A stretch of 38,599 bases of DNA from the IMG/VR virus record IMGVR_UViG_3300021962_000010, positions 1 to 38,599 of that record; one strand, given 5' to 3'. Of the stretch, positions 1 to 38,599 are shown piece after piece; position 1 is the stretch's first letter; every line of letters starts with the position of its first letter. Made by a program: the position numbers and the translations under genes. Below the pieces are notes generated by a model. That model was not told the DNA's origin. It saw only the letters and a list, made by a program, of their open reading frames with translations, and did no database searches. Origin of the DNA: a virus.

Positions 1-127
1 GACTCGCTTCGCTAGCGCTTGCGAGCCCCAGCGTACCACTAGCGTCAAGAGCCTGAGAGGCCTGCTGCTCCACGAGAAGACTGCAGAACCTAGCCACTGA
101 CAGGCTTTTGGGCTTGTGCTCAAGGAT
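1..127. repeat. Terminal direct repeat (circular contig overlap)
   Basis: Bases 1-127 are identical to bases 38473-38599. It reads as coding sequence of the gene that spans the junction (start codon at 172, stop at 38063), so joining the ends restores one intact reading frame. Most likely it is the overlap an assembler leaves when a circular or circularly permuted molecule is assembled at k=127; a true short terminal repeat is possible but less likely because the repeat lies inside a gene. Confidence 0.95.
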
Positions 128-172
128 GAAGTCGTACAGCTCAGGCTGCACTGTGAGGTTGATTCGCGGCAT
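1..172 (-). CDS. 5' part of junction-spanning replication-like protein (ribbon-helix-helix-like N-terminus)
   Basis: This is the beginning of the gene that continues at 38063-38599 on the circle. The ATG is at 172-170 on the minus strand. The first residues, MPRINLTVQPELYDFILEHK, look like a ribbon-helix-helix strand and helix (alternating hydrophobic strand, then an amphipathic helix). Joined with the other end the protein is 193 aa. The start lies just downstream of the phased AACGG repeats at 187-250, which suggests that this promoter region is controlled by a small DNA-binding protein, possibly this one. A GTG at codon 26 would drop the RHH-like part; the ATG keeps it and is preferred. 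Confidence 0.75.
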   Translation of the reverse strand, partial: MPRINLTVQPELYDFILEHKPKSLSVARFCSLLVEQQASQALDASGTLGLASASEAS

Positions 173-186
173 TACCGGCCAGTGCT

Positions 187-250
187 GTTTGGCGCCGTTA
201 TGAACGGCATGGAACGGATCGGAACGGTTTGGCGCCGTTCGGAACGAAGG
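187..250. promoter_or_regulatory. 10-bp-phased AACGG repeat array upstream of the early minus-strand operon
   Basis: Read in 10-base steps from 191 the sequence is GGCGCCGTTA, TGAACGGCAT, GGAACGGATC, GGAACGGTTT, GGCGCCGTTC, GGAACGAAGG. GAACGG falls in the same place in three consecutive steps, and its complement CCGTT lies in the flanking GGCGCCGTT copies. TTTGGCGCCGTT occurs twice (188-199 and 228-239). The array is immediately upstream of the minus-strand start at 172. One-turn spacing is typical of cooperative operators for RHH proteins, or of iterons. Confidence 0.7.
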
Positions 251-340
251 CTAGCGCCGATTAGCCGCAACGGAGCACCGGATCTGCGCTAGTCACCGAG
301 TCCCTTGCGACCCGCCGCAGGACTGCCTCATCAGCGCAGC

Positions 341-361
341 AAAAAGGCCCCTTGCGGGGCC
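341..361 (-). terminator. Intrinsic terminator after the RHH gene
   Basis: On the minus strand GGCCCC, loop GCAA and GGGGCC form a perfect 6-bp stem followed by TTTTT. It sits 6 bases past the stop of the 367-573 gene. The rest of the 251-340 gap holds scattered CTAGC/AACGG words but no gene that I can support. Confidence 0.85.
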
Positions 362-366
362 GTGCG

Positions 367-573
367 TCACTTGCCCTCACCGGGCCAGCGCTTCTTGATC
401 GGTGGGGCTGGCGGTAGGTCACCGAGGGCAACCTCCAGCCGGTAGGCGGCGAGGTTGCTGATCGAGCGGCCTTGGTTGTTGCTCTGCTCCACAAGGTGCT
501 CAGCAACGTGATGGCTGACGGTGATGGTCAACCGTTGCGGCCGGCGGGAGGCCAGCGATAGATCTGCGGGCAT
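367..573 (-). CDS. Ribbon-helix-helix DNA-binding protein
   Basis: A 68-aa protein starting at ATG 573 (a TTG 15 bases upstream is possible but unneeded). Residues about 13-50 (RRPQRLTITVSHHVAEHL followed by a turn with RSISNLAAYRLE) have the strand-helix-helix pattern of CopG/Arc/MetJ-type RHH proteins: a basic N-terminal strand, then two amphipathic helices with an SISN turn. The tail is short, proline-rich and basic. It is monocistronic, with its own terminator, and is separated from the gene upstream by an inverted repeat at 612-643. Such proteins bind tandem repeats as dimers of dimers, so the AACGG array at 187-250 is a candidate target; it may be the lysogeny or early-gene repressor. 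The role is inferred from context only. Confidence 0.75.
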   Translation of the reverse strand: MPADLSLASRRPQRLTITVSHHVAEHLVEQSNNQGRSISNLAAYRLEVALGDLPPAPPIKKRWPGEGK

Positions 574-611
574 GGTCGGAGATGGCAATCGCTAGCCGTC
601 GCAGGGCGGGA

Positions 612-643
612 CTAGCGCGTGTCAAAAGAATAAACTGCGCTAG
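612..643. promoter_or_regulatory. CTAGCGC/GCGCTAG inverted repeat in AT-rich spacer
   Basis: CTAGCGC (612-618) and GCGCTAG (637-643) are perfect 7-bp arms flanking an 18-bp AT-rich centre that contains a minus-strand TTGACA (625-620). It lies just upstream of the RHH gene. No good -10 was seen at the right spacing. Candidate operator; related CTAGC words occur in other intergenic gaps. Confidence 0.45.
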
Positions 644-649
644 CGGCAA

Positions 650-922
650 TTAACCAAGCTGCTGCAGATCAGCCTCATCCGCCACCAGCTCGCGGGCATC
701 CTCTAGAGCAACGAACGCCTGATCGAGGTGCCAGCGGAAGCGGGCCAGCGGTTCGCTCAGCACGGCCGGCAGGTCGTAGAACACCTGTGCCTCAGCCAAG
801 CAGCAGGCTGCCTCACGCACCCCAGCGCCGAGGTTTTCATAAGCAGTGCCCTTGCTGCTGAGTAGCTCCAGCAGAGTGCTGCGGTTGATCGGTTGAGCAG
901 TGAGATCGGTGGTCGCAGTCAT
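650..922 (-). CDS. Hypothetical phage protein, 90 aa
   Basis: Starts at ATG 922 (MTATTDLTAQPINRSTLLEL); the upstream extension to 982 would run through the inverted repeat of the control region and is not favoured. The sequence is acidic and mostly helical, with no recognisable domain. It is divergent from the serine integrase at 1009, so both are probably driven from the 923-1008 gap. By position it could be an excision or recombination-directionality factor, which often neighbours serine integrases, but nothing in the sequence shows this. Confidence 0.6.
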   Translation of the reverse strand: MTATTDLTAQPINRSTLLELLSSKGTAYENLGAGVREAACCLAEAQVFYDLPAVLSEPLARFRWHLDQAFVALEDARELVADEADLQQLG

Positions 923-939
923 GGTGCGGCTTTTCGGGT

Positions 940-986
940 GGTAGCAGGTGCCAACCCTGTCCAAACGTGGTTGGCTAGCCACTACC
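940..986. other. Candidate phage attachment site (attP) beside the integrase
   Basis: The left arm GGTAG-CAGGT-GCCAACC (940-956) and right arm GGTTGGC-TAGCCA-CTACC (969-986) are inverted copies with one gap, around a 12-bp centre CTGTCCAAACGT. A 47-bp imperfect dyad directly upstream of a large serine integrase is the expected size, position and architecture of attP. The right arm also holds a perfect 10-bp palindrome, TGGCTAGCCA (972-981), so an operator for the divergent promoters is the alternative. Confidence 0.45.
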
Positions 987-1008
987 GTAGCCGAAGGAGG
1001 TGTGCGGA

Positions 1009-2436
1009 ATGCGCATCGGGCTTTACGCCAGGGTGTCCACCGGCTCTGACGAGCAGGAGGCGGCGCTTGAGCAGCAGCTAGATCGGCTGCGGGCTGCGGC
1101 AGCAGGTCACGAAACGGTCGAGTTCATCGACGTGGCCTCTGGCACCAAAGACGACCGGCAACAGCTCAACGCTCTCATGGCTGCGTGCCGAGCCGGGCAG
1201 CTGGATCGGGTGATCTGCACGCGCTTGGATCGCCTGAGCCGCTCCATGGCCCACGGCGCTGAGCTGCTCAGCTACTTCAGCGCTGAGGACACGCCGAGCC
1301 TGTTGGCGCTGGATGACGCCTTGGACCTAGCCACCATCGGCGGGCGCTTGGTGGCGCGAATGCTGATCAACCTTGGCCAGGCCGAGAGCGAGCGACTCAG
1401 TGAACGGGTACGGCACGGACGGGCGTATCAGCGCAAGCAGCTAATACCGCTTGGACCGAAGGCGCCCTACGGCTACCGCTTTAACGCAGAGCGCAGCAAC
1501 TACGAGCTGGACCCTGAGACCGCCGACTCTGCCCGCTGGCTGGTGCAGCAGTTTTTGAAAGATGGACTGCTGCGACCGCTGCTGCGGCAAGCCAAGGAAC
1601 TGCCGGGTTGCCCGTGGACCAGCGTGCCAGGGATGCGCAGCTGGCTGATGAACCCGACCTTGGCGGGCTACCGGGTGTATGGGCACGACGAGAGCTACCG
1701 CGACGCCGATGGGCGGCTGAAGAAGCGACGGCTGAAGGCCGGTGTCTACAAGGAAGTGATTCCGCACGCGCATGAGCCGCTGATCACAGCGGTGGAGCAC
1801 GCCAAGGTGCAGGCGCTAATCCACGAGCACACCGACCGCAAGAGCAGCGGGTTGCTCAAGGGGTACGTGCGGGAGCTAACGAAGCTGGTCACCTGCAGCC
1901 ACTGCGGTCGGCAGATGAATTACCAGCACCATGTGCGGCTGGGACCGATCTATCTGCGCTGCGCTTATTTCCCCTGCGCCAGCGAGAAGCGCAATCGGAT
2001 CAAGGTGCAAACCGTCAAGGATGCGATCTGGGCGAAGTTGCAACAGCACAAGGAAAGGCTGCTGGCCTACGCGGTCGTGCAAAGCGGGCTGATGGCTGGC
2101 CAGCTAGATGAGGCGATTCTGCTGGAGAAGGAGATCCGCGAGCTTGAGCAGCGGCGCGATCCAGATCTCAGTGACGCCATCCTGCGCAAGCGGATGAAGC
2201 TGGAGTCAGCGGTGCAAATGCAGGGGCACCGCTTGGATGTGGAGCTGAAGGCTGGCGACATCCGCAAGGCGCTGAACGACCCGGCCTACTGGCAGCTGGT
2301 GCAGAACAACCCTGAAGCAACCCGGCGGATGTTCACCGACTGGGTAGAGCAGGTGCTGGTGCGGGATCGAGCGGTGGAAGCCGTGATGCTGCGCTTGGAC
2401 GGCTGCGGAGCTATCTCCTCCCTAGGGTTAGGCTAG
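1009..2436 (+). CDS. Large serine recombinase (phage integrase)
   Basis: A 475-aa site-specific recombinase. ATG 1009 follows AAGGAGG (994-1000) at good spacing, so it is preferred over GTG 1000. The resolvase catalytic domain starts at residue 1: IGLYARVST with nucleophile Ser10 and Arg8, then TRLDRLSR (residues 71-78) with the active-site arginines. A recombinase domain follows from about residue 145 (LGPKAPYGYRF), then a zinc ribbon near residues 297-325 (CSHCGRQM ... CAYFPC) and a coiled coil around residues 360-410. Length and order match integrases that join attP and attB without host factors. It implies a temperate lifestyle; the dyad at 940-986 is the candidate attP. Which direction it favours, and the directionality factor, cannot be told from sequence. 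Confidence 0.95.
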   Translation: MRIGLYARVSTGSDEQEAALEQQLDRLRAAAAGHETVEFIDVASGTKDDRQQLNALMAACRAGQLDRVICTRLDRLSRSMAHGAELLSYFSAEDTPSLLALDDALDLATIGGRLVARMLINLGQAESERLSERVRHGRAYQRKQLIPLGPKAPYGYRFNAERSNYELDPETADSARWLVQQFLKDGLLRPLLRQAKELPGCPWTSVPGMRSWLMNPTLAGYRVYGHDESYRDADGRLKKRRLKAGVYKEVIPHAHEPLITAVEHAKVQALIHEHTDRKSSGLLKGYVRELTKLVTCSHCGRQMNYQHHVRLGPIYLRCAYFPCASEKRNRIKVQTVKDAIWAKLQQHKERLLAYAVVQSGLMAGQLDEAILLEKEIRELEQRRDPDLSDAILRKRMKLESAVQMQGHRLDVELKAGDIRKALNDPAYWQLVQNNPEATRRMFTDWVEQVLVRDRAVEAVMLRLDGCGAISSLGLG

Positions 2437-2456
2437 CCGCTAGCGAAGACTCAACA

Positions 2457-3119
2457 TTGGATCACGACCGCTACCAGCACCCGCCCCTAGCCACCCGCCA
2501 GCGCTTTGGCCGCACCTTGACCGCATGGTGCAACCGCAACGGTTGGATTCACAGCACCCTGCACGAGTGGGGTGAGCAGGCTGGGTTTCCGGCCGTGCGC
2601 GACAGCAGCTTCAACAAGCTGCAGAACGCCAAGACCGAGCAGCCGCAACCGCTCACCTTCATCCAACTGGCACTGGCTAATGCTCGGGTGGCCGACGGGG
2701 ACTACAGCGGCGTGACGGATCGGCGGCTGAAAGATCGGCTGAAGGATTCCGAAGCGATCTGCGATGCCAAGGGCCAGCCGTGGCGAGCTACCGAGTTCTT
2801 CTCGCACTTCATCGGTGAGCTGGAGCCGCCGGAATGGCTGCAGCAGCCGGAGCCGTTGAGCGAAGCCGAGGCCAAGGCGCTGAGCGAGCAGCACCGCGAG
2901 CGTTTTGCCGCGATCACGCAAGCGCAGCAGCTAACGCCGGCAGCGGCGTGGAAGCAGCTGGAGCAGCACTGCCAAGGCTTGAACGCCGCGCAGCGCGACA
3001 TCCTGCGCAACGTGTTGAGTGGCTGGCATGAGTGGACGCCGAGCGAATGGGAGGCAATCACGGCTAACGGCTCCGATCCGGTAGCCGATGCACTAGCGGC
3101 GATGGAGAAGACCGCTTGA
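2457..3119 (+). CDS. Hypothetical protein, possible HTH regulator, 220 aa
   Basis: Begins with TTG at 2457; I saw no earlier ATG, and the gap after the integrase (2437-2456) holds CGCTAGCGAAG, a recurring intergenic word. Residues 15-70 (FGRTLTAWCNRNGWIHSTLHE then a stretch ending NAKTEQPQPLTFIQLALAN) are compatible with a divergent helix-turn-helix followed by a helical bundle, as in small cyanobacterial prophage regulators. The rest is charged and helical with many Glu, Gln and Trp. By place (next to the integrase, first gene of the plus-strand early cluster) it could act in the lysogeny decision. I do not recognise a family with confidence. Confidence 0.6.
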   Translation: MDHDRYQHPPLATRQRFGRTLTAWCNRNGWIHSTLHEWGEQAGFPAVRDSSFNKLQNAKTEQPQPLTFIQLALANARVADGDYSGVTDRRLKDRLKDSEAICDAKGQPWRATEFFSHFIGELEPPEWLQQPEPLSEAEAKALSEQHRERFAAITQAQQLTPAAAWKQLEQHCQGLNAAQRDILRNVLSGWHEWTPSEWEAITANGSDPVADALAAMEKTA

Positions 3120-3188
3120 CCACCTAGCGAAGGCTAGCCTAGGATGCACGGGTGCTGCAGCGACGCGGCACCCGATACCACCGCATCC

Positions 3189-3887
3189 ATGACTGATTTC
3201 CCGCAGCTTGGTGGGGTCATCTCTCCTGATGACATCTCCACCAAGGGCAGTGGCTCGTATGCCGCTGACTATGTGAACTGGGCCAAGATCGCCCACCTGC
3301 TTCATGTTCACGCCCCCGGTTGGCAATTCCAGCTCAGCAGCGCCCCCGATGGCGGCCACGTCTGGAAAGCACCCGATGGCTCCGGCTATGTCGTTGGCTA
3401 CTTCGTCAACGGCGATCTGGTGACGCCTGACTTCCCGCAGGCGTGCATGGACAACCGCAACAACCCGATCCCGTTTGAGCGGATCACGGCGCGGACGCTG
3501 ACCGACACGCATCGCCGCTGCCTCTGCACGGCTGCTGCCTTCACCTTTGGCCTTGGCTACGAGCTGTGGGCGCGAGTCGAGGTAGAGAACCCGATGCGCG
3601 ACGACGACGCGCAGCCTGCAGCGGCTAGCGCTAGCAAGTCACCAGCCGCCAAGGTGACGCCAGCCAAGAAGGCGCCCAGCTCCCCCAATCCAGATCGGCT
3701 CAGCGCCACCGAGATCCAAGAGCTGGTGGAGGCCGTGCTCAAGGTGTCGGATGAGCGTCGCAAACAGATCGTCTTGGCGTTTCAAGAGCGCTTCAGCCTG
3801 CCGCCTGACAAGAAGGCTGCCGACTACATCAAGACCGCCGCGCACCGCGACTTCCTGATGGAGCAGCTCCATGCCGCCGTCGCCTGA
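3189..3887 (+). CDS. DUF1071 (Sak3-like) single-strand annealing protein
   Basis: A 232-aa protein starting at ATG 3189. Residues 20-135 fit the DUF1071 pattern of phage ssDNA-annealing proteins: ADYVNWAKIAHLLHVHAPGW near the start, a strand-rich middle (GYVVGYFVNGDLVTPDFPQ), CMDNRNNPI, and the closing TLTDTHRRCLCTAAAFTFGL helix that resembles the RCLVKA-AxxGLG motif. An Ala/Lys/Pro linker (about residues 150-180) and a C-terminal helical domain follow. The protein would promote annealing of complementary strands in phage recombination and replication, probably with the exonuclease at 36296-37175 and RusA at 32729. The 15 residues upstream of ATG 3189 look like leader. Confidence 0.75.
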   Translation: MTDFPQLGGVISPDDISTKGSGSYAADYVNWAKIAHLLHVHAPGWQFQLSSAPDGGHVWKAPDGSGYVVGYFVNGDLVTPDFPQACMDNRNNPIPFERITARTLTDTHRRCLCTAAAFTFGLGYELWARVEVENPMRDDDAQPAAASASKSPAAKVTPAKKAPSSPNPDRLSATEIQELVEAVLKVSDERRKQIVLAFQERFSLPPDKKAADYIKTAAHRDFLMEQLHAAVA

Positions 3888-4104
3888 TGAGCACATCCGA
3901 CTTGCTCACGCGCATGTATGCGATGCCATCCGAGGCATTGAATCGACAGCAGCAGATGCTTATGCAGAAGCTGCATACAACGCTCGCCTCACCTATTTCG
4001 GCAACCACTGCGCGAAGCGGGCGCTCCTCCAGCGCATCCGCGCTGATCTCAAGCTCTTGCAGCGATCCGTATCTGCACCGGGTGTATTGGCTGCTGAGGA
4101 ATAG
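3871..4104 (+). CDS. Hypothetical small helical protein, 77 aa
   Basis: ATG 3871 lies inside the end of the annealing-protein gene (17-bp overlap). The product is helical and alanine-rich with a basic middle (HCAKRALLQRIRADLKLLQR), and codon choice is like that of its neighbours. The overlapping frame that starts at ATG 3887 gives a Ser/Thr-rich sequence over the same stretch, which is what an out-of-frame reading of this gene would look like, so this frame is preferred for 3871-4104. Function unknown. Confidence 0.6.
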   Translation: MPPSPDEHIRLAHAHVCDAIRGIESTAADAYAEAAYNARLTYFGNHCAKRALLQRIRADLKLLQRSVSAPGVLAAEE

Positions 4105-4330
4105 GGACGGCGCTTACCTTGCTGCACTTTGCGGCAATGCGCTGCAGTGGGTGCAATCAGCCAATGCCGTGCCGGTGGAATGCCGCTTTTGCACCTATCA
4201 GCGCGTGAAGTCGTACTGGCTTCAACTACGCGAGTGGGCGGCATTAGAGGATGAGGGGTTATCCATTGCACCCGTTGATTTCTATGCCCACCGCTCAACG
4301 CCTTACCTCTGGTGCGCTTGCGATGACTAG
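4082..4330 (+). CDS. Hypothetical Cys/Trp-rich protein, about 82 aa
   Basis: The well-composed part of this frame begins near DPYLHRVYWLLRNRDGAYLA. A GTG at 4082 gives 82 aa; the far upstream ATG at 3887 (coupled TGATG with the annealing protein) would add 65 Ser/Thr-rich residues that look like a shadow of the 3871-4104 gene. The protein carries CRFC and WCAC motifs, possibly a metal site, and many aromatic residues. Unknown function; the start is uncertain. Confidence 0.5.
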   Translation: MYWLLRNRDGAYLAALCGNALQWVQSANAVPVECRFCTYQRVKSYWLQLREWAALEDEGLSIAPVDFYAHRSTPYLWCACDD

Positions 4331-4526
4331 CACTAGCAAAGGCAAGCCCGCTCCCAGGCGGCGCTACGGGCGCAGCACCAAAAGCGTGGCTGTCTGCGCC
4401 CACCTCTGGCCCGACGTGATGGAACTGATTCGCCAGCACGCCGACGAGCACCAGCTCACCCCTAGCGGCGCGGTGCATGACGCCCTGCGCCGTTACTTCA
4501 ACCTTCCCTCCTTGACTGATGCCTGA
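4323..4526 (+). CDS. Small RHH-like DNA-binding protein, 67 aa
   Basis: ATG 4323 is chosen over 4251 because the extension overlaps the preceding gene. A basic N-terminal tail (SKGKPAPRRRYGRSTK) is followed by SVAVCAHLWPDVMELIRQHA and a second helix with a TPSGAVHDALRRYF turn. This is the strand-helix-helix layout of ribbon-helix-helix proteins, with a hydrophobic strand and an S/T-P helix cap. It overlaps the next gene by 8 bp. It is one of three RHH-like proteins in this genome and could be an early transcription regulator. The target is unknown. Confidence 0.6.
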   Translation: MTSTSKGKPAPRRRYGRSTKSVAVCAHLWPDVMELIRQHADEHQLTPSGAVHDALRRYFNLPSLTDA

Positions 4527-4806
4527 CTTCGCACCTGACGCCTTCACTCTTTGGTTCACTTGCAACCAAGACAAGAAAACAGAAGGCGCCTACTGGGCTT
4601 CTTCAGAAGTGCCAGTGGATGAGATTGAGAAGCTCTACAACTGGGCGCTAACGCAAAACCCGGTGGCCAACGACAAGGGCCAGCCCTGCGTGCAGCTGCG
4701 GGCCAATCTGCGCCCCCGCACCAGCAAAGCGGGCAATGAGTATCTGCTGCTGGCGGTGAGCGATCAAAAGGCCAAGGCTGATTCACCCGCAGCGATGCCG
4801 TTCTGA
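4519..4806 (+). CDS. Possible phage ssDNA-binding protein, 95 aa
   Basis: The protein alternates strands (FTLWFTCNQDKK, EYLLLAVSD) around a helix (VDEIEKLYNWALTQ) and ends in a flexible tail closing with AAMPF. A terminal Pro-Phe is the host-protein docking tip of SSB proteins, and the gene lies in a recombination/replication cluster two genes after an annealing protein. However, no clear OB-fold signature is visible and the tail is not strongly acidic. I call it SSB-like with reserve. Its stop overlaps the next ATG as ATGA-type coupling. Confidence 0.45.
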   Translation: MPDFAPDAFTLWFTCNQDKKTEGAYWASSEVPVDEIEKLYNWALTQNPVANDKGQPCVQLRANLRPRTSKAGNEYLLLAVSDQKAKADSPAAMPF

Positions 4807-4970
4807 TGAATCCCGATTGCAATCCCGTGGAGCAGCAGGCTGTCCAAGACCGCCTAGAGGCTGCCTACCAAGCCAGCGGCCGCGATCAGCTGCCTGATGG
4901 CAACCCGCTCAAGTCCACCTACACCGGTCTGCTCACCAAAACCGATGACGACAACGCATCAGCCGCTTGA
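4806..4970 (+). CDS. Hypothetical small protein, 54 aa
   Basis: ATG 4806 overlaps the stop of the preceding gene (TGATGA). The product is an acidic peptide with AAYQASGRDQLPDGN followed by PLKSTYTGLL. The pattern resembles short cyanophage and Synechococcus proteins with a YxxxGRD...H/NPxxxxYTGL core, which I recall only as hypothetical proteins. Tight coupling on both sides supports it as a real gene. Confidence 0.55.
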   Translation: MNPDCNPVEQQAVQDRLEAAYQASGRDQLPDGNPLKSTYTGLLTKTDDDNASAA

Positions 4971-5100
4971 AGATCTGCTTGCTGAGTGGTGGCGCGACAG
5001 CTACCCCCACGCCTCACCGATTAACAACCAAACCGCCAGCTTGATCGTGGCCTTTGCCGCTTGGGTGCTGGCCCGTAGGGCACGGGAGGCAGCGGAGTGA
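4945..5100 (+). CDS. Hypothetical small protein, 51 aa
   Basis: Starts at ATG 4945 (MTTTHQPLEDLLAEWWRDSY), overlapping the end of the previous gene, and ends in a GTGA overlap with dCTP deaminase. The C-terminal half (ASLIVAFAAWVLARRAREAA) is a helix that could be amphipathic or a weak membrane segment followed by a basic end. Unknown function. Confidence 0.5.
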   Translation: MTTTHQPLEDLLAEWWRDSYPHASPINNQTASLIVAFAAWVLARRAREAAE

Positions 5101-5678
5101 TCAAGGCCGACCACTGGATCCGCGAGCGTGCCGCCAGCGGCATGATCCAGCCCTTTGAGCCCACCCTGATCCGGCAGATCGCTAGCCACAAGGTGCTCAG
5201 CTACGGCTGCAGCTCCTACGGCTACGACATCCGCCTCTCACCAGCGGATTTCCGCGTGTTCCAGCATGTGCCGGGCACGATCATGGACCCCAAGGCGTTC
5301 AACCCCGACAACCTGCGCAACGTCGAGCTGAAGAGCGACGAGCGCGGTCGCTACTTCGTGCTGCCGGCCCATAGCTACGGCTTGGGTGTGGCCTACGAAA
5401 AGCTCAGCGTGCCGGAGAACGTCACGGTGATCTGCCTGGGCAAGTCCACCTATGCCCGGATGGGGGTGATCGCGAACATGACCCCAGCGGAAGCGGGCTG
5501 GCGCGGGCACCTCACCTTGGAGTTCTCCAACTCCAGCGGTGCCGACTGCCGCATCTATGCCAACGAGGGCATCTGCCAGCTGCTGTTCTTTGAAGGTGAA
5601 CCCTGTGAGGTCACCTATGAGAAACGCTCCGGCAAATACCAAGACCAGGAGCACACCGTGACCTTGGCCACGGTCTAA
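5097..5678 (+). CDS. dcd: dCTP deaminase
   Basis: At 193 aa it has the normal length for Dcd, which deaminates dCTP to dUTP in thymidylate synthesis as a trimer in the cytoplasm. Visible family motifs are SSYGYDIRL (residues 39-47), GKSTYARMG (115-123) with the substrate-binding Ser and Arg, EAGWRGHLTLEFSN (132-145) with the probable catalytic Glu142, and GICQLLFF (158-165) of the trimer interface. The GTG start at 5097 overlaps the preceding stop as GTGA. Phages carry this enzyme to raise dTTP supply during replication; the host usually has its own copy. No truncation or missing motif is seen. Confidence 0.95.
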   Translation: MIKADHWIRERAASGMIQPFEPTLIRQIASHKVLSYGCSSYGYDIRLSPADFRVFQHVPGTIMDPKAFNPDNLRNVELKSDERGRYFVLPAHSYGLGVAYEKLSVPENVTVICLGKSTYARMGVIANMTPAEAGWRGHLTLEFSNSSGADCRIYANEGICQLLFFEGEPCEVTYEKRSGKYQDQEHTVTLATV

Positions 5679-5804
5679 TTGAAGAGGGTGGCAGGTAGCC
5701 AGGGCTCACGCACCACTGGCCTCACCGCAGCCTGCCGCTACGGACGCTTCGAGCCTTGTTAGAGGTCGAGCCAAAAGTTTAGCAACTTCTCCCTATTGCC
5801 GCTG
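5679..5804 (+). promoter_or_regulatory. Structured leader before the sigma factor
   Basis: This 126-bp gap has no gene. Nested inverted repeats are present: outer GGCAGG/CCTGCC (5690-5695 and 5731-5736) and inner GCCAG/CTGGC (5698-5702 and 5716-5720). No T-run follows, so a simple terminator is unlikely. A TTGTTA at 5758 is a possible -35, but no convincing -10 follows. The hairpin may separate dcd from the sigma gene or act in the leader. Confidence 0.4.
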
Positions 5805-6719
5805 ATGGCGCACCTTGCCAGTTCCGTTGACTGGATCCTCAAGCAATCCCACCGCTATCCGTTACTCACAGCAGATGAAGAGATCACCTTGGCCCGTCAG
5901 GTGCAGGACTGGCTGGCCCTCGGTGAGATCAAACGCCCGACCGTCAAACAGCGGGCGATCATCCGCAAAGGGCAACGTGCCCGCGAGCGCTTCTACCTCT
6001 CCAACATCCGCCTAGCGGTCAACTGCGCCGGGAAATACGCGGGCTGCTCCGGCACCTTGACCCTGGAAGACCTGATCCAAGAGGGTCTGCTTGGCTTGGA
6101 TTCCGCCATCAACAAGTTCGATCCGACCCTCGGCTACAAGTTCTCCACCTACAGCTACTGGTGGATTCGCCAAGGGATCATCCGCTCAATCAACAAATAC
6201 AGCCGGTTGATCCACCTGCCGACAGCGGCGAATGATTCGATCCGCAAGGCGATGGATTACATGCGGGACTACAGCCGGATTCACGGCAAGCTGCCGCCGG
6301 TGGCGGAGGTCGCTGAGGTGTGCGAGATCGGCACCAGAACCCTGCTGGCCTATCTCAATCACAACGCCAGCTTGATCAGCCTGGATTCACTGATGCCCAA
6401 CAGCAGTGAACCCAGCACTTGGATGGATGTGGTGGCTGATCAAAGCGATAACGGCCCGCAAGTGAACGACAGCGAGGTGTTGGCCGATGTGGTCTTGCGC
6501 GAAGTGAACAAGCTGCCCGAGCAGCTGCAGCGCATCGTCAAGCAGCGCTACCTCAACGGGGAAAAGCGACCGACCACCTACAAGGTCTTGGGGCAAGAGA
6601 TCGGCACCTCCCGCGAGACCGTGCGCCATCTCCATGATGAAGCGCTGAATAGCCTGCGCCTCAAGCTGGGCGATCTAAGAGGGCAAGATTACATTCAAGC
6701 TCTGCAATCCGCCGCGTAG
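5805..6719 (+). CDS. Group 2-like sigma-70 factor
   Basis: A 304-aa sigma factor from ATG 5805 (TTG 5796 would add three residues). Region 1.2 is near residues 3-35 (VDWILKQSHRYPLLTADEEI); region 2 near residues 65-125 contains NIRLAVNCAGKYAG, LTLEDLIQEGLLGL, KFDPTLGYKFSTYSYWWIRQ (regions 2.3/2.4) and SRLIHLPTA. Region 3 follows, and region 4 near residues 235-295 has ETVRHLHDEALNSLR in its helix-turn-helix. It resembles cyanobacterial group 2 factors and so should recognise near-consensus promoters, redirecting host RNA polymerase to phage genes. A phage-borne complete sigma is uncommon. It stands alone after a structured leader, converging on the small minus-strand gene at 6661. Confidence 0.92.
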   Translation: MAHLASSVDWILKQSHRYPLLTADEEITLARQVQDWLALGEIKRPTVKQRAIIRKGQRARERFYLSNIRLAVNCAGKYAGCSGTLTLEDLIQEGLLGLDSAINKFDPTLGYKFSTYSYWWIRQGIIRSINKYSRLIHLPTAANDSIRKAMDYMRDYSRIHGKLPPVAEVAEVCEIGTRTLLAYLNHNASLISLDSLMPNSSEPSTWMDVVADQSDNGPQVNDSEVLADVVLREVNKLPEQLQRIVKQRYLNGEKRPTTYKVLGQEIGTSRETVRHLHDEALNSLRLKLGDLRGQDYIQALQSAA

Positions 6720-6882
6720 CGCCTCGGATGATCAGGTCTTGGTGCATCGAGAGCTGACAAAGCTTGAGCAGCATCTGCTGCGCCTGCGCTAAGTCGTAGC
6801 TCTCCACCGCCCTTCGCTGCCGCTCCAGAGTGAGCAGGTGCTCTGGCCCCGGTTGGGGCACCATCCACTCACCCCAGGCCAT
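6661..6882 (-). CDS. Small helical protein, weakly NblA-like, 73 aa
   Basis: A two-helix peptide: a conserved-looking head (MAWGEWMVPQPGPEH) then LLTLERQRRAVES and LAQAQQMLLKLCQLSMHQD. NblA, the phycobilisome-degradation adaptor found in some cyanophages, has an LSLEQQ start, an AQ(E)LLxxL middle and a small size; this protein shows the same order of features but lacks a clear NblA C-terminus. I regard NblA-like as a hypothesis; a generic picocyanobacterial small protein is the alternative. The gene overlaps the sigma gene tail by 59 bp on the opposite strand. Confidence 0.55.
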   Translation of the reverse strand: MAWGEWMVPQPGPEHLLTLERQRRAVESYDLAQAQQMLLKLCQLSMHQDLIIRGATRRIAELECNLALLDRPA

Positions 6883-6884
6883 AA

Positions 6885-6896
6885 GGGCAACCTAGG
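6885..6896 (+). promoter_or_regulatory. Junction element GGGCAACCTAGG
   Basis: A plus-strand copy of the recurring GGCAACYTNAGGC-like element, lying 20 bases before the ATG at 6917. It is the only clear copy pointing rightward, and it precedes the only plus-strand gene of this stretch, which supports an orientation-dependent role. Confidence 0.5.
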
Positions 6897-6916
6897 AAGT
6901 CAAGGTAAGGTGCCCA

Positions 6917-7078
6917 ATGGATGAGCCCACCGTCGAACTGGTGGAGACATCCAAGGGCCCTAGGTGGCGAGTGTGCGGTCTGGGCTACTGCACCGAGCAC
7001 CAACAGCGCTGGCAAGCCGAGGTGCTGTTTGAGTGCCTGAAGGTGGCCAAGGGCTGCCCGGAGCAGCGCAAGCTTTAG
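6917..7078 (+). CDS. Hypothetical small protein, 53 aa
   Basis: An ATG at 6917 opens a 53-aa frame with good codon use: MDEPTVELVETSKGPRWRVC, then GLGYCTEHQQRWQAEVLFE and a basic end. Cys20, Cys25, Cys40 and Cys48 could form a metal site or disulfides. It converges on the minus-strand gene at 7075 with a 4-bp overlap. Unknown function. Confidence 0.55.
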   Translation: MDEPTVELVETSKGPRWRVCGLGYCTEHQQRWQAEVLFECLKVAKGCPEQRKL

Positions 7079-7257
7079 GCCGCTGTCGGCGGCTGTGGCT
7101 CATCCAATTCACGGCTCAACCAGAGCCGTGTGCCGGCCTCGTCGTAACTGATGTAGGTGATGCCGTTGGCCATCGCCATCCAGACCTTCACGCCGGTGTT
7201 GGGGCGCTGCACGATCCAGAGACCGGGCTGAATGCGGCGGCTGATGCTTTCTGCCAT
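7075..7257 (-). CDS. Hypothetical small protein, 60 aa
   Basis: It follows the endolysin by 3 bp in the lysis cassette. The sequence (IQPGLWIVQRPNTGVKVWMA then ITYISYDEAGTRLWLSRELD) is strand-rich with many aromatic residues, like a small beta-barrel or cell-wall-binding fold. No motif is recognised. It may be a lysis accessory or an unrelated moron; it is the last gene of the minus-strand transcript before convergence with plus-strand genes. Confidence 0.5.
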   Translation of the reverse strand: MAESISRRIQPGLWIVQRPNTGVKVWMAMANGITYISYDEAGTRLWLSRELDEPQPPTAA

Positions 7258-7260
7258 GGC

Positions 7261-8328
7261 TCAGTAATCCCAGCGGCGGCGTTGGCCGTCTGCGCGTCGG
7301 CCGAGATGCACAAAGCCCTTGGGGGCGCCGTAGCCCACGGAATAGGGCCAGTGCTTGTCGCAGTAGGCCTGCACCTGCTCAATCGGCACCCCTTCGATGT
7401 AGAAATCGACGGCGCCTTCCTTCGGGCAGCTGTAGAGGTGCTCGGAGTTCTTGGCACCACCGACGGCATCGTTGACGGGCTTGGGGCGGTAGCCGCTGGT
7501 GATGATCACCGGCAGCCCTTTGAACTCCCGCCGCACCTTCTCCATGAAGTTGGCCAGCGTGGTGGCCGTCTCAATCTGATGCTGCTGTTGGAAGCGGCGA
7601 TCCGCTTGATCCAGCGCAAACTCGCCGATGCGGATGTTGGGGGTGATCTTGGTGCTGAACGGTGACTGGGGCGTGAGGCGTGGGCTGCTCTGCTGCGGCG
7701 GCACCTGCAGCTGCTGCTCACCGCAGAACAGCGCCACCTCAGCCTGACGACGGCGCACCAGCCCTGCCAGCACCGCCTCACCGGCATGCACCCACTTGGG
7801 CAGCTCTTCCTTGACCACCTTGCACGGTTCTTCACCGGCCAAGAGCCGCTTGCGCAGCGTGCTCTCCTCCAAGGCCCCGAGGCCGAGGTTGTAGGCAAAG
7901 CTCACCAACGCGCCGACCTGTTCGGGTTTCCACTGCTTGGCCAGCGGCAGCAGGTGCAGCACCCCCGGACCGAAGAGGTTCTCCACCTCGTTCTGCAGCA
8001 GTTCATCGGCCAGGTCTTGGCTGATCTTGTCGCCGCTGCGCACCGGGGCATCCATGTAGCGCGTGGTGCCCCAGCCGATGGTCCACACTCCCGCCGGGCA
8101 TTGGTAGGCCTGCAGCTGGCAGCCTTCAAACTCGCGGATCAACTTGAGCGCTGGCGCCACCCAGGCCTGGGGCAGCAGCTCCTTGGGTTTGGGATCTGCG
8201 CGATATAGCTCCGCAAACTCCTCCAGCACCTGCGGCGGCACATGGCTCTGCAGCCAATCCCAGGCCGCCAGCTGATGGGGCAGCTGCTTGAAATGCTTCG
8301 CCGCTTGACGCAACTGGATGGCGCTCAT
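7261..8328 (-). CDS. Two-domain endolysin: GH24 lysozyme plus peptidase M15
   Basis: A 355-aa lytic enzyme. After a helical N-terminal region (1-60), residues about 61-200 are a phage lysozyme: IREFEGCQLQAYQCPAGVWT followed by GWGTT, with the Glu68-Cys77-Thr83 triad spaced as in P1-type lysozymes. After a Gln/Pro/Ser linker (about 205-225), residues 240-355 are a D-Ala-D-Ala carboxypeptidase-like M15 domain: SGYRP, SEHLYSCPKEGAVDF with zinc His and Asp, and GFVHLGRR with the third ligand. It would cut both glycan and peptide bonds of the cell wall at the end of infection. No signal peptide is seen, so export should depend on the holin-like genes just upstream (ATGA overlap). Confidence 0.92.
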   Translation of the reverse strand: MSAIQLRQAAKHFKQLPHQLAAWDWLQSHVPPQVLEEFAELYRADPKPKELLPQAWVAPALKLIREFEGCQLQAYQCPAGVWTIGWGTTRYMDAPVRSGDKISQDLADELLQNEVENLFGPGVLHLLPLAKQWKPEQVGALVSFAYNLGLGALEESTLRKRLLAGEEPCKVVKEELPKWVHAGEAVLAGLVRRRQAEVALFCGEQQLQVPPQQSSPRLTPQSPFSTKITPNIRIGEFALDQADRRFQQQHQIETATTLANFMEKVRREFKGLPVIITSGYRPKPVNDAVGGAKNSEHLYSCPKEGAVDFYIEGVPIEQVQAYCDKHWPYSVGYGAPKGFVHLGRRADGQRRRWDY

Positions 8329-8558
8329 CCTTCAGGCTCCTGGCGTTTGCGGGTTTGAGCTGGGCTGTCGATGAAGTAAGCGAGCAAGGTGCCAGCGGTG
8401 CTGCCCGCGACGGTGAAGGCTTGCGTCCACTGTTGACCGCAGGCCATGGGCTTTCGGGCCTCGCAGTTCACCACGTTGCCGGTGGCCATCAGCAGGCTGT
8501 AGCCATAGCAAACAGCCAAGAACTTCAGCACCCAAGCAGACACTGAGGCTTGGTTCAT
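8325..8558 (-). CDS. Holin-like membrane protein, 77 aa
   Basis: Starts at ATG 8558 within the stop of the upstream gene (ATGA) and ends in an ATGA overlap with the endolysin. Two hydrophobic segments are visible: residues about 7-28 (AWVLKFLAVCYGYSLLMATG) and about 47-64 (AFTVAGSTAGTLLAYFI), with a Cys-containing loop and a charged tail (QTRKRQEPEG). Size, two membrane segments, a basic tail and position before the endolysin fit a holin or antiholin. The class cannot be settled from sequence. Confidence 0.75.
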   Translation of the reverse strand: MNQASVSAWVLKFLAVCYGYSLLMATGNVVNCEARKPMACGQQWTQAFTVAGSTAGTLLAYFIDSPAQTRKRQEPEG

Positions 8559-8788
8559 TTGCTGATCTCTAACCGCCTGACGCGGCTCTCCAGATCCGCC
8601 AGCCGCTCCTTGCTGTCGGTCTTGAGTTCCGTGATGTCGCTCTGCAATGTCTCCAGCGCTTGGTCGATCTTGGTCACCTGCAGGAACAGGCCACCAAGGC
8701 CCAAGACGGCGGCCACCAGAAGAGCCGGAACGGTTTGAGCGACCCATTGCGGTGCGATCACCTCAACGTCGTGGTGCTGCTCACTCAC
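8555..8788 (-). CDS. Membrane-anchored coiled-coil protein (holin/spanin candidate), 77 aa
   Basis: A GTG at 8788 is the likely start: the product then begins MSEQHHDVEVIAPQWVAQ, crosses the membrane with VPALLVAAVLGLGGLFLQV and ends in a coiled coil with heptads (ALETLQSDITELKTDSKERL ... LESRVRRLE). One membrane helix plus a coiled coil resembles the phage Hol/XhlA-type haemolysin and some spanin-like proteins. It overlaps the next gene as ATGA, so the two membrane proteins are probably made together. Confidence 0.7.
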   Translation of the reverse strand: MSEQHHDVEVIAPQWVAQTVPALLVAAVLGLGGLFLQVTKIDQALETLQSDITELKTDSKERLADLESRVRRLEISK

Positions 8789-8792
8789 GGCT

Positions 8793-8957
8793 TCAGCGGC
8801 GACGCTTCTGCTTTTGCTTGCCGCTGGCAGCCACGATCTCCAACACGTTGAGACCAAGTTGCACCCAGCCGTTGGCTTTGACACTGGGCACCAGACTGAG
8901 TAGCTCACTGCCCGCTAAGGCAACAGTGGCTACTTCAGCCACGGTTTTGTAGTCCAT
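8793..8957 (-). CDS. Small hydrophobic protein of the lysis cassette, 54 aa
   Basis: ATG 8957, 16 bases after the junction element GGCACCTTAGGG (8984-8973). MDYKTVAEVATVALAGSELL is followed by a GWVQLGLNVLEIVAA helix and a very basic end (GKQKQKRRR). It resembles short conserved cyanobacterial prophage proteins that I know only as hypothetical. Amphipathic helices plus a Lys/Arg tail and its place as first gene of the lysis transcript suggest a membrane-associated lysis accessory. Confidence 0.6.
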   Translation of the reverse strand: MDYKTVAEVATVALAGSELLSLVPSVKANGWVQLGLNVLEIVAASGKQKQKRRR

Positions 8958-8989
8958 GCGGCAGTGGCGTTTCCCTAAGGTGCCGCCAT

Positions 8990-9016
8990 AAAAAAGCCCC
9001 CGCTGCTGCGAGGGCT
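8990..9016 (-). terminator. Intrinsic terminator between capsid and lysis genes
   Basis: On the minus strand AGCCCTCGC, loop AGCA and GCGGGGGCT form a 9-bp stem with one mismatch, followed by TTTTTT. It ends the capsid transcript after the 9038-9229 gene. The remaining gap (9017-9037 and 8958-8989) holds only the junction-element copy GGCACCTTAGGG. Confidence 0.9.
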
Positions 9017-9037
9017 GGCTGCTCTCCGACCCACCCC

Positions 9038-9229
9038 TTAAGCCGATTCTTCAGGGGCTTGTTCGGAACTTGCCTTCTTCTTGCCGCTGGTTTTGGCCAC
9101 CACCGCCTTGCGCTCGTCAGCGCTCAGCGTCCAGCCATTCCCCAGGGCTTCCATCAGCTCCAGCCGGGTCGAGGCCACATAGGTGGCCCCAGAGTCCGGG
9201 TGGGTGAGGGTGACCGGGTAGGCCGACAT
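9038..9229 (-). CDS. Small hypothetical virion-cluster protein, 63 aa
   Basis: ATG 9229 overlaps the upstream stop (TGATG). The sequence has a strand-rich head (YPVTLTHPDSGATYVAS), a helix (RLELMEALGNGW) and a Lys/Ser/Glu-rich tail. It could be a small capsid accessory given its place two genes after the major capsid protein. No family recognised. Confidence 0.55.
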   Translation of the reverse strand: MSAYPVTLTHPDSGATYVASTRLELMEALGNGWTLSADERKAVVAKTSGKKKASSEQAPEESA

Positions 9230-9636
9230 CACTTGGCGATGTAGACCGTGGCGGTAGCAGCACCGGGGCTGCCGGTCTTGGTGATCACACCCTTGACCAC
9301 AGCGGCACGGCCGCCGAGGCGTTGGGTCACTTCAGGACCAGAGAAGGGCACTTCAATGGTCTTGGCGGTGGCGGGCAGCACGATGGACTCAATGGTCACA
9401 AAGCTGCCACCAGCAGCGGTAGCGGCTTGCAGGCTCACGGTCCACTCGGCAGTGCCGGCGGTGTAAGAGCTGTAGCCACCGGAGGCGATCACCACCTTGG
9501 CGGTGTTGAGGCTGGAGGCATCAAAGGTCACCTCAGAACCGGTGACGGTGGCGGTAGCGCCGCTGGCCACAGCCAGCTCAAGAGCGGAATCGCGCAGATA
9601 GCTGCGGCGGTCGCTCATTCCAGTTGCGACGGGCAT
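9229..9636 (-). CDS. Probable capsid decoration/virion protein, 135 aa
   Basis: The protein is rich in Ala, Thr, Val and Gly with repeated strands (GATATVTGSEVTFDASS, AEWTVSLQAATAAGG, TIEVPFSGPEVTQRLGG), the composition of an all-beta, immunoglobulin-like or decoration fold. It follows the major capsid gene by 31 bp, with an SD-like GAGG in the leader and a CCTCTTAGAGG palindrome just before the start. A head decoration role is the natural guess from position and composition; no motif proves it. Confidence 0.55.
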   Translation of the reverse strand: MPVATGMSDRRSYLRDSALELAVASGATATVTGSEVTFDASSLNTAKVVIASGGYSSYTAGTAEWTVSLQAATAAGGSFVTIESIVLPATAKTIEVPFSGPEVTQRLGGRAAVVKGVITKTGSPGAATATVYIAK

Positions 9637-9667
9637 GGTGGAAATCCTCTAAGAGGGTGAACAGGAA

Positions 9668-10597
9668 TCAGGCGGCCACAGCGGCATTGGTGATGCCGGC
9701 CAGGCGAGCAATCGCACGGGGGTGGAACACCGCCATGCCGAGGTAGGCCTCAACGCGGATGCGGCGCACGGGCTTGGTAGGGATTTCGCCCAGATCGCGC
9801 ACACCGATGCCACCGTTGGTGATCAGGGTGGCGCCATTGACACCAGCGGCCACGCAGTACACAGAGCTGCAGAGGCTGCTGCTGCCTTGGGTCTCGTTGA
9901 AGGCGAGGATCTCAGCGCCAGCCTCGTCGTGGTCGATGTCGATGATCGGCACGCCGTTGTAGCTGTACTGCTGACGGCCCAGGGCGTCTTGGCCGTACTG
10001 CAGGTTGCCCACCGCAGAAGCCACGCGAGCAGCAGCCGACAGACGGCGGCGCAGGGCGCGGTTCATGATCAGCACCGGGTTGCCCACGGTTTCATCCACA
10101 GCGTCGATCAGCTCATCAAGAGCAGCGAGGCTGAGGCCGCCGCCGTTGGCAGCGTTGGTGATCAGCTGGGAAGAACCCGAAGGGATGCGAGCCTGCAGGC
10201 CGTCAAACTCGTTGACGTTGCTGGTGGAATCACCCTTGATCAGGGTCTTCTCCAGCTTGAGGCGGGCAGCCTTGACCTTCATCGCCACTTGAGCGGTGCG
10301 GATCTCGGGGCCTTGCATGGCCTCAAGAGCCAGGTCAATGTCCACATCACCGCCGAAGATCTTGAGGGCTTCGGACTGGGGGTTGATGATGCCGGTGGAC
10401 TCGCTGTAGGCCTCATTGACACCACGGAAGCCGATCCCAGGCAGGGTCTGCTCTTGGTTGTAATGAATGCCGGTGCCAGTCACCGACAGCTGGGGCATGG
10501 CTGCGTAGAGCTTGCCTTCGCGGAAGATTTCAACGATCCCCTGCTTGAGGGAATCCTGCCGGCCGAGTTTGCCGGCCTCAACAGTTGTGAGTGCCAC
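9668..10597 (-). CDS. Major capsid protein
   Basis: A 309-aa protein with a GTG start. Its layout is of the HK97-fold type: an N-terminal arm (ALTTVEAGKLGRQDSLKQGI), an extended stretch around the E-loop, a helical centre with RTAQVAMKVKAARLKLEKTL and LAALDELIDAVDETVG (the spine helix), then A-domain strands NPVLIMNRALRRRL, YNGVPIIDIDHDEAG and a closing VRRIRVEAYLGMAVFHPRAI. These sequence patterns recur in small phage capsid proteins of this length. It lies unusually far downstream of portal and terminase and has its own leader of about 120 bases, which contains a junction element and a GTTGGC/GCCAAC hairpin, suggesting separate, strong expression. Confidence 0.88.
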   Translation of the reverse strand: MALTTVEAGKLGRQDSLKQGIVEIFREGKLYAAMPQLSVTGTGIHYNQEQTLPGIGFRGVNEAYSESTGIINPQSEALKIFGGDVDIDLALEAMQGPEIRTAQVAMKVKAARLKLEKTLIKGDSTSNVNEFDGLQARIPSGSSQLITNAANGGGLSLAALDELIDAVDETVGNPVLIMNRALRRRLSAAARVASAVGNLQYGQDALGRQQYSYNGVPIIDIDHDEAGAEILAFNETQGSSSLCSSVYCVAAGVNGATLITNGGIGVRDLGEIPTKPVRRIRVEAYLGMAVFHPRAIARLAGITNAAVAA

Positions 10598-10718
10598 GGT
10601 CTTGTGTGGTTAGGGGTTGGCAGCTGCTGCAGGCATCGCGCCTAGGAGCAGGTGTTGGCATCGCGCCAACGCATCGGCACCACATCGCGTAGAAGCCGTG
10701 TCCTGAGTTGCCAACTGC
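10598..10718 (-). promoter_or_regulatory. Major capsid leader with junction element and hairpin
   Basis: On the minus strand GGCAACTCAGGA (10712-10701) follows the upstream stop codon by six bases. Downstream is a hairpin GTTGGC-GCGAT-GCCAAC (6-bp stem), a direct repeat of GGCGCGATGCC, and CCAACCCCTAACC about 20 bases before the GTG. No SD or clear -10/-35 pair is visible. The long leader in front of the most abundant virion protein makes regulation here likely. Confidence 0.5.
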
Positions 10719-10856
10719 TCAACCTTGACCGCGAGAGAGTTTGCGGCTGGTGGCGCTTTTCCTTTTGCTATTGACGCCTTGGCCTTGGCGGGTGCGCTTG
10801 GGTTTGTTCTGCTTGTAGACAGTCTTGCTAGCGGTCGTCTTGGCTTTTGCGGCCAT
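10719..10856 (-). CDS. Very basic 45-aa cyanophage-type protein
   Basis: MAAKAKTTASKTVYKQNKPK is followed by RTRQGQGVNSKRKSATSRK and LSRGQG. Lys/Arg make up about a third of the residues. It resembles tiny basic proteins with a K-P-K-x-T-R-Q-G ... R-G-Q-G pattern that I recall from cyanophage genomes near head genes; this is memory, not a search. A nucleic-acid or capsid-interior role is plausible. The ATG comes directly after the T-run of a terminator, leaving no room for an SD, which is odd and may mean leaderless or read-through expression. Confidence 0.6.
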   Translation of the reverse strand: MAAKAKTTASKTVYKQNKPKRTRQGQGVNSKRKSATSRKLSRGQG

Positions 10857-10884
10857 AAAAAATGGGCAACCGTTTCAGTTGCCC
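10857..10884 (-). terminator. Intrinsic terminator after the fibre genes
   Basis: GGGCAAC (10864-10870) and GTTGCCC (10878-10884) form a perfect 7-bp stem around a 7-base loop; on the minus strand it is followed by ATTTTTT. It closes the fibre transcript. The stem contains GGGCAAC, the head of the recurring junction element. Confidence 0.88.
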
Positions 10885-10899
10885 CTTTAATGCGCTGCG

Positions 10900-10989
10900 T
10901 TAAGGGTTCGCTGTCGGCTGTTGCGGAGAGGTTGACTCTCCAGCTTCAGCTGCTTGAGGTCGCGCAATCTTCGCTGAAATAGCGCTCAC
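10900..10989 (-). CDS. Possible 29-aa coupled peptide
   Basis: A GTG overlaps the stop of the upstream gene (GTGA) and opens MSAISAKIARPQAAEAGEST plus nine residues. Tight coupling is the only support; composition is Ala/Pro/Ser-rich and no family is known. It may be spurious. Confidence 0.3.
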   Translation of the reverse strand: MSAISAKIARPQAAEAGESTSPQQPTANP

Positions 10990-11168
10990 GAGGGCTGTGT
11001 GGCGGGCGGAAGCGGGTCAACCCAGCTAGAGCCAGTCCATAGCTTGTCGCAGAGAGATGTGTCTTCTGACTCAATGGGGATCATGTGAGGAAGATCAACT
11101 GGGCCTGAAAGTCTGGAGATGCAGATGCAGATTCCGGCTTCGGAAATCTGAGCGTAGTAATAAGACAT
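10986..11168 (-). CDS. Small tail-fibre-associated protein, 60 aa
   Basis: Starts at ATG 11168 (MSYYYAQISEAGICICISRL). The sequence has strands, an internal Cys-x-Cys and ends SLCDKLWTGSSWVDPLPPA. The final part resembles the short repeat-like ends (V-x-L-W-x-G-S-x-W) seen in phage fibre tips and chaperones. It is the last gene of the fibre cluster before a terminator. Base composition is more AT-rich than in the morphogenesis genes, as is common in receptor-binding loci. Confidence 0.55.
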   Translation of the reverse strand: MSYYYAQISEAGICICISRLSGPVDLPHMIPIESEDTSLCDKLWTGSSWVDPLPPATQPS

Positions 11169-11182
11169 TGGCTTCATCCGAA

Positions 11183-11578
11183 TTAGTTGTAGGAAATAAC
11201 CGTCCAACGGCCGGCGACACGCAAGGCTTCAAGGCTGGACCAAGCAGCGCTTCTTGGGAAACTTATCCTAAGATTGGTAGAACTGGTTAGTCGGACAGAA
11301 AAAAAGCTGCTATAAGTGTTTGAAGTGTTTATACCCGCCAACGTAGATAGCAGTGGAATACTCCCACTAGAGAGCACTCTTCTTAGATCGTAAGTTACAA
11401 AAGATTTAGCGGTTGAAACAGAAGAGATTGTTATGTCAATAAAAATCGTGTCTTCGGTTTCAGCCGATCCTATACTTGGATTGATTCCGCCAGACTGTGT
11501 GTAACCAGCGTTTAGAAAGCCAGTCTGCACCGTTTGGATCGGGCTAGATGGGCCAAAGAACTGAGAAAGTGTAGACAT
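11183..11578 (-). CDS. Putative tail fibre/receptor-region protein, 131 aa
   Basis: Coupled TGATG to the fibre gene upstream. The protein is rich in Ser, Thr, Ile and Asn (TEDTIFIDITISSVSTAKSF, SFFSVRLTSSTNLRISF), a beta-strand-heavy composition typical of fibre tips. Codon use is AT-rich relative to the capsid genes, suggesting recent exchange. No family recognised; function follows from position. Confidence 0.5.
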   Translation of the reverse strand: MSTLSQFFGPSSPIQTVQTGFLNAGYTQSGGINPSIGSAETEDTIFIDITISSVSTAKSFVTYDLRRVLSSGSIPLLSTLAGINTSNTYSSFFSVRLTSSTNLRISFPRSAAWSSLEALRVAGRWTVISYN

Positions 11579-12147
11579 CAGATAACCCTCCAGCCACGGG
11601 TGGCATCAACGTAGTAAAGAGTGACAGTCAGTTCGTCCTTATCAATGGTCATATTTTCGGCAAGGTTCATAATGTTAGCGCCGTTTCTGCCAACAATAGT
11701 ATTAGTATAGTTTCCCGCAATCGTAATGGCTACTTCCCAGCCAGCCAACGGAGAGGCAGGAAGGGTAATCGTTAGGCCAGAAGCTACGACTGTGCAGCGC
11801 TCGCGGTTGGCCAAAGTCTTGCTGATGGCCGTGGTGGTAATCGTGTAGATCGTGTTTCCAATCTTGCTGGTGGTAACAGCCCCATTGGCCAGCTTGGTCT
11901 CGCTTACAACACCCGCATCTATGGTCCATGTGGCACCGGAACTGCTGACGGTGATGTCACCTTTATCGCCGTCAGCAACGCCAGCACCGCTGCCGATTTC
12001 AACAATGCTCTCAACGCCGCTGACGCTCTTTTTTGTAAAGAGCTTTCCGTCGTACGTGTTCAGCGCTAGAGACCCTAGCGGTACATCGCTGGTGAGGGGC
12101 ACTTTGCCGGCGACGGCAGAGCGCTTGAGAAGAATTGTGTTCGCCAT
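11578..12147 (-). CDS. Tail fibre/structural protein, 189 aa
   Basis: Opens MANTILLKRSAVAGKVPLTS, the same kind of N-terminus (MANTI-x-(I/L)-KR) as the next fibre gene, then LGSLALNTYDGKLFTKK, a strand-rich module found at the start of many cyanophage short fibres. A GDKGDITVSSSGATWTI segment and a Thr/Ile-rich shaft follow; the C-terminus (ELTVTLYYVDATRGWRVI) is a compact beta domain. It is probably a trimeric fibre that attaches to the virion by its shared head. Relatively AT-rich. The junction element GGCAACTTAGGC lies 34 bases before the start. Confidence 0.65.
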   Translation of the reverse strand: MANTILLKRSAVAGKVPLTSDVPLGSLALNTYDGKLFTKKSVSGVESIVEIGSGAGVADGDKGDITVSSSGATWTIDAGVVSETKLANGAVTTSKIGNTIYTITTTAISKTLANRERCTVVASGLTITLPASPLAGWEVAITIAGNYTNTIVGRNGANIMNLAENMTIDKDELTVTLYYVDATRGWRVI

Positions 12148-12180
12148 CAGGCAGTCCTTGCGTGGCTATGTAGCCGGACT

Positions 12181-12192
12181 GCCTAAGTTGCC
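12181..12192 (-). promoter_or_regulatory. Junction element GGCAACTTAGGC
   Basis: Best-formed copy of the recurring element, between two fibre genes, a few bases after the upstream TAG and 34 bases before the ATG at 12147. Confidence 0.55.
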
Positions 12193-12198
12193 TTCGCC

Positions 12199-13026
12199 CT
12201 AGAACTCGCCGCCGTCAATCGTGGCGTTGGGGCTCAGATAGTCAGTGCCATCTACCGCAGCGCTATAGCCCGATCCGTTGCCTTTGAGCAGGCCAGTGAC
12301 CGCCGAGGTCAGGCCAGTGCCGCCATAGCCCACCGCCACGGCGGTGCCCTGCCACACGCCGGTGGCGATGGTGCCCACGCTGGTCAGGCTGGAGCCGGTG
12401 ATCCCAGAACCCAGCGCTGATCCTGAAAGCACCTGCGTGCCGTTGATGTAGTAGCTCTTGCCACTAGCGAGGTTGATGTGCTCGCTGCTAGTCCACGCAT
12501 CGGTGACATCGACCCACAGCCAGGTCTTATCGGTGGTGCCTTTGAGCACCAAACCGCCACCATCAGCGGTGGAATCATCCGGGCTGGTGACAGCACCCAG
12601 CTCAAAGGTCTTGTCATCCACCGAGACCACGGTGGAGTTGATCGTCGTCGTCGTTCCGTTGACGGTGAGGTTGCCCGAGACCGTCAGATTTCCCGACAGC
12701 GTGCCGCCGCTTAAGGCAAGGTAGACGCTGCTCAGATCAGGAATGTCGCCCGCCACCAAGCTGCGGAACGTTGGCGCTGCAGCTGAGCCACTGGCTGGAC
12801 CCGCCAGCACCAGATTGGCATTGCGCGTGGTTGCCGAGCTGATGAACGCACCAGGGCCAGCAATCGCTAAGGCACTGGTGGCCGTACCGCCTGCACCGCC
12901 AGTGCCGAGGCCGTAATAGAGAACTTGGCTGTCTTCGTTAAAGGCCAGCTCAGCATTGGCCAAGCTGCTGGGCGCACCGCTGCCGCCACCAATGGCACGG
13001 CGTTTGATACGGATCGTGTTCGCCAC
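12199..13026 (-). CDS. Cyanophage-type tail fibre protein, 275 aa
   Basis: A GTG start gives MANTIRIKRRAIGGGSGAPS and LANAELAFNEDSQVLYYG, the head module shared with the 189-aa fibre. The middle contains NLTVSGNLTVNGTTTTINS followed by VSVDDKTFELG, a motif string seen in many marine cyanophage structural proteins. A GYGGTGLTS segment and a short C-terminal domain close it. Glycine/threonine/serine-rich strands suggest a trimeric beta-helical fibre exposed on the virion and likely to contact the host. Confidence 0.75.
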   Translation of the reverse strand: MANTIRIKRRAIGGGSGAPSSLANAELAFNEDSQVLYYGLGTGGAGGTATSALAIAGPGAFISSATTRNANLVLAGPASGSAAAPTFRSLVAGDIPDLSSVYLALSGGTLSGNLTVSGNLTVNGTTTTINSTVVSVDDKTFELGAVTSPDDSTADGGGLVLKGTTDKTWLWVDVTDAWTSSEHINLASGKSYYINGTQVLSGSALGSGITGSSLTSVGTIATGVWQGTAVAVGYGGTGLTSAVTGLLKGNGSGYSAAVDGTDYLSPNATIDGGEF

Positions 13027-13046
13027 GGGCTAGCAGGGTCTTTGAG

Positions 13047-13058
13047 TCAAGTTGCCCC
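13047..13058 (-). promoter_or_regulatory. Junction element GGGGCAACTTGA
   Basis: Lies directly on the upstream stop (TAG then GGGCAACTTGA), 21 bases before the GTG of the fibre gene at 13026. Confidence 0.5.
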
Positions 13059-13651
13059 TACCAGTTCCCTCCATCGGTCAAGGTCAACGTTGTGTGTTGA
13101 TTGACCTTCCAGCTGCTGCTCGTGGCATCCCACACCAGCACCGCGTCATCCACCAGGCCGGTGTCATCCACATCATCGAGATCAGCCAAGCCAAGGCTCA
13201 CCACACCGGTTTGACCGTTGACGCTCTGCACCTGCAAGGTCGGCGGCACCTGAAAGGCAAACGCACCACCAGCGCGGCTGAGCGGGATGCGCAGCTGCGT
13301 TTGACGCTTCGGGCCAATGTCTTCAGTGACTGCCAAGATCACCGCCGTGGTGCCTGGAAAGCCAGCCTGCACCAACGCCGCTGCACCTTCTAGATCAGCA
13401 CCGCCCCAGTCCACCAAGAACACGTTCCAGGTCTGCACGAACGGGCTGTCCTTGTACTGCAGCTGTTGCTCCAGCTCCGGCACGCTGCTGATCACCACCT
13501 CCAAGCCGCTCACCGTGGTGCCGGCGCTCATCCCCTGCCCCGGATCCCGCACCACCAAGGCCGGCGTAGTGCTGCCATTGCCGAGGGTGTAGGTGCCGAG
13601 GTGAGCAGAGAGAGCCGTGGCAAGGGCTCCCCGTAGCGCAAGGATGTCCAC
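13058..13651 (-). CDS. Virion structural protein, 197 aa
   Basis: A GTG start at 13651. The N-terminal 110 residues (ILALRGALATALSAHLGTYT, then EVVISSVPELEQQLQYKDSP) look like a small tail-terminator or minor tail fold. The C-terminal part, VNGQTGVVSLGLADLDDVDD, is a short adaptor motif found near the start of phage fibres and collar proteins. The fusion of a tail-associated domain to a fibre-type segment fits a connector between the tail and the following fibre genes. Family assignment is uncertain. Confidence 0.55.
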   Translation of the reverse strand: MDILALRGALATALSAHLGTYTLGNGSTTPALVVRDPGQGMSAGTTVSGLEVVISSVPELEQQLQYKDSPFVQTWNVFLVDWGGADLEGAAALVQAGFPGTTAVILAVTEDIGPKRQTQLRIPLSRAGGAFAFQVPPTLQVQSVNGQTGVVSLGLADLDDVDDTGLVDDAVLVWDATSSSWKVNQHTTLTLTDGGNW

Positions 13652-13660
13652 GCCTGGGCT

Positions 13661-14874
13661 TTAACTTGAACTTGCCCCTAACAGGCGGCTGCCACTGGCC
13701 TCTTGGTTGACCAGCAGCACACCCGCTTCAAAGTGAATTGGCTGCAGGTGACCGGGCAGCTTGAAGCTGTAGCGCAGCATCGGCCGATCAATGTCCACCA
13801 GGCTGATCACTGCATGGCGGCTGTGACCTTTGACCGCAAGGAACCCGCGCAGGTTGCTGCCCTCCCAGCTTGGGGCCACCACCACCACCCCTTGATCGTC
13901 GCTCACCAAGGCGCGGATCTCCGGCAGATTCGCTGCGGCGCTAGAGCGTTTGAGCACATGCTTCCAAATGCCGATCAGCAGCGGCGGCAGCTTCTGCTCA
14001 TGGCGCAGCGCCAAGCAGACCTGGGCCACCACGGCCGGCAGCTCATCGGCCTCCTCGCGCACCTCTTGGCGGAAGAACAGCCAGTCCTGATGCGTTGTTG
14101 CTTTGCCTTTGCGTTGATCGCGGTTGATGTTGTACAGCAGGCTGCAGAGCTGAGCGCCTTGCAGTTCCTGCAGCTGCAGCTGCTGCCGCTCTAGCTCCAG
14201 CAGTTGACGATGGGCCGCAAGCACCACCGCCACCTTCTCTTGGGCAAAGGTGGAGCGGTGGAACTGGCCGGGGAAGGCACGGCAGAGCGCCCAGAACAGC
14301 GCTAACCAATCGACGCGGCTTTGCTTCCAGTCCCCGGCGGCTGCTTTTTTATCTCCTCCTCAGAGGGCGGCGCAGCACTATCGGGCTCGGCGGCGGTGCG
14401 CTCCTGCTCAAAGAAGCCGAACAACGCATCCATCAACGGCTGCGGCAAGGTCATCGTTTGCTCCATGCCCCATTCCGGTCGCTCCAAGCGGTGACGGATC
14501 AAGGCCGTGACACTGGCCAGCATCCGCTCGCGGCCGCGTTGGATGTAGGTCTTGGTCAGCTCGGCGATCTCGGGCAGGTAGCGCAGCTTGATCGCCTCCT
14601 GCTGCTCGCTCATCTCACGGCCCACGGCAGCCCCTTCCACCAGGGCAAAGGCTTCCAGAATCGTGATGTCCTGCTCAGCGCTGATGCGCTGCGCCAACTT
14701 GGCCGCCACCACCACAGCGGCATCGGTGTCACCGGTGAGATCGCTGACGGTGATCACCTCACCGACCTGCAGCGACCCCAGCACGGGCAGCTCCAGGATG
14801 CCGGTGTCTTTGCTGCCAATCCGCTGCGTCTTGCGCTTCGGCGGGGCAACGACAAAGGGAAGATCGAGGGCCAT
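13661..14874 (-). CDS. Tail assembly chaperone, long form made by -1 frameshift (GT-like)
   Basis: Inferred -1 frameshift product of about 404 aa: the first 177 codons of the 14302-14874 gene, then the -1 frame from 14344 to the TAG/TAA stop at 13661. Immediately after the slippery site the -1 frame reads GDWKQSRVDWLALFWALCRA, a protein-like sequence that has no start codon of its own until GTG 14233, so the extension is best explained by frameshifting. The downstream domain includes INRDQRKGKATTHQDWLFFR. Lambda G/GT and most long-tailed phages make two chaperone forms this way to coat the tape measure protein. If there is no shift, a separate gene starting at GTG 14233 is the alternative. 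Confidence 0.7.
14302..14874 (-). CDS. Tail assembly chaperone, short form (G-like)
   Basis: 190 aa, starting with ATG in a TGATG overlap with the scaffold-like gene. It has a strand-rich start (DTGILELPVLGSLQVGEVIT) and a helical body (AAKLAQRISAEQDITILEAF; IAELTKTYIQRGRERMLASV) with a charged, disordered C-terminus (SAAPPSEEEIKK), as in phage G-type chaperones. The frameshift site lies at codons 175-177. Position is unusual: the tape measure gene, which such chaperones normally precede, is about 6.5 kb upstream in the transcript. Recognition rests mainly on the frameshift arrangement and general protein character. Confidence 0.65.
   Translation of the reverse strand: MALDLPFVVAPPKRKTQRIGSKDTGILELPVLGSLQVGEVITVSDLTGDTDAAVVVAAKLAQRISAEQDITILEAFALVEGAAVGREMSEQQEAIKLRYLPEIAELTKTYIQRGRERMLASVTALIRHRLERPEWGMEQTMTLPQPLMDALFGFFEQERTAAEPDSAAPPSEEEIKKQPPGTGSKAASIG
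14344..14360 (-). promoter_or_regulatory. Programmed -1 frameshift site A AAA AAG with upstream AGGAGG
   Basis: On the minus strand AGGAGG (14360-14355), AGAT, then AAAAAAG (14350-14344). In the zero frame it reads ATA AAA AAG, so the heptamer is phased as A AAA AAG, the most efficient bacterial slippery sequence (as in dnaX). The purine block upstream can pair with 16S rRNA, although the 4-base spacing is shorter than in dnaX. Confidence 0.8.
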
Positions 14875-15578
14875 CAGCTCAGGCCAAAGCTGATCTTGTC
14901 CATGGCGCTCATGCCCTGCAGGCTGCCGTTGGTCAGGTTGCCGGTGCCCCGCATGCCGCCGCCGTGGCCGTTGCTGGTAGGGGCGAAGAAGTGGCCGTAG
15001 ACCGGATGGGTCTTCAGCTGCTCTAAGTAGGCGGTGGGAGTAAGCGCATCGCCGTTGTCGTTGAGCATCGGCTCACCGTTGGCGTTGATCACCACCACAT
15101 CGCCGGCGTCGTTCACCTTGAAGCGACTGCCGACCGCACCCATCAAGGCGTTGAAGTAGGTGATGCCATCTTCAGCGCCACCACTGCGGCCACCAGCGGC
15201 TTGAAAGGCATTGGCGAGGGCCTGCTGGCGATACAGCTCCGACTTTTCCGCCAAGGCTTCGGCCAGCTTTTGATCCTTGACCTTCACCTGCTGCAGCGCT
15301 TCGGCTTTGGCGGCTTCGGCGGCTTCTTTGATGCGTTGATCCATCTCCGAGCGCAGGCGCTCTTCCCGTTCTTGCGCTTCTTTGATGTTGCGCAGCTGAT
15401 CAGGATCCAAGCCCTGCAGCTGCTTTTCAATCGCTTCGAGGCGGCGTTCGGCTTGACGGCGAGCCTCGCGTTCTTTCTCCAACGCAGCTAAACCAGCCGC
15501 ACCCAAGGGTTCTGAACTTGGTGCAGAAGCAGACTGATCAGGTGGCGCTAACTCTTGCGTGTTGAGGGCGTCCGACAT
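14874..15578 (-). CDS. Capsid scaffold-like protein, 234 aa
   Basis: A long charged coiled coil spans residues about 30-115 (LAALEKEREARRQAERRLEA, EEAKAEALQQVKVKDQKLAE-like heptads), followed by LYRQQALANAFQAAGGRSGG and a small C-terminal region with DAGDVVVINANGEPMLNDNG and YLEQLKTHP. This order, acidic coiled coil then short D-x-x-G...YLExLK domain, is typical of phage scaffolding proteins of the GP20 type. It would be an internal chaperone for procapsid assembly. It sits away from the capsid gene (9668), separated by tail chaperone and fibre genes, so the assignment is by sequence rather than by neighbours. Confidence 0.65.
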   Translation of the reverse strand: MSDALNTQELAPPDQSASAPSSEPLGAAGLAALEKEREARRQAERRLEAIEKQLQGLDPDQLRNIKEAQEREERLRSEMDQRIKEAAEAAKAEALQQVKVKDQKLAEALAEKSELYRQQALANAFQAAGGRSGGAEDGITYFNALMGAVGSRFKVNDAGDVVVINANGEPMLNDNGDALTPTAYLEQLKTHPVYGHFFAPTSNGHGGGMRGTGNLTNGSLQGMSAMDKISFGLS

Positions 15579-15612
15579 GCAATCACATCACTACAGTTCA
15601 GACTAGCACTTG

Positions 15613-16809
15613 TTATTCCGTGATCCAGTAACGCAGCGCACGGCTCTTGTTGCCTACAAAACTGAGCTGGCCAAGCGTATCGGTCTCCATGAAATAACTC
15701 GCCTCACTGGTAGTGCCGGCAGTGGATGTACCCGGTGCGATACCAGCAGGCGGCGCATAGCTGGTGGAAACAAACAGCTGCTGATCCGCTGCCGACAGCC
15801 CGCTCAGATCAGCAAACACATCAACGCGATCCTGCACCGCTGCCGGGTCATAAGCGCCGTAGGAATCGGACCACGCTAGGCCGATGTCTTGATACAGGGC
15901 ACAGCTGCTGCCGCTGTTGTTTTGATAGGTGCTCAGCTCCAGCACCTGATCCAAACCATTGACGAACAAGGCTTTGCTGATTACCCGCTGGGCTTGCGTG
16001 GTGTCCAAGGCCAGCAGGCTGTTGAAGGGGCGTGAGACCTGCGCCGAGAAATAGCCCAGCCCCCTAGAATTCATCTGTGAGCCCGTGGTGGTGGTCGGCC
16101 CAGAATCCACAGCCGTCAAACTCCAGATGGCGCTGCCGCAGCTCTTGAACGGATGCGCGGCAGGCAGCAGATTGGTGATCGCCAAGGGGGTCGGCACACG
16201 GGTTTCTGTGGCTGTGTACTGCAGCGCGTAGAAGTTCCCGAAGCTGCTCGGTATAGCGGCATAGCTATAAATCACCTCGGCACTGCTGCTGACTTGCGCG
16301 GTGTCCAAGTCCACAGCAAACACCACCGCGTCATAGATCGCATCCAGCACCTGCGAGCGTGCAGTCGTGATCACCGGGCCAATCGGGCCATACTCTTGGC
16401 CGTTTAAGCCTTGGAAGTCGAAATACTGATAGGTGACGGAAGCGGCATGGGTGACCGTGTGCGAGCGCAGGGCCAGCAGATAGGCCACGCCATTGATCAC
16501 ATGCCGCGACAGCACCGCCAAGCCATTGGCCTCGGTGATCGTCTCGCTTTGTGCCGTGATCACGGTGTCGGCGCTGATGTCCGTGACCGCTGTGATCAGC
16601 AGATTGAGCATCCCCTTGGAGGCCATCGGCGCCAACGTGCGCGGCACGTCGTTGTAGATGTCCAGCACCTCCACCACGCCGCCGAGCTGAGCGCCGCTGT
16701 AGATCTCCACCTGACTGGTGCTGTCCGGCCCGACAAAAAACACGGGCACCAACTCACCCGTGATTGGGCGTCTGGCTGCCGGCCGAAACCGTGCAACCGG
16801 TCTAACCAC
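15613..16809 (-). CDS. Virion/tail protein, 398 aa
   Basis: A GTG start overlaps the preceding small gene by 8 bp. The sequence is strand-rich with a basic head (VRPVARFRPAARRPITGELV), then domains rich in Val, Thr, Ser and Tyr (GVVEVLDIYNDVP, YLLALRSHTVTHAASVTYQY). Gly/Ser/Thr content and lack of catalytic motifs fit a structural protein of the tail tip or side fibre. The closing YFMETDTLGQLSFVGNKSRA looks like a small exposed domain. No family recognised. Confidence 0.6.
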   Translation of the reverse strand: MVRPVARFRPAARRPITGELVPVFFVGPDSTSQVEIYSGAQLGGVVEVLDIYNDVPRTLAPMASKGMLNLLITAVTDISADTVITAQSETITEANGLAVLSRHVINGVAYLLALRSHTVTHAASVTYQYFDFQGLNGQEYGPIGPVITTARSQVLDAIYDAVVFAVDLDTAQVSSSAEVIYSYAAIPSSFGNFYALQYTATETRVPTPLAITNLLPAAHPFKSCGSAIWSLTAVDSGPTTTTGSQMNSRGLGYFSAQVSRPFNSLLALDTTQAQRVISKALFVNGLDQVLELSTYQNNSGSSCALYQDIGLAWSDSYGAYDPAAVQDRVDVFADLSGLSAADQQLFVSTSYAPPAGIAPGTSTAGTTSEASYFMETDTLGQLSFVGNKSRALRYWITE

Positions 16810-16960
16810 GCAGCAGCTGGGCCGTCTTGGCCGCTGTGATCTTGGCCTGCTGCCTGAGATTCATCGCAATCCGGTTGGCCTCCACCTGCTCCTGCAAGCG
16901 TTGCCTCAGGTCGCTGGTGCCACCACCGCTGACCTGCACATTCACCTGCGCGTCAGCCAT
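16802..16960 (-). CDS. Small tail-cluster protein, 52 aa
   Basis: ATG 16960 overlaps the upstream stop as TGATG, and its own stop overlaps the next GTG. The product, MADAQVNVQVSGGGTSDLRQ then a long helix (RLQEQVEANRIAMNLRQQ), is a charged coiled-coil peptide. Coupling on both sides and clean codon use make it a real gene; function unknown. Confidence 0.65.
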   Translation of the reverse strand: MADAQVNVQVSGGGTSDLRQRLQEQVEANRIAMNLRQQAKITAAKTAQLLRG

Positions 16961-17655
16961 CAGTCATTCACCGCCAGCTTGACGCTGTAGCCCACGGTCT
17001 GGCCGTTGCTGATCGTGACCGCTGCGGTTTCACTGAGCACGCCGTAGACACTGCCGGCGCACTTGCGGATGCGCAGGGTGCCGCTGCCAGTGCTGGTGAT
17101 GTTGACCTTGTTGCCACTGCCCACCGAGCTGCCGGTGTGCAGGGTGATCGTGGAGCTGGTCACGCTGTCCACGTAGTACAGGGAGCCAGCGGTGAGACCA
17201 CCCGGCAGGGTGCCGCCGCTATCGACGGTGACGGTGACCGGATCGCTATCGCTGAGGCCATGGCTGGCCACGGTGATCACATCCGTGGCGGGATCCACGG
17301 CACTGCTGGCCGTCAGGGCGCCGCCGGCTTGGCCATCAGCGGCTGCATTAATTAGCAGCACCACATGGGTGTAGGTCAGGTTGCCGCCGTTGGCGCTGAA
17401 CTCCACGCTCACCGAGTCCTGCTCGTAGCGGGTGTTGGTGGCGCTGTAGCTGCCGCCGGTCAACGCCGCACTTTGAAAACGGGCGTAGCCATTGGTGCCT
17501 TCCGTCAGCTCGTACTGCAGCCAAGCGGCAATGCCGGCATCGGTGACAGGGGCTGTCGCCGCGTTGACGAGGGCAGCGGTGAGCACCTTGCCGCTGTAGG
17601 CCGCCGACATCACGCGAGCCATTTCAGCCTGAGTCAGGGCGCTGGTAACTGCCAT
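16960..17655 (-). CDS. Tail/fibre structural protein, 231 aa
   Basis: Starts at ATG 17655, 15 bases after a junction element. The N-terminal half (LTQAEMARVMSAAYSGKVLT, then AAWLQYELTEGTNGYARFQS) resembles phage tail proteins that begin with a helix and continue with jelly-roll strands. Residues about 110-200 (DVITVASHGLSDSDPVTVTV, LYYVDSVTSSTITLHTGSS) are an immunoglobulin-like or invasin-like beta module. Likely an exposed tail-tip component. Confidence 0.6.
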   Translation of the reverse strand: MAVTSALTQAEMARVMSAAYSGKVLTAALVNAATAPVTDAGIAAWLQYELTEGTNGYARFQSAALTGGSYSATNTRYEQDSVSVEFSANGGNLTYTHVVLLINAAADGQAGGALTASSAVDPATDVITVASHGLSDSDPVTVTVDSGGTLPGGLTAGSLYYVDSVTSSTITLHTGSSVGSGNKVNITSTGSGTLRIRKCAGSVYGVLSETAAVTISNGQTVGYSVKLAVND

Positions 17656-17669
17656 GGATCAACCTCTAT

Positions 17670-17682
17670 GCCTGAACTTGCC
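17670..17682 (-). promoter_or_regulatory. Junction element GGCAAGTTCAGGC
   Basis: Follows the upstream TAA directly and lies 15 bases before ATG 17655. It differs from consensus at AAG for AAC, but keeps the AGGC end. Confidence 0.5.
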
Positions 17683-18123
17683 TTAATCAGGCTGAGCAAA
17701 GAGATTGAGGTTGTAGGTCTTGGTGCTACCTGAATTGAGCGTGACCAGTGAAGGCTCGTGAATCACGCCAACAAATGGCAATGCGTGATCAGGTGGCGAT
17801 GCGCCGGGGCTAATCGCAGGAACCACATAGATCAGCACATCTGTATAGCTTACGGCTGATGCGTAGCTCAGCTCAATTTCAAGCAACGGCAGCGTAGCTT
17901 TTGAGGTTTGTGTGGCGTCATAGGCAACCGTGCCACCTGTGAAGAACAAGTCAAACTCAGAATCCAAGGCGTAGACAAGCCAACTCGACCAAGGATCCGT
18001 TAATGCCGGAGCAGGCGATGCTCCTGTTGTATCGGCAAGCACCGTGCCAAAGGTCGCACCTTGATACAGCCACCACAAAGCACCCAATGACACCTCACGA
18101 TTGGTGGTGAACGTGGCTGTCAT
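17683..18123 (-). CDS. Hypothetical tail protein, 146 aa
   Basis: ATG 18123. Strand-rich, with many aromatic residues (LGALWWLYQGATFGTVLADT; VYALDSEFDLFFTGGTV) and a C-terminal segment VTLNSGSTKTYNLNLFAQPD. It has the look of a small jelly-roll or carbohydrate-contacting domain on the tail tip. No family recognised; its position between the hub-like protein and other tail genes is the main evidence. Confidence 0.5.
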   Translation of the reverse strand: MTATFTTNREVSLGALWWLYQGATFGTVLADTTGASPAPALTDPWSSWLVYALDSEFDLFFTGGTVAYDATQTSKATLPLLEIELSYASAVSYTDVLIYVVPAISPGASPPDHALPFVGVIHEPSLVTLNSGSTKTYNLNLFAQPD

Positions 18124-18137
18124 TTGTGAGTTCTTCT

Positions 18138-20576
18138 TCAGCTAAGGTTGCCGCCCAAGCTGAAACCTCCACTGAGCGTTTCCTGTAGAACTTGGCGCTC
18201 ACCAGACGCAACCTGCAGCACCACCTGCTTGGCGATCTCCTGTTGCGCCTTGACCTGCAGCACCACTTGGCCGGTGGCATCGCCCAGGCTGCGGTTGATA
18301 CCAAGCGGCACCAGCAGCTGCTCCAGTTGCAACCGCACCTGCAGCGCGGTCTCCGTAATTGGCTTGTAGGGCAGGGCCAACGCTACGGGCGTCAGCTCCA
18401 GCTCAAAGGTCTCCGTCTCGTCATCTGGCAGCGAATCCAGCAGCGTCTCCACCGCTGCGCTGTCCGTCTCATCCACCGGGCTGACGATGGTGGCGCTGTT
18501 GACTGGATCCTGCGGGCCGTTGTCCACATCAGCAGGTGGAATCGGAAGGGCACTGGTGCCAGGGGCCACGGGCGTCCAGCGCGGGCCGCTCACATCACCA
18601 CCGGCCAAGCCCCAGTAGAGGGCATCCGTGGACACTAAGCAGCTATTAGCGTCAAAGGTCCAGACCGTGCCGTTGGTGCGGTAGGTGGCCGTGATGCCGC
18701 CGTTGCGCAGGTGGAAAGCACCAAGCGGCTGCGTGGGCAGCACGCCCAAAGCGGTGGTCACCTGCAGGCCAAGGCGGTGGCCGAGCAGCAGGCGGTTCTG
18801 CTCTTCCGCGTAGTCAGCTGCTGCGCTGGTGGAAGAGCCTTTCGTCACCGTGCCGTCATCGTTCACCACGTCATCAGGCAGGAACGGCACCGAAAAGCTG
18901 AATGAAGTGTTTGGGCGCGTTTCAGGTGTTGCGCCTACCTGTATGCGGCTTCCGCCTTGTATAACAGCCATGGCCCATTGATACGGCGCTAAATAGTCAG
19001 GTACAGGCTTTTCGTCATCCTTGTTATCCAAGTCAGATGTCACCACCTTGACATCTTCTAGCACTAACTCAAAAAACTGATCCAGAACCGGATTTAGATC
19101 CCATCCCGTTGTCGCATTTGCCGCAGCAGCACTGATTGCCTGCTGTCCCATTTGTGTCAAGCCATATGCCACATAAGTGCGTTCAATCTTTTTTAGCTTT
19201 TTGTCAGCGTAAAGGGTATCAGTCACGATCCGCTGCTTAATTTTTTCTCCGTTAGGTATGATTATGATTTTGGTGTAATCCTTTATTCCCATGCGACCTA
19301 GGGCTTCAATGTAGGACATCGTTTCTACGCTTTCGTGGCGGATCTCTCGGTAAGTCGGCAGCGTCGGCAGCAGAACAACAGTTCCACCAGTGGACAAGAT
19401 CGGATGACTACTACCTGGATGGCTGCTTGCAACCTGCTGACGGGCTGCATCAATCTCTTGTTCCACCTGAGATTGCTCTTGCTCGCTTAGTGGCGGTGGC
19501 GGTATTTCTTCATAAGTGTAGCGATCAGTTTTTTTACTACTAACCTGCCTGGACGCACTTGGCCCAAACAAACCATAAACGCCTGCATTCAAGAAGTCCT
19601 GAATTATCTGACTATTTACCTTAACTAGCGAAGTGGTGGTTTCTGTAATGCGCTCTATTACTCGGTTGTCGGGTTCAGCCTTTTTTTCAAAAGTCTTTAC
19701 CGTTTCGATTACAGGGAAAGATCTGGTTAAAGGCTGCACCGAAAGGAGCCTGTTTTTCAGAGTAAGCTTGATTGATGTTTCTGTAATCGTTTCTGATGTA
19801 CCCCAGTCAGCTGTAAAGCTTCCATATTCGGCATCTATGACCATGATGCCAGGCTTGTAAATAGGTGAACTTTCACCCGTGTCTGCTGAAACAACCGCGC
19901 TCTCACCTGTGCCTGTTGGGTTTTCTGTAAAGTTAAGACCGCCTTGGTTGCCGGCTAGGTCAACAACTTGATCAAACCCAACCACTGGCCCTTTGTCCGG
20001 CAGCTTCTTGTATGAATAGGTGACAAGTTTATTCCTTGCATTAAGGTGGCCAAAGCGGGTGACGCTGGCCAAAATGTCTGAAAGCGTTTCAATGTAATCG
20101 GTTGACTCCAGCGATGGTATTTGCTTAGGCAGCTTCCAGTTGCCAGCATCTTCCACATCAATATCAAGACGCTTTGCAATGACATCAAACGCCTCACGCA
20201 AATCAAGAGCCTTGGCGACTTTGGGCTCTCGTCCATTCAGCGCATCCACCAAGGCGCTGTTAACGACGCCGCCGCCTTTGTTCTTCTCAAACGCCAGCTT
20301 GTCGGCAATGCTGACCTGCGTCTGATTGGCCAGCGGATCAGCAAAGGCCTTGGTCACATAAAAGGGACCACGAGGGAAACGCGCTGCCTTCGTGCCGTCT
20401 GGGGTGACATAGCCAAGAGTGACCTTTGAGCCATGGCTGACGGGCACTAAGCCAGCAATCACCAGTTCACCGGTAGTCATCACAAGGCCTTGCCCTTGCA
20501 CGTGGTCATCCTTGACGCTGCCGGAGATGACCGGGCCTAAGTTGCAAATAATCTGAGCACGAATATCAAGAACCAT
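18138..20576 (-). CDS. Putative tail hub/baseplate protein, 812 aa
   Basis: Starts at ATG 20576 inside the upstream stop (TGATG). The first 250 residues (YVTPDGTKAARFPRGPFYVT, VSIADKLAFEKNKGGG, LREAFDVIAKRLDIDVED) have the strand and helix pattern of tail hub proteins such as lambda J or T4 gp27-like folds: a barrel that converts shape features, then LESTDYIETLSDILASVTRF. The centre (about 300-450) is more AT-rich and charged, with a Pro/Glu/Gln linker (EIPPPPLSEQEQSQVEQEID); the C-terminal third is again GC-rich. By size and position after the tape measure and a Dit-like gene it should be the central tip protein. The mosaic composition suggests exchange of the host-contact part. Confidence 0.65.
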   Translation of the reverse strand: MVLDIRAQIICNLGPVISGSVKDDHVQGQGLVMTTGELVIAGLVPVSHGSKVTLGYVTPDGTKAARFPRGPFYVTKAFADPLANQTQVSIADKLAFEKNKGGGVVNSALVDALNGREPKVAKALDLREAFDVIAKRLDIDVEDAGNWKLPKQIPSLESTDYIETLSDILASVTRFGHLNARNKLVTYSYKKLPDKGPVVGFDQVVDLAGNQGGLNFTENPTGTGESAVVSADTGESSPIYKPGIMVIDAEYGSFTADWGTSETITETSIKLTLKNRLLSVQPLTRSFPVIETVKTFEKKAEPDNRVIERITETTTSLVKVNSQIIQDFLNAGVYGLFGPSASRQVSSKKTDRYTYEEIPPPPLSEQEQSQVEQEIDAARQQVASSHPGSSHPILSTGGTVVLLPTLPTYREIRHESVETMSYIEALGRMGIKDYTKIIIIPNGEKIKQRIVTDTLYADKKLKKIERTYVAYGLTQMGQQAISAAAANATTGWDLNPVLDQFFELVLEDVKVVTSDLDNKDDEKPVPDYLAPYQWAMAVIQGGSRIQVGATPETRPNTSFSFSVPFLPDDVVNDDGTVTKGSSTSAAADYAEEQNRLLLGHRLGLQVTTALGVLPTQPLGAFHLRNGGITATYRTNGTVWTFDANSCLVSTDALYWGLAGGDVSGPRWTPVAPGTSALPIPPADVDNGPQDPVNSATIVSPVDETDSAAVETLLDSLPDDETETFELELTPVALALPYKPITETALQVRLQLEQLLVPLGINRSLGDATGQVVLQVKAQQEIAKQVVLQVASGERQVLQETLSGGFSLGGNLS

Positions 20577-21325
20577 CACACTTGCTCCACAGTTAGGCTG
20601 ACAGTCCAGACATCTGTCTTGACGCCATCAATCATCTTGGCTTCTACGCTTGCAGTTGGTGGACGTGTTGGCCACCAAGCACCTGCTTGCGGCGTGGTTT
20701 GAACAGTGGAAGCAACCCAATTCCTAAGCGTCACATAGGCTGCTTCATTTTCAACGGTGCCAGTGATGTCCCTAACAGCAGAGGCCCGCAGAGGGCCTTG
20801 GATGTAGGCAAAGCCGCCTGCTGTGCGCTCCAGCGTTGGCAGGTCATCCAATGTCTCCATCGGCTCGGTCAGTGTGATCACAACACCGCCAAGGGTGACT
20901 GTGCCTAAATCTGGCTTAAGAGCTTCTTCGGCTTTTGCCTCTTGCTCTAATGCCGTCTTGGTAATTTCTAAAGACTGAGCGGCATCAACAAGGGTTGCTG
21001 TCAGTTGAACGTACCGCCCAACCTGTTCAATCTGAGGAGCTTCGCTAAACCAGCAAGCAACGCCTGAAGCCGTCAGCCCATTAGCACTGCAACTGAGCGC
21101 GACGGTCGAGCCAATGTCATCTGCGCCTACAGGGTCAGGATCTGCACGACGAGCGGCCGACCAAGTGTTGAAGATGCTGACAAACTGTGCAAGCTCGCTT
21201 TGATCTAAAAGCCCAGAAACGGTCCAACTACGTGCGGCGCGTCCTTTGCTGACATCATCCGATGTATAACCAAAAGGTTGCGCCGTGAGCCTGGTGATTG
21301 TGAGGCCGTTGATGGTGACGCTCAT
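20576..21325 (-). CDS. Distal tail (Dit-like) protein, 249 aa
   Basis: Starts 1 bp after the tape measure stop. It shows two related halves, each with strands and a W-T-V-S or T-G-T-V segment (AARSWTVSGLLDQSELAQFV; ASAVRDITGTVENEAAYVTL), suggesting an internal duplication as in some Dit and baseplate ring proteins. It ends DGVKTDVWTVSLTVEQV. The order tape measure, this gene, hub protein matches the tape measure-Dit-Tal order of siphophages. The family call is by order and fold impression. Confidence 0.55.
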   Translation of the reverse strand: MSVTINGLTITRLTAQPFGYTSDDVSKGRAARSWTVSGLLDQSELAQFVSIFNTWSAARRADPDPVGADDIGSTVALSCSANGLTASGVACWFSEAPQIEQVGRYVQLTATLVDAAQSLEITKTALEQEAKAEEALKPDLGTVTLGGVVITLTEPMETLDDLPTLERTAGGFAYIQGPLRASAVRDITGTVENEAAYVTLRNWVASTVQTTPQAGAWWPTRPPTASVEAKMIDGVKTDVWTVSLTVEQV

Positions 21326-21326
21326 C

Positions 21327-23633
21327 TCAGCCTGAAGTCCCGCTTACCACTGCACCAGTTGAGTTGCCCCTTCCGCTGCCGCTGTTGTTGACGGTGACGT
21401 TGACCACGGGCTGCCTGGCGGTGTTGGTGGCGATGGTGGACAGGAACTTGTTCATGGTGGTGAACTGCTGGCTGCCGTCAATCACCGTGTTGACCTGGGC
21501 CTGGAAGGCCGTGGAGAGATCCCCACGGGCCTCAGCAGCACCTTGCAGCTGGGCCTTGAAGTTTTGAGCTGAGACCGCAGCAGCGTTGGCGTAGCCGGCC
21601 TGGTTGCGCAGCTCCTTGTTGACATCAGCCTGCAGCTGGGCTTGCTGCTCTTTGGAGCCGTATTCAGCCTGGGCGTTGAGGGCAATCAGCCGCTGCTGCT
21701 CCAACTGCTGGCGCTGTGCGGCTTGCTGCTCCCGTAACAAGTCACTGCGCAGATTGCCAAGTCCAATTTCTTCAGCGTTGGTCTGACGGATCAGATCTAG
21801 GTTTTGCTGCGCCAGCGCCACCTGCTGCTGCGTTTCAGCGCTGCCTTTCTCAGCGTTACGGGACTGTGCCTGCAAAAGGGCAATGCGAGCCTCAATTTCA
21901 GCGCGCTGACCTGCTGCTGCGTTCTTCTGCTGCTCAAAGGCCAAGGCAGCCTGCTGCGCTTGCTGCTCCGTCACCAGAGCGCGGGCCTTGAGGTCAAACT
22001 CGGCCACGGTCTGATTGAACTTGCGCTGCCCAAAGTCCAGCTCTAGCGCCCGGCGCTGCGCGTCATTCGTGGCGAGCTTTTGCGCCTGCGATAGCTCCTG
22101 ATCCAGCAGGCTCTTGATCGTGTCGCTGCGGCCGATGGCGGCATCAGCGCGGACCTTGTTGATCTGGCCCAGCAGTGTGAACTCTTGGCTGTAGAAGCCC
22201 AATCGCGCTTCCTGCTGCTGCAGCGCTGCCTTTTCCGTGGACAGCGTGCTGATCTTCTCGGTCCGCAGCTTTGTCTCGGCTTGCTGCTGTTTGGCTAAGC
22301 CTTGCGCTGCTGCTGCATTGGCCGCCTGCAGCTCAGCGGTCACATCCTTGTAGCGAGCGCGAAACTCCTTCGCTAAGCCTGGCAGCCTCGCCAACACCTC
22401 TTCAAACTCTTTGGGCTTGGCAAAGGCGATGTTGTTGATGCCTTCCAACTTCACCGCGTCGGTGAACAGCGCCCGCGCTTGCTTGTCGGTGAGGTTGAAC
22501 TGCTGCTGCAGTTGACGCAAGGCCGCCACTGCCTGCGTGCCCTGCTCTGGAATGACACCGAGGGCATTGCCAAACACGCCGCCACCGAGGCCGAGCTTGT
22601 TGGCGTCCATGACGATCTTGACGCCCTTGAGCGCCCCCGTCAGGTTCTTGATCTGATCAATGATTGCCGGCAGCAGGCTTTCGCCAAAGGCCACCTGCAG
22701 CTCCTCCCATGCGTTGCCGAGCTTCTGGAATTGCTGGGCACTGGTTTCAATCCCGCCCGCACCAGCGGTCAGCTGATTGAGGCCCTTGGCCAAGGCCGGA
22801 AAGAACTCCTGCGCGGTGAGCTGGCCTGACTCCACGAGCTTGTTGAGTTGTTGCTGCGTGATGCCAAGACCCTGCGCTGCAGCCGAAAAGGCAATCGGCA
22901 GCCGCTCACCCAACTGCTGGCGCAGCTCCTCCATGGAGACCACACCCTTGGAAGCGATCTGCTGCAGAGCAAGCAAGCTCCCGGTGACGGCATCGCCGCT
23001 TAAGCCAAGCGACTGACCAGCCTTGGCCACCGCTTGAAAGACGGCCTGCTGCTGTTGCAGCGGGATGCCAGCCGCACTAGCAGCAGCGGTGAAGCTGCCG
23101 AAGTCACTGGCCAGCTGTTTGAAGGAAAGACCAAGCTGCTCAGAGAGACCACGGGTGAACTGCAGCGCCCCTGCAGCACCTTGCGGGCCAAGCGTGTTCT
23201 GCAGCTTGCGGGTGATGGATTCAAACTCCACCGCCGCATTCACTGCATCTTTGACAGCGGTGGCGACTCCCGCAAAGCCAATGCCGATGCCTACGGCACC
23301 AGCCAGGTTGCCAATGCCACCAGCAAGCTGTGGCCCAAAGCCTCCACCTGCGCCGCCTTCGGCCTTCTGACGCTCCTGCGTGGCATCACGGATGGCCTTC
23401 TGCAGCTCCTTGTATTTCTGACTGCCGATCTCTACAAGGCGGATCTCCTGCTGCAGGCTGGTGATCCTGATGTCGAGCGCGGCCAGCGTTCCCTTGCTGG
23501 CTTTGCTCCCCAGAGCGCTCTCAATACTGCGGCCGGCTTGCGTCGCCAGGCTGCGGACCTGCTCAATGCCAGCGCGGAAGGCGGTGGTGTCCAGCAGGAC
23601 ATCAAAGGTTGCCCTTCCAAGCGAATCCGCCAC
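21327..23633 (-). CDS. Tail tape measure protein
   Basis: 768 aa with a GTG start, 17 bases after the junction element GGGGCAACTTCTAGGC. Residues about 1-80 are a helical head; about 95-130 are a Gly/Ala membrane-like stretch (GGGFGPQLAGGIGNLAGAVG); about 140-300 are the tape-measure domain (FTRGLSEQLGLSFKQLASDF; VSMEELRQQLGERLPIAFSA; GQLTAQEFFPALAKGLNQL). From about 430 to 720 the protein is a Gln/Ala-rich coiled coil. It sets tail length and passes into the host envelope during DNA entry. A long tape measure with no contractile sheath gene seen points to a siphovirus-type tail. Confidence 0.93.
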   Translation of the reverse strand: MADSLGRATFDVLLDTTAFRAGIEQVRSLATQAGRSIESALGSKASKGTLAALDIRITSLQQEIRLVEIGSQKYKELQKAIRDATQERQKAEGGAGGGFGPQLAGGIGNLAGAVGIGIGFAGVATAVKDAVNAAVEFESITRKLQNTLGPQGAAGALQFTRGLSEQLGLSFKQLASDFGSFTAAASAAGIPLQQQQAVFQAVAKAGQSLGLSGDAVTGSLLALQQIASKGVVSMEELRQQLGERLPIAFSAAAQGLGITQQQLNKLVESGQLTAQEFFPALAKGLNQLTAGAGGIETSAQQFQKLGNAWEELQVAFGESLLPAIIDQIKNLTGALKGVKIVMDANKLGLGGGVFGNALGVIPEQGTQAVAALRQLQQQFNLTDKQARALFTDAVKLEGINNIAFAKPKEFEEVLARLPGLAKEFRARYKDVTAELQAANAAAAQGLAKQQQAETKLRTEKISTLSTEKAALQQQEARLGFYSQEFTLLGQINKVRADAAIGRSDTIKSLLDQELSQAQKLATNDAQRRALELDFGQRKFNQTVAEFDLKARALVTEQQAQQAALAFEQQKNAAAGQRAEIEARIALLQAQSRNAEKGSAETQQQVALAQQNLDLIRQTNAEEIGLGNLRSDLLREQQAAQRQQLEQQRLIALNAQAEYGSKEQQAQLQADVNKELRNQAGYANAAAVSAQNFKAQLQGAAEARGDLSTAFQAQVNTVIDGSQQFTTMNKFLSTIATNTARQPVVNVTVNNSGSGRGNSTGAVVSGTSG

Positions 23634-23649
23634 GCCTACGCCTTGCTGT

Positions 23650-23665
23650 GCCTAGAAGTTGCCCC
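23650..23665 (-). promoter_or_regulatory. Junction element GGGGCAACTTCTAGGC
   Basis: Starts within the upstream TAG stop and precedes the tape measure GTG by 17 bases. One base is inserted before AGGC relative to the shortest copies. Confidence 0.5.
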
Positions 23666-24072
23666 TACTTCACCAACTTCTGCAGCGTGGAGGTGATCGG
23701 CAGTCGGTTCAGTGCCGGGCTGATCCAATCCCTAGCAGGCATCTGATTGCCTGCTTGCGTGCGATAACCACGCAGCACATAGAGCGAATAGTCCACGTTC
23801 CAGGTGTAGCGATAGCTGAACGGTCCGCTTTTGCTGCGCACAATGCTCTGCCGCAACGCGCCGCTGTCCACGATGTCGCGGGGGCTGCCGACACTCTCGC
23901 GGCCTTTGCCCTTGCGGTTGTAGCTACCGCGTCTGGTCTTGTAGGTGCTCGGCCAGGTGAACTGCTTAGTGCTGATCTCTTTGGTGAACTGCCCCTCCAG
24001 CAGCTGGCTGTAGCGCTCGAACGCTTTCTCTAGCCGCTCTTCAATCAGCCTGCTGTCAATCTCGATGCGCAT
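23665..24072 (-). CDS. Tail completion/head-tail joining protein (HK97 gp10-like), 135 aa
   Basis: A basic protein with MRIEIDSRLIEERLEKAFER, KTRRGSYNRKGKGRESVGSP, DIVDSGALRQSI and YALYVLRGYRT-like DYSLYVLRGYRT. The D-(T/S)-G-x-L-R-x-S motif followed by strands ending in Y-x-x-x(L/V)-x-x-G is the signature of HK97 gp10-type neck or tail-terminator proteins. It lies between the tail tube region and the tape measure. Confidence 0.7.
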   Translation of the reverse strand: MRIEIDSRLIEERLEKAFERYSQLLEGQFTKEISTKQFTWPSTYKTRRGSYNRKGKGRESVGSPRDIVDSGALRQSIVRSKSGPFSYRYTWNVDYSLYVLRGYRTQAGNQMPARDWISPALNRLPITSTLQKLVK

Positions 24073-24075
24073 CGC

Positions 24076-24471
24076 TCACTCCTGCCGCACCGCATCCAGC
24101 ACCACCACATGACCGACGTTGGCCTCTAGCAGCGCACCAATGCCGCCACGGCCATAGGCACTGCGAGCGGCCACCAGGGTGACGTTGTAGGTGCTGCCGT
24201 TGTCAATCTCCAGCGTGCCGGTCATCCCTTCCAGCACGTCGTCGTTGAGCAGCTGCGGATCGGTGACGTAGCCCTCAAAGCGTGAGGTGCGCACATCCAC
24301 GCCAGCGAAGTTCTGGCCGATGGTGGCGCCAATCTCTTTAACAAAAACCCGGTACGCCGCAGCCGTGGTGTTGGCTGTGACGTTACCGGTGTAGGGATCT
24401 GTGACGGTGCCCGCTGCGGGGAGCTGAAAGGTCAACTCCCCGTTGCTGTAGGCATCCAGCGGGCTAGCCAT
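24076..24471 (-). CDS. Head-tail connector-type protein, 131 aa
   Basis: A strand-rich protein (ELTFQLPAAGTVTDPYTGNV; YRVFVKEIGATIGQNFAGVD; GMTGTLEIDNGSTYNVTLVA) with spacing and length like head-closure/stopper proteins that form a small beta-barrel ring under the portal. It is 3 bp upstream of the gp10-like gene and 8 bp downstream of the tail tube gene. The fold is inferred; no unambiguous motif. Confidence 0.55.
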   Translation of the reverse strand: MASPLDAYSNGELTFQLPAAGTVTDPYTGNVTANTTAAAYRVFVKEIGATIGQNFAGVDVRTSRFEGYVTDPQLLNDDVLEGMTGTLEIDNGSTYNVTLVAARSAYGRGGIGALLEANVGHVVVLDAVRQE

Positions 24472-24479
24472 TAACTACC

Positions 24480-24953
24480 TCAGGGTGCAGGTGCGGTTGC
24501 TTCGGTGTAGGTGTAGGAGCCGTAGCCCTGAAGGGTGAAGCTCACAGTGGCGATTCCGCCAGCCTCAATCGACTCGGAAAAGTCGGTGATGATGCCGATA
24601 CCGGCGTGCTTCTCGACGGTGGCCACCGAGGCGCCAGGGTCAGGCGATTCGCGATACCACTTCACGTATTGCCCGGTGGGCGCATCCATGGCTGCATCTT
24701 TCAGCAGCTTGTAGCCCGCATCCACGGTGTCCAAATTCATGGTCATCGGGATGCTGTAGCTCTGGGAGGTGGCCACAGCCTTTTGGAAGCCACCGCTGGT
24801 GGCGTAATCCGTCACCGTCTGGGTTTCAGTGGTGCCCTCAATGCCTGCATTCGTCAGGTTGAGGATCTCGGTGAGGCCGGTGCTGCTCGTAGGATGAGCT
24901 GCATCAGCAGAGGTGGCGTCGGCCATCCAAAGCCGATATCCGACCGATGCCAT
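24480..24953 (-). CDS. Major tail (tube) protein, 157 aa
   Basis: ATG 24953 (MASVGYRLWMADATSADAAH) is chosen over TTG 24962. Features of tail-tube proteins are visible: AGIEGTTETQTVTDYATSGG, VATSQSYSIPMTMNLDTVDA, LLKDAAMDAPTGQYVKWYRE and a final FSESIEAGGIATVSFTLQGY with the typical closing strand. It forms hexameric rings stacked on the tape measure. It is preceded by a junction element and lies next to a free-standing HNH endonuclease gene. Confidence 0.82.
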   Translation of the reverse strand: MASVGYRLWMADATSADAAHPTSSTGLTEILNLTNAGIEGTTETQTVTDYATSGGFQKAVATSQSYSIPMTMNLDTVDAGYKLLKDAAMDAPTGQYVKWYRESPDPGASVATVEKHAGIGIITDFSESIEAGGIATVSFTLQGYGSYTYTEATAPAP

Positions 24954-24983
24954 AAAGGCCAAGGCTTTGCTCCTGAGCGATCT

Positions 24984-24996
24984 GGCTCAAGTTGCC
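24984..24996 (-). promoter_or_regulatory. Junction element GGCAACTTGAGCC
   Basis: Includes the TGA stop of the HNH gene and lies 31 bases before the tail tube ATG. The HNH reading frame uses the element as its last codons, so the endonuclease gene has kept the element at the boundary. Confidence 0.5.
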
Positions 24997-25493
24997 TGTG
25001 GTTTTTTACCCCAACGCCTATGACGGCGGTTGTTGGCCTGCTGCCACTTATCCGCCCATCGGCAGTTCTCGGGTGAGTAGCCCAGTTCATTGTTGATGCG
25101 ATCCAAACTGCATCCTTCGGGGCGGTCGCCCATATCGAGGTAGAACTCGTCAAAGCTGTGTTGCCATGCCTGGCAGACCGTGATGCCTCTTCCGCCGTAT
25201 TCGGCAAAGTCTGGATTTTGCGGGTTGCCGCAGCGTTGCACCATGCTTAACCAACTGGTGTAAGCGCCACTGCGGCGACCCTCCATGGTCTTTGTTAGGC
25301 GGTTTGCCTCCGGACGCCAACATCCGCAGCTGCGCGTCGTGCCATGCACCACGTTGGTGGGCTGGTAGGTCTTGACGGTGCCGCAATCGCAGCGGCAGAT
25401 CAGATGGCGTCGGCCGCGAATCAGCTCCTCGGTGTAGCCGATCACAGTGAGCTGGTGGAACCGTTGACCAGTTCGATCTATCTTGCGTGGCAT
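24987..25493 (-). CDS. Free-standing HNH homing endonuclease
   Basis: A 168-aa protein from ATG 25493 (GTG 25517 adds eight residues). A zinc-binding head has CRCDCG (residues 33-38) and SCGC (55-58) and a basic loop; the centre has YTSWLSMVQRCGNP, EYGGRGITVC (98-107); the HNH core is LDRINNELGYSPENCRWA (130-147). This layout is that of YGGRGI-type HNH endonucleases, which often sit free between virion genes of phages and spread by cutting neighbour genes in related genomes. It interrupts the head-tail gene series without interrupting any gene. Confidence 0.9.
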   Translation of the reverse strand: MPRKIDRTGQRFHQLTVIGYTEELIRGRRHLICRCDCGTVKTYQPTNVVHGTTRSCGCWRPEANRLTKTMEGRRSGAYTSWLSMVQRCGNPQNPDFAEYGGRGITVCQAWQHSFDEFYLDMGDRPEGCSLDRINNELGYSPENCRWADKWQQANNRRHRRWGKKPQAT

Positions 25494-25567
25494 CGGCCTG
25501 TGGAGCAGGTTGGTCACGGATCAGGCAGTTGGCTCTGCGCTGATCCACTCCATTGTCCGAGCTGTTT

Positions 25568-25939
25568 TCAGGAACGCAGCAGCTCTGCCTGGCCGCCAGC
25601 CTTGGCGTAAAGGTTGGAAAAGCGCCCGTCGTAGCCGATGGCGAGCGACAGCTGCTCACGCCAGTAGGCCTGTTGGGTGCGGATGCCGGCGAGCTTGGCG
25701 TCAGGGTTGCCGGGCTGCCACTCCAGCACATCAGCGCGAATCAAGGCGAGGTCTTCTGAAGCCTTGGTCTCGAAGCTGGTTTCCAGCGTGTTGAGCTTGG
25801 CGATGGCGCTCTGGCTGGTGGTGATCGAGGCCGCTGAGGCCTCAGCCATCAGCACGTCCAGGTGATCTAGGGCGATGTGGGTGGCCGGGATGGCGAGGTG
25901 GCGGCGGATTGCTTCGCGGTCAGTGGAAACCCAGGCCAT
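25568..25939 (-). CDS. Head-completion/connector protein candidate, 123 aa
   Basis: Follows MuF in the transcript, the usual place of head-tail connector proteins. The sequence is mainly helical (IRRHLAIPATHIALDHLDVL; IAKLNTLETSFETKASEDLA) with a C-terminal AYWREQLSLAIGYDGRFSNL, compatible with a gp6-like helical connector. A junction element lies 14 bases before the ATG. Family not recognised with confidence. Confidence 0.55.
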   Translation of the reverse strand: MAWVSTDREAIRRHLAIPATHIALDHLDVLMAEASAASITTSQSAIAKLNTLETSFETKASEDLALIRADVLEWQPGNPDAKLAGIRTQQAYWREQLSLAIGYDGRFSNLYAKAGGQAELLRS

Positions 25940-25952
25940 GGCTAGCGCTTTT

Positions 25953-25966
25953 GCTTAGGTTGCCCC
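25953..25966 (-). promoter_or_regulatory. Junction element GGGGCAACCTAAGC
   Basis: Overlaps the last codons and TAA of the MuF gene and lies 14 bases before ATG 25939. Confidence 0.5.
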
Positions 25967-27814
25967 TGCTGTTGGACGTGGCGGGGTCCAGAGCGGTTCC
26001 GGTGCCTGCTGCATCCCCAGCGCCTTCTCAAACGGCGTGGGTCCACTGATCGGCTGCTTGCCGGCGGCCTCCAGATCGGCCAGCACAGCAGCTCGGCTTT
26101 GGGCTTCCTCCTGTGGGTCGATCAGGCCCAGCTCTTCCCATTCGGGATCCCAGGGCGTGACGGTGCAGCGGCAGTTATGGGTAACGCAGTTGTCTACAAT
26201 GTATGCACTTGAAACAGTCGTGAAGTCATAAACAGGGATTGCCTCATGAAGCGTTTTGATCTGGACCAAGAGAACCTCATCAAGCTCTACAACTCCGGCG
26301 CCAGCGTCAAAGCACTCTCTGAGCAGTTGGGCTGCAGCAGGAATGTCATCACTAGGAGGCTCAAGCAGCTCGGGATAGCTGTTCGCGGCAGAGGAGAGGC
26401 TCAACAGCTCCGCATGGACCAACTCACGCCTGAAGGACGCAAACAGCTCACGCGCAAAGCCAATCAAGCCGCAAGAGGCCGCGTTGACAGCGAGGAGAGC
26501 CGCATCAAACGAGCTGAGACACGGTTCCATCGACAGCTCGGTATCTCCGCTTATGAGGTTGAGCTTCAGGGGATCTTGAGCAGCAAAGGGCTGACAACCA
26601 GCCTGCAACTGCCGATTGGCAAATACAACATCGACTTGGCCGTTAATGGCTGCCCCATCGCCGTGGAATTGCACGGAGGCGGATGGCACCGTTATGGGCG
26701 GCACTGGGCTCGACGCCAAAAGCGCATTGAAGACATCCTCAGCGCGGGCTGGAGTTTGCTTGAGGTGTGGCAGGTCAATGCCAGATCCTGGAATCCCGCT
26801 GAGGTGGCGAATCAAATAGTCGCCTTGGCGGAGATCCATCGCCTTGACCCATCCGCGCTGGGTGGCCATTGGATGATTGGCGGTGACGGTGACTTCGCCG
26901 TTACGCGTACCAATGGCTACGAGGTTCCCGCGATACCAAGCGCGAGTCGCCGCGATGACCGTACCGGTCGTTACAAGCGAGTCAGCTAGCACGCAATTCG
27001 GGTGCGCTGGCGCCACCACATCACCGAGCTGGTAGACCTTGCCGTGCCGTGGGGCGCAGTAACCGCAGGTGCGGCTGCTGCCGACCGCCTGCCATTGCAC
27101 CTGCTCAATGCCTTCGGCTTCGTAGCGGAGCTTGGTGCCTTCCACCATGGCCGCTGCCATCTCGGTGCGAGCGACGGTTTGAGCGCGGCTCTTGCTCAGC
27201 TCCACGCTGTTCTGCAGTGTTTTGCGCAGCTGCCGCCAGCTATCACCAGAGGCGAGGTGAAACTCCACGGCGCCGATGATCCGGCCGCGTAGATCCACAT
27301 CCACGAGGCGGTTGAGGGTGGCAAAGGCTTGGGTGCCGCGAGCACCGGCGGCGTAGTTCGCCAAGGCGTTCTGGCGTTGGGCGGCAGCGATCAAAGCGGT
27401 GGGGTTCTGCTGCGCCATGCCGGGGCCCAGCAGCAGATCGGCATCGGTGGTGGCGTTAGCGAAGACCTGAGCGGCCTGCTCAGGCGTCAGCTTGCTGGCC
27501 TCCTGCTTCACCTTGTTCAGCTCCGCCAGCGCCCAGAAGTCGGACGACACCTGCCCATCCAGCAGAGCTTGGTTGACGGTTTGCGCCAACTCAGGCGGCA
27601 GGCGCAAGGCGCTTAGCTCTTGGCCGAGCTGTTGCCTGAGGATCAGCAACCGCTGCAGCGGCATTGCGCTGCCACCGTCCAGGCTGCGCTTAAAGGCCTG
27701 CTCAATGCGCGGCTCCATTGCCCGGTAAGCACCGGTGAGGCCGTTGATGATGTCCCGCTCAAACGGGCCGAGCAGGGCATCACTGAGCTTCTCCCAGCTG
27801 TCGGCGGCCTGCAT
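25955..27814 (-). CDS. MuF-type minor head protein containing an intein
   Basis: 619 aa precursor. The N-extein (residues 1-273) is a helical minor head protein; RAQTVARTEMA (210-220) and CGYCAPRHGKVY (250-261) are MuF signatures, and the series AHPN leads directly into the intein at Cys274. The C-extein (548-619) starts CRCTV, so splicing restores the conserved HPNCRCT motif and gives a 345-aa head protein. MuF proteins help portal and capsid assembly or enter with the DNA. The ATG overlaps the portal stop (TGATG). Insertion into the most conserved motif of the host protein is typical for inteins, because imprecise loss would be harmful. Confidence 0.92.
   Translation of the reverse strand: MQAADSWEKLSDALLGPFERDIINGLTGAYRAMEPRIEQAFKRSLDGGSAMPLQRLLILRQQLGQELSALRLPPELAQTVNQALLDGQVSSDFWALAELNKVKQEASKLTPEQAAQVFANATTDADLLLGPGMAQQNPTALIAAAQRQNALANYAAGARGTQAFATLNRLVDVDLRGRIIGAVEFHLASGDSWRQLRKTLQNSVELSKSRAQTVARTEMAAAMVEGTKLRYEAEGIEQVQWQAVGSSRTCGYCAPRHGKVYQLGDVVAPAHPNCVLADSLVTTGTVIAATRAWYRGNLVAIGTRNGEVTVTANHPMATQRGWVKAMDLRQGDYLIRHLSGIPGSGIDLPHLKQTPARAEDVFNALLASSPVPPITVPSASVQFHGDGAAINGQVDVVFANRQLQAGCQPFAAQDPLKLNLISGDTELSMEPCLSSFDAALLAVNAASCGLIGFARELFASFRRELVHAELLSLSSAANSYPELLEPPSDDIPAAAQLLRECFDAGAGVVELDEVLLVQIKTLHEAIPVYDFTTVSSAYIVDNCVTHNCRCTVTPWDPEWEELGLIDPQEEAQSRAAVLADLEAAGKQPISGPTPFEKALGMQQAPEPLWTPPRPTAGAT
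26195..26238 (+). promoter_or_regulatory. Possible promoter and SD for the antisense endonuclease
   Basis: Inside the intein C-terminal coding region, TACAAT (26195-26200) is a -10-like box and AGGGA (26234-26238) an SD seven bases before the ATG at 26246. No good -35 is seen. If functional, the signals travel with the intein. Confidence 0.35.
26246..26989 (+). CDS. HTH plus Vsr/DUF559-like endonuclease, antisense within the intein
   Basis: 247 aa on the strand opposite the intein. Residues 8-45 are a resolvase-like helix-turn-helix (NLIKLYNSGASVKALSEQLG, CSRNVITRRLKQLGI). Residues 90-180 are a PD-(D/E)XK-type nuclease of the Vsr/DUF559/EDxHD group: Glu106 region, KYNID with Asp130, PIAVELHGGGWH with Glu141, His143 and His148, then RRQKRIEDILSAGWSLLEVW. 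Such proteins act as homing endonucleases beside split inteins and introns. Codons align exactly with those of the intein; accordingly this gene uses no TTA, CTA or TCA codon, whose complements would be stops in the intein. Its TAG stop lies opposite the CTA codon of intein Leu3. It is thus wholly contained in the intein and would move with it. The last 40 residues, opposite intein blocks A and B, are probably unstructured. Confidence 0.85.
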   Translation: MKRFDLDQENLIKLYNSGASVKALSEQLGCSRNVITRRLKQLGIAVRGRGEAQQLRMDQLTPEGRKQLTRKANQAARGRVDSEESRIKRAETRFHRQLGISAYEVELQGILSSKGLTTSLQLPIGKYNIDLAVNGCPIAVELHGGGWHRYGRHWARRQKRIEDILSAGWSLLEVWQVNARSWNPAEVANQIVALAEIHRLDPSALGGHWMIGGDGDFAVTRTNGYEVPAIPSASRRDDRTGRYKRVS

Positions 27815-29289
27815 CAGCTACCAGGCTGCAGGGCCTGCGGGGGCAGCATGACGTTCTGCTCCAGCAGTAGGCGATCCCGCTCCAGCTGCGCCTGCAGTTG
27901 CTGTTGATCGCTGCCATCCAAGCCGAGCACCTCGGCTTCTACATCGAAGTCAATGGGCAGCACACCACCGCGTTGCAGCAGTTCGAGGGTGGTTTCTTTG
28001 CTGATGTAGCCGCCATCAGCGAGGCTCTGGATCTGCGCCACCTGCTGCGGCTCCAGCTTGGCTTCTAAGGCCTGTGCCGCAATCTGCAGCACACCAGTGG
28101 GCTCCTCGCCGGTGTAGGCGACCCAGAGCATCTGCAGCTGCTCAAACAGGCTGCTCTTCTGCATTCCGGCCAGCGCCAGGCCGCTTTGCACCTGACCGGC
28201 CTGCAACCGGGCTTGGGTGGCGGTGACGGCCTCCTGGCCGCTCATGAACGCCAGCGTCTCGTTATTGATCAGCTGCTCGATGTGGCGCAGGTGTTCCTGC
28301 TGCTGCTGCAGGCTGCTGCCGGAGGGTTCCGCAAAACGGAAGTCGCCATCGACCGGCACATCCACCACGCTGTTGGGGCCGATCACCAGCGGCGGTGGGG
28401 TTTGGCCATCCATCAACAGCGCACCACGGCGCACCGGCACCGGCAGGGCGCAGCGGTGCAGCAGCTCGTTGAGATCAGAGCGGCTGCGGTAGTGCTGCAG
28501 CGTGAGCAGGGCCAGCTCGCGGAAGGGTGGCAGGCCATGACCCCAGCGCTGCGGCTGCGGGCTGTACCAAACCAGCGGCACCTCGCTCAGGCTGGTAAAG
28601 CCTTCCTCCACCAGCTGCAGCTTGGTGGTGGCACCGAGCTGTTTGTTCAGCGCATAGACCTGAAAGGCACCAGGGGTGAGCACGCGGAAGAACGGCTCGA
28701 CGGTGAAGCCAAAGCTGCCGGCTTCCACCTCACGCCATTCGAGCAGCGTGGCCTGCACCAGCTGCTCTTGACCGGCGATGTATTCAGTCTTCCAGTTGAG
28801 GATGTTGCGGCGCTCCAGCAGCACCAGATAGGGCTGACGACCAAAGGCCAAGCGGTCGGCCTCAGATTCCACCGCCACCTGCTGCGGCATTTCAACCATG
28901 ACGGCGCAACCGCCATCGCGCATGGCGAGGCTGTCGGCCATGGCCATGAAGGCCGTCAGGTTGTTGCCCAGCTGATCAATGTCGTCAAGCTGCTGCTCCA
29001 GCGAGGCGGGCAGGTCGGAGAGGGTGAACTGCGAGAGGATGCCGCTCATGGCCTCAATGGCCTTGCGGAAGCTGGGCACGTAGGTGGCCCGCGCTAGGCG
29101 ATTGCGATAGGCCCGGTCAGGCTCCTTGGTTTCCTGCGGCAGGTAGGTGGCTTCGCTACCGCGCAGGCCCAGCCAGCAGTCACCTAAGAGCTGCAGATCG
29201 GGCTCAATGTCCCGCAGGACCGGATGCTTCCAGGTCGGCAGGTTGGGCGCATCGAAGAGATCGCCGTCAATGGCAGGCCTGCCGTCCAT
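27814..29289 (-). CDS. Portal protein (DUF4055-like)
   Basis: 491 aa. Upstream is the junction element GGCAATTTCAGGC and an A-rich leader before the ATG. The N-terminal region (TWKHPVLRDIEPDLQLLGDC, RNRLARATYVPSFRKAIEAM) and the centre (SLAMRDGGCAVMVEMPQQ; PYLVLLERRNILNWKTEYIA) follow the pattern of DUF4055 portals, and the C-terminal half has the long helix of the portal stem/crown (SSLQQQQEHLRHIEQLINN) with LFEQLQMLWVAYTGEEPTG. The dodecameric portal is the DNA gate and docks the terminase. It is directly followed by MuF. Confidence 0.85.
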   Translation of the reverse strand: MDGRPAIDGDLFDAPNLPTWKHPVLRDIEPDLQLLGDCWLGLRGSEATYLPQETKEPDRAYRNRLARATYVPSFRKAIEAMSGILSQFTLSDLPASLEQQLDDIDQLGNNLTAFMAMADSLAMRDGGCAVMVEMPQQVAVESEADRLAFGRQPYLVLLERRNILNWKTEYIAGQEQLVQATLLEWREVEAGSFGFTVEPFFRVLTPGAFQVYALNKQLGATTKLQLVEEGFTSLSEVPLVWYSPQPQRWGHGLPPFRELALLTLQHYRSRSDLNELLHRCALPVPVRRGALLMDGQTPPPLVIGPNSVVDVPVDGDFRFAEPSGSSLQQQQEHLRHIEQLINNETLAFMSGQEAVTATQARLQAGQVQSGLALAGMQKSSLFEQLQMLWVAYTGEEPTGVLQIAAQALEAKLEPQQVAQIQSLADGGYISKETTLELLQRGGVLPIDFDVEAEVLGLDGSDQQQLQAQLERDRLLLEQNVMLPPQALQPGS

Positions 29290-29308
29290 CCATGTGGTTT
29301 TCTTCCGT

Positions 29309-29321
29309 GCCTGAAATTGCC
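29309..29321 (-). promoter_or_regulatory. Junction element GGCAATTTCAGGC
   Basis: Lies after the TAA of the small HTH gene and 20 bases before the portal ATG. It has AAT for AAC. Confidence 0.45.
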
Positions 29322-29326
29322 GGTGA

Positions 29327-29512
29327 TTAAGAAAGGGCTAGGCGCACTTGATAACGCGAGATCTGGAGGTGAGAGGCGATGCGTTGCTGCGACCAGCCTT
29401 GGCGGCGCAGGCGATGGATGCGTTGGCTGCGGGATTCAGTGGCCCAGAGGATCACGCCGAGGGCGATCACGATGGGGAACACCAGCGCCCACAGCAGGGC
29501 GGTGATGGTCAT
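29327..29512 (-). CDS. Membrane-tethered helix-turn-helix peptide, 61 aa
   Basis: Residues 1-24 (TITALLWALVFPIVIALGVI then LWA) form one strong membrane helix; residues 28-60 (SQRIHRLRRQGWSQQRIASH then LQISRYQVRLALS) are a basic helix-turn-helix of the resolvase/Hin type (RRQGWSQQRIASHLQISRYQV). A membrane anchor fused to an HTH in 61 aa is unusual. It lies between the second sigma factor and the portal gene. It might tether phage DNA to the membrane or control the sigma factor; these are guesses. The ATG at 29512 has no clear SD. Confidence 0.7.
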   Translation of the reverse strand: MTITALLWALVFPIVIALGVILWATESRSQRIHRLRRQGWSQQRIASHLQISRYQVRLALS

Positions 29513-29607
29513 GGGTGAAAGGCTTGGGGTTCGCGGTGGTGAGCTGCTGCTCAGCGCTGCCGCACCCCATCCATAGCATCTGTGGCTCGTTAGCGCAAGT
29601 CCTTGGA

Positions 29608-30231
29608 CTAGAGCCAGCCAGCATCCATCTGATCGTCGGCGGAGTGCAGCTCAAAGCCGCCTAGTTCATGCCCCATGCCGGCGGTGGCGCGTAGGTCCAG
29701 CTTCAGGTCTTCGGCGCTGATGCCGAGCTTTTGGCACACCACATCTGGTGTATCACCACGCTCTAGGAGCCGCCGGGCGTGCATCCCGCGCTGGCGCACC
29801 GCACCTGGCGCCTTTAGCCAGAAGTTGTGGTCGCGGATGTAGTGGCGCCACTCGCCAAGGATGAAGGGCAGGGCGATGGTGGAGAACTTGTAGCCGGTGG
29901 TCGGGTCGTATTTGCGCACGGCCTTGAGTAGGCCGATCAGGCCCAGGCTGTAGAGGTCTTCGATCTCAATGCACTTGTACTTGTGGTGTTGCTGCTTGAT
30001 GATCAGCTTGAGCAGGGGGATGTGCTGCTGCACCATGCGCTCCTCCTTGCGGCGCTGACGCGGGCAGGTCTCGCGGTAGAGCAGGGTTTTGGGCCGGGTG
30101 CTCTTCGGCTTGCGCGGCGGCAGAACAGCAGTAGGAAGCGCTGCGGGCTGCCAAGGGCCATCCGAGAGGAGCTGAAAGCTCAGCTGGCCTTCACACTGCT
30201 TGCGCTTGTTAGGGCTAGCCATGGTCACCAT
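29608..30231 (-). CDS. Alternative sigma factor, SigF-like, lacking region 4
   Basis: 207 aa starting at ATG 30231 in the end of terL (ATG 30222 is an alternative). After a basic, Pro-rich head (1-55) comes region 2: ERMVQQHIPLLKLIIKQQHH, IEIEDLYSLGLIGLLKAVRK, YDPTTGYKFSTIALPFILGE and WRHYIRDHNFWLKAPGAVRQ. That YDPxxGxKFSTxAxPxIxGE(I/W) pattern is SigF/SigB/WhiG-like. Residues 150-185 (LLERGDTPDVVCQKLGISAE) may be region 3. Nothing like region 4 follows; the protein ends after a short acidic tail. It lies between terL and portal, so it is probably a late-gene factor. With the factor at 5805 this phage has two sigmas. Confidence 0.85.
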   Translation of the reverse strand: MVTMASPNKRKQCEGQLSFQLLSDGPWQPAALPTAVLPPRKPKSTRPKTLLYRETCPRQRRKEERMVQQHIPLLKLIIKQQHHKYKCIEIEDLYSLGLIGLLKAVRKYDPTTGYKFSTIALPFILGEWRHYIRDHNFWLKAPGAVRQRGMHARRLLERGDTPDVVCQKLGISAEDLKLDLRATAGMGHELGGFELHSADDQMDAGWL

Positions 30232-31631
30232 GCGGTTGCCTGCCCGTAGGAGACAGCGGCAGCGGTGCTGATCGCAGGGCGTGACCGCAGCCAGGAGAGG
30301 CCCTGGCTCAGGGCGTCCACTTGGTCGTCGTGGGCGGCGTTGGGGAAGGCGGCGGCCTCTTCGATCAGGGCGGAGGCCCAGCTGCTGCGCTCCGGCAGGT
30401 AGACGTTGCCCGCTTCGATCATCGGGGAGATGGCGGCAGCGCGTGAGAACTTCCCGCCTTGAGGATTGACGGCGATCAGGCCAGGGATCTTGCTCTTAAG
30501 CATGGAGATCACGGCCGGGCCATTCGCCTTGTCTTCCACCACCGTGGCCACCGGCTTGTAGCGGTTGAAGGTGTTGACGATGGCGGGGATGGTCTCGGTG
30601 ATGTCGAGGCGGTCGCGGATGCAGTCGAGCAGGTAGAAGCTGGCGCCTTTCTGACCGATCACCAAGCCCACCACGTAGTCGGTGTTGGGGCCGTCTTTGA
30701 AGGTGAGATCCCAGGAGGTGATGATGCGATCCAGCTGGGGCAACTCGCGGTAGGTCTGCCACCAGGAGCGCTTGAACAGGCCACCGGCTGGTGGTGAGGG
30801 TCGCTGCTGGAACAGGGCATTGAAGCCGTATTCACCCAGCACGCGGCGGCGATCTTGCAAGGCCTCGCTGTCGTAGCGCTCCGGGCAGAGCGGAGCGCCG
30901 GGTTCGCGGTTGAGAGGGTCGTTGTCTTCCGCCAGGGCCGGCAGGTTCACCACCGTCCAGCTGTCGGCATCGTCGGAGGCAAGGATGCGGCCGGCCAGGT
31001 CGTCTTCATGCCAGCGCGTCATGGTGAGCACCACGGCGCCACCGGGTTCGAGGCGGGTGTAGAGGTCGTCTCGATACCAGTTCCACACGCGCTCGCGGTA
31101 GGCCTCGGATTCAGCCTCCTCGCGGGATTTCACGGGGTCATCAATGATGATCAGGTTGGCGCCAAGGCCAGTGATGCCGGCACCGACGCCCACAGCTCTG
31201 AGGCCACCGCCTTCGATGGTGTCCCACTGCTCCACGGCCTTGCGATCAGAGGCGAGGGAGAGCAGGTCTTGCGCGATGCGGCGTGCCTTGCGGGAGAAGG
31301 TATTGGCGAGGGTCTGCGAGTAGGCGGCGATGACGACGCGCTGGGAGGGATCTTGCTGCAGGCGAAAGACGGGGTAACGGATGGTGCCCATCTCGCTTTT
31401 GCCATGGCGCGGGGGCACGGTGATCACCAGGCGCTTCAGGCTGCCGGCGGTGATCTGATCAAGCTTTTCGCGGATGAAATCGAGGTGCTTCCAATCCCAA
31501 GTAAAGCTGGGTGAAATCTTGTCCAGCCAATCAGCAAAGCTGACAGGCGCTGGCTTTTGTGCTGCAGGAGCAGCAGCAAGCCTAATCTGAGCGCGAGCTG
31601 CACTAAGTGGATCAGACAAGACTGGTGCCAT
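30225..31631 (-). CDS. terL: Terminase large subunit
   Basis: 468 aa. ATPase domain: Walker A-like PPRHGKSE (residues 73-80), RVVIAAYSQTLANTFSRKAR, GAGITGLGANLIIIDDPVKS with the Walker B Asp-Asp (about 164-165), MTRWHEDDLAGRI (coupling motif). Nuclease domain: ITSWDLTFKDGPNTDYVVGL (first Asp), TVVEDKANGPAVISML and a final NAAHDDQVDALSQGL with catalytic acids. Complete. The ATG overlaps the upstream stop (TAATG). The enzyme pumps and cuts DNA at the portal. It resembles the P22/T4-like headful class in motif spacing, but packaging type cannot be proved here. Confidence 0.95.
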   Translation of the reverse strand: MAPVLSDPLSAARAQIRLAAAPAAQKPAPVSFADWLDKISPSFTWDWKHLDFIREKLDQITAGSLKRLVITVPPRHGKSEMGTIRYPVFRLQQDPSQRVVIAAYSQTLANTFSRKARRIAQDLLSLASDRKAVEQWDTIEGGGLRAVGVGAGITGLGANLIIIDDPVKSREEAESEAYRERVWNWYRDDLYTRLEPGGAVVLTMTRWHEDDLAGRILASDDADSWTVVNLPALAEDNDPLNREPGAPLCPERYDSEALQDRRRVLGEYGFNALFQQRPSPPAGGLFKRSWWQTYRELPQLDRIITSWDLTFKDGPNTDYVVGLVIGQKGASFYLLDCIRDRLDITETIPAIVNTFNRYKPVATVVEDKANGPAVISMLKSKIPGLIAVNPQGGKFSRAAAISPMIEAGNVYLPERSSWASALIEEAAAFPNAAHDDQVDALSQGLSWLRSRPAISTAAAVSYGQATAW

Positions 31632-31942
31632 TACAACTTCACTCCCAAACCCAGGCGCTGGAGCTGGAGCTTCACGGTGGAAGGGCTGAGGGGGTTGCCG
31701 GCCTTGGTGGTGATGCGGGCCGAGTGGAGGGCGTTGGCCATCTCCCGGAGGCTGGCCCCCTGGGCCACCAGGGCAGCCAGGATCGGCCGTAGGCGCTCGG
31801 CACCGGCCTGAGCCTTCTGGCGGGCCTCATCGTTGCGGATGGCGGTGTTGGGGCGCAGACCCCCGAGCTTCACGCCACGAGCTTTGGCAAGCTCAAGCCC
31901 TTCAAGGGTACGAATGCGATGCCAATCAACGGCGTTCAACAT
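31631..31942 (-). CDS. C-terminal fragment of a small serine recombinase
   Basis: 103 aa: HRIRTLEGLELAKARGVKLG then helices ending SLREMANALHSARITTKAGN and PLSPSTVKLQLQRLGL. This is the E-helix end and DNA-binding HTH of resolvase-type recombinases (A-x-A-R-G-V-K-L-G; R-x-I/M-A-x-A-L-N/H-x-x-x-I-x-T). The catalytic N-terminal domain (YARVS, Ser) is absent, and its place is taken by the terS coding region. It overlaps terS by 7 bp and terL by 1 bp, so it is well fitted into the operon and may now be a DNA-binding terminase or packaging accessory. Alternatively it is a remnant. Confidence 0.75.
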   Translation of the reverse strand: MLNAVDWHRIRTLEGLELAKARGVKLGGLRPNTAIRNDEARQKAQAGAERLRPILAALVAQGASLREMANALHSARITTKAGNPLSPSTVKLQLQRLGLGVKL

Positions 31943-32385
31943 GAAGTACCAAGGCCAGCTGCCTGCATACGCAGGAGAAGGTGATCCTGCTGGTCTGGGG
32001 TGAGATCGGATTGCTGAACCACCTGCACGACAGTGGCCAAGACGCTGTTGATCTCCCGACGGGTGGCGGCCGCATCAGACCAGCTATCACGCCAGCGTGC
32101 GGAATGGGTAAGCAGCCACTGAGCGTCTCTGGTGTCGCCGTTGGCAATCTTGGTTACGAGGGCTTCTTCTCCAGCTGCAGCTGCCTCTTGGATGGCTTGA
32201 AAAAGTTGAAGTTCTAGGTCTGTTGGATTGTCGCCCTTCGCGTTCGACAGCCAAATGCTCAGAATCTCCTCAGTTACACCACAAGCCTCAGCGATATTGC
32301 GCTGACTCCAACCAAGCGCAGCAAGTTTGCCGGCTTTTTGAATCAGCTGAGCATTGAGTTTGTAGTGTCTGCGCTCTTTTGCCAT
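31936..32385 (-). CDS. Terminase small subunit-like protein
   Basis: 149 aa with a basic start (AKERRHYKLNAQLIQKAGK) and an HTH at about 20-50 (KLAALGWSQRNIAEACGVTE, then EILSIWLSNAKGDNP). A helical region follows (LFQAIQEAAAAGEEALVTKI and DAQWLLTHSARWRDSW), as in TerS proteins where the HTH binds pac/cos DNA and the helices make a ring. Position before terL supports this, though the recombinase fragment lies between them. Confidence 0.75.
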   Translation of the reverse strand: MAKERRHYKLNAQLIQKAGKLAALGWSQRNIAEACGVTEEILSIWLSNAKGDNPTDLELQLFQAIQEAAAAGEEALVTKIANGDTRDAQWLLTHSARWRDSWSDAAATRREINSVLATVVQVVQQSDLTPDQQDHLLLRMQAAGLGTSC

Positions 32386-32394
32386 GGCCAGAGT

Positions 32395-32709
32395 TTAACC
32401 GGAGGCCGGCATGAAGAGTGTGCCGTCTGAGGCGAGCACGTTGAGGCGCAGTTCAGCGTCTTGTGCATCAAAGGCCCAGATGGTGCCCATGCGAGGGAGG
32501 GTTTCGGGCTCGATGGTGAAGAGGAAGAGATAGTGGCCTTCGGTGTTGTCTTGTGAGGCGGAGGGGATGTAGAGGCCGGTAAGGCGGAAGGTGGCGAGGA
32601 GCTGGCGAGCGATGTATTCAGCTTCGGTGAAGGTGGAGTCGTCATTGAAGACGAGACCGAAGGGTTCACCTGTGTAGGGGTATTCAGCGACGACGGACCA
32701 AGGCTCCAT
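32395..32709 (-). CDS. Hypothetical phage protein, 104 aa
   Basis: ATG 32709 (MEPWSVVAEYPYTGEPFGLV) is preferred over the upstream frame because a junction element (GGCAACCTAAACC, 32738-32726) and the RusA stop lie just before it. An alpha/beta sequence with TEAEYIARQLLATFRLTGLY and TIWAFDAQDAELRLNVLAS. No catalytic motif seen; unknown function. Confidence 0.6.
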   Translation of the reverse strand: MEPWSVVAEYPYTGEPFGLVFNDDSTFTEAEYIARQLLATFRLTGLYIPSASQDNTEGHYLFLFTIEPETLPRMGTIWAFDAQDAELRLNVLASDGTLFMPASG

Positions 32710-32728
32710 GGTGCCAAGGCTGAGTGGT

Positions 32729-33295
32729 TTAGGTTGCCGCGAGGGGAATGATGGTGATGAGGGCACCGGGTCGTTCTTCTGGGGTGGTGTAGCGCTTGTG
32801 GGCGGATAGTTGAACCACTTGAGAATCGTCGTGAAGAAGAGTGCCAGTGAGGGCATCAAGCACGGCACGGGAGAGCTTGTCGATGTCGCCTTTCTGCTTA
32901 GAGGTTAGGTGGAGTGGTGCTTTAGGAGATAGGCCAGATTTGTTGTAGTGGCCCTTGGGGCGCAGGAAACGAAAGGTGATGGAAATGGAGACGGGTGCGG
33001 TGGTGAGGGGGTAGTTGGTGGCGAGTGCAGCGTCAGTGATGTGCGAGCGCCAGGGGCGAAGGCGCTTGTTGGTTTCGAGCATGATGCCGTTGGGCATGGC
33101 GCGCTTGGAGCCTTGCGTGGCGGCCTCCATGCCGATGACATCGAAGGTGATAGCGCTAGGCGCGGAGGATGATGGTGGCGGTGTTGATGCGTCGCTGTTC
33201 GCGTTCAATCCACCAGCGCTCGGCGGTGAGGGCGCGGGCAGGGTCTGCGGAGAAGGTGCCATTGACGGTGAGGAACTGACCGCAGAGGGAGACAA
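32729..33295 (-). CDS. RusA-like Holliday junction resolvase
   Basis: The recognisable RusA region runs from about 33155 down: ITFDVIGMEAATQGSKRAMP, RLRPWRSHITDAA, APVSISITFRFLRPKGHYNK, then GDIDKLSRAVLDALTG and LLHDDSQVVQL, which contain the catalytic aspartates (D-x-D ... D-D). RusA dimers cut Holliday junctions, helping recombination-dependent replication and packaging. The start is uncertain: the open frame extends to 33295, but the first 48 codons are Ser/Pro-rich and antiphase to the 33156-33332 gene; no ATG/GTG/TTG lies just before ITFDVIG, and the nearest internal ATG (in VIGMEA) would remove the first strand. Confidence 0.85.
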   Translation of the reverse strand: MSPSAVSSSPSMAPSPQTLPAPSPPSAGGLNANSDASTPPPSSSAPSAITFDVIGMEAATQGSKRAMPNGIMLETNKRLRPWRSHITDAALATNYPLTTAPVSISITFRFLRPKGHYNKSGLSPKAPLHLTSKQKGDIDKLSRAVLDALTGTLLHDDSQVVQLSAHKRYTTPEERPGALITIIPLAAT

Positions 33296-33332
33296 GGCGA
33301 CAGGGTTGGTTTTCAGGCCGCTTGGTTGTCAT
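33156..33332 (-). CDS. Hypothetical small protein, 58 aa
   Basis: ATG 33332 (MTTKRPENQPCRLVSLCGQF). Strands then a helix (ALTAERWWIEREQRRINTAT) and a final IILRA. It overlaps the preceding 57-aa gene by 20 bp, and the RusA region begins across its end. Unknown function. Confidence 0.6.
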   Translation of the reverse strand: MTTKRPENQPCRLVSLCGQFLTVNGTFSADPARALTAERWWIEREQRRINTATIILRA

Positions 33333-33486
33333 CTGTTGGTTTGCCAATGGCGGTGATGGCAGCGGCGACGATGGCTTCGAGTTGACAGCGGGGGATGCCG
33401 GAGACAGTGCGAGCGGCGGCGTCAATGGCGCGCTGGTAGGCGGTGAGATTGACAGGGAGAGAGGAGGCTTTGAGCTTGGTTGGCAT
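33313..33486 (-). CDS. Hypothetical small protein, 57 aa
   Basis: ATG 33486 opens MPTKLKASSLPVNLTAYQRA, followed by a helix (DAAARTVSGIPRCQLEAIVA) and AAITAIGKP. Codon use and overlaps match the neighbours. Unknown function. Confidence 0.6.
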   Translation of the reverse strand: MPTKLKASSLPVNLTAYQRAIDAAARTVSGIPRCQLEAIVAAAITAIGKPTDDNQAA

Positions 33487-33512
33487 TGGGCTGGTGTGAT
33501 TAGTGAAGGTGA

Positions 33513-33704
33513 CTATTCGTCCTCAGGTTCATAAGGCTGGGGCACAATGGAGTGCATAGCGTCCCACAGCTCTTTTTCGTGCTGCTCATAACCCCAAACA
33601 GCAGCACGCTTGGCGACGTAGGCAATGATCTCGTAAACGCTGTTGGGGGCGTCTTCGAGCCATTGCGACATCATCTCGGGCGGTGGGGTAGGTAAGTCAG
33701 ACAC
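33513..33704 (-). CDS. Hypothetical small acidic protein, 63 aa
   Basis: MSDLPTPPPEMMSQWLEDAP followed by AYVAKRAAVWGYEQHEKELW and an acidic Pro-rich end. It shares its design (P-P-P/S-E head, a helix with A-x-x-(A)-A-(V/Q)-W-G) with the 131-aa gene at 33891, so the two may be paralogues. Such proteins are common in picocyanobacterial phages and prophages, of unknown role. Confidence 0.6.
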   Translation of the reverse strand: MSDLPTPPPEMMSQWLEDAPNSVYEIIAYVAKRAAVWGYEQHEKELWDAMHSIVPQPYEPEDE

Positions 33705-33718
33705 AGAAGTGGAAGCGA

Positions 33719-33898
33719 CTACTCGTTGTCGGGGGGTTGTTCAAGGGCGCGGCGACGCGCAGCGCAACAGTTGCGCAGCTCGCGCAACTCACGGTAGATA
33801 AAGTAATCCTCAGGATCGTCGTAGTTCAAATCCAACGCCTGATCTACAGCCGTCTGAGCCAAGAACAACAGTCGATCAATCAGTTCGCAGTCAGTCAT
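33719..33898 (-). CDS. Hypothetical small protein, 59 aa
   Basis: ATG 33898 (MTDCELIDRLLFLAQTAVDQ) gives an 8-bp overlap with the upstream gene; the longer frame to 34006 overlaps it further and is rejected. Acidic centre (DLNYDDPEDYF) and a basic Cys-containing helix (RELRNCCAARRRALEQ). Unknown function. Confidence 0.55.
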   Translation of the reverse strand: MTDCELIDRLLFLAQTAVDQALDLNYDDPEDYFIYRELRELRNCCAARRRALEQPPDNE

Positions 33899-34286
33899 CG
33901 AGTTGCTCCAGTGCTCGGCGGATGATTTCAGCTTTAGCGACGCTGATTCTATACTCGTCCTCCCTCCTAATTGAGCCATAAGTGAGAGACGGGTCAAGCA
34001 ACGCAAGAGCCTGCTCCTTCAAGCTCGGCGGCTTGGGAGATGGGCGGCGGGCAGCGCGAAGTGCGTTGATATATGGCTCCGGGGTTTCTTCCGCTAGCCA
34101 GTGACAGCACGCCTCTAGCTCTTGGTGTGCACCCCATTGGGCGGCACGGGTAGCAAAATCGGCGAAAGCAACAGTCAACTTGTTCTTGTCACTAAGACCG
34201 GCAGGGCCAAGCGGGCCAAACGCTTGCTCGATCAGTGATGCCACCAGTTCTTCTGACGGCGGGGTGATGGGATGTTGTTGTGTCAT
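33891..34286 (-). CDS. Conserved picocyanobacterial phage protein, 131 aa
   Basis: Head with ITPPSEELVASLIEQAFGPL, then FADFATRAAQWGAHQELEAC and CHWLAEETPEP, a linker RRPSPKPPSLKEQALALLDP, and a C-terminal helix ending in IIRRALEQLDD. The A-A-Q-W-G-A-x-Q-E-L-E-A-C-C motif and the K-P-P-S-L-K-E-Q-A-L segment are ones I recall from many Synechococcus phage or prophage proteins without known function. Likely cytoplasmic, helical. Confidence 0.65.
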   Translation of the reverse strand: MTQQHPITPPSEELVASLIEQAFGPLGPAGLSDKNKLTVAFADFATRAAQWGAHQELEACCHWLAEETPEPYINALRAARRPSPKPPSLKEQALALLDPSLTYGSIRREDEYRISVAKAEIIRRALEQLDD

Positions 34287-34305
34287 GGGCGATTAGTGGT
34301 AATGA

Positions 34306-34662
34306 CTACGAGGTGCGGACTTCCCAGAAGTGTTTGATGGTTACCGAGGCCTCGCCCAAGGCGAGTGAAAGTCGTTCGGATGCCTTGAGCTGCTCGCGTT
34401 GCTCAAGGATGTGCTCGGGATAGGCGACGGACTTGCGAGAGCGGCGGGTGATTTTGCAGTCGTTCCACGTGAGTTGCTCCTCTGCTTCACCCGCTTCCAC
34501 CAGTTGATCCAGTAGGTCAAGGAGCTCTTGGCGTCTGGCTTGGATTGCTTTCTCACTGGCTACGAGTGTGGTGAGTTCTTCTAGCAGCGGTTCAAGAGAA
34601 GGCGGTGTAGACGAGTGCGGCGATGAGAGCACAGGTCCAGAGGAAGGTGATGAGATCGCCAT
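34306..34662 (-). CDS. Hypothetical coiled-coil protein, 118 aa
   Basis: ATG 34662 is used; the first 25 residues are Ser/Pro-rich and overlap the membrane-protein gene at 34592, so the real start may be later. The main part is a helical hairpin (ELTTLVASEKAIQARRQELL; EQREQLKASERLSLALGEAS) with a central TWNDCKITRRSRKSVAY and a closing VTIKHFWEVRTS. Length and layout recall siphovirus Gp157-type proteins, but the match is impressionistic. Confidence 0.5.
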   Translation of the reverse strand: MAISSPSSGPVLSSPHSSTPPSLEPLLEELTTLVASEKAIQARRQELLDLLDQLVEAGEAEEQLTWNDCKITRRSRKSVAYPEHILEQREQLKASERLSLALGEASVTIKHFWEVRTS

Positions 34663-34795
34663 GACGCTCAAGAAAGGATTGGGGCTTGGTGGGTTTGCGG
34701 TGGGGGCGTGCAGGCACGGGTTGCAGGGGTGCGGTGCGGGTGTAGGTGCGGCGCGTGCTGCGGGTGATGAAGGGCGGAAGCGAGGGTGAGCTCAT
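34592..34795 (-). CDS. Small single-pass membrane protein, 67 aa
   Basis: A basic, Pro/Thr-rich N-terminal part (TRSTRRTYTRTAPLQPVPAR) is followed by one membrane helix at the C-terminus (DLITFLWTCALIAALVYTAF). The ATG overlaps the upstream stop (ATGA). Tail-anchored topology with a cytoplasmic basic domain is likely. Unknown function. Confidence 0.6.
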   Translation of the reverse strand: MSSPSLPPFITRSTRRTYTRTAPLQPVPARPHRKPTKPQSFLERHGDLITFLWTCALIAALVYTAFS

Positions 34796-34968
34796 GAGGT
34801 AGGCCTCCAGCCGTTGCGGTAGGCGAGGGTGATGAGGGTTTGGCGGTTGTGGGTGAAGAAGGGAATGCCGTGGTCGTCGAGGAAGTCGGTGGCGTCTTCT
34901 TCGTGGATGTCGTTGGTGAGGGCCTGCTGCAGGAGAAAAGCCAGCTGCTGCTCGTTAGCGCTAGTCAT
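34792..34968 (-). CDS. Hypothetical small protein, 58 aa
   Basis: ATG 34968 overlaps the preceding stop (ATGA), so the shorter form is chosen over the frame to 35010. MTSANEQQLAFLLQQALTND is a helix; HEEDATDFLDDHGIPFFTHN and an aromatic end follow. Acidic. It shares a (D/A)-x-G-I-P-(F/Y) element with the next gene upstream (AAGIPYTVQF), suggesting duplication. Unknown function. Confidence 0.55.
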   Translation of the reverse strand: MTSANEQQLAFLLQQALTNDIHEEDATDFLDDHGIPFFTHNRQTLITLAYRNGWRPTS

Positions 34969-35216
34969 TGATGACGCGCAAAGGAGTTGCGTTCTGCTGC
35001 GGTGAGGCACTCAGCGCCCCAATCGCAGGGATCGGCTTTGGCAGCCGGGGGAACGAACTGGACGGTGTAGGGGATGCCAGCCGCGAGGAAGGTCGCGTGC
35101 ATGTCATCAAGATCGTGCTCGTGACACCAATCGGAAAGGATGGCGCTGTTGAAGAGATAGCGCTCAGCCCAGCCGGAGGGTGCGGCGTCTGGAAGAACCG
35201 TGTGGAGTGGGTTCAT
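34965..35216 (-). CDS. Hypothetical protein, 83 aa
   Basis: ATG 35216 (MNPLHTVLPDAAPSGWAERY) is the probable start; TTG 35267 is possible. FNSAILSDWCHEHDLDDMHA and FLAAGIPYTVQFVPPAAKAD follow, and Cys residues recur near the end (CDWGAECLTAAER). The first gene of the small-gene run downstream of the structured 35299-35406 region. Unknown function. Confidence 0.5.
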   Translation of the reverse strand: MNPLHTVLPDAAPSGWAERYLFNSAILSDWCHEHDLDDMHATFLAAGIPYTVQFVPPAAKADPCDWGAECLTAAERNSFARHQ

Positions 35217-35298
35217 GGGATGGATGCGGTGGGGTCGCCCCCTTGAACATGACAATAGGCTAGCCAAGAGAAACCGTCAAGGGCTGGCTAGCGAAGAG

Positions 35299-35406
35299 GT
35301 GCCGGGATTCCGATGGAGCCGCATGCTCCTGCCCTGATTCCCCTTGCGGGTGTTGTATTCGGGCCATCCCGGCGGTTCAAGAGTGCCACGGGATGGGTCC
35401 GCAGTG
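35299..35406. other. Structured intergenic region, possible small RNA or leader
   Basis: The 35217-35454 gap has no gene. GCCGGGAT (35301-35308) and ATCCCGGC (35366-35373) form a perfect 8-bp stem closing a 57-base domain that contains GGAGC/GCTCC (5 bp) and GCCC/GGGC arms. CTAGCGAAG lies just before (35289) and TAGCGAAGCTTTGCGCTA at 35423-35440 just after. It is upstream of the minus-strand small-gene run and downstream of the methyltransferase. No T-run follows the big stem. It does not fold as a tRNA. Confidence 0.5.
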
Positions 35407-35454
35407 GACTAGCTGAAGCTACTTAGCGAAGCTTTGCGCTATGGCTGCTTAGCC

Positions 35455-36293
35455 CTAGCAAGCAATCTGCAGCAGATCCAGCTGTTGCATCGGAGCTGGC
35501 AAAGGCCGAGCGCCCCACTGCTGAGCCATGGCAACAGCTACGCCTTGATAGGTGCGGCTGCGTTCTTTCCAGCGATCAGGCCCTGGCGGCATGCGATGCA
35601 CTCGCTGCTCACGACCTTGAACGCAGTGGGTCGGGGTCAACTTGGGCAGATTCTTCAGCCAAAGGCAAGTGGCTTTGACTTCACCGTGGCCGTATTGCCA
35701 CGGCTGGATGATCTGATCGGGCGGCCGGATCGCAGAGCTGATCACGCTGACCGGGTTCTCAATGCACCACCGCTCAATAGGTGCCGCCATGAGTAGGCGC
35801 ACGAAGGCAAGCGCTTCTGCTTGTTCACGTTGCTTGCGATGGAAGTGCCGCGATCCACTGACCGCTAGATGAGTGCAGGGCGGATGAGCCACCATCAGAT
35901 CCCAGCCAAGGTCAAGGATGTGCTCAACGTGGGCCATCCAATGCGGCCCTGGCACTTCAGTGGGCAGCAGGTCGCAGCTCCATGCGTCATGGCCGTGAGC
36001 GCGAAAGGCATCACGGACCCGGCCGCTGTACTCGCTACCCCGCTGCGCTGATCTCCCTCTAAGCAAATCTGCCTATTCTGATTTCGTTCCCGCTCTGCCT
36101 CGGCATCGGGCTCAGTGTGCTTCCGGCTTAACGGAAGGGAGCGCTCACTGGCCTTACTGGTGAGCCCGGCTGGGGATGGGACCAGCAACGCGCCCAAGCC
36201 TCTGTCCGGTCCATGTGGCCGCTCACGCTTGGGCCTTCCAATGGGTTGCCCGGTGACCAGCCCTCGCGCCTCACAGGCGACTAAGACCCGCAT
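35455..36293 (-). pseudogene. DNA methyltransferase-like gene interrupted by a 239-bp element
   Basis: Exon-like part 1 is the ATG at 36293 with codons for MRVLVACE; part 2 resumes with YSGRVRDAFRAHGHDAWSCD at 36030. Without the insert (36031-36269) the frame is 600 bp, 199 aa, open from ATG to stop. The protein has VAHPPCTHLAVSGSRHF with the Pro-Cys of C5 cytosine methyltransferases and an IENP motif, as in phage MTase-like proteins of this size. In the current form the upstream frame runs into the insert and out of phase; a TTG at 36066 in the 3' end of the insert could restart an N-terminally altered 203-aa protein. Whether the gene is dead, re-initiated or repaired at RNA level is unknown. 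Confidence 0.85.
36031..36269 (-). mobile_element. ORF-less structured insertion, HEARO/IscB omega-RNA-like
   Basis: 239 bp inserted after TGTGAG; because GAG also ends the insert the boundary can shift by up to three bases, with no other duplication. Stems visible: CTTCCG/CGGAAG around a 6-base loop (36120-36137), CTCAC/GTGAG (36144-36164), and the GGCC-GCTCACGC-TTG-GGCC arm (36217-36235). On the minus strand CACCGGGCAACCC, AAGGCCCAAGCGTGAGCGGC, GAGGCAGAGCGGGAACGAAA and AGAGGGAGAT near the 3' end look to me like conserved blocks of HEARO/omega-RNA from IS200/IS605-type iscB elements, the last like an iscB ribosome site. No IscB reading frame is present. In such systems the guide is the 5' flank, here GGGTCTTAGTCGCCTGTGAG. 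The RNA identity is from memory and unproven; the insertion itself is clear. Confidence 0.65.
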
Positions 36294-36295
36294 GG

Positions 36296-37175
36296 TCAGA
36301 AGGGCCTGAAGCGTGCGGCGTAGAGATCGCAGATGTCCAGCCAAGCCTGCAGGCACTCGTCTGCGGTGTGGGTCTGGATCGTGAGGCTGCCGGGCCGTGA
36401 CCAGAGCGTGAGGCAGCGGCTGATCAGCAGCTTGTAGTGGTCGCCGATCATTTCCACACCGGCACCGAGCTGGGGTCGGGTGTCGTAGGGCGTTGAGCGC
36501 TCAGAGCTTTGGGTTTTGAGATCAGCGATGCCGTAGGTGCCATCGGCAAAGCGGATCACCAGATCAGCGGTGCCAGCAACGTTGCGGCGCAGGCTGTATG
36601 CCATCACCTCCGCGCCAATCACGGTGATGCGATCCCAGAGCTCGTGAGCGAGCAAGGGCTCGATCCAGGCGCTGTAGTCACCATGGGGCGCTGGAGACAG
36701 GTTCGGCGGTGGGTTGGGGTTGAAGCGCTGGTGGGTCATCACCTCCAAGGCCTTGTGGATCGTGTTGCCCCGTGGCTCCCAGATGTGGCGGCTGGCCATG
36801 ATCGCCTCCATCTGTTGTGGCGTCTTGGTGACCGCCGAGATCAGGCTCGTGACGGACACGGGGAACTGGTGGCCACTGGTGAGGCAGTACGTCCACGTCT
36901 GGCTGTCCCTTGTTAGGCCTAGTGGCTGCAGCCACGTCGAAGTCGCGGGGGCTGATGGGTTGGACGGCTTCACCGGTGTTGGGATTGCGGAGTGGATTGA
37001 AGTAGGGAACTGGGTAGTCGAAGTTGGGGCCGAAGTATGAAGAGCGGCGAGCTTGCAGGAGCTGGTATTCGTAGTCGGGAGGCGGGATGTCGAGCTGTTC
37101 CATCGTCCAGTAGCCGGCATTGATGCCGCGTTGGAGGATTGCTTGGACGGCTGAGAGATCAAGGAAGCGTTGCAT
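36296..37175 (-). CDS. Cas4/RecB-like PD-(D/E)XK exonuclease, in two overlapping frames
   Basis: The frame from ATG 37175 gives a sensible 84-residue start (MQRFLDLSAVQAILQRGINA, GYWTMEQLDIPPPDYEYQ, PISPRDFDVAAA). From near 36919 the +1 frame carries the nuclease: RDSQTWTYCLTSGHQFPVSV, KTPQQMEAIMASRHIWEPRG, NTIHKALEVM, AGTADLVIRFADGTYGIADL then KTQ (the D ... D-x-K active site), QLGAGVEMIGDHYK and a final CLQAWLDICDLYAARF. Joined, about 292 aa. The join needs a +1 shift near ACT AGG C; it may be programmed, a real mutation, a sequencing error, or two genes (the second lacking an obvious start). The enzyme would resect ends for the DUF1071 protein. Confidence 0.7.
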
Positions 37176-37507
37176 CAGCGCACCCTCCAGATCGGCTGGC
37201 GGCGGGCGTGGCTGCGCAGGCTGGTGCTTTTGCCTAAGCGGCCGGTGTCGATCAGGACGCCAGCCCTGACCAGCTGATTGGTGAGACTGCCCCAAGCGTT
37301 GTGGTGATGGGGCACCACACCGGCGTCTTCGCAGACGCGGCGCATTTCTTCGGCCAGGCACTCGGTGCCGGAGAGGCGCTCAAGGATCACGGCCTTGGCC
37401 TGCTCCATGAAGGCGGTGCCGGCATTACGAGCGACCGTGGCGATGGCGTGGTCTCTAGCAGCCTCGCTAGCGCTAACCGAGAAGTCAAAGAGGGGGCCAA
37501 GACTCAC
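37175..37507 (-). CDS. Winged-helix-like early protein, 110 aa
   Basis: GTG start in a GTGA overlap with the 56-aa gene; the stop overlaps the next ATG as TGATG. A helical head (SEAARDHAIATVARNAGTAF) precedes LAEEMRRVCEDAGVVPHHHN, AWGSLTNQLVRAGVLIDTGR and HARRQPIWRV, a pattern of a helix-turn-helix plus wing seen in small phage replication-cluster proteins. Probably DNA-binding; role unknown. It lies between the replication-like proteins and the exonuclease. Confidence 0.6.
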   Translation of the reverse strand: MSLGPLFDFSVSASEAARDHAIATVARNAGTAFMEQAKAVILERLSGTECLAEEMRRVCEDAGVVPHHHNAWGSLTNQLVRAGVLIDTGRLGKSTSLRSHARRQPIWRVR

Positions 37508-37674
37508 AGCTCACCTCGCTGCAGCTTTCGTGCTTTGGCTGCGTCAAAACGATCCTGCTCGCGGTCTTTGCCGCGTTGCCATGCTTCAAACGATTGCCCA
37601 GCCTTGGGACCGTTGGCCTTGAGCTTGACGGTTTTAAAGGTGGTGGCTGGCACCCAGTCTTGCTTGCGAGTCAC
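37504..37674 (-). CDS. Small basic early protein, 56 aa
   Basis: A GTG start overlaps the upstream stop (GTGA) and its TGA overlaps the next GTG (GTGA). MTRKQDWVPATTFKTVKLKA is followed by a charged helix (SFEAWQRGKDREQDRFDAAK ARKLQRGEL). Lys/Arg-rich, likely nucleic-acid- or protein-binding. No family recognised. Coupling on both sides makes it certain as a gene position. Confidence 0.65.
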   Translation of the reverse strand: MTRKQDWVPATTFKTVKLKANGPKAGQSFEAWQRGKDREQDRFDAAKARKLQRGEL

Positions 37675-38066
37675 CAGGCCACCTCCTGCAGCAGCGGGTT
37701 GGTTACAGGCGGCTCTGGCGGCAGCACGACAGCACCAGGCTGCGGCTGTGGGTTGAAGACGTTCGGACGCTGCATCCGCTCCGGTAGGTCAGCCTTCAGG
37801 CCCCAGTCCACGCAGGCGCGGCCATCGCGGTTGCGGAACACGTAGTCGAGCAGCTGCAGGTCCAGCGGCACGTCATCCGGTGGGTTTGGATCAAGGCGCC
37901 GCTGCCCGGCGGCATAGATCAGGATCTCGCGGGTCAGCTCTTGCTTCGCCCGATCAGGGAAGGTCATCCAGGCCAACGACATGGCCATCTCATCCCATGG
38001 CTTGAAACGCGGCAGGGTGCGGCTCAGGGCCAACAGCACGCTGCAGAACTCCTGCTCGGTGATCAT
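37671..38066 (-). CDS. Hypothetical early protein, 131 aa
   Basis: ATG 38066 overlaps the upstream stop (ATGA). The first 60 residues are helical (EQEFCSVLLALSRTLPRFKP; WDEMAMSLAWMTFPDRAKQE) like helicase-loader or DnaT-type N-terminal bundles; the rest (DLQLLDYVFRNRDGRACVDW, then a Pro-rich tail) is less ordered. By position after the replication-like protein it could be a loader partner, but no motif shows it. Confidence 0.55.
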   Translation of the reverse strand: MITEQEFCSVLLALSRTLPRFKPWDEMAMSLAWMTFPDRAKQELTREILIYAAGQRRLDPNPPDDVPLDLQLLDYVFRNRDGRACVDWGLKADLPERMQRPNVFNPQPQPGAVVLPPEPPVTNPLLQEVAW

Positions 38067-38599
38067 GCGGCCTCCGGCGTGGAGAACATGGCGAGGAAGT
38101 TCTCGCGGGTCTGGCGGTCGCGGCTGATTGAGTCCACGTAGCCGGTGGTGCCGGCAACGGCCTTGAGGCTGGGCGGTTCAAAGACATCGCCCCAGCCGCT
38201 CGCTATGGCCCGCTCTAGGGCCTCGCGCCGCTGCTCAGGGGTCCACCCACGCAGCTTGCCGCAGACGCGCTTCCAGACGCCCTCAGAGCGGGTGCCTTTC
38301 TTGACCGCCCAGAACTCGGGCAGCAGCTGCTGGCAATCGAGCAGGTCATCGGGCACAAGGTCCACGTCGATGGCCTTCGTCGCGTAGGCATCTCGCGCAC
38401 GCGCACGCGTATTGGTTTTATTGGTTTTAGGTTTTAATTCTTCTTCTTTAGAAGAAGAATAAGAAGAAGAGTGACTCGCTTCGCTAGCGCTTGCGAGCCC
38501 CAGCGTACCACTAGCGTCAAGAGCCTGAGAGGCCTGCTGCTCCACGAGAAGACTGCAGAACCTAGCCACTGACAGGCTTTTGGGCTTGTGCTCAAGGAT
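38063..38599 (-). CDS. Replication-like protein, 3' part (joins 1-172)
   Basis: Together with 1-172 this makes a 193-aa protein. After the RHH-like head (1-45) comes an Ala/Ser/Gly linker and a low-complexity stretch coded by 38410-38470 (SSSYSSSKEEELKPKTNKTN then TRARARD), and a C-terminal domain: LLPEFWAVKKGTRSEGVWKR, KLRGWTPEQRREALERAIAS and GWGDVFEPP. The last motif (A-I-x-x-G-W-x-x-(V/I)-(F/Y)-E-P) is common in phage replication initiator or helicase-loader proteins. It is the first gene of the early minus operon behind the AACGG array. Function is a guess. Confidence 0.65.
   Translation of the reverse strand: MLEHKPKSLSVARFCSLLVEQQASQALDASGTLGLASASEASHSSSYSSSKEEELKPKTNKTNTRARARDAYATKAIDVDLVPDDLLDCQQLLPEFWAVKKGTRSEGVWKRVCGKLRGWTPEQRREALERAIASGWGDVFEPPSLKAVAGTTGYVDSISRDRQTRENFLAMFSTPEAA
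38437..38460. repeat. Perfect AT-rich hairpin inside the replication-like gene
   Basis: ATTCTTCTTC, loop TTTA and GAAGAAGAAT form a perfect 10-bp stem with a 4-base loop, followed by more GAAGAA and preceded by a run of TTGGTTTTA repeats (38411-38435). The whole 38411-38470 block is far more AT-rich than the surrounding genes and codes for a Ser/Glu/Lys linker. It could be a replication origin element within an initiator gene, as in lambdoid phages. Confidence 0.55.

Follow-up and report, generated by a model that had tools for sequence, protein, structure and literature searches.

A phage MuF intein with a nuclease gene nested antisense, codon opposite codon

The MuF-type head gene of a phage (IMG/VR virus record IMGVR_UViG_3300021962_000010; the whole stretch of 38,599 nucleotides analysed is called the window) carries what is very likely a mobile intein with a homing endonuclease that is translated separately, from a complete antisense gene nested codon opposite codon within the intein; expression, splicing and cleavage are inferred. 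Direct observation extends to two open and conserved frames, purifying selection on the nuclease, its start signals, the mobility of the element and the existence of empty sites. The features concerned were located in the window as follows.

25955..27814, minus strand: MuF-type head morphogenesis ORF of 619 aa, uninterrupted, with the in-frame intein inside (ORF list and profiles)
26996-27814, minus strand: N-extein of MuF
25955-26173, minus strand: C-extein of MuF
26174..26995, minus strand: intein of 274 aa, Cys1 to His-Asn/Cys+1, between HPN and CRC (sequence, profile and AlphaFold)
26873..26884, minus strand: intein block B T-A-N-H (residues 38-41), overlapped by the C-terminal tail of the nuclease
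26246..26989, plus strand: nuclease gene of 247 aa plus TAG, with a helix-turn-helix (HTH) and a Vsr/DUF559-like catalytic domain, in codon register opposite the intein
26234..26238, plus strand: AGGGA, a Shine-Dalgarno-like site 7 nt 5' of the nuclease ATG (sequence)
26267..26404, plus strand: helix-turn-helix of the nuclease, residues 8-53 (HTH_58 1.7e-5, above the Pfam gathering score)
26555..26668, plus strand: catalytic core of the nuclease, with E104 (26555), Y127-N128, D130 (26633) and E141 (26666) (conservation)
26654..26668, minus strand: intein F-H-G-D-G (residues 110-114), opposite nuclease P-I-A-V-E (137-141) (codon conservation)

The MuF gene and its intein

The MuF ORF matched Pfam Phage_Mu_F (2e-12) and TIGR01641 (7.7e-14) in the profile search, and relatives without an intein aligned to its exteins as a single piece. 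The intein comprises MuF residues 274-547 and includes Cys1, the block B motif, V-Y-D-F at block F and H-N followed by Cys+1, with C1 and H41 being invariant in a 69-row intein alignment. A profile of the relatives' inteins matched PI-MtuI, DnaB and other inteins in the PDB. The Hint fold was present in the AlphaFold model, where pLDDT was at least 90 at intein residues 1-60 and 241-274, and the best Foldseek matches of this model among solved structures were inteins. Residues 82-127, which include FHGDG, were modelled with moderate confidence and residues 130-219 were poorly modelled and mostly unstructured; the input alignments for AlphaFold left out rows from annotated phages. Self-splicing is inferred from the intact catalytic blocks in the absence of splicing data.

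No LAGLIDADG or other nuclease was found when the intein frame was searched against Pfam, and no nuclease family was matched in this frame by Pfam, other profile or PDB-profile searches, so the element does not qualify as an intein with an in-frame endonuclease domain. The FHGDG segment was considered as a LAGLIDADG block, which its GDG resembles, and was rejected for want of any profile support. Nor does the element qualify as a split intein, as the window holds one contiguous ORF and the N and C blocks lay on one ORF in nearly all of 244 related loci.

The antisense nuclease gene

The two frames have common codon boundaries, with intein first positions facing nuclease third positions. The earlier note, made from the letters alone, had described a complete minus-strand intein between HPN and CRC, a plus-strand ORF of 247 aa with an AGGGA Shine-Dalgarno site and a TAG stop that faces the CTA of intein residue 3, and an exact register in which FHGDG faces PIAVE and intein VDVVF faces nuclease KYNID; all of these coordinates and pairings proved correct.

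Searched as a single sequence against Pfam, the nuclease matched MTES_1575 (1.4e-8), just below the gathering score, and its DUF559 match was weaker than those to MTES_1575 and HTH_58. A single-sequence search of the PDB was uninformative and the matches came from a profile of 76 relatives, which detected DUF559-like 3hrl (8.2e-7), I-Bth0305I (3r3p, ‘mobile intron protein’, 4.8e-6) and, weakly, Vsr. The AlphaFold model of the nuclease had a mean pLDDT of 88, and its top folds by Foldseek were Vsr (1vsr, prob 1.00), I-Bth0305I (0.99) and 3hrl (0.98), with E-values that were only modest (0.004-0.03). D130 and E141 were invariant in the 76 sequences, E104, Y127 and N128 were conserved at 90% or more and R160 was nearly invariant. 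Relative to the EDxHD pattern, E104, D130 and E141 were conserved and H148 was frequent, although residue-for-residue equivalence to I-Bth0305I was not established. On this profile and fold similarity the antisense ORF belongs with the Vsr-like/EDxHD nuclease superfamily, and the HTH plus Vsr/DUF559-like identity proposed in the earlier note agrees with the nuclease profiles (MTES_1575, HTH_58 and I-Bth0305I) and folds.

Conservation of the arrangement in relatives

A tblastn search with the nuclease matched 122 phage records. In the annotated regions examined the nuclease lay opposite a MuF-type head gene or another minor capsid gene with three exceptions. In two of these the gene opposite encodes a deaminase or a 1,103-aa protein with the annotation capsid maturation protease, and in the third (L024) the nuclease gene is free-standing. 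These matches were combined with scans of IMG/VR and of genomes to give 245 loci, all collected by nuclease similarity, with a single genome scan contributing 2 of them; the contig scans used sub-alignments, the pan-family nuclease alignment being too divergent.

The codon-opposite-codon antisense frame was free of stops across the nuclease domain in 244 of the 245 loci, and this held down to 35% G+C, while the other two antisense registers were open in none (0/245). An antisense ORF in the same phase was thus borne out in related inteins, where antisense stops would have counted against the proposal of the earlier note. Of the minus-strand ORFs at the 244 loci, 243 contained the intein N block, 240 its C block and 231 MuF. 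Both ends of the intein were located at 234 loci, which yielded 163 distinct inteins at 90% identity and 102 at 40%, over a G+C range of 35-72%. When the search was seeded with the intein, the full antisense nuclease was present in 79 of 80 loci and the remaining one was cut by the contig end; the inteins of Aaphi23 and fEg-Eco06 carry it although these phages were absent from the nuclease tblastn listing. Other host genes of inteins with the antisense nuclease encode a dCMP deaminase, a VG15 protein and Phage_min_cap2.

The nuclease occurs almost only inside inteins. The single exception among the 245 loci was Acinetobacter phage P1068 (L024), in which it is free-standing just beyond MuF and has 10 antisense stops, and this locus is a natural control for antisense openness. 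The P1068 nuclease (L024:1830-2723) had no intein match, and its C-terminal tail still aligned with the part that overlaps intein block B in other loci, an alignment hinting at possible descent from an antisense form.

Several variants were seen among the relatives. The dCMP deaminase-like gene (L020:616-1968, Pfam 5e-11), annotated as a head morphogenesis protein, carries an antisense-nuclease intein. In Escherichia phage fEg-Eco06 (L331:436-2427) such an intein lies at a different MuF site, before CRARDGMAW, which represents a second insertion point. The intein of Rhodococcus phage REQ3 (L023:1578-3356) starts with Ala rather than Cys1 (HPN/A) and its nuclease is without most of the HTH part; this intein is possibly decaying or of an Ala1 type. 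Inteins fell into size classes of about 270 and about 320 aa (L009, L018, L021, L022, L024, L026), and the longer ones had an extra N-terminal HTH in the antisense nuclease.

Antisense coding versus a G+C shadow

The open frame in this window alone is weak evidence for a gene. The earlier note had pointed to the absence of TTA, CTA and TCA codons from the nuclease gene, which is true but not diagnostic in one G+C-rich window, and the N-extein also contains only 2 such codons in 274. The antisense ORF could on that basis be a non-coding shadow of the rarity of these Leu and Ser codons in G+C-rich genes, a reading helped by a 303-aa antisense ORF opposite the portal gene (28186-29097, plus strand) and by antisense runs of at least 220 codons in 33% of the long N-exteins of relatives. 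Another antisense ORF lies opposite the major head gene (9722-10645, plus strand), and both of these long ORFs are probably G+C shadows. Antisense ORF length and the missing TTA, CTA and TCA codons were rejected as stand-alone evidence, as the exteins of the window and of G+C-rich relatives are alike in these respects.

The antisense gene is lifted above chance by the nuclease profile, by openness in 244 of 245 relatives and by the selection tests. The 40,986 overlap codons of the 163 distinct inteins contained no antisense stop, compared to 1,244 among 69,635 codons of the exteins; from the intein residues and extein codon usage, about 1,136 stops were expected in the nuclease frame. At loci below 42% G+C, 11 distinct inteins had no antisense stops whereas their exteins had 5.9 per 100. 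These counts, with the profile and fold matches and the dN/dS and start-codon bias reported below, refute the shadow reading for the family and leave it barely credible overall.

Selection on both strands

The codons of intein and nuclease coincide, which allows each change to be assigned a class in both frames at once. Substitution rates by position were obtained from 57 disjoint pairs. In the intein middle the rates at intein positions 1, 2 and 3 were 0.392, 0.175 and 0.269, and the nuclease wobble position was the most variable in 56 of the 57 pairs. In the exteins the corresponding rates were 0.321, 0.269 and 0.530, the ordinary pattern being seen in 55/57 pairs, and the intein C block resembled the exteins (51 pairs versus 1).

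The overlap-aware dN/dS of the nuclease was 0.22 [0.19-0.25] in the intein middle, far below the 0.80 and 0.90 of the same antisense frame opposite exteins; a value no lower than that opposite other genes would have counted against the earlier note. The intein frame had a dN/dS of 0.51 in the middle versus 0.20 in the intein N domain, which shows that the intein frame is also constrained in the middle relative to the shadow level of 0.80-0.90. Taken together with the position-wise rates, these values indicate that the nuclease prevails in the middle and the intein in the splicing blocks.

Within the catalytic core, the wobble bases of nuclease P/V-A-V-E were nearly fixed (GTC 103/103, GCC 151/158, GTG 145/148, GAA 133/161) while nuclease alanines and glycines elsewhere used all four wobble bases. 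The locked wobble bases can be explained by the intein residues FHGDG and cannot be explained by the nuclease. As these codons are locked at all three positions, both proteins appear to be constrained at this motif, the role of FHGDG being unknown. The prediction of the earlier note that selection on the other strand accounts for the intein middle therefore stands for the low dN/dS of the nuclease and fails in its exclusive form, given the constraint on the intein frame and the locked FHGDG wobble bases. We propose that the intein middle is for the most part open only as a by-product of the nuclease code, with the exception of the FHGDG segment and the splicing blocks. A stronger statement, that this is a distinct class of mobile intein with two functional proteins codon opposite codon, in which P/V-A-V-E and a functional F-H-G-D-G share the locked codons, is one we favour only slightly over its denial.

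In another reading, which is highly unlikely, homing would be the work of an endonuclease of unknown kind encoded by the sense-strand middle with its FHGDG segment, and the antisense ORF would be a relic. The conservation of FHGDG beyond the needs of the nuclease, and the moderate confidence of the model in this segment, could be read in that way, but the middle is under weaker constraint in the intein frame than in the nuclease frame (0.51 vs 0.22), most of its latter part is unstructured in the model and the frame matches no nuclease family.

Translation start of the nuclease

In intein block F, the choice among synonymous codons favours those that create the ATG and Shine-Dalgarno site of the nuclease. 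The block F His codon was CAT in 98 of 111 inteins versus 776 of 1,761 His codons elsewhere (p 4e-21), and the Leu four residues after it was CTC in 76 of 102 compared to 26% elsewhere (p 7e-24). Both choices are silent in the intein and provide ATG and GAGG on the opposite strand. Shine-Dalgarno-like sites were found 5' of 91 of the 111 block F starts versus about 7% of control positions. The nuclease of the window starts a few codons further on, at the CAT of ...LHEAIPVYDF, and the start codon was less clear in a minority of relatives. A scan of the plus strand upstream of the nuclease gave no sigma-70-like promoter.

Mobility of the element

Intein-free MuF genes were common; one of them, that of FSL SP-101, shares 98% identity with the spliced form of an occupied MuF. 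Between Salmonella phage CTH7 and E. coli phage Snoke the extein DNA is only 64% alike 300-700 bp upstream of the site and the intein proteins are 94% alike, with identity climbing to 0.82-0.87 in the 45 bp on each side of the insertion site. The upstream exteins of vB_STM-ZS and SaI_NFG_5577 are 96% alike and their inteins 69% alike, and in Gordonia phages Vivi2 and Angelicage the N-exteins are identical while the inteins are 78% alike. This incongruence between inteins and exteins indicates that the element moves independently of the host gene; with presence and absence at one site and extein-independent transfer, the relatives qualify as mobile inteins.

A clean co-conversion tract in one empty/occupied pair (0.77 identity within 30 bp) was considered and rejected, as identity dropped there in some pairs of empty alleles too, and only the CTH7/Snoke rise and the intein-extein incongruence were therefore retained. 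Two loci (L237 and L238) had a truncated nuclease ORF (177 aa) and kept both intein ends, and judging from their sequences they are candidates for a degenerate stage of the homing cycle, in line with the prediction of that cycle.

Proposed mechanism and function of the nuclease

The antisense nuclease was the sole recognisable endonuclease in the element. That it drives homing is an inference supported by the mobility of the element, without cleavage data. In the proposed cycle MuF would be translated whole and the intein would splice itself out, while on the plus strand ribosomes would start at the ATG opposite block F, or at a nearby codon, to produce the HTH and Vsr-like nuclease. The nuclease would then cleave MuF alleles without an intein at the conserved HPN/CRC site, and repair from an occupied copy would insert the intein and the antisense gene together. 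Plus-strand transcription, splicing, HPN/CRC cleavage and repair-mediated copying are inferred, there being no transcript, protein, splicing or cleavage data. As to origin, it is plausible, with no test made, that a nuclease gene was inserted in reverse into a mini-intein between blocks B and F, and that the tail and start of the nuclease later came to overprint the splicing blocks.

The nuclease might instead be real and have another role, such as repair, defence or host take-over, and merely travel in the intein. Cleavage data are lacking, and Vsr repair enzymes and DUF559 proteins belong to the same nuclease family, which leaves room for such a role; we consider it unlikely, however, as the closest solved relatives include a homing endonuclease, the element moves by itself into one conserved site with no other recognisable endonuclease in the intein frame, and the nuclease is almost confined to inteins.

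Comparison with known systems

Some group I introns carry antisense homing endonuclease genes. These similarly place the nuclease gene opposite the host transcript, but the strand overlapped is a ribozyme RNA rather than a protein frame that needs to remain open and to fold. Dassa et al. in 2009 reportedly described split inteins in which a free-standing Vsr-like gene separates the two halves. Such inteins likewise tie a Vsr/EDxHD-type nuclease to a phage intein, whereas the present intein is a contiguous ORF and its nuclease is fully overlapping and antisense.

Known inteins carry the nuclease as an in-frame domain that is translated as a fusion (PMC3943268). Inteins of this type (PI-SceI, PI-MtuI) share with the present element the canonical splicing blocks, a conserved site in an essential gene and spread between alleles, but have the nuclease in the intein polypeptide, whereas the present nuclease is encoded as a protein of its own on the other strand. 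A group I intron of a phage encodes the EDxHD homing endonuclease I-Bth0305I (PDB 3r3p; PMC3943268), whose catalytic domain is homologous according to the profile (4.8e-6) and fold (prob 0.99) matches; the nuclease studied here differs in being fused to an HTH and antisense to a protein-splicing element.

In phage methylases, the ShiLan domain and the Pacc40 insertion conceal out-of-frame HNH genes (PMC11855218, 2025). They also represent a homing-type nuclease gene that overlaps an open host frame in phages and spreads horizontally. They differ in a same-strand alternative frame (ShiLan), in being HNH, in having no detectable splicing element and in that no ribosome-binding site was found (PMC11855218). 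By analogy, the ShiLan domain may be regarded as the nearest published relative in spirit.

Annotated MuF inteins (Escherichia phage Snoke, MK931441; fEg-Eco06, PQ141284) are the same inteins with only the sense frame annotated. No antisense or opposite-strand endonuclease in inteins was found in the searchable literature, which leaves out most subscription papers and preprints, and prior notice is not excluded. We file the arrangement as a new architecture of mobile intein; inteins would then have a third means of carrying a homing endonuclease, in addition to the in-frame domain and the separate adjacent gene. The arrangement accounts for large phage MuF inteins with an unmatched middle, where gene callers annotate a single strand. 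The 102 inteins at 40% identity are a large natural data set on long antisense overlapping genes, a debated subject, with the non-overlapped exteins as usable controls, and because the intein and nuclease products both have simple assays the overlap is directly testable. The FHGDG/VAVE dual lock gives concrete form to the question of whether two functional proteins can be encoded in a single double strand and, if true, would be a conserved instance from nature of two proteins coded on complementary strands.

Other genes in the window

An HNH endonuclease gene (24987-25517, minus strand; phrog_374, 5.6e-55) is located a few genes downstream of MuF and, from its profile match, is a putative second homing-type nuclease in the same head region. 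Two sigma-70-type genes (phrog_351) were identified at 29608-30231 (minus strand) and 5796-6719 (plus strand), the former with a match to region 2 only in Pfam. A large serine integrase is encoded at 1000-2436 (plus strand; phrog_95, Resolvase 2.6e-28), and the phage is therefore probably temperate.
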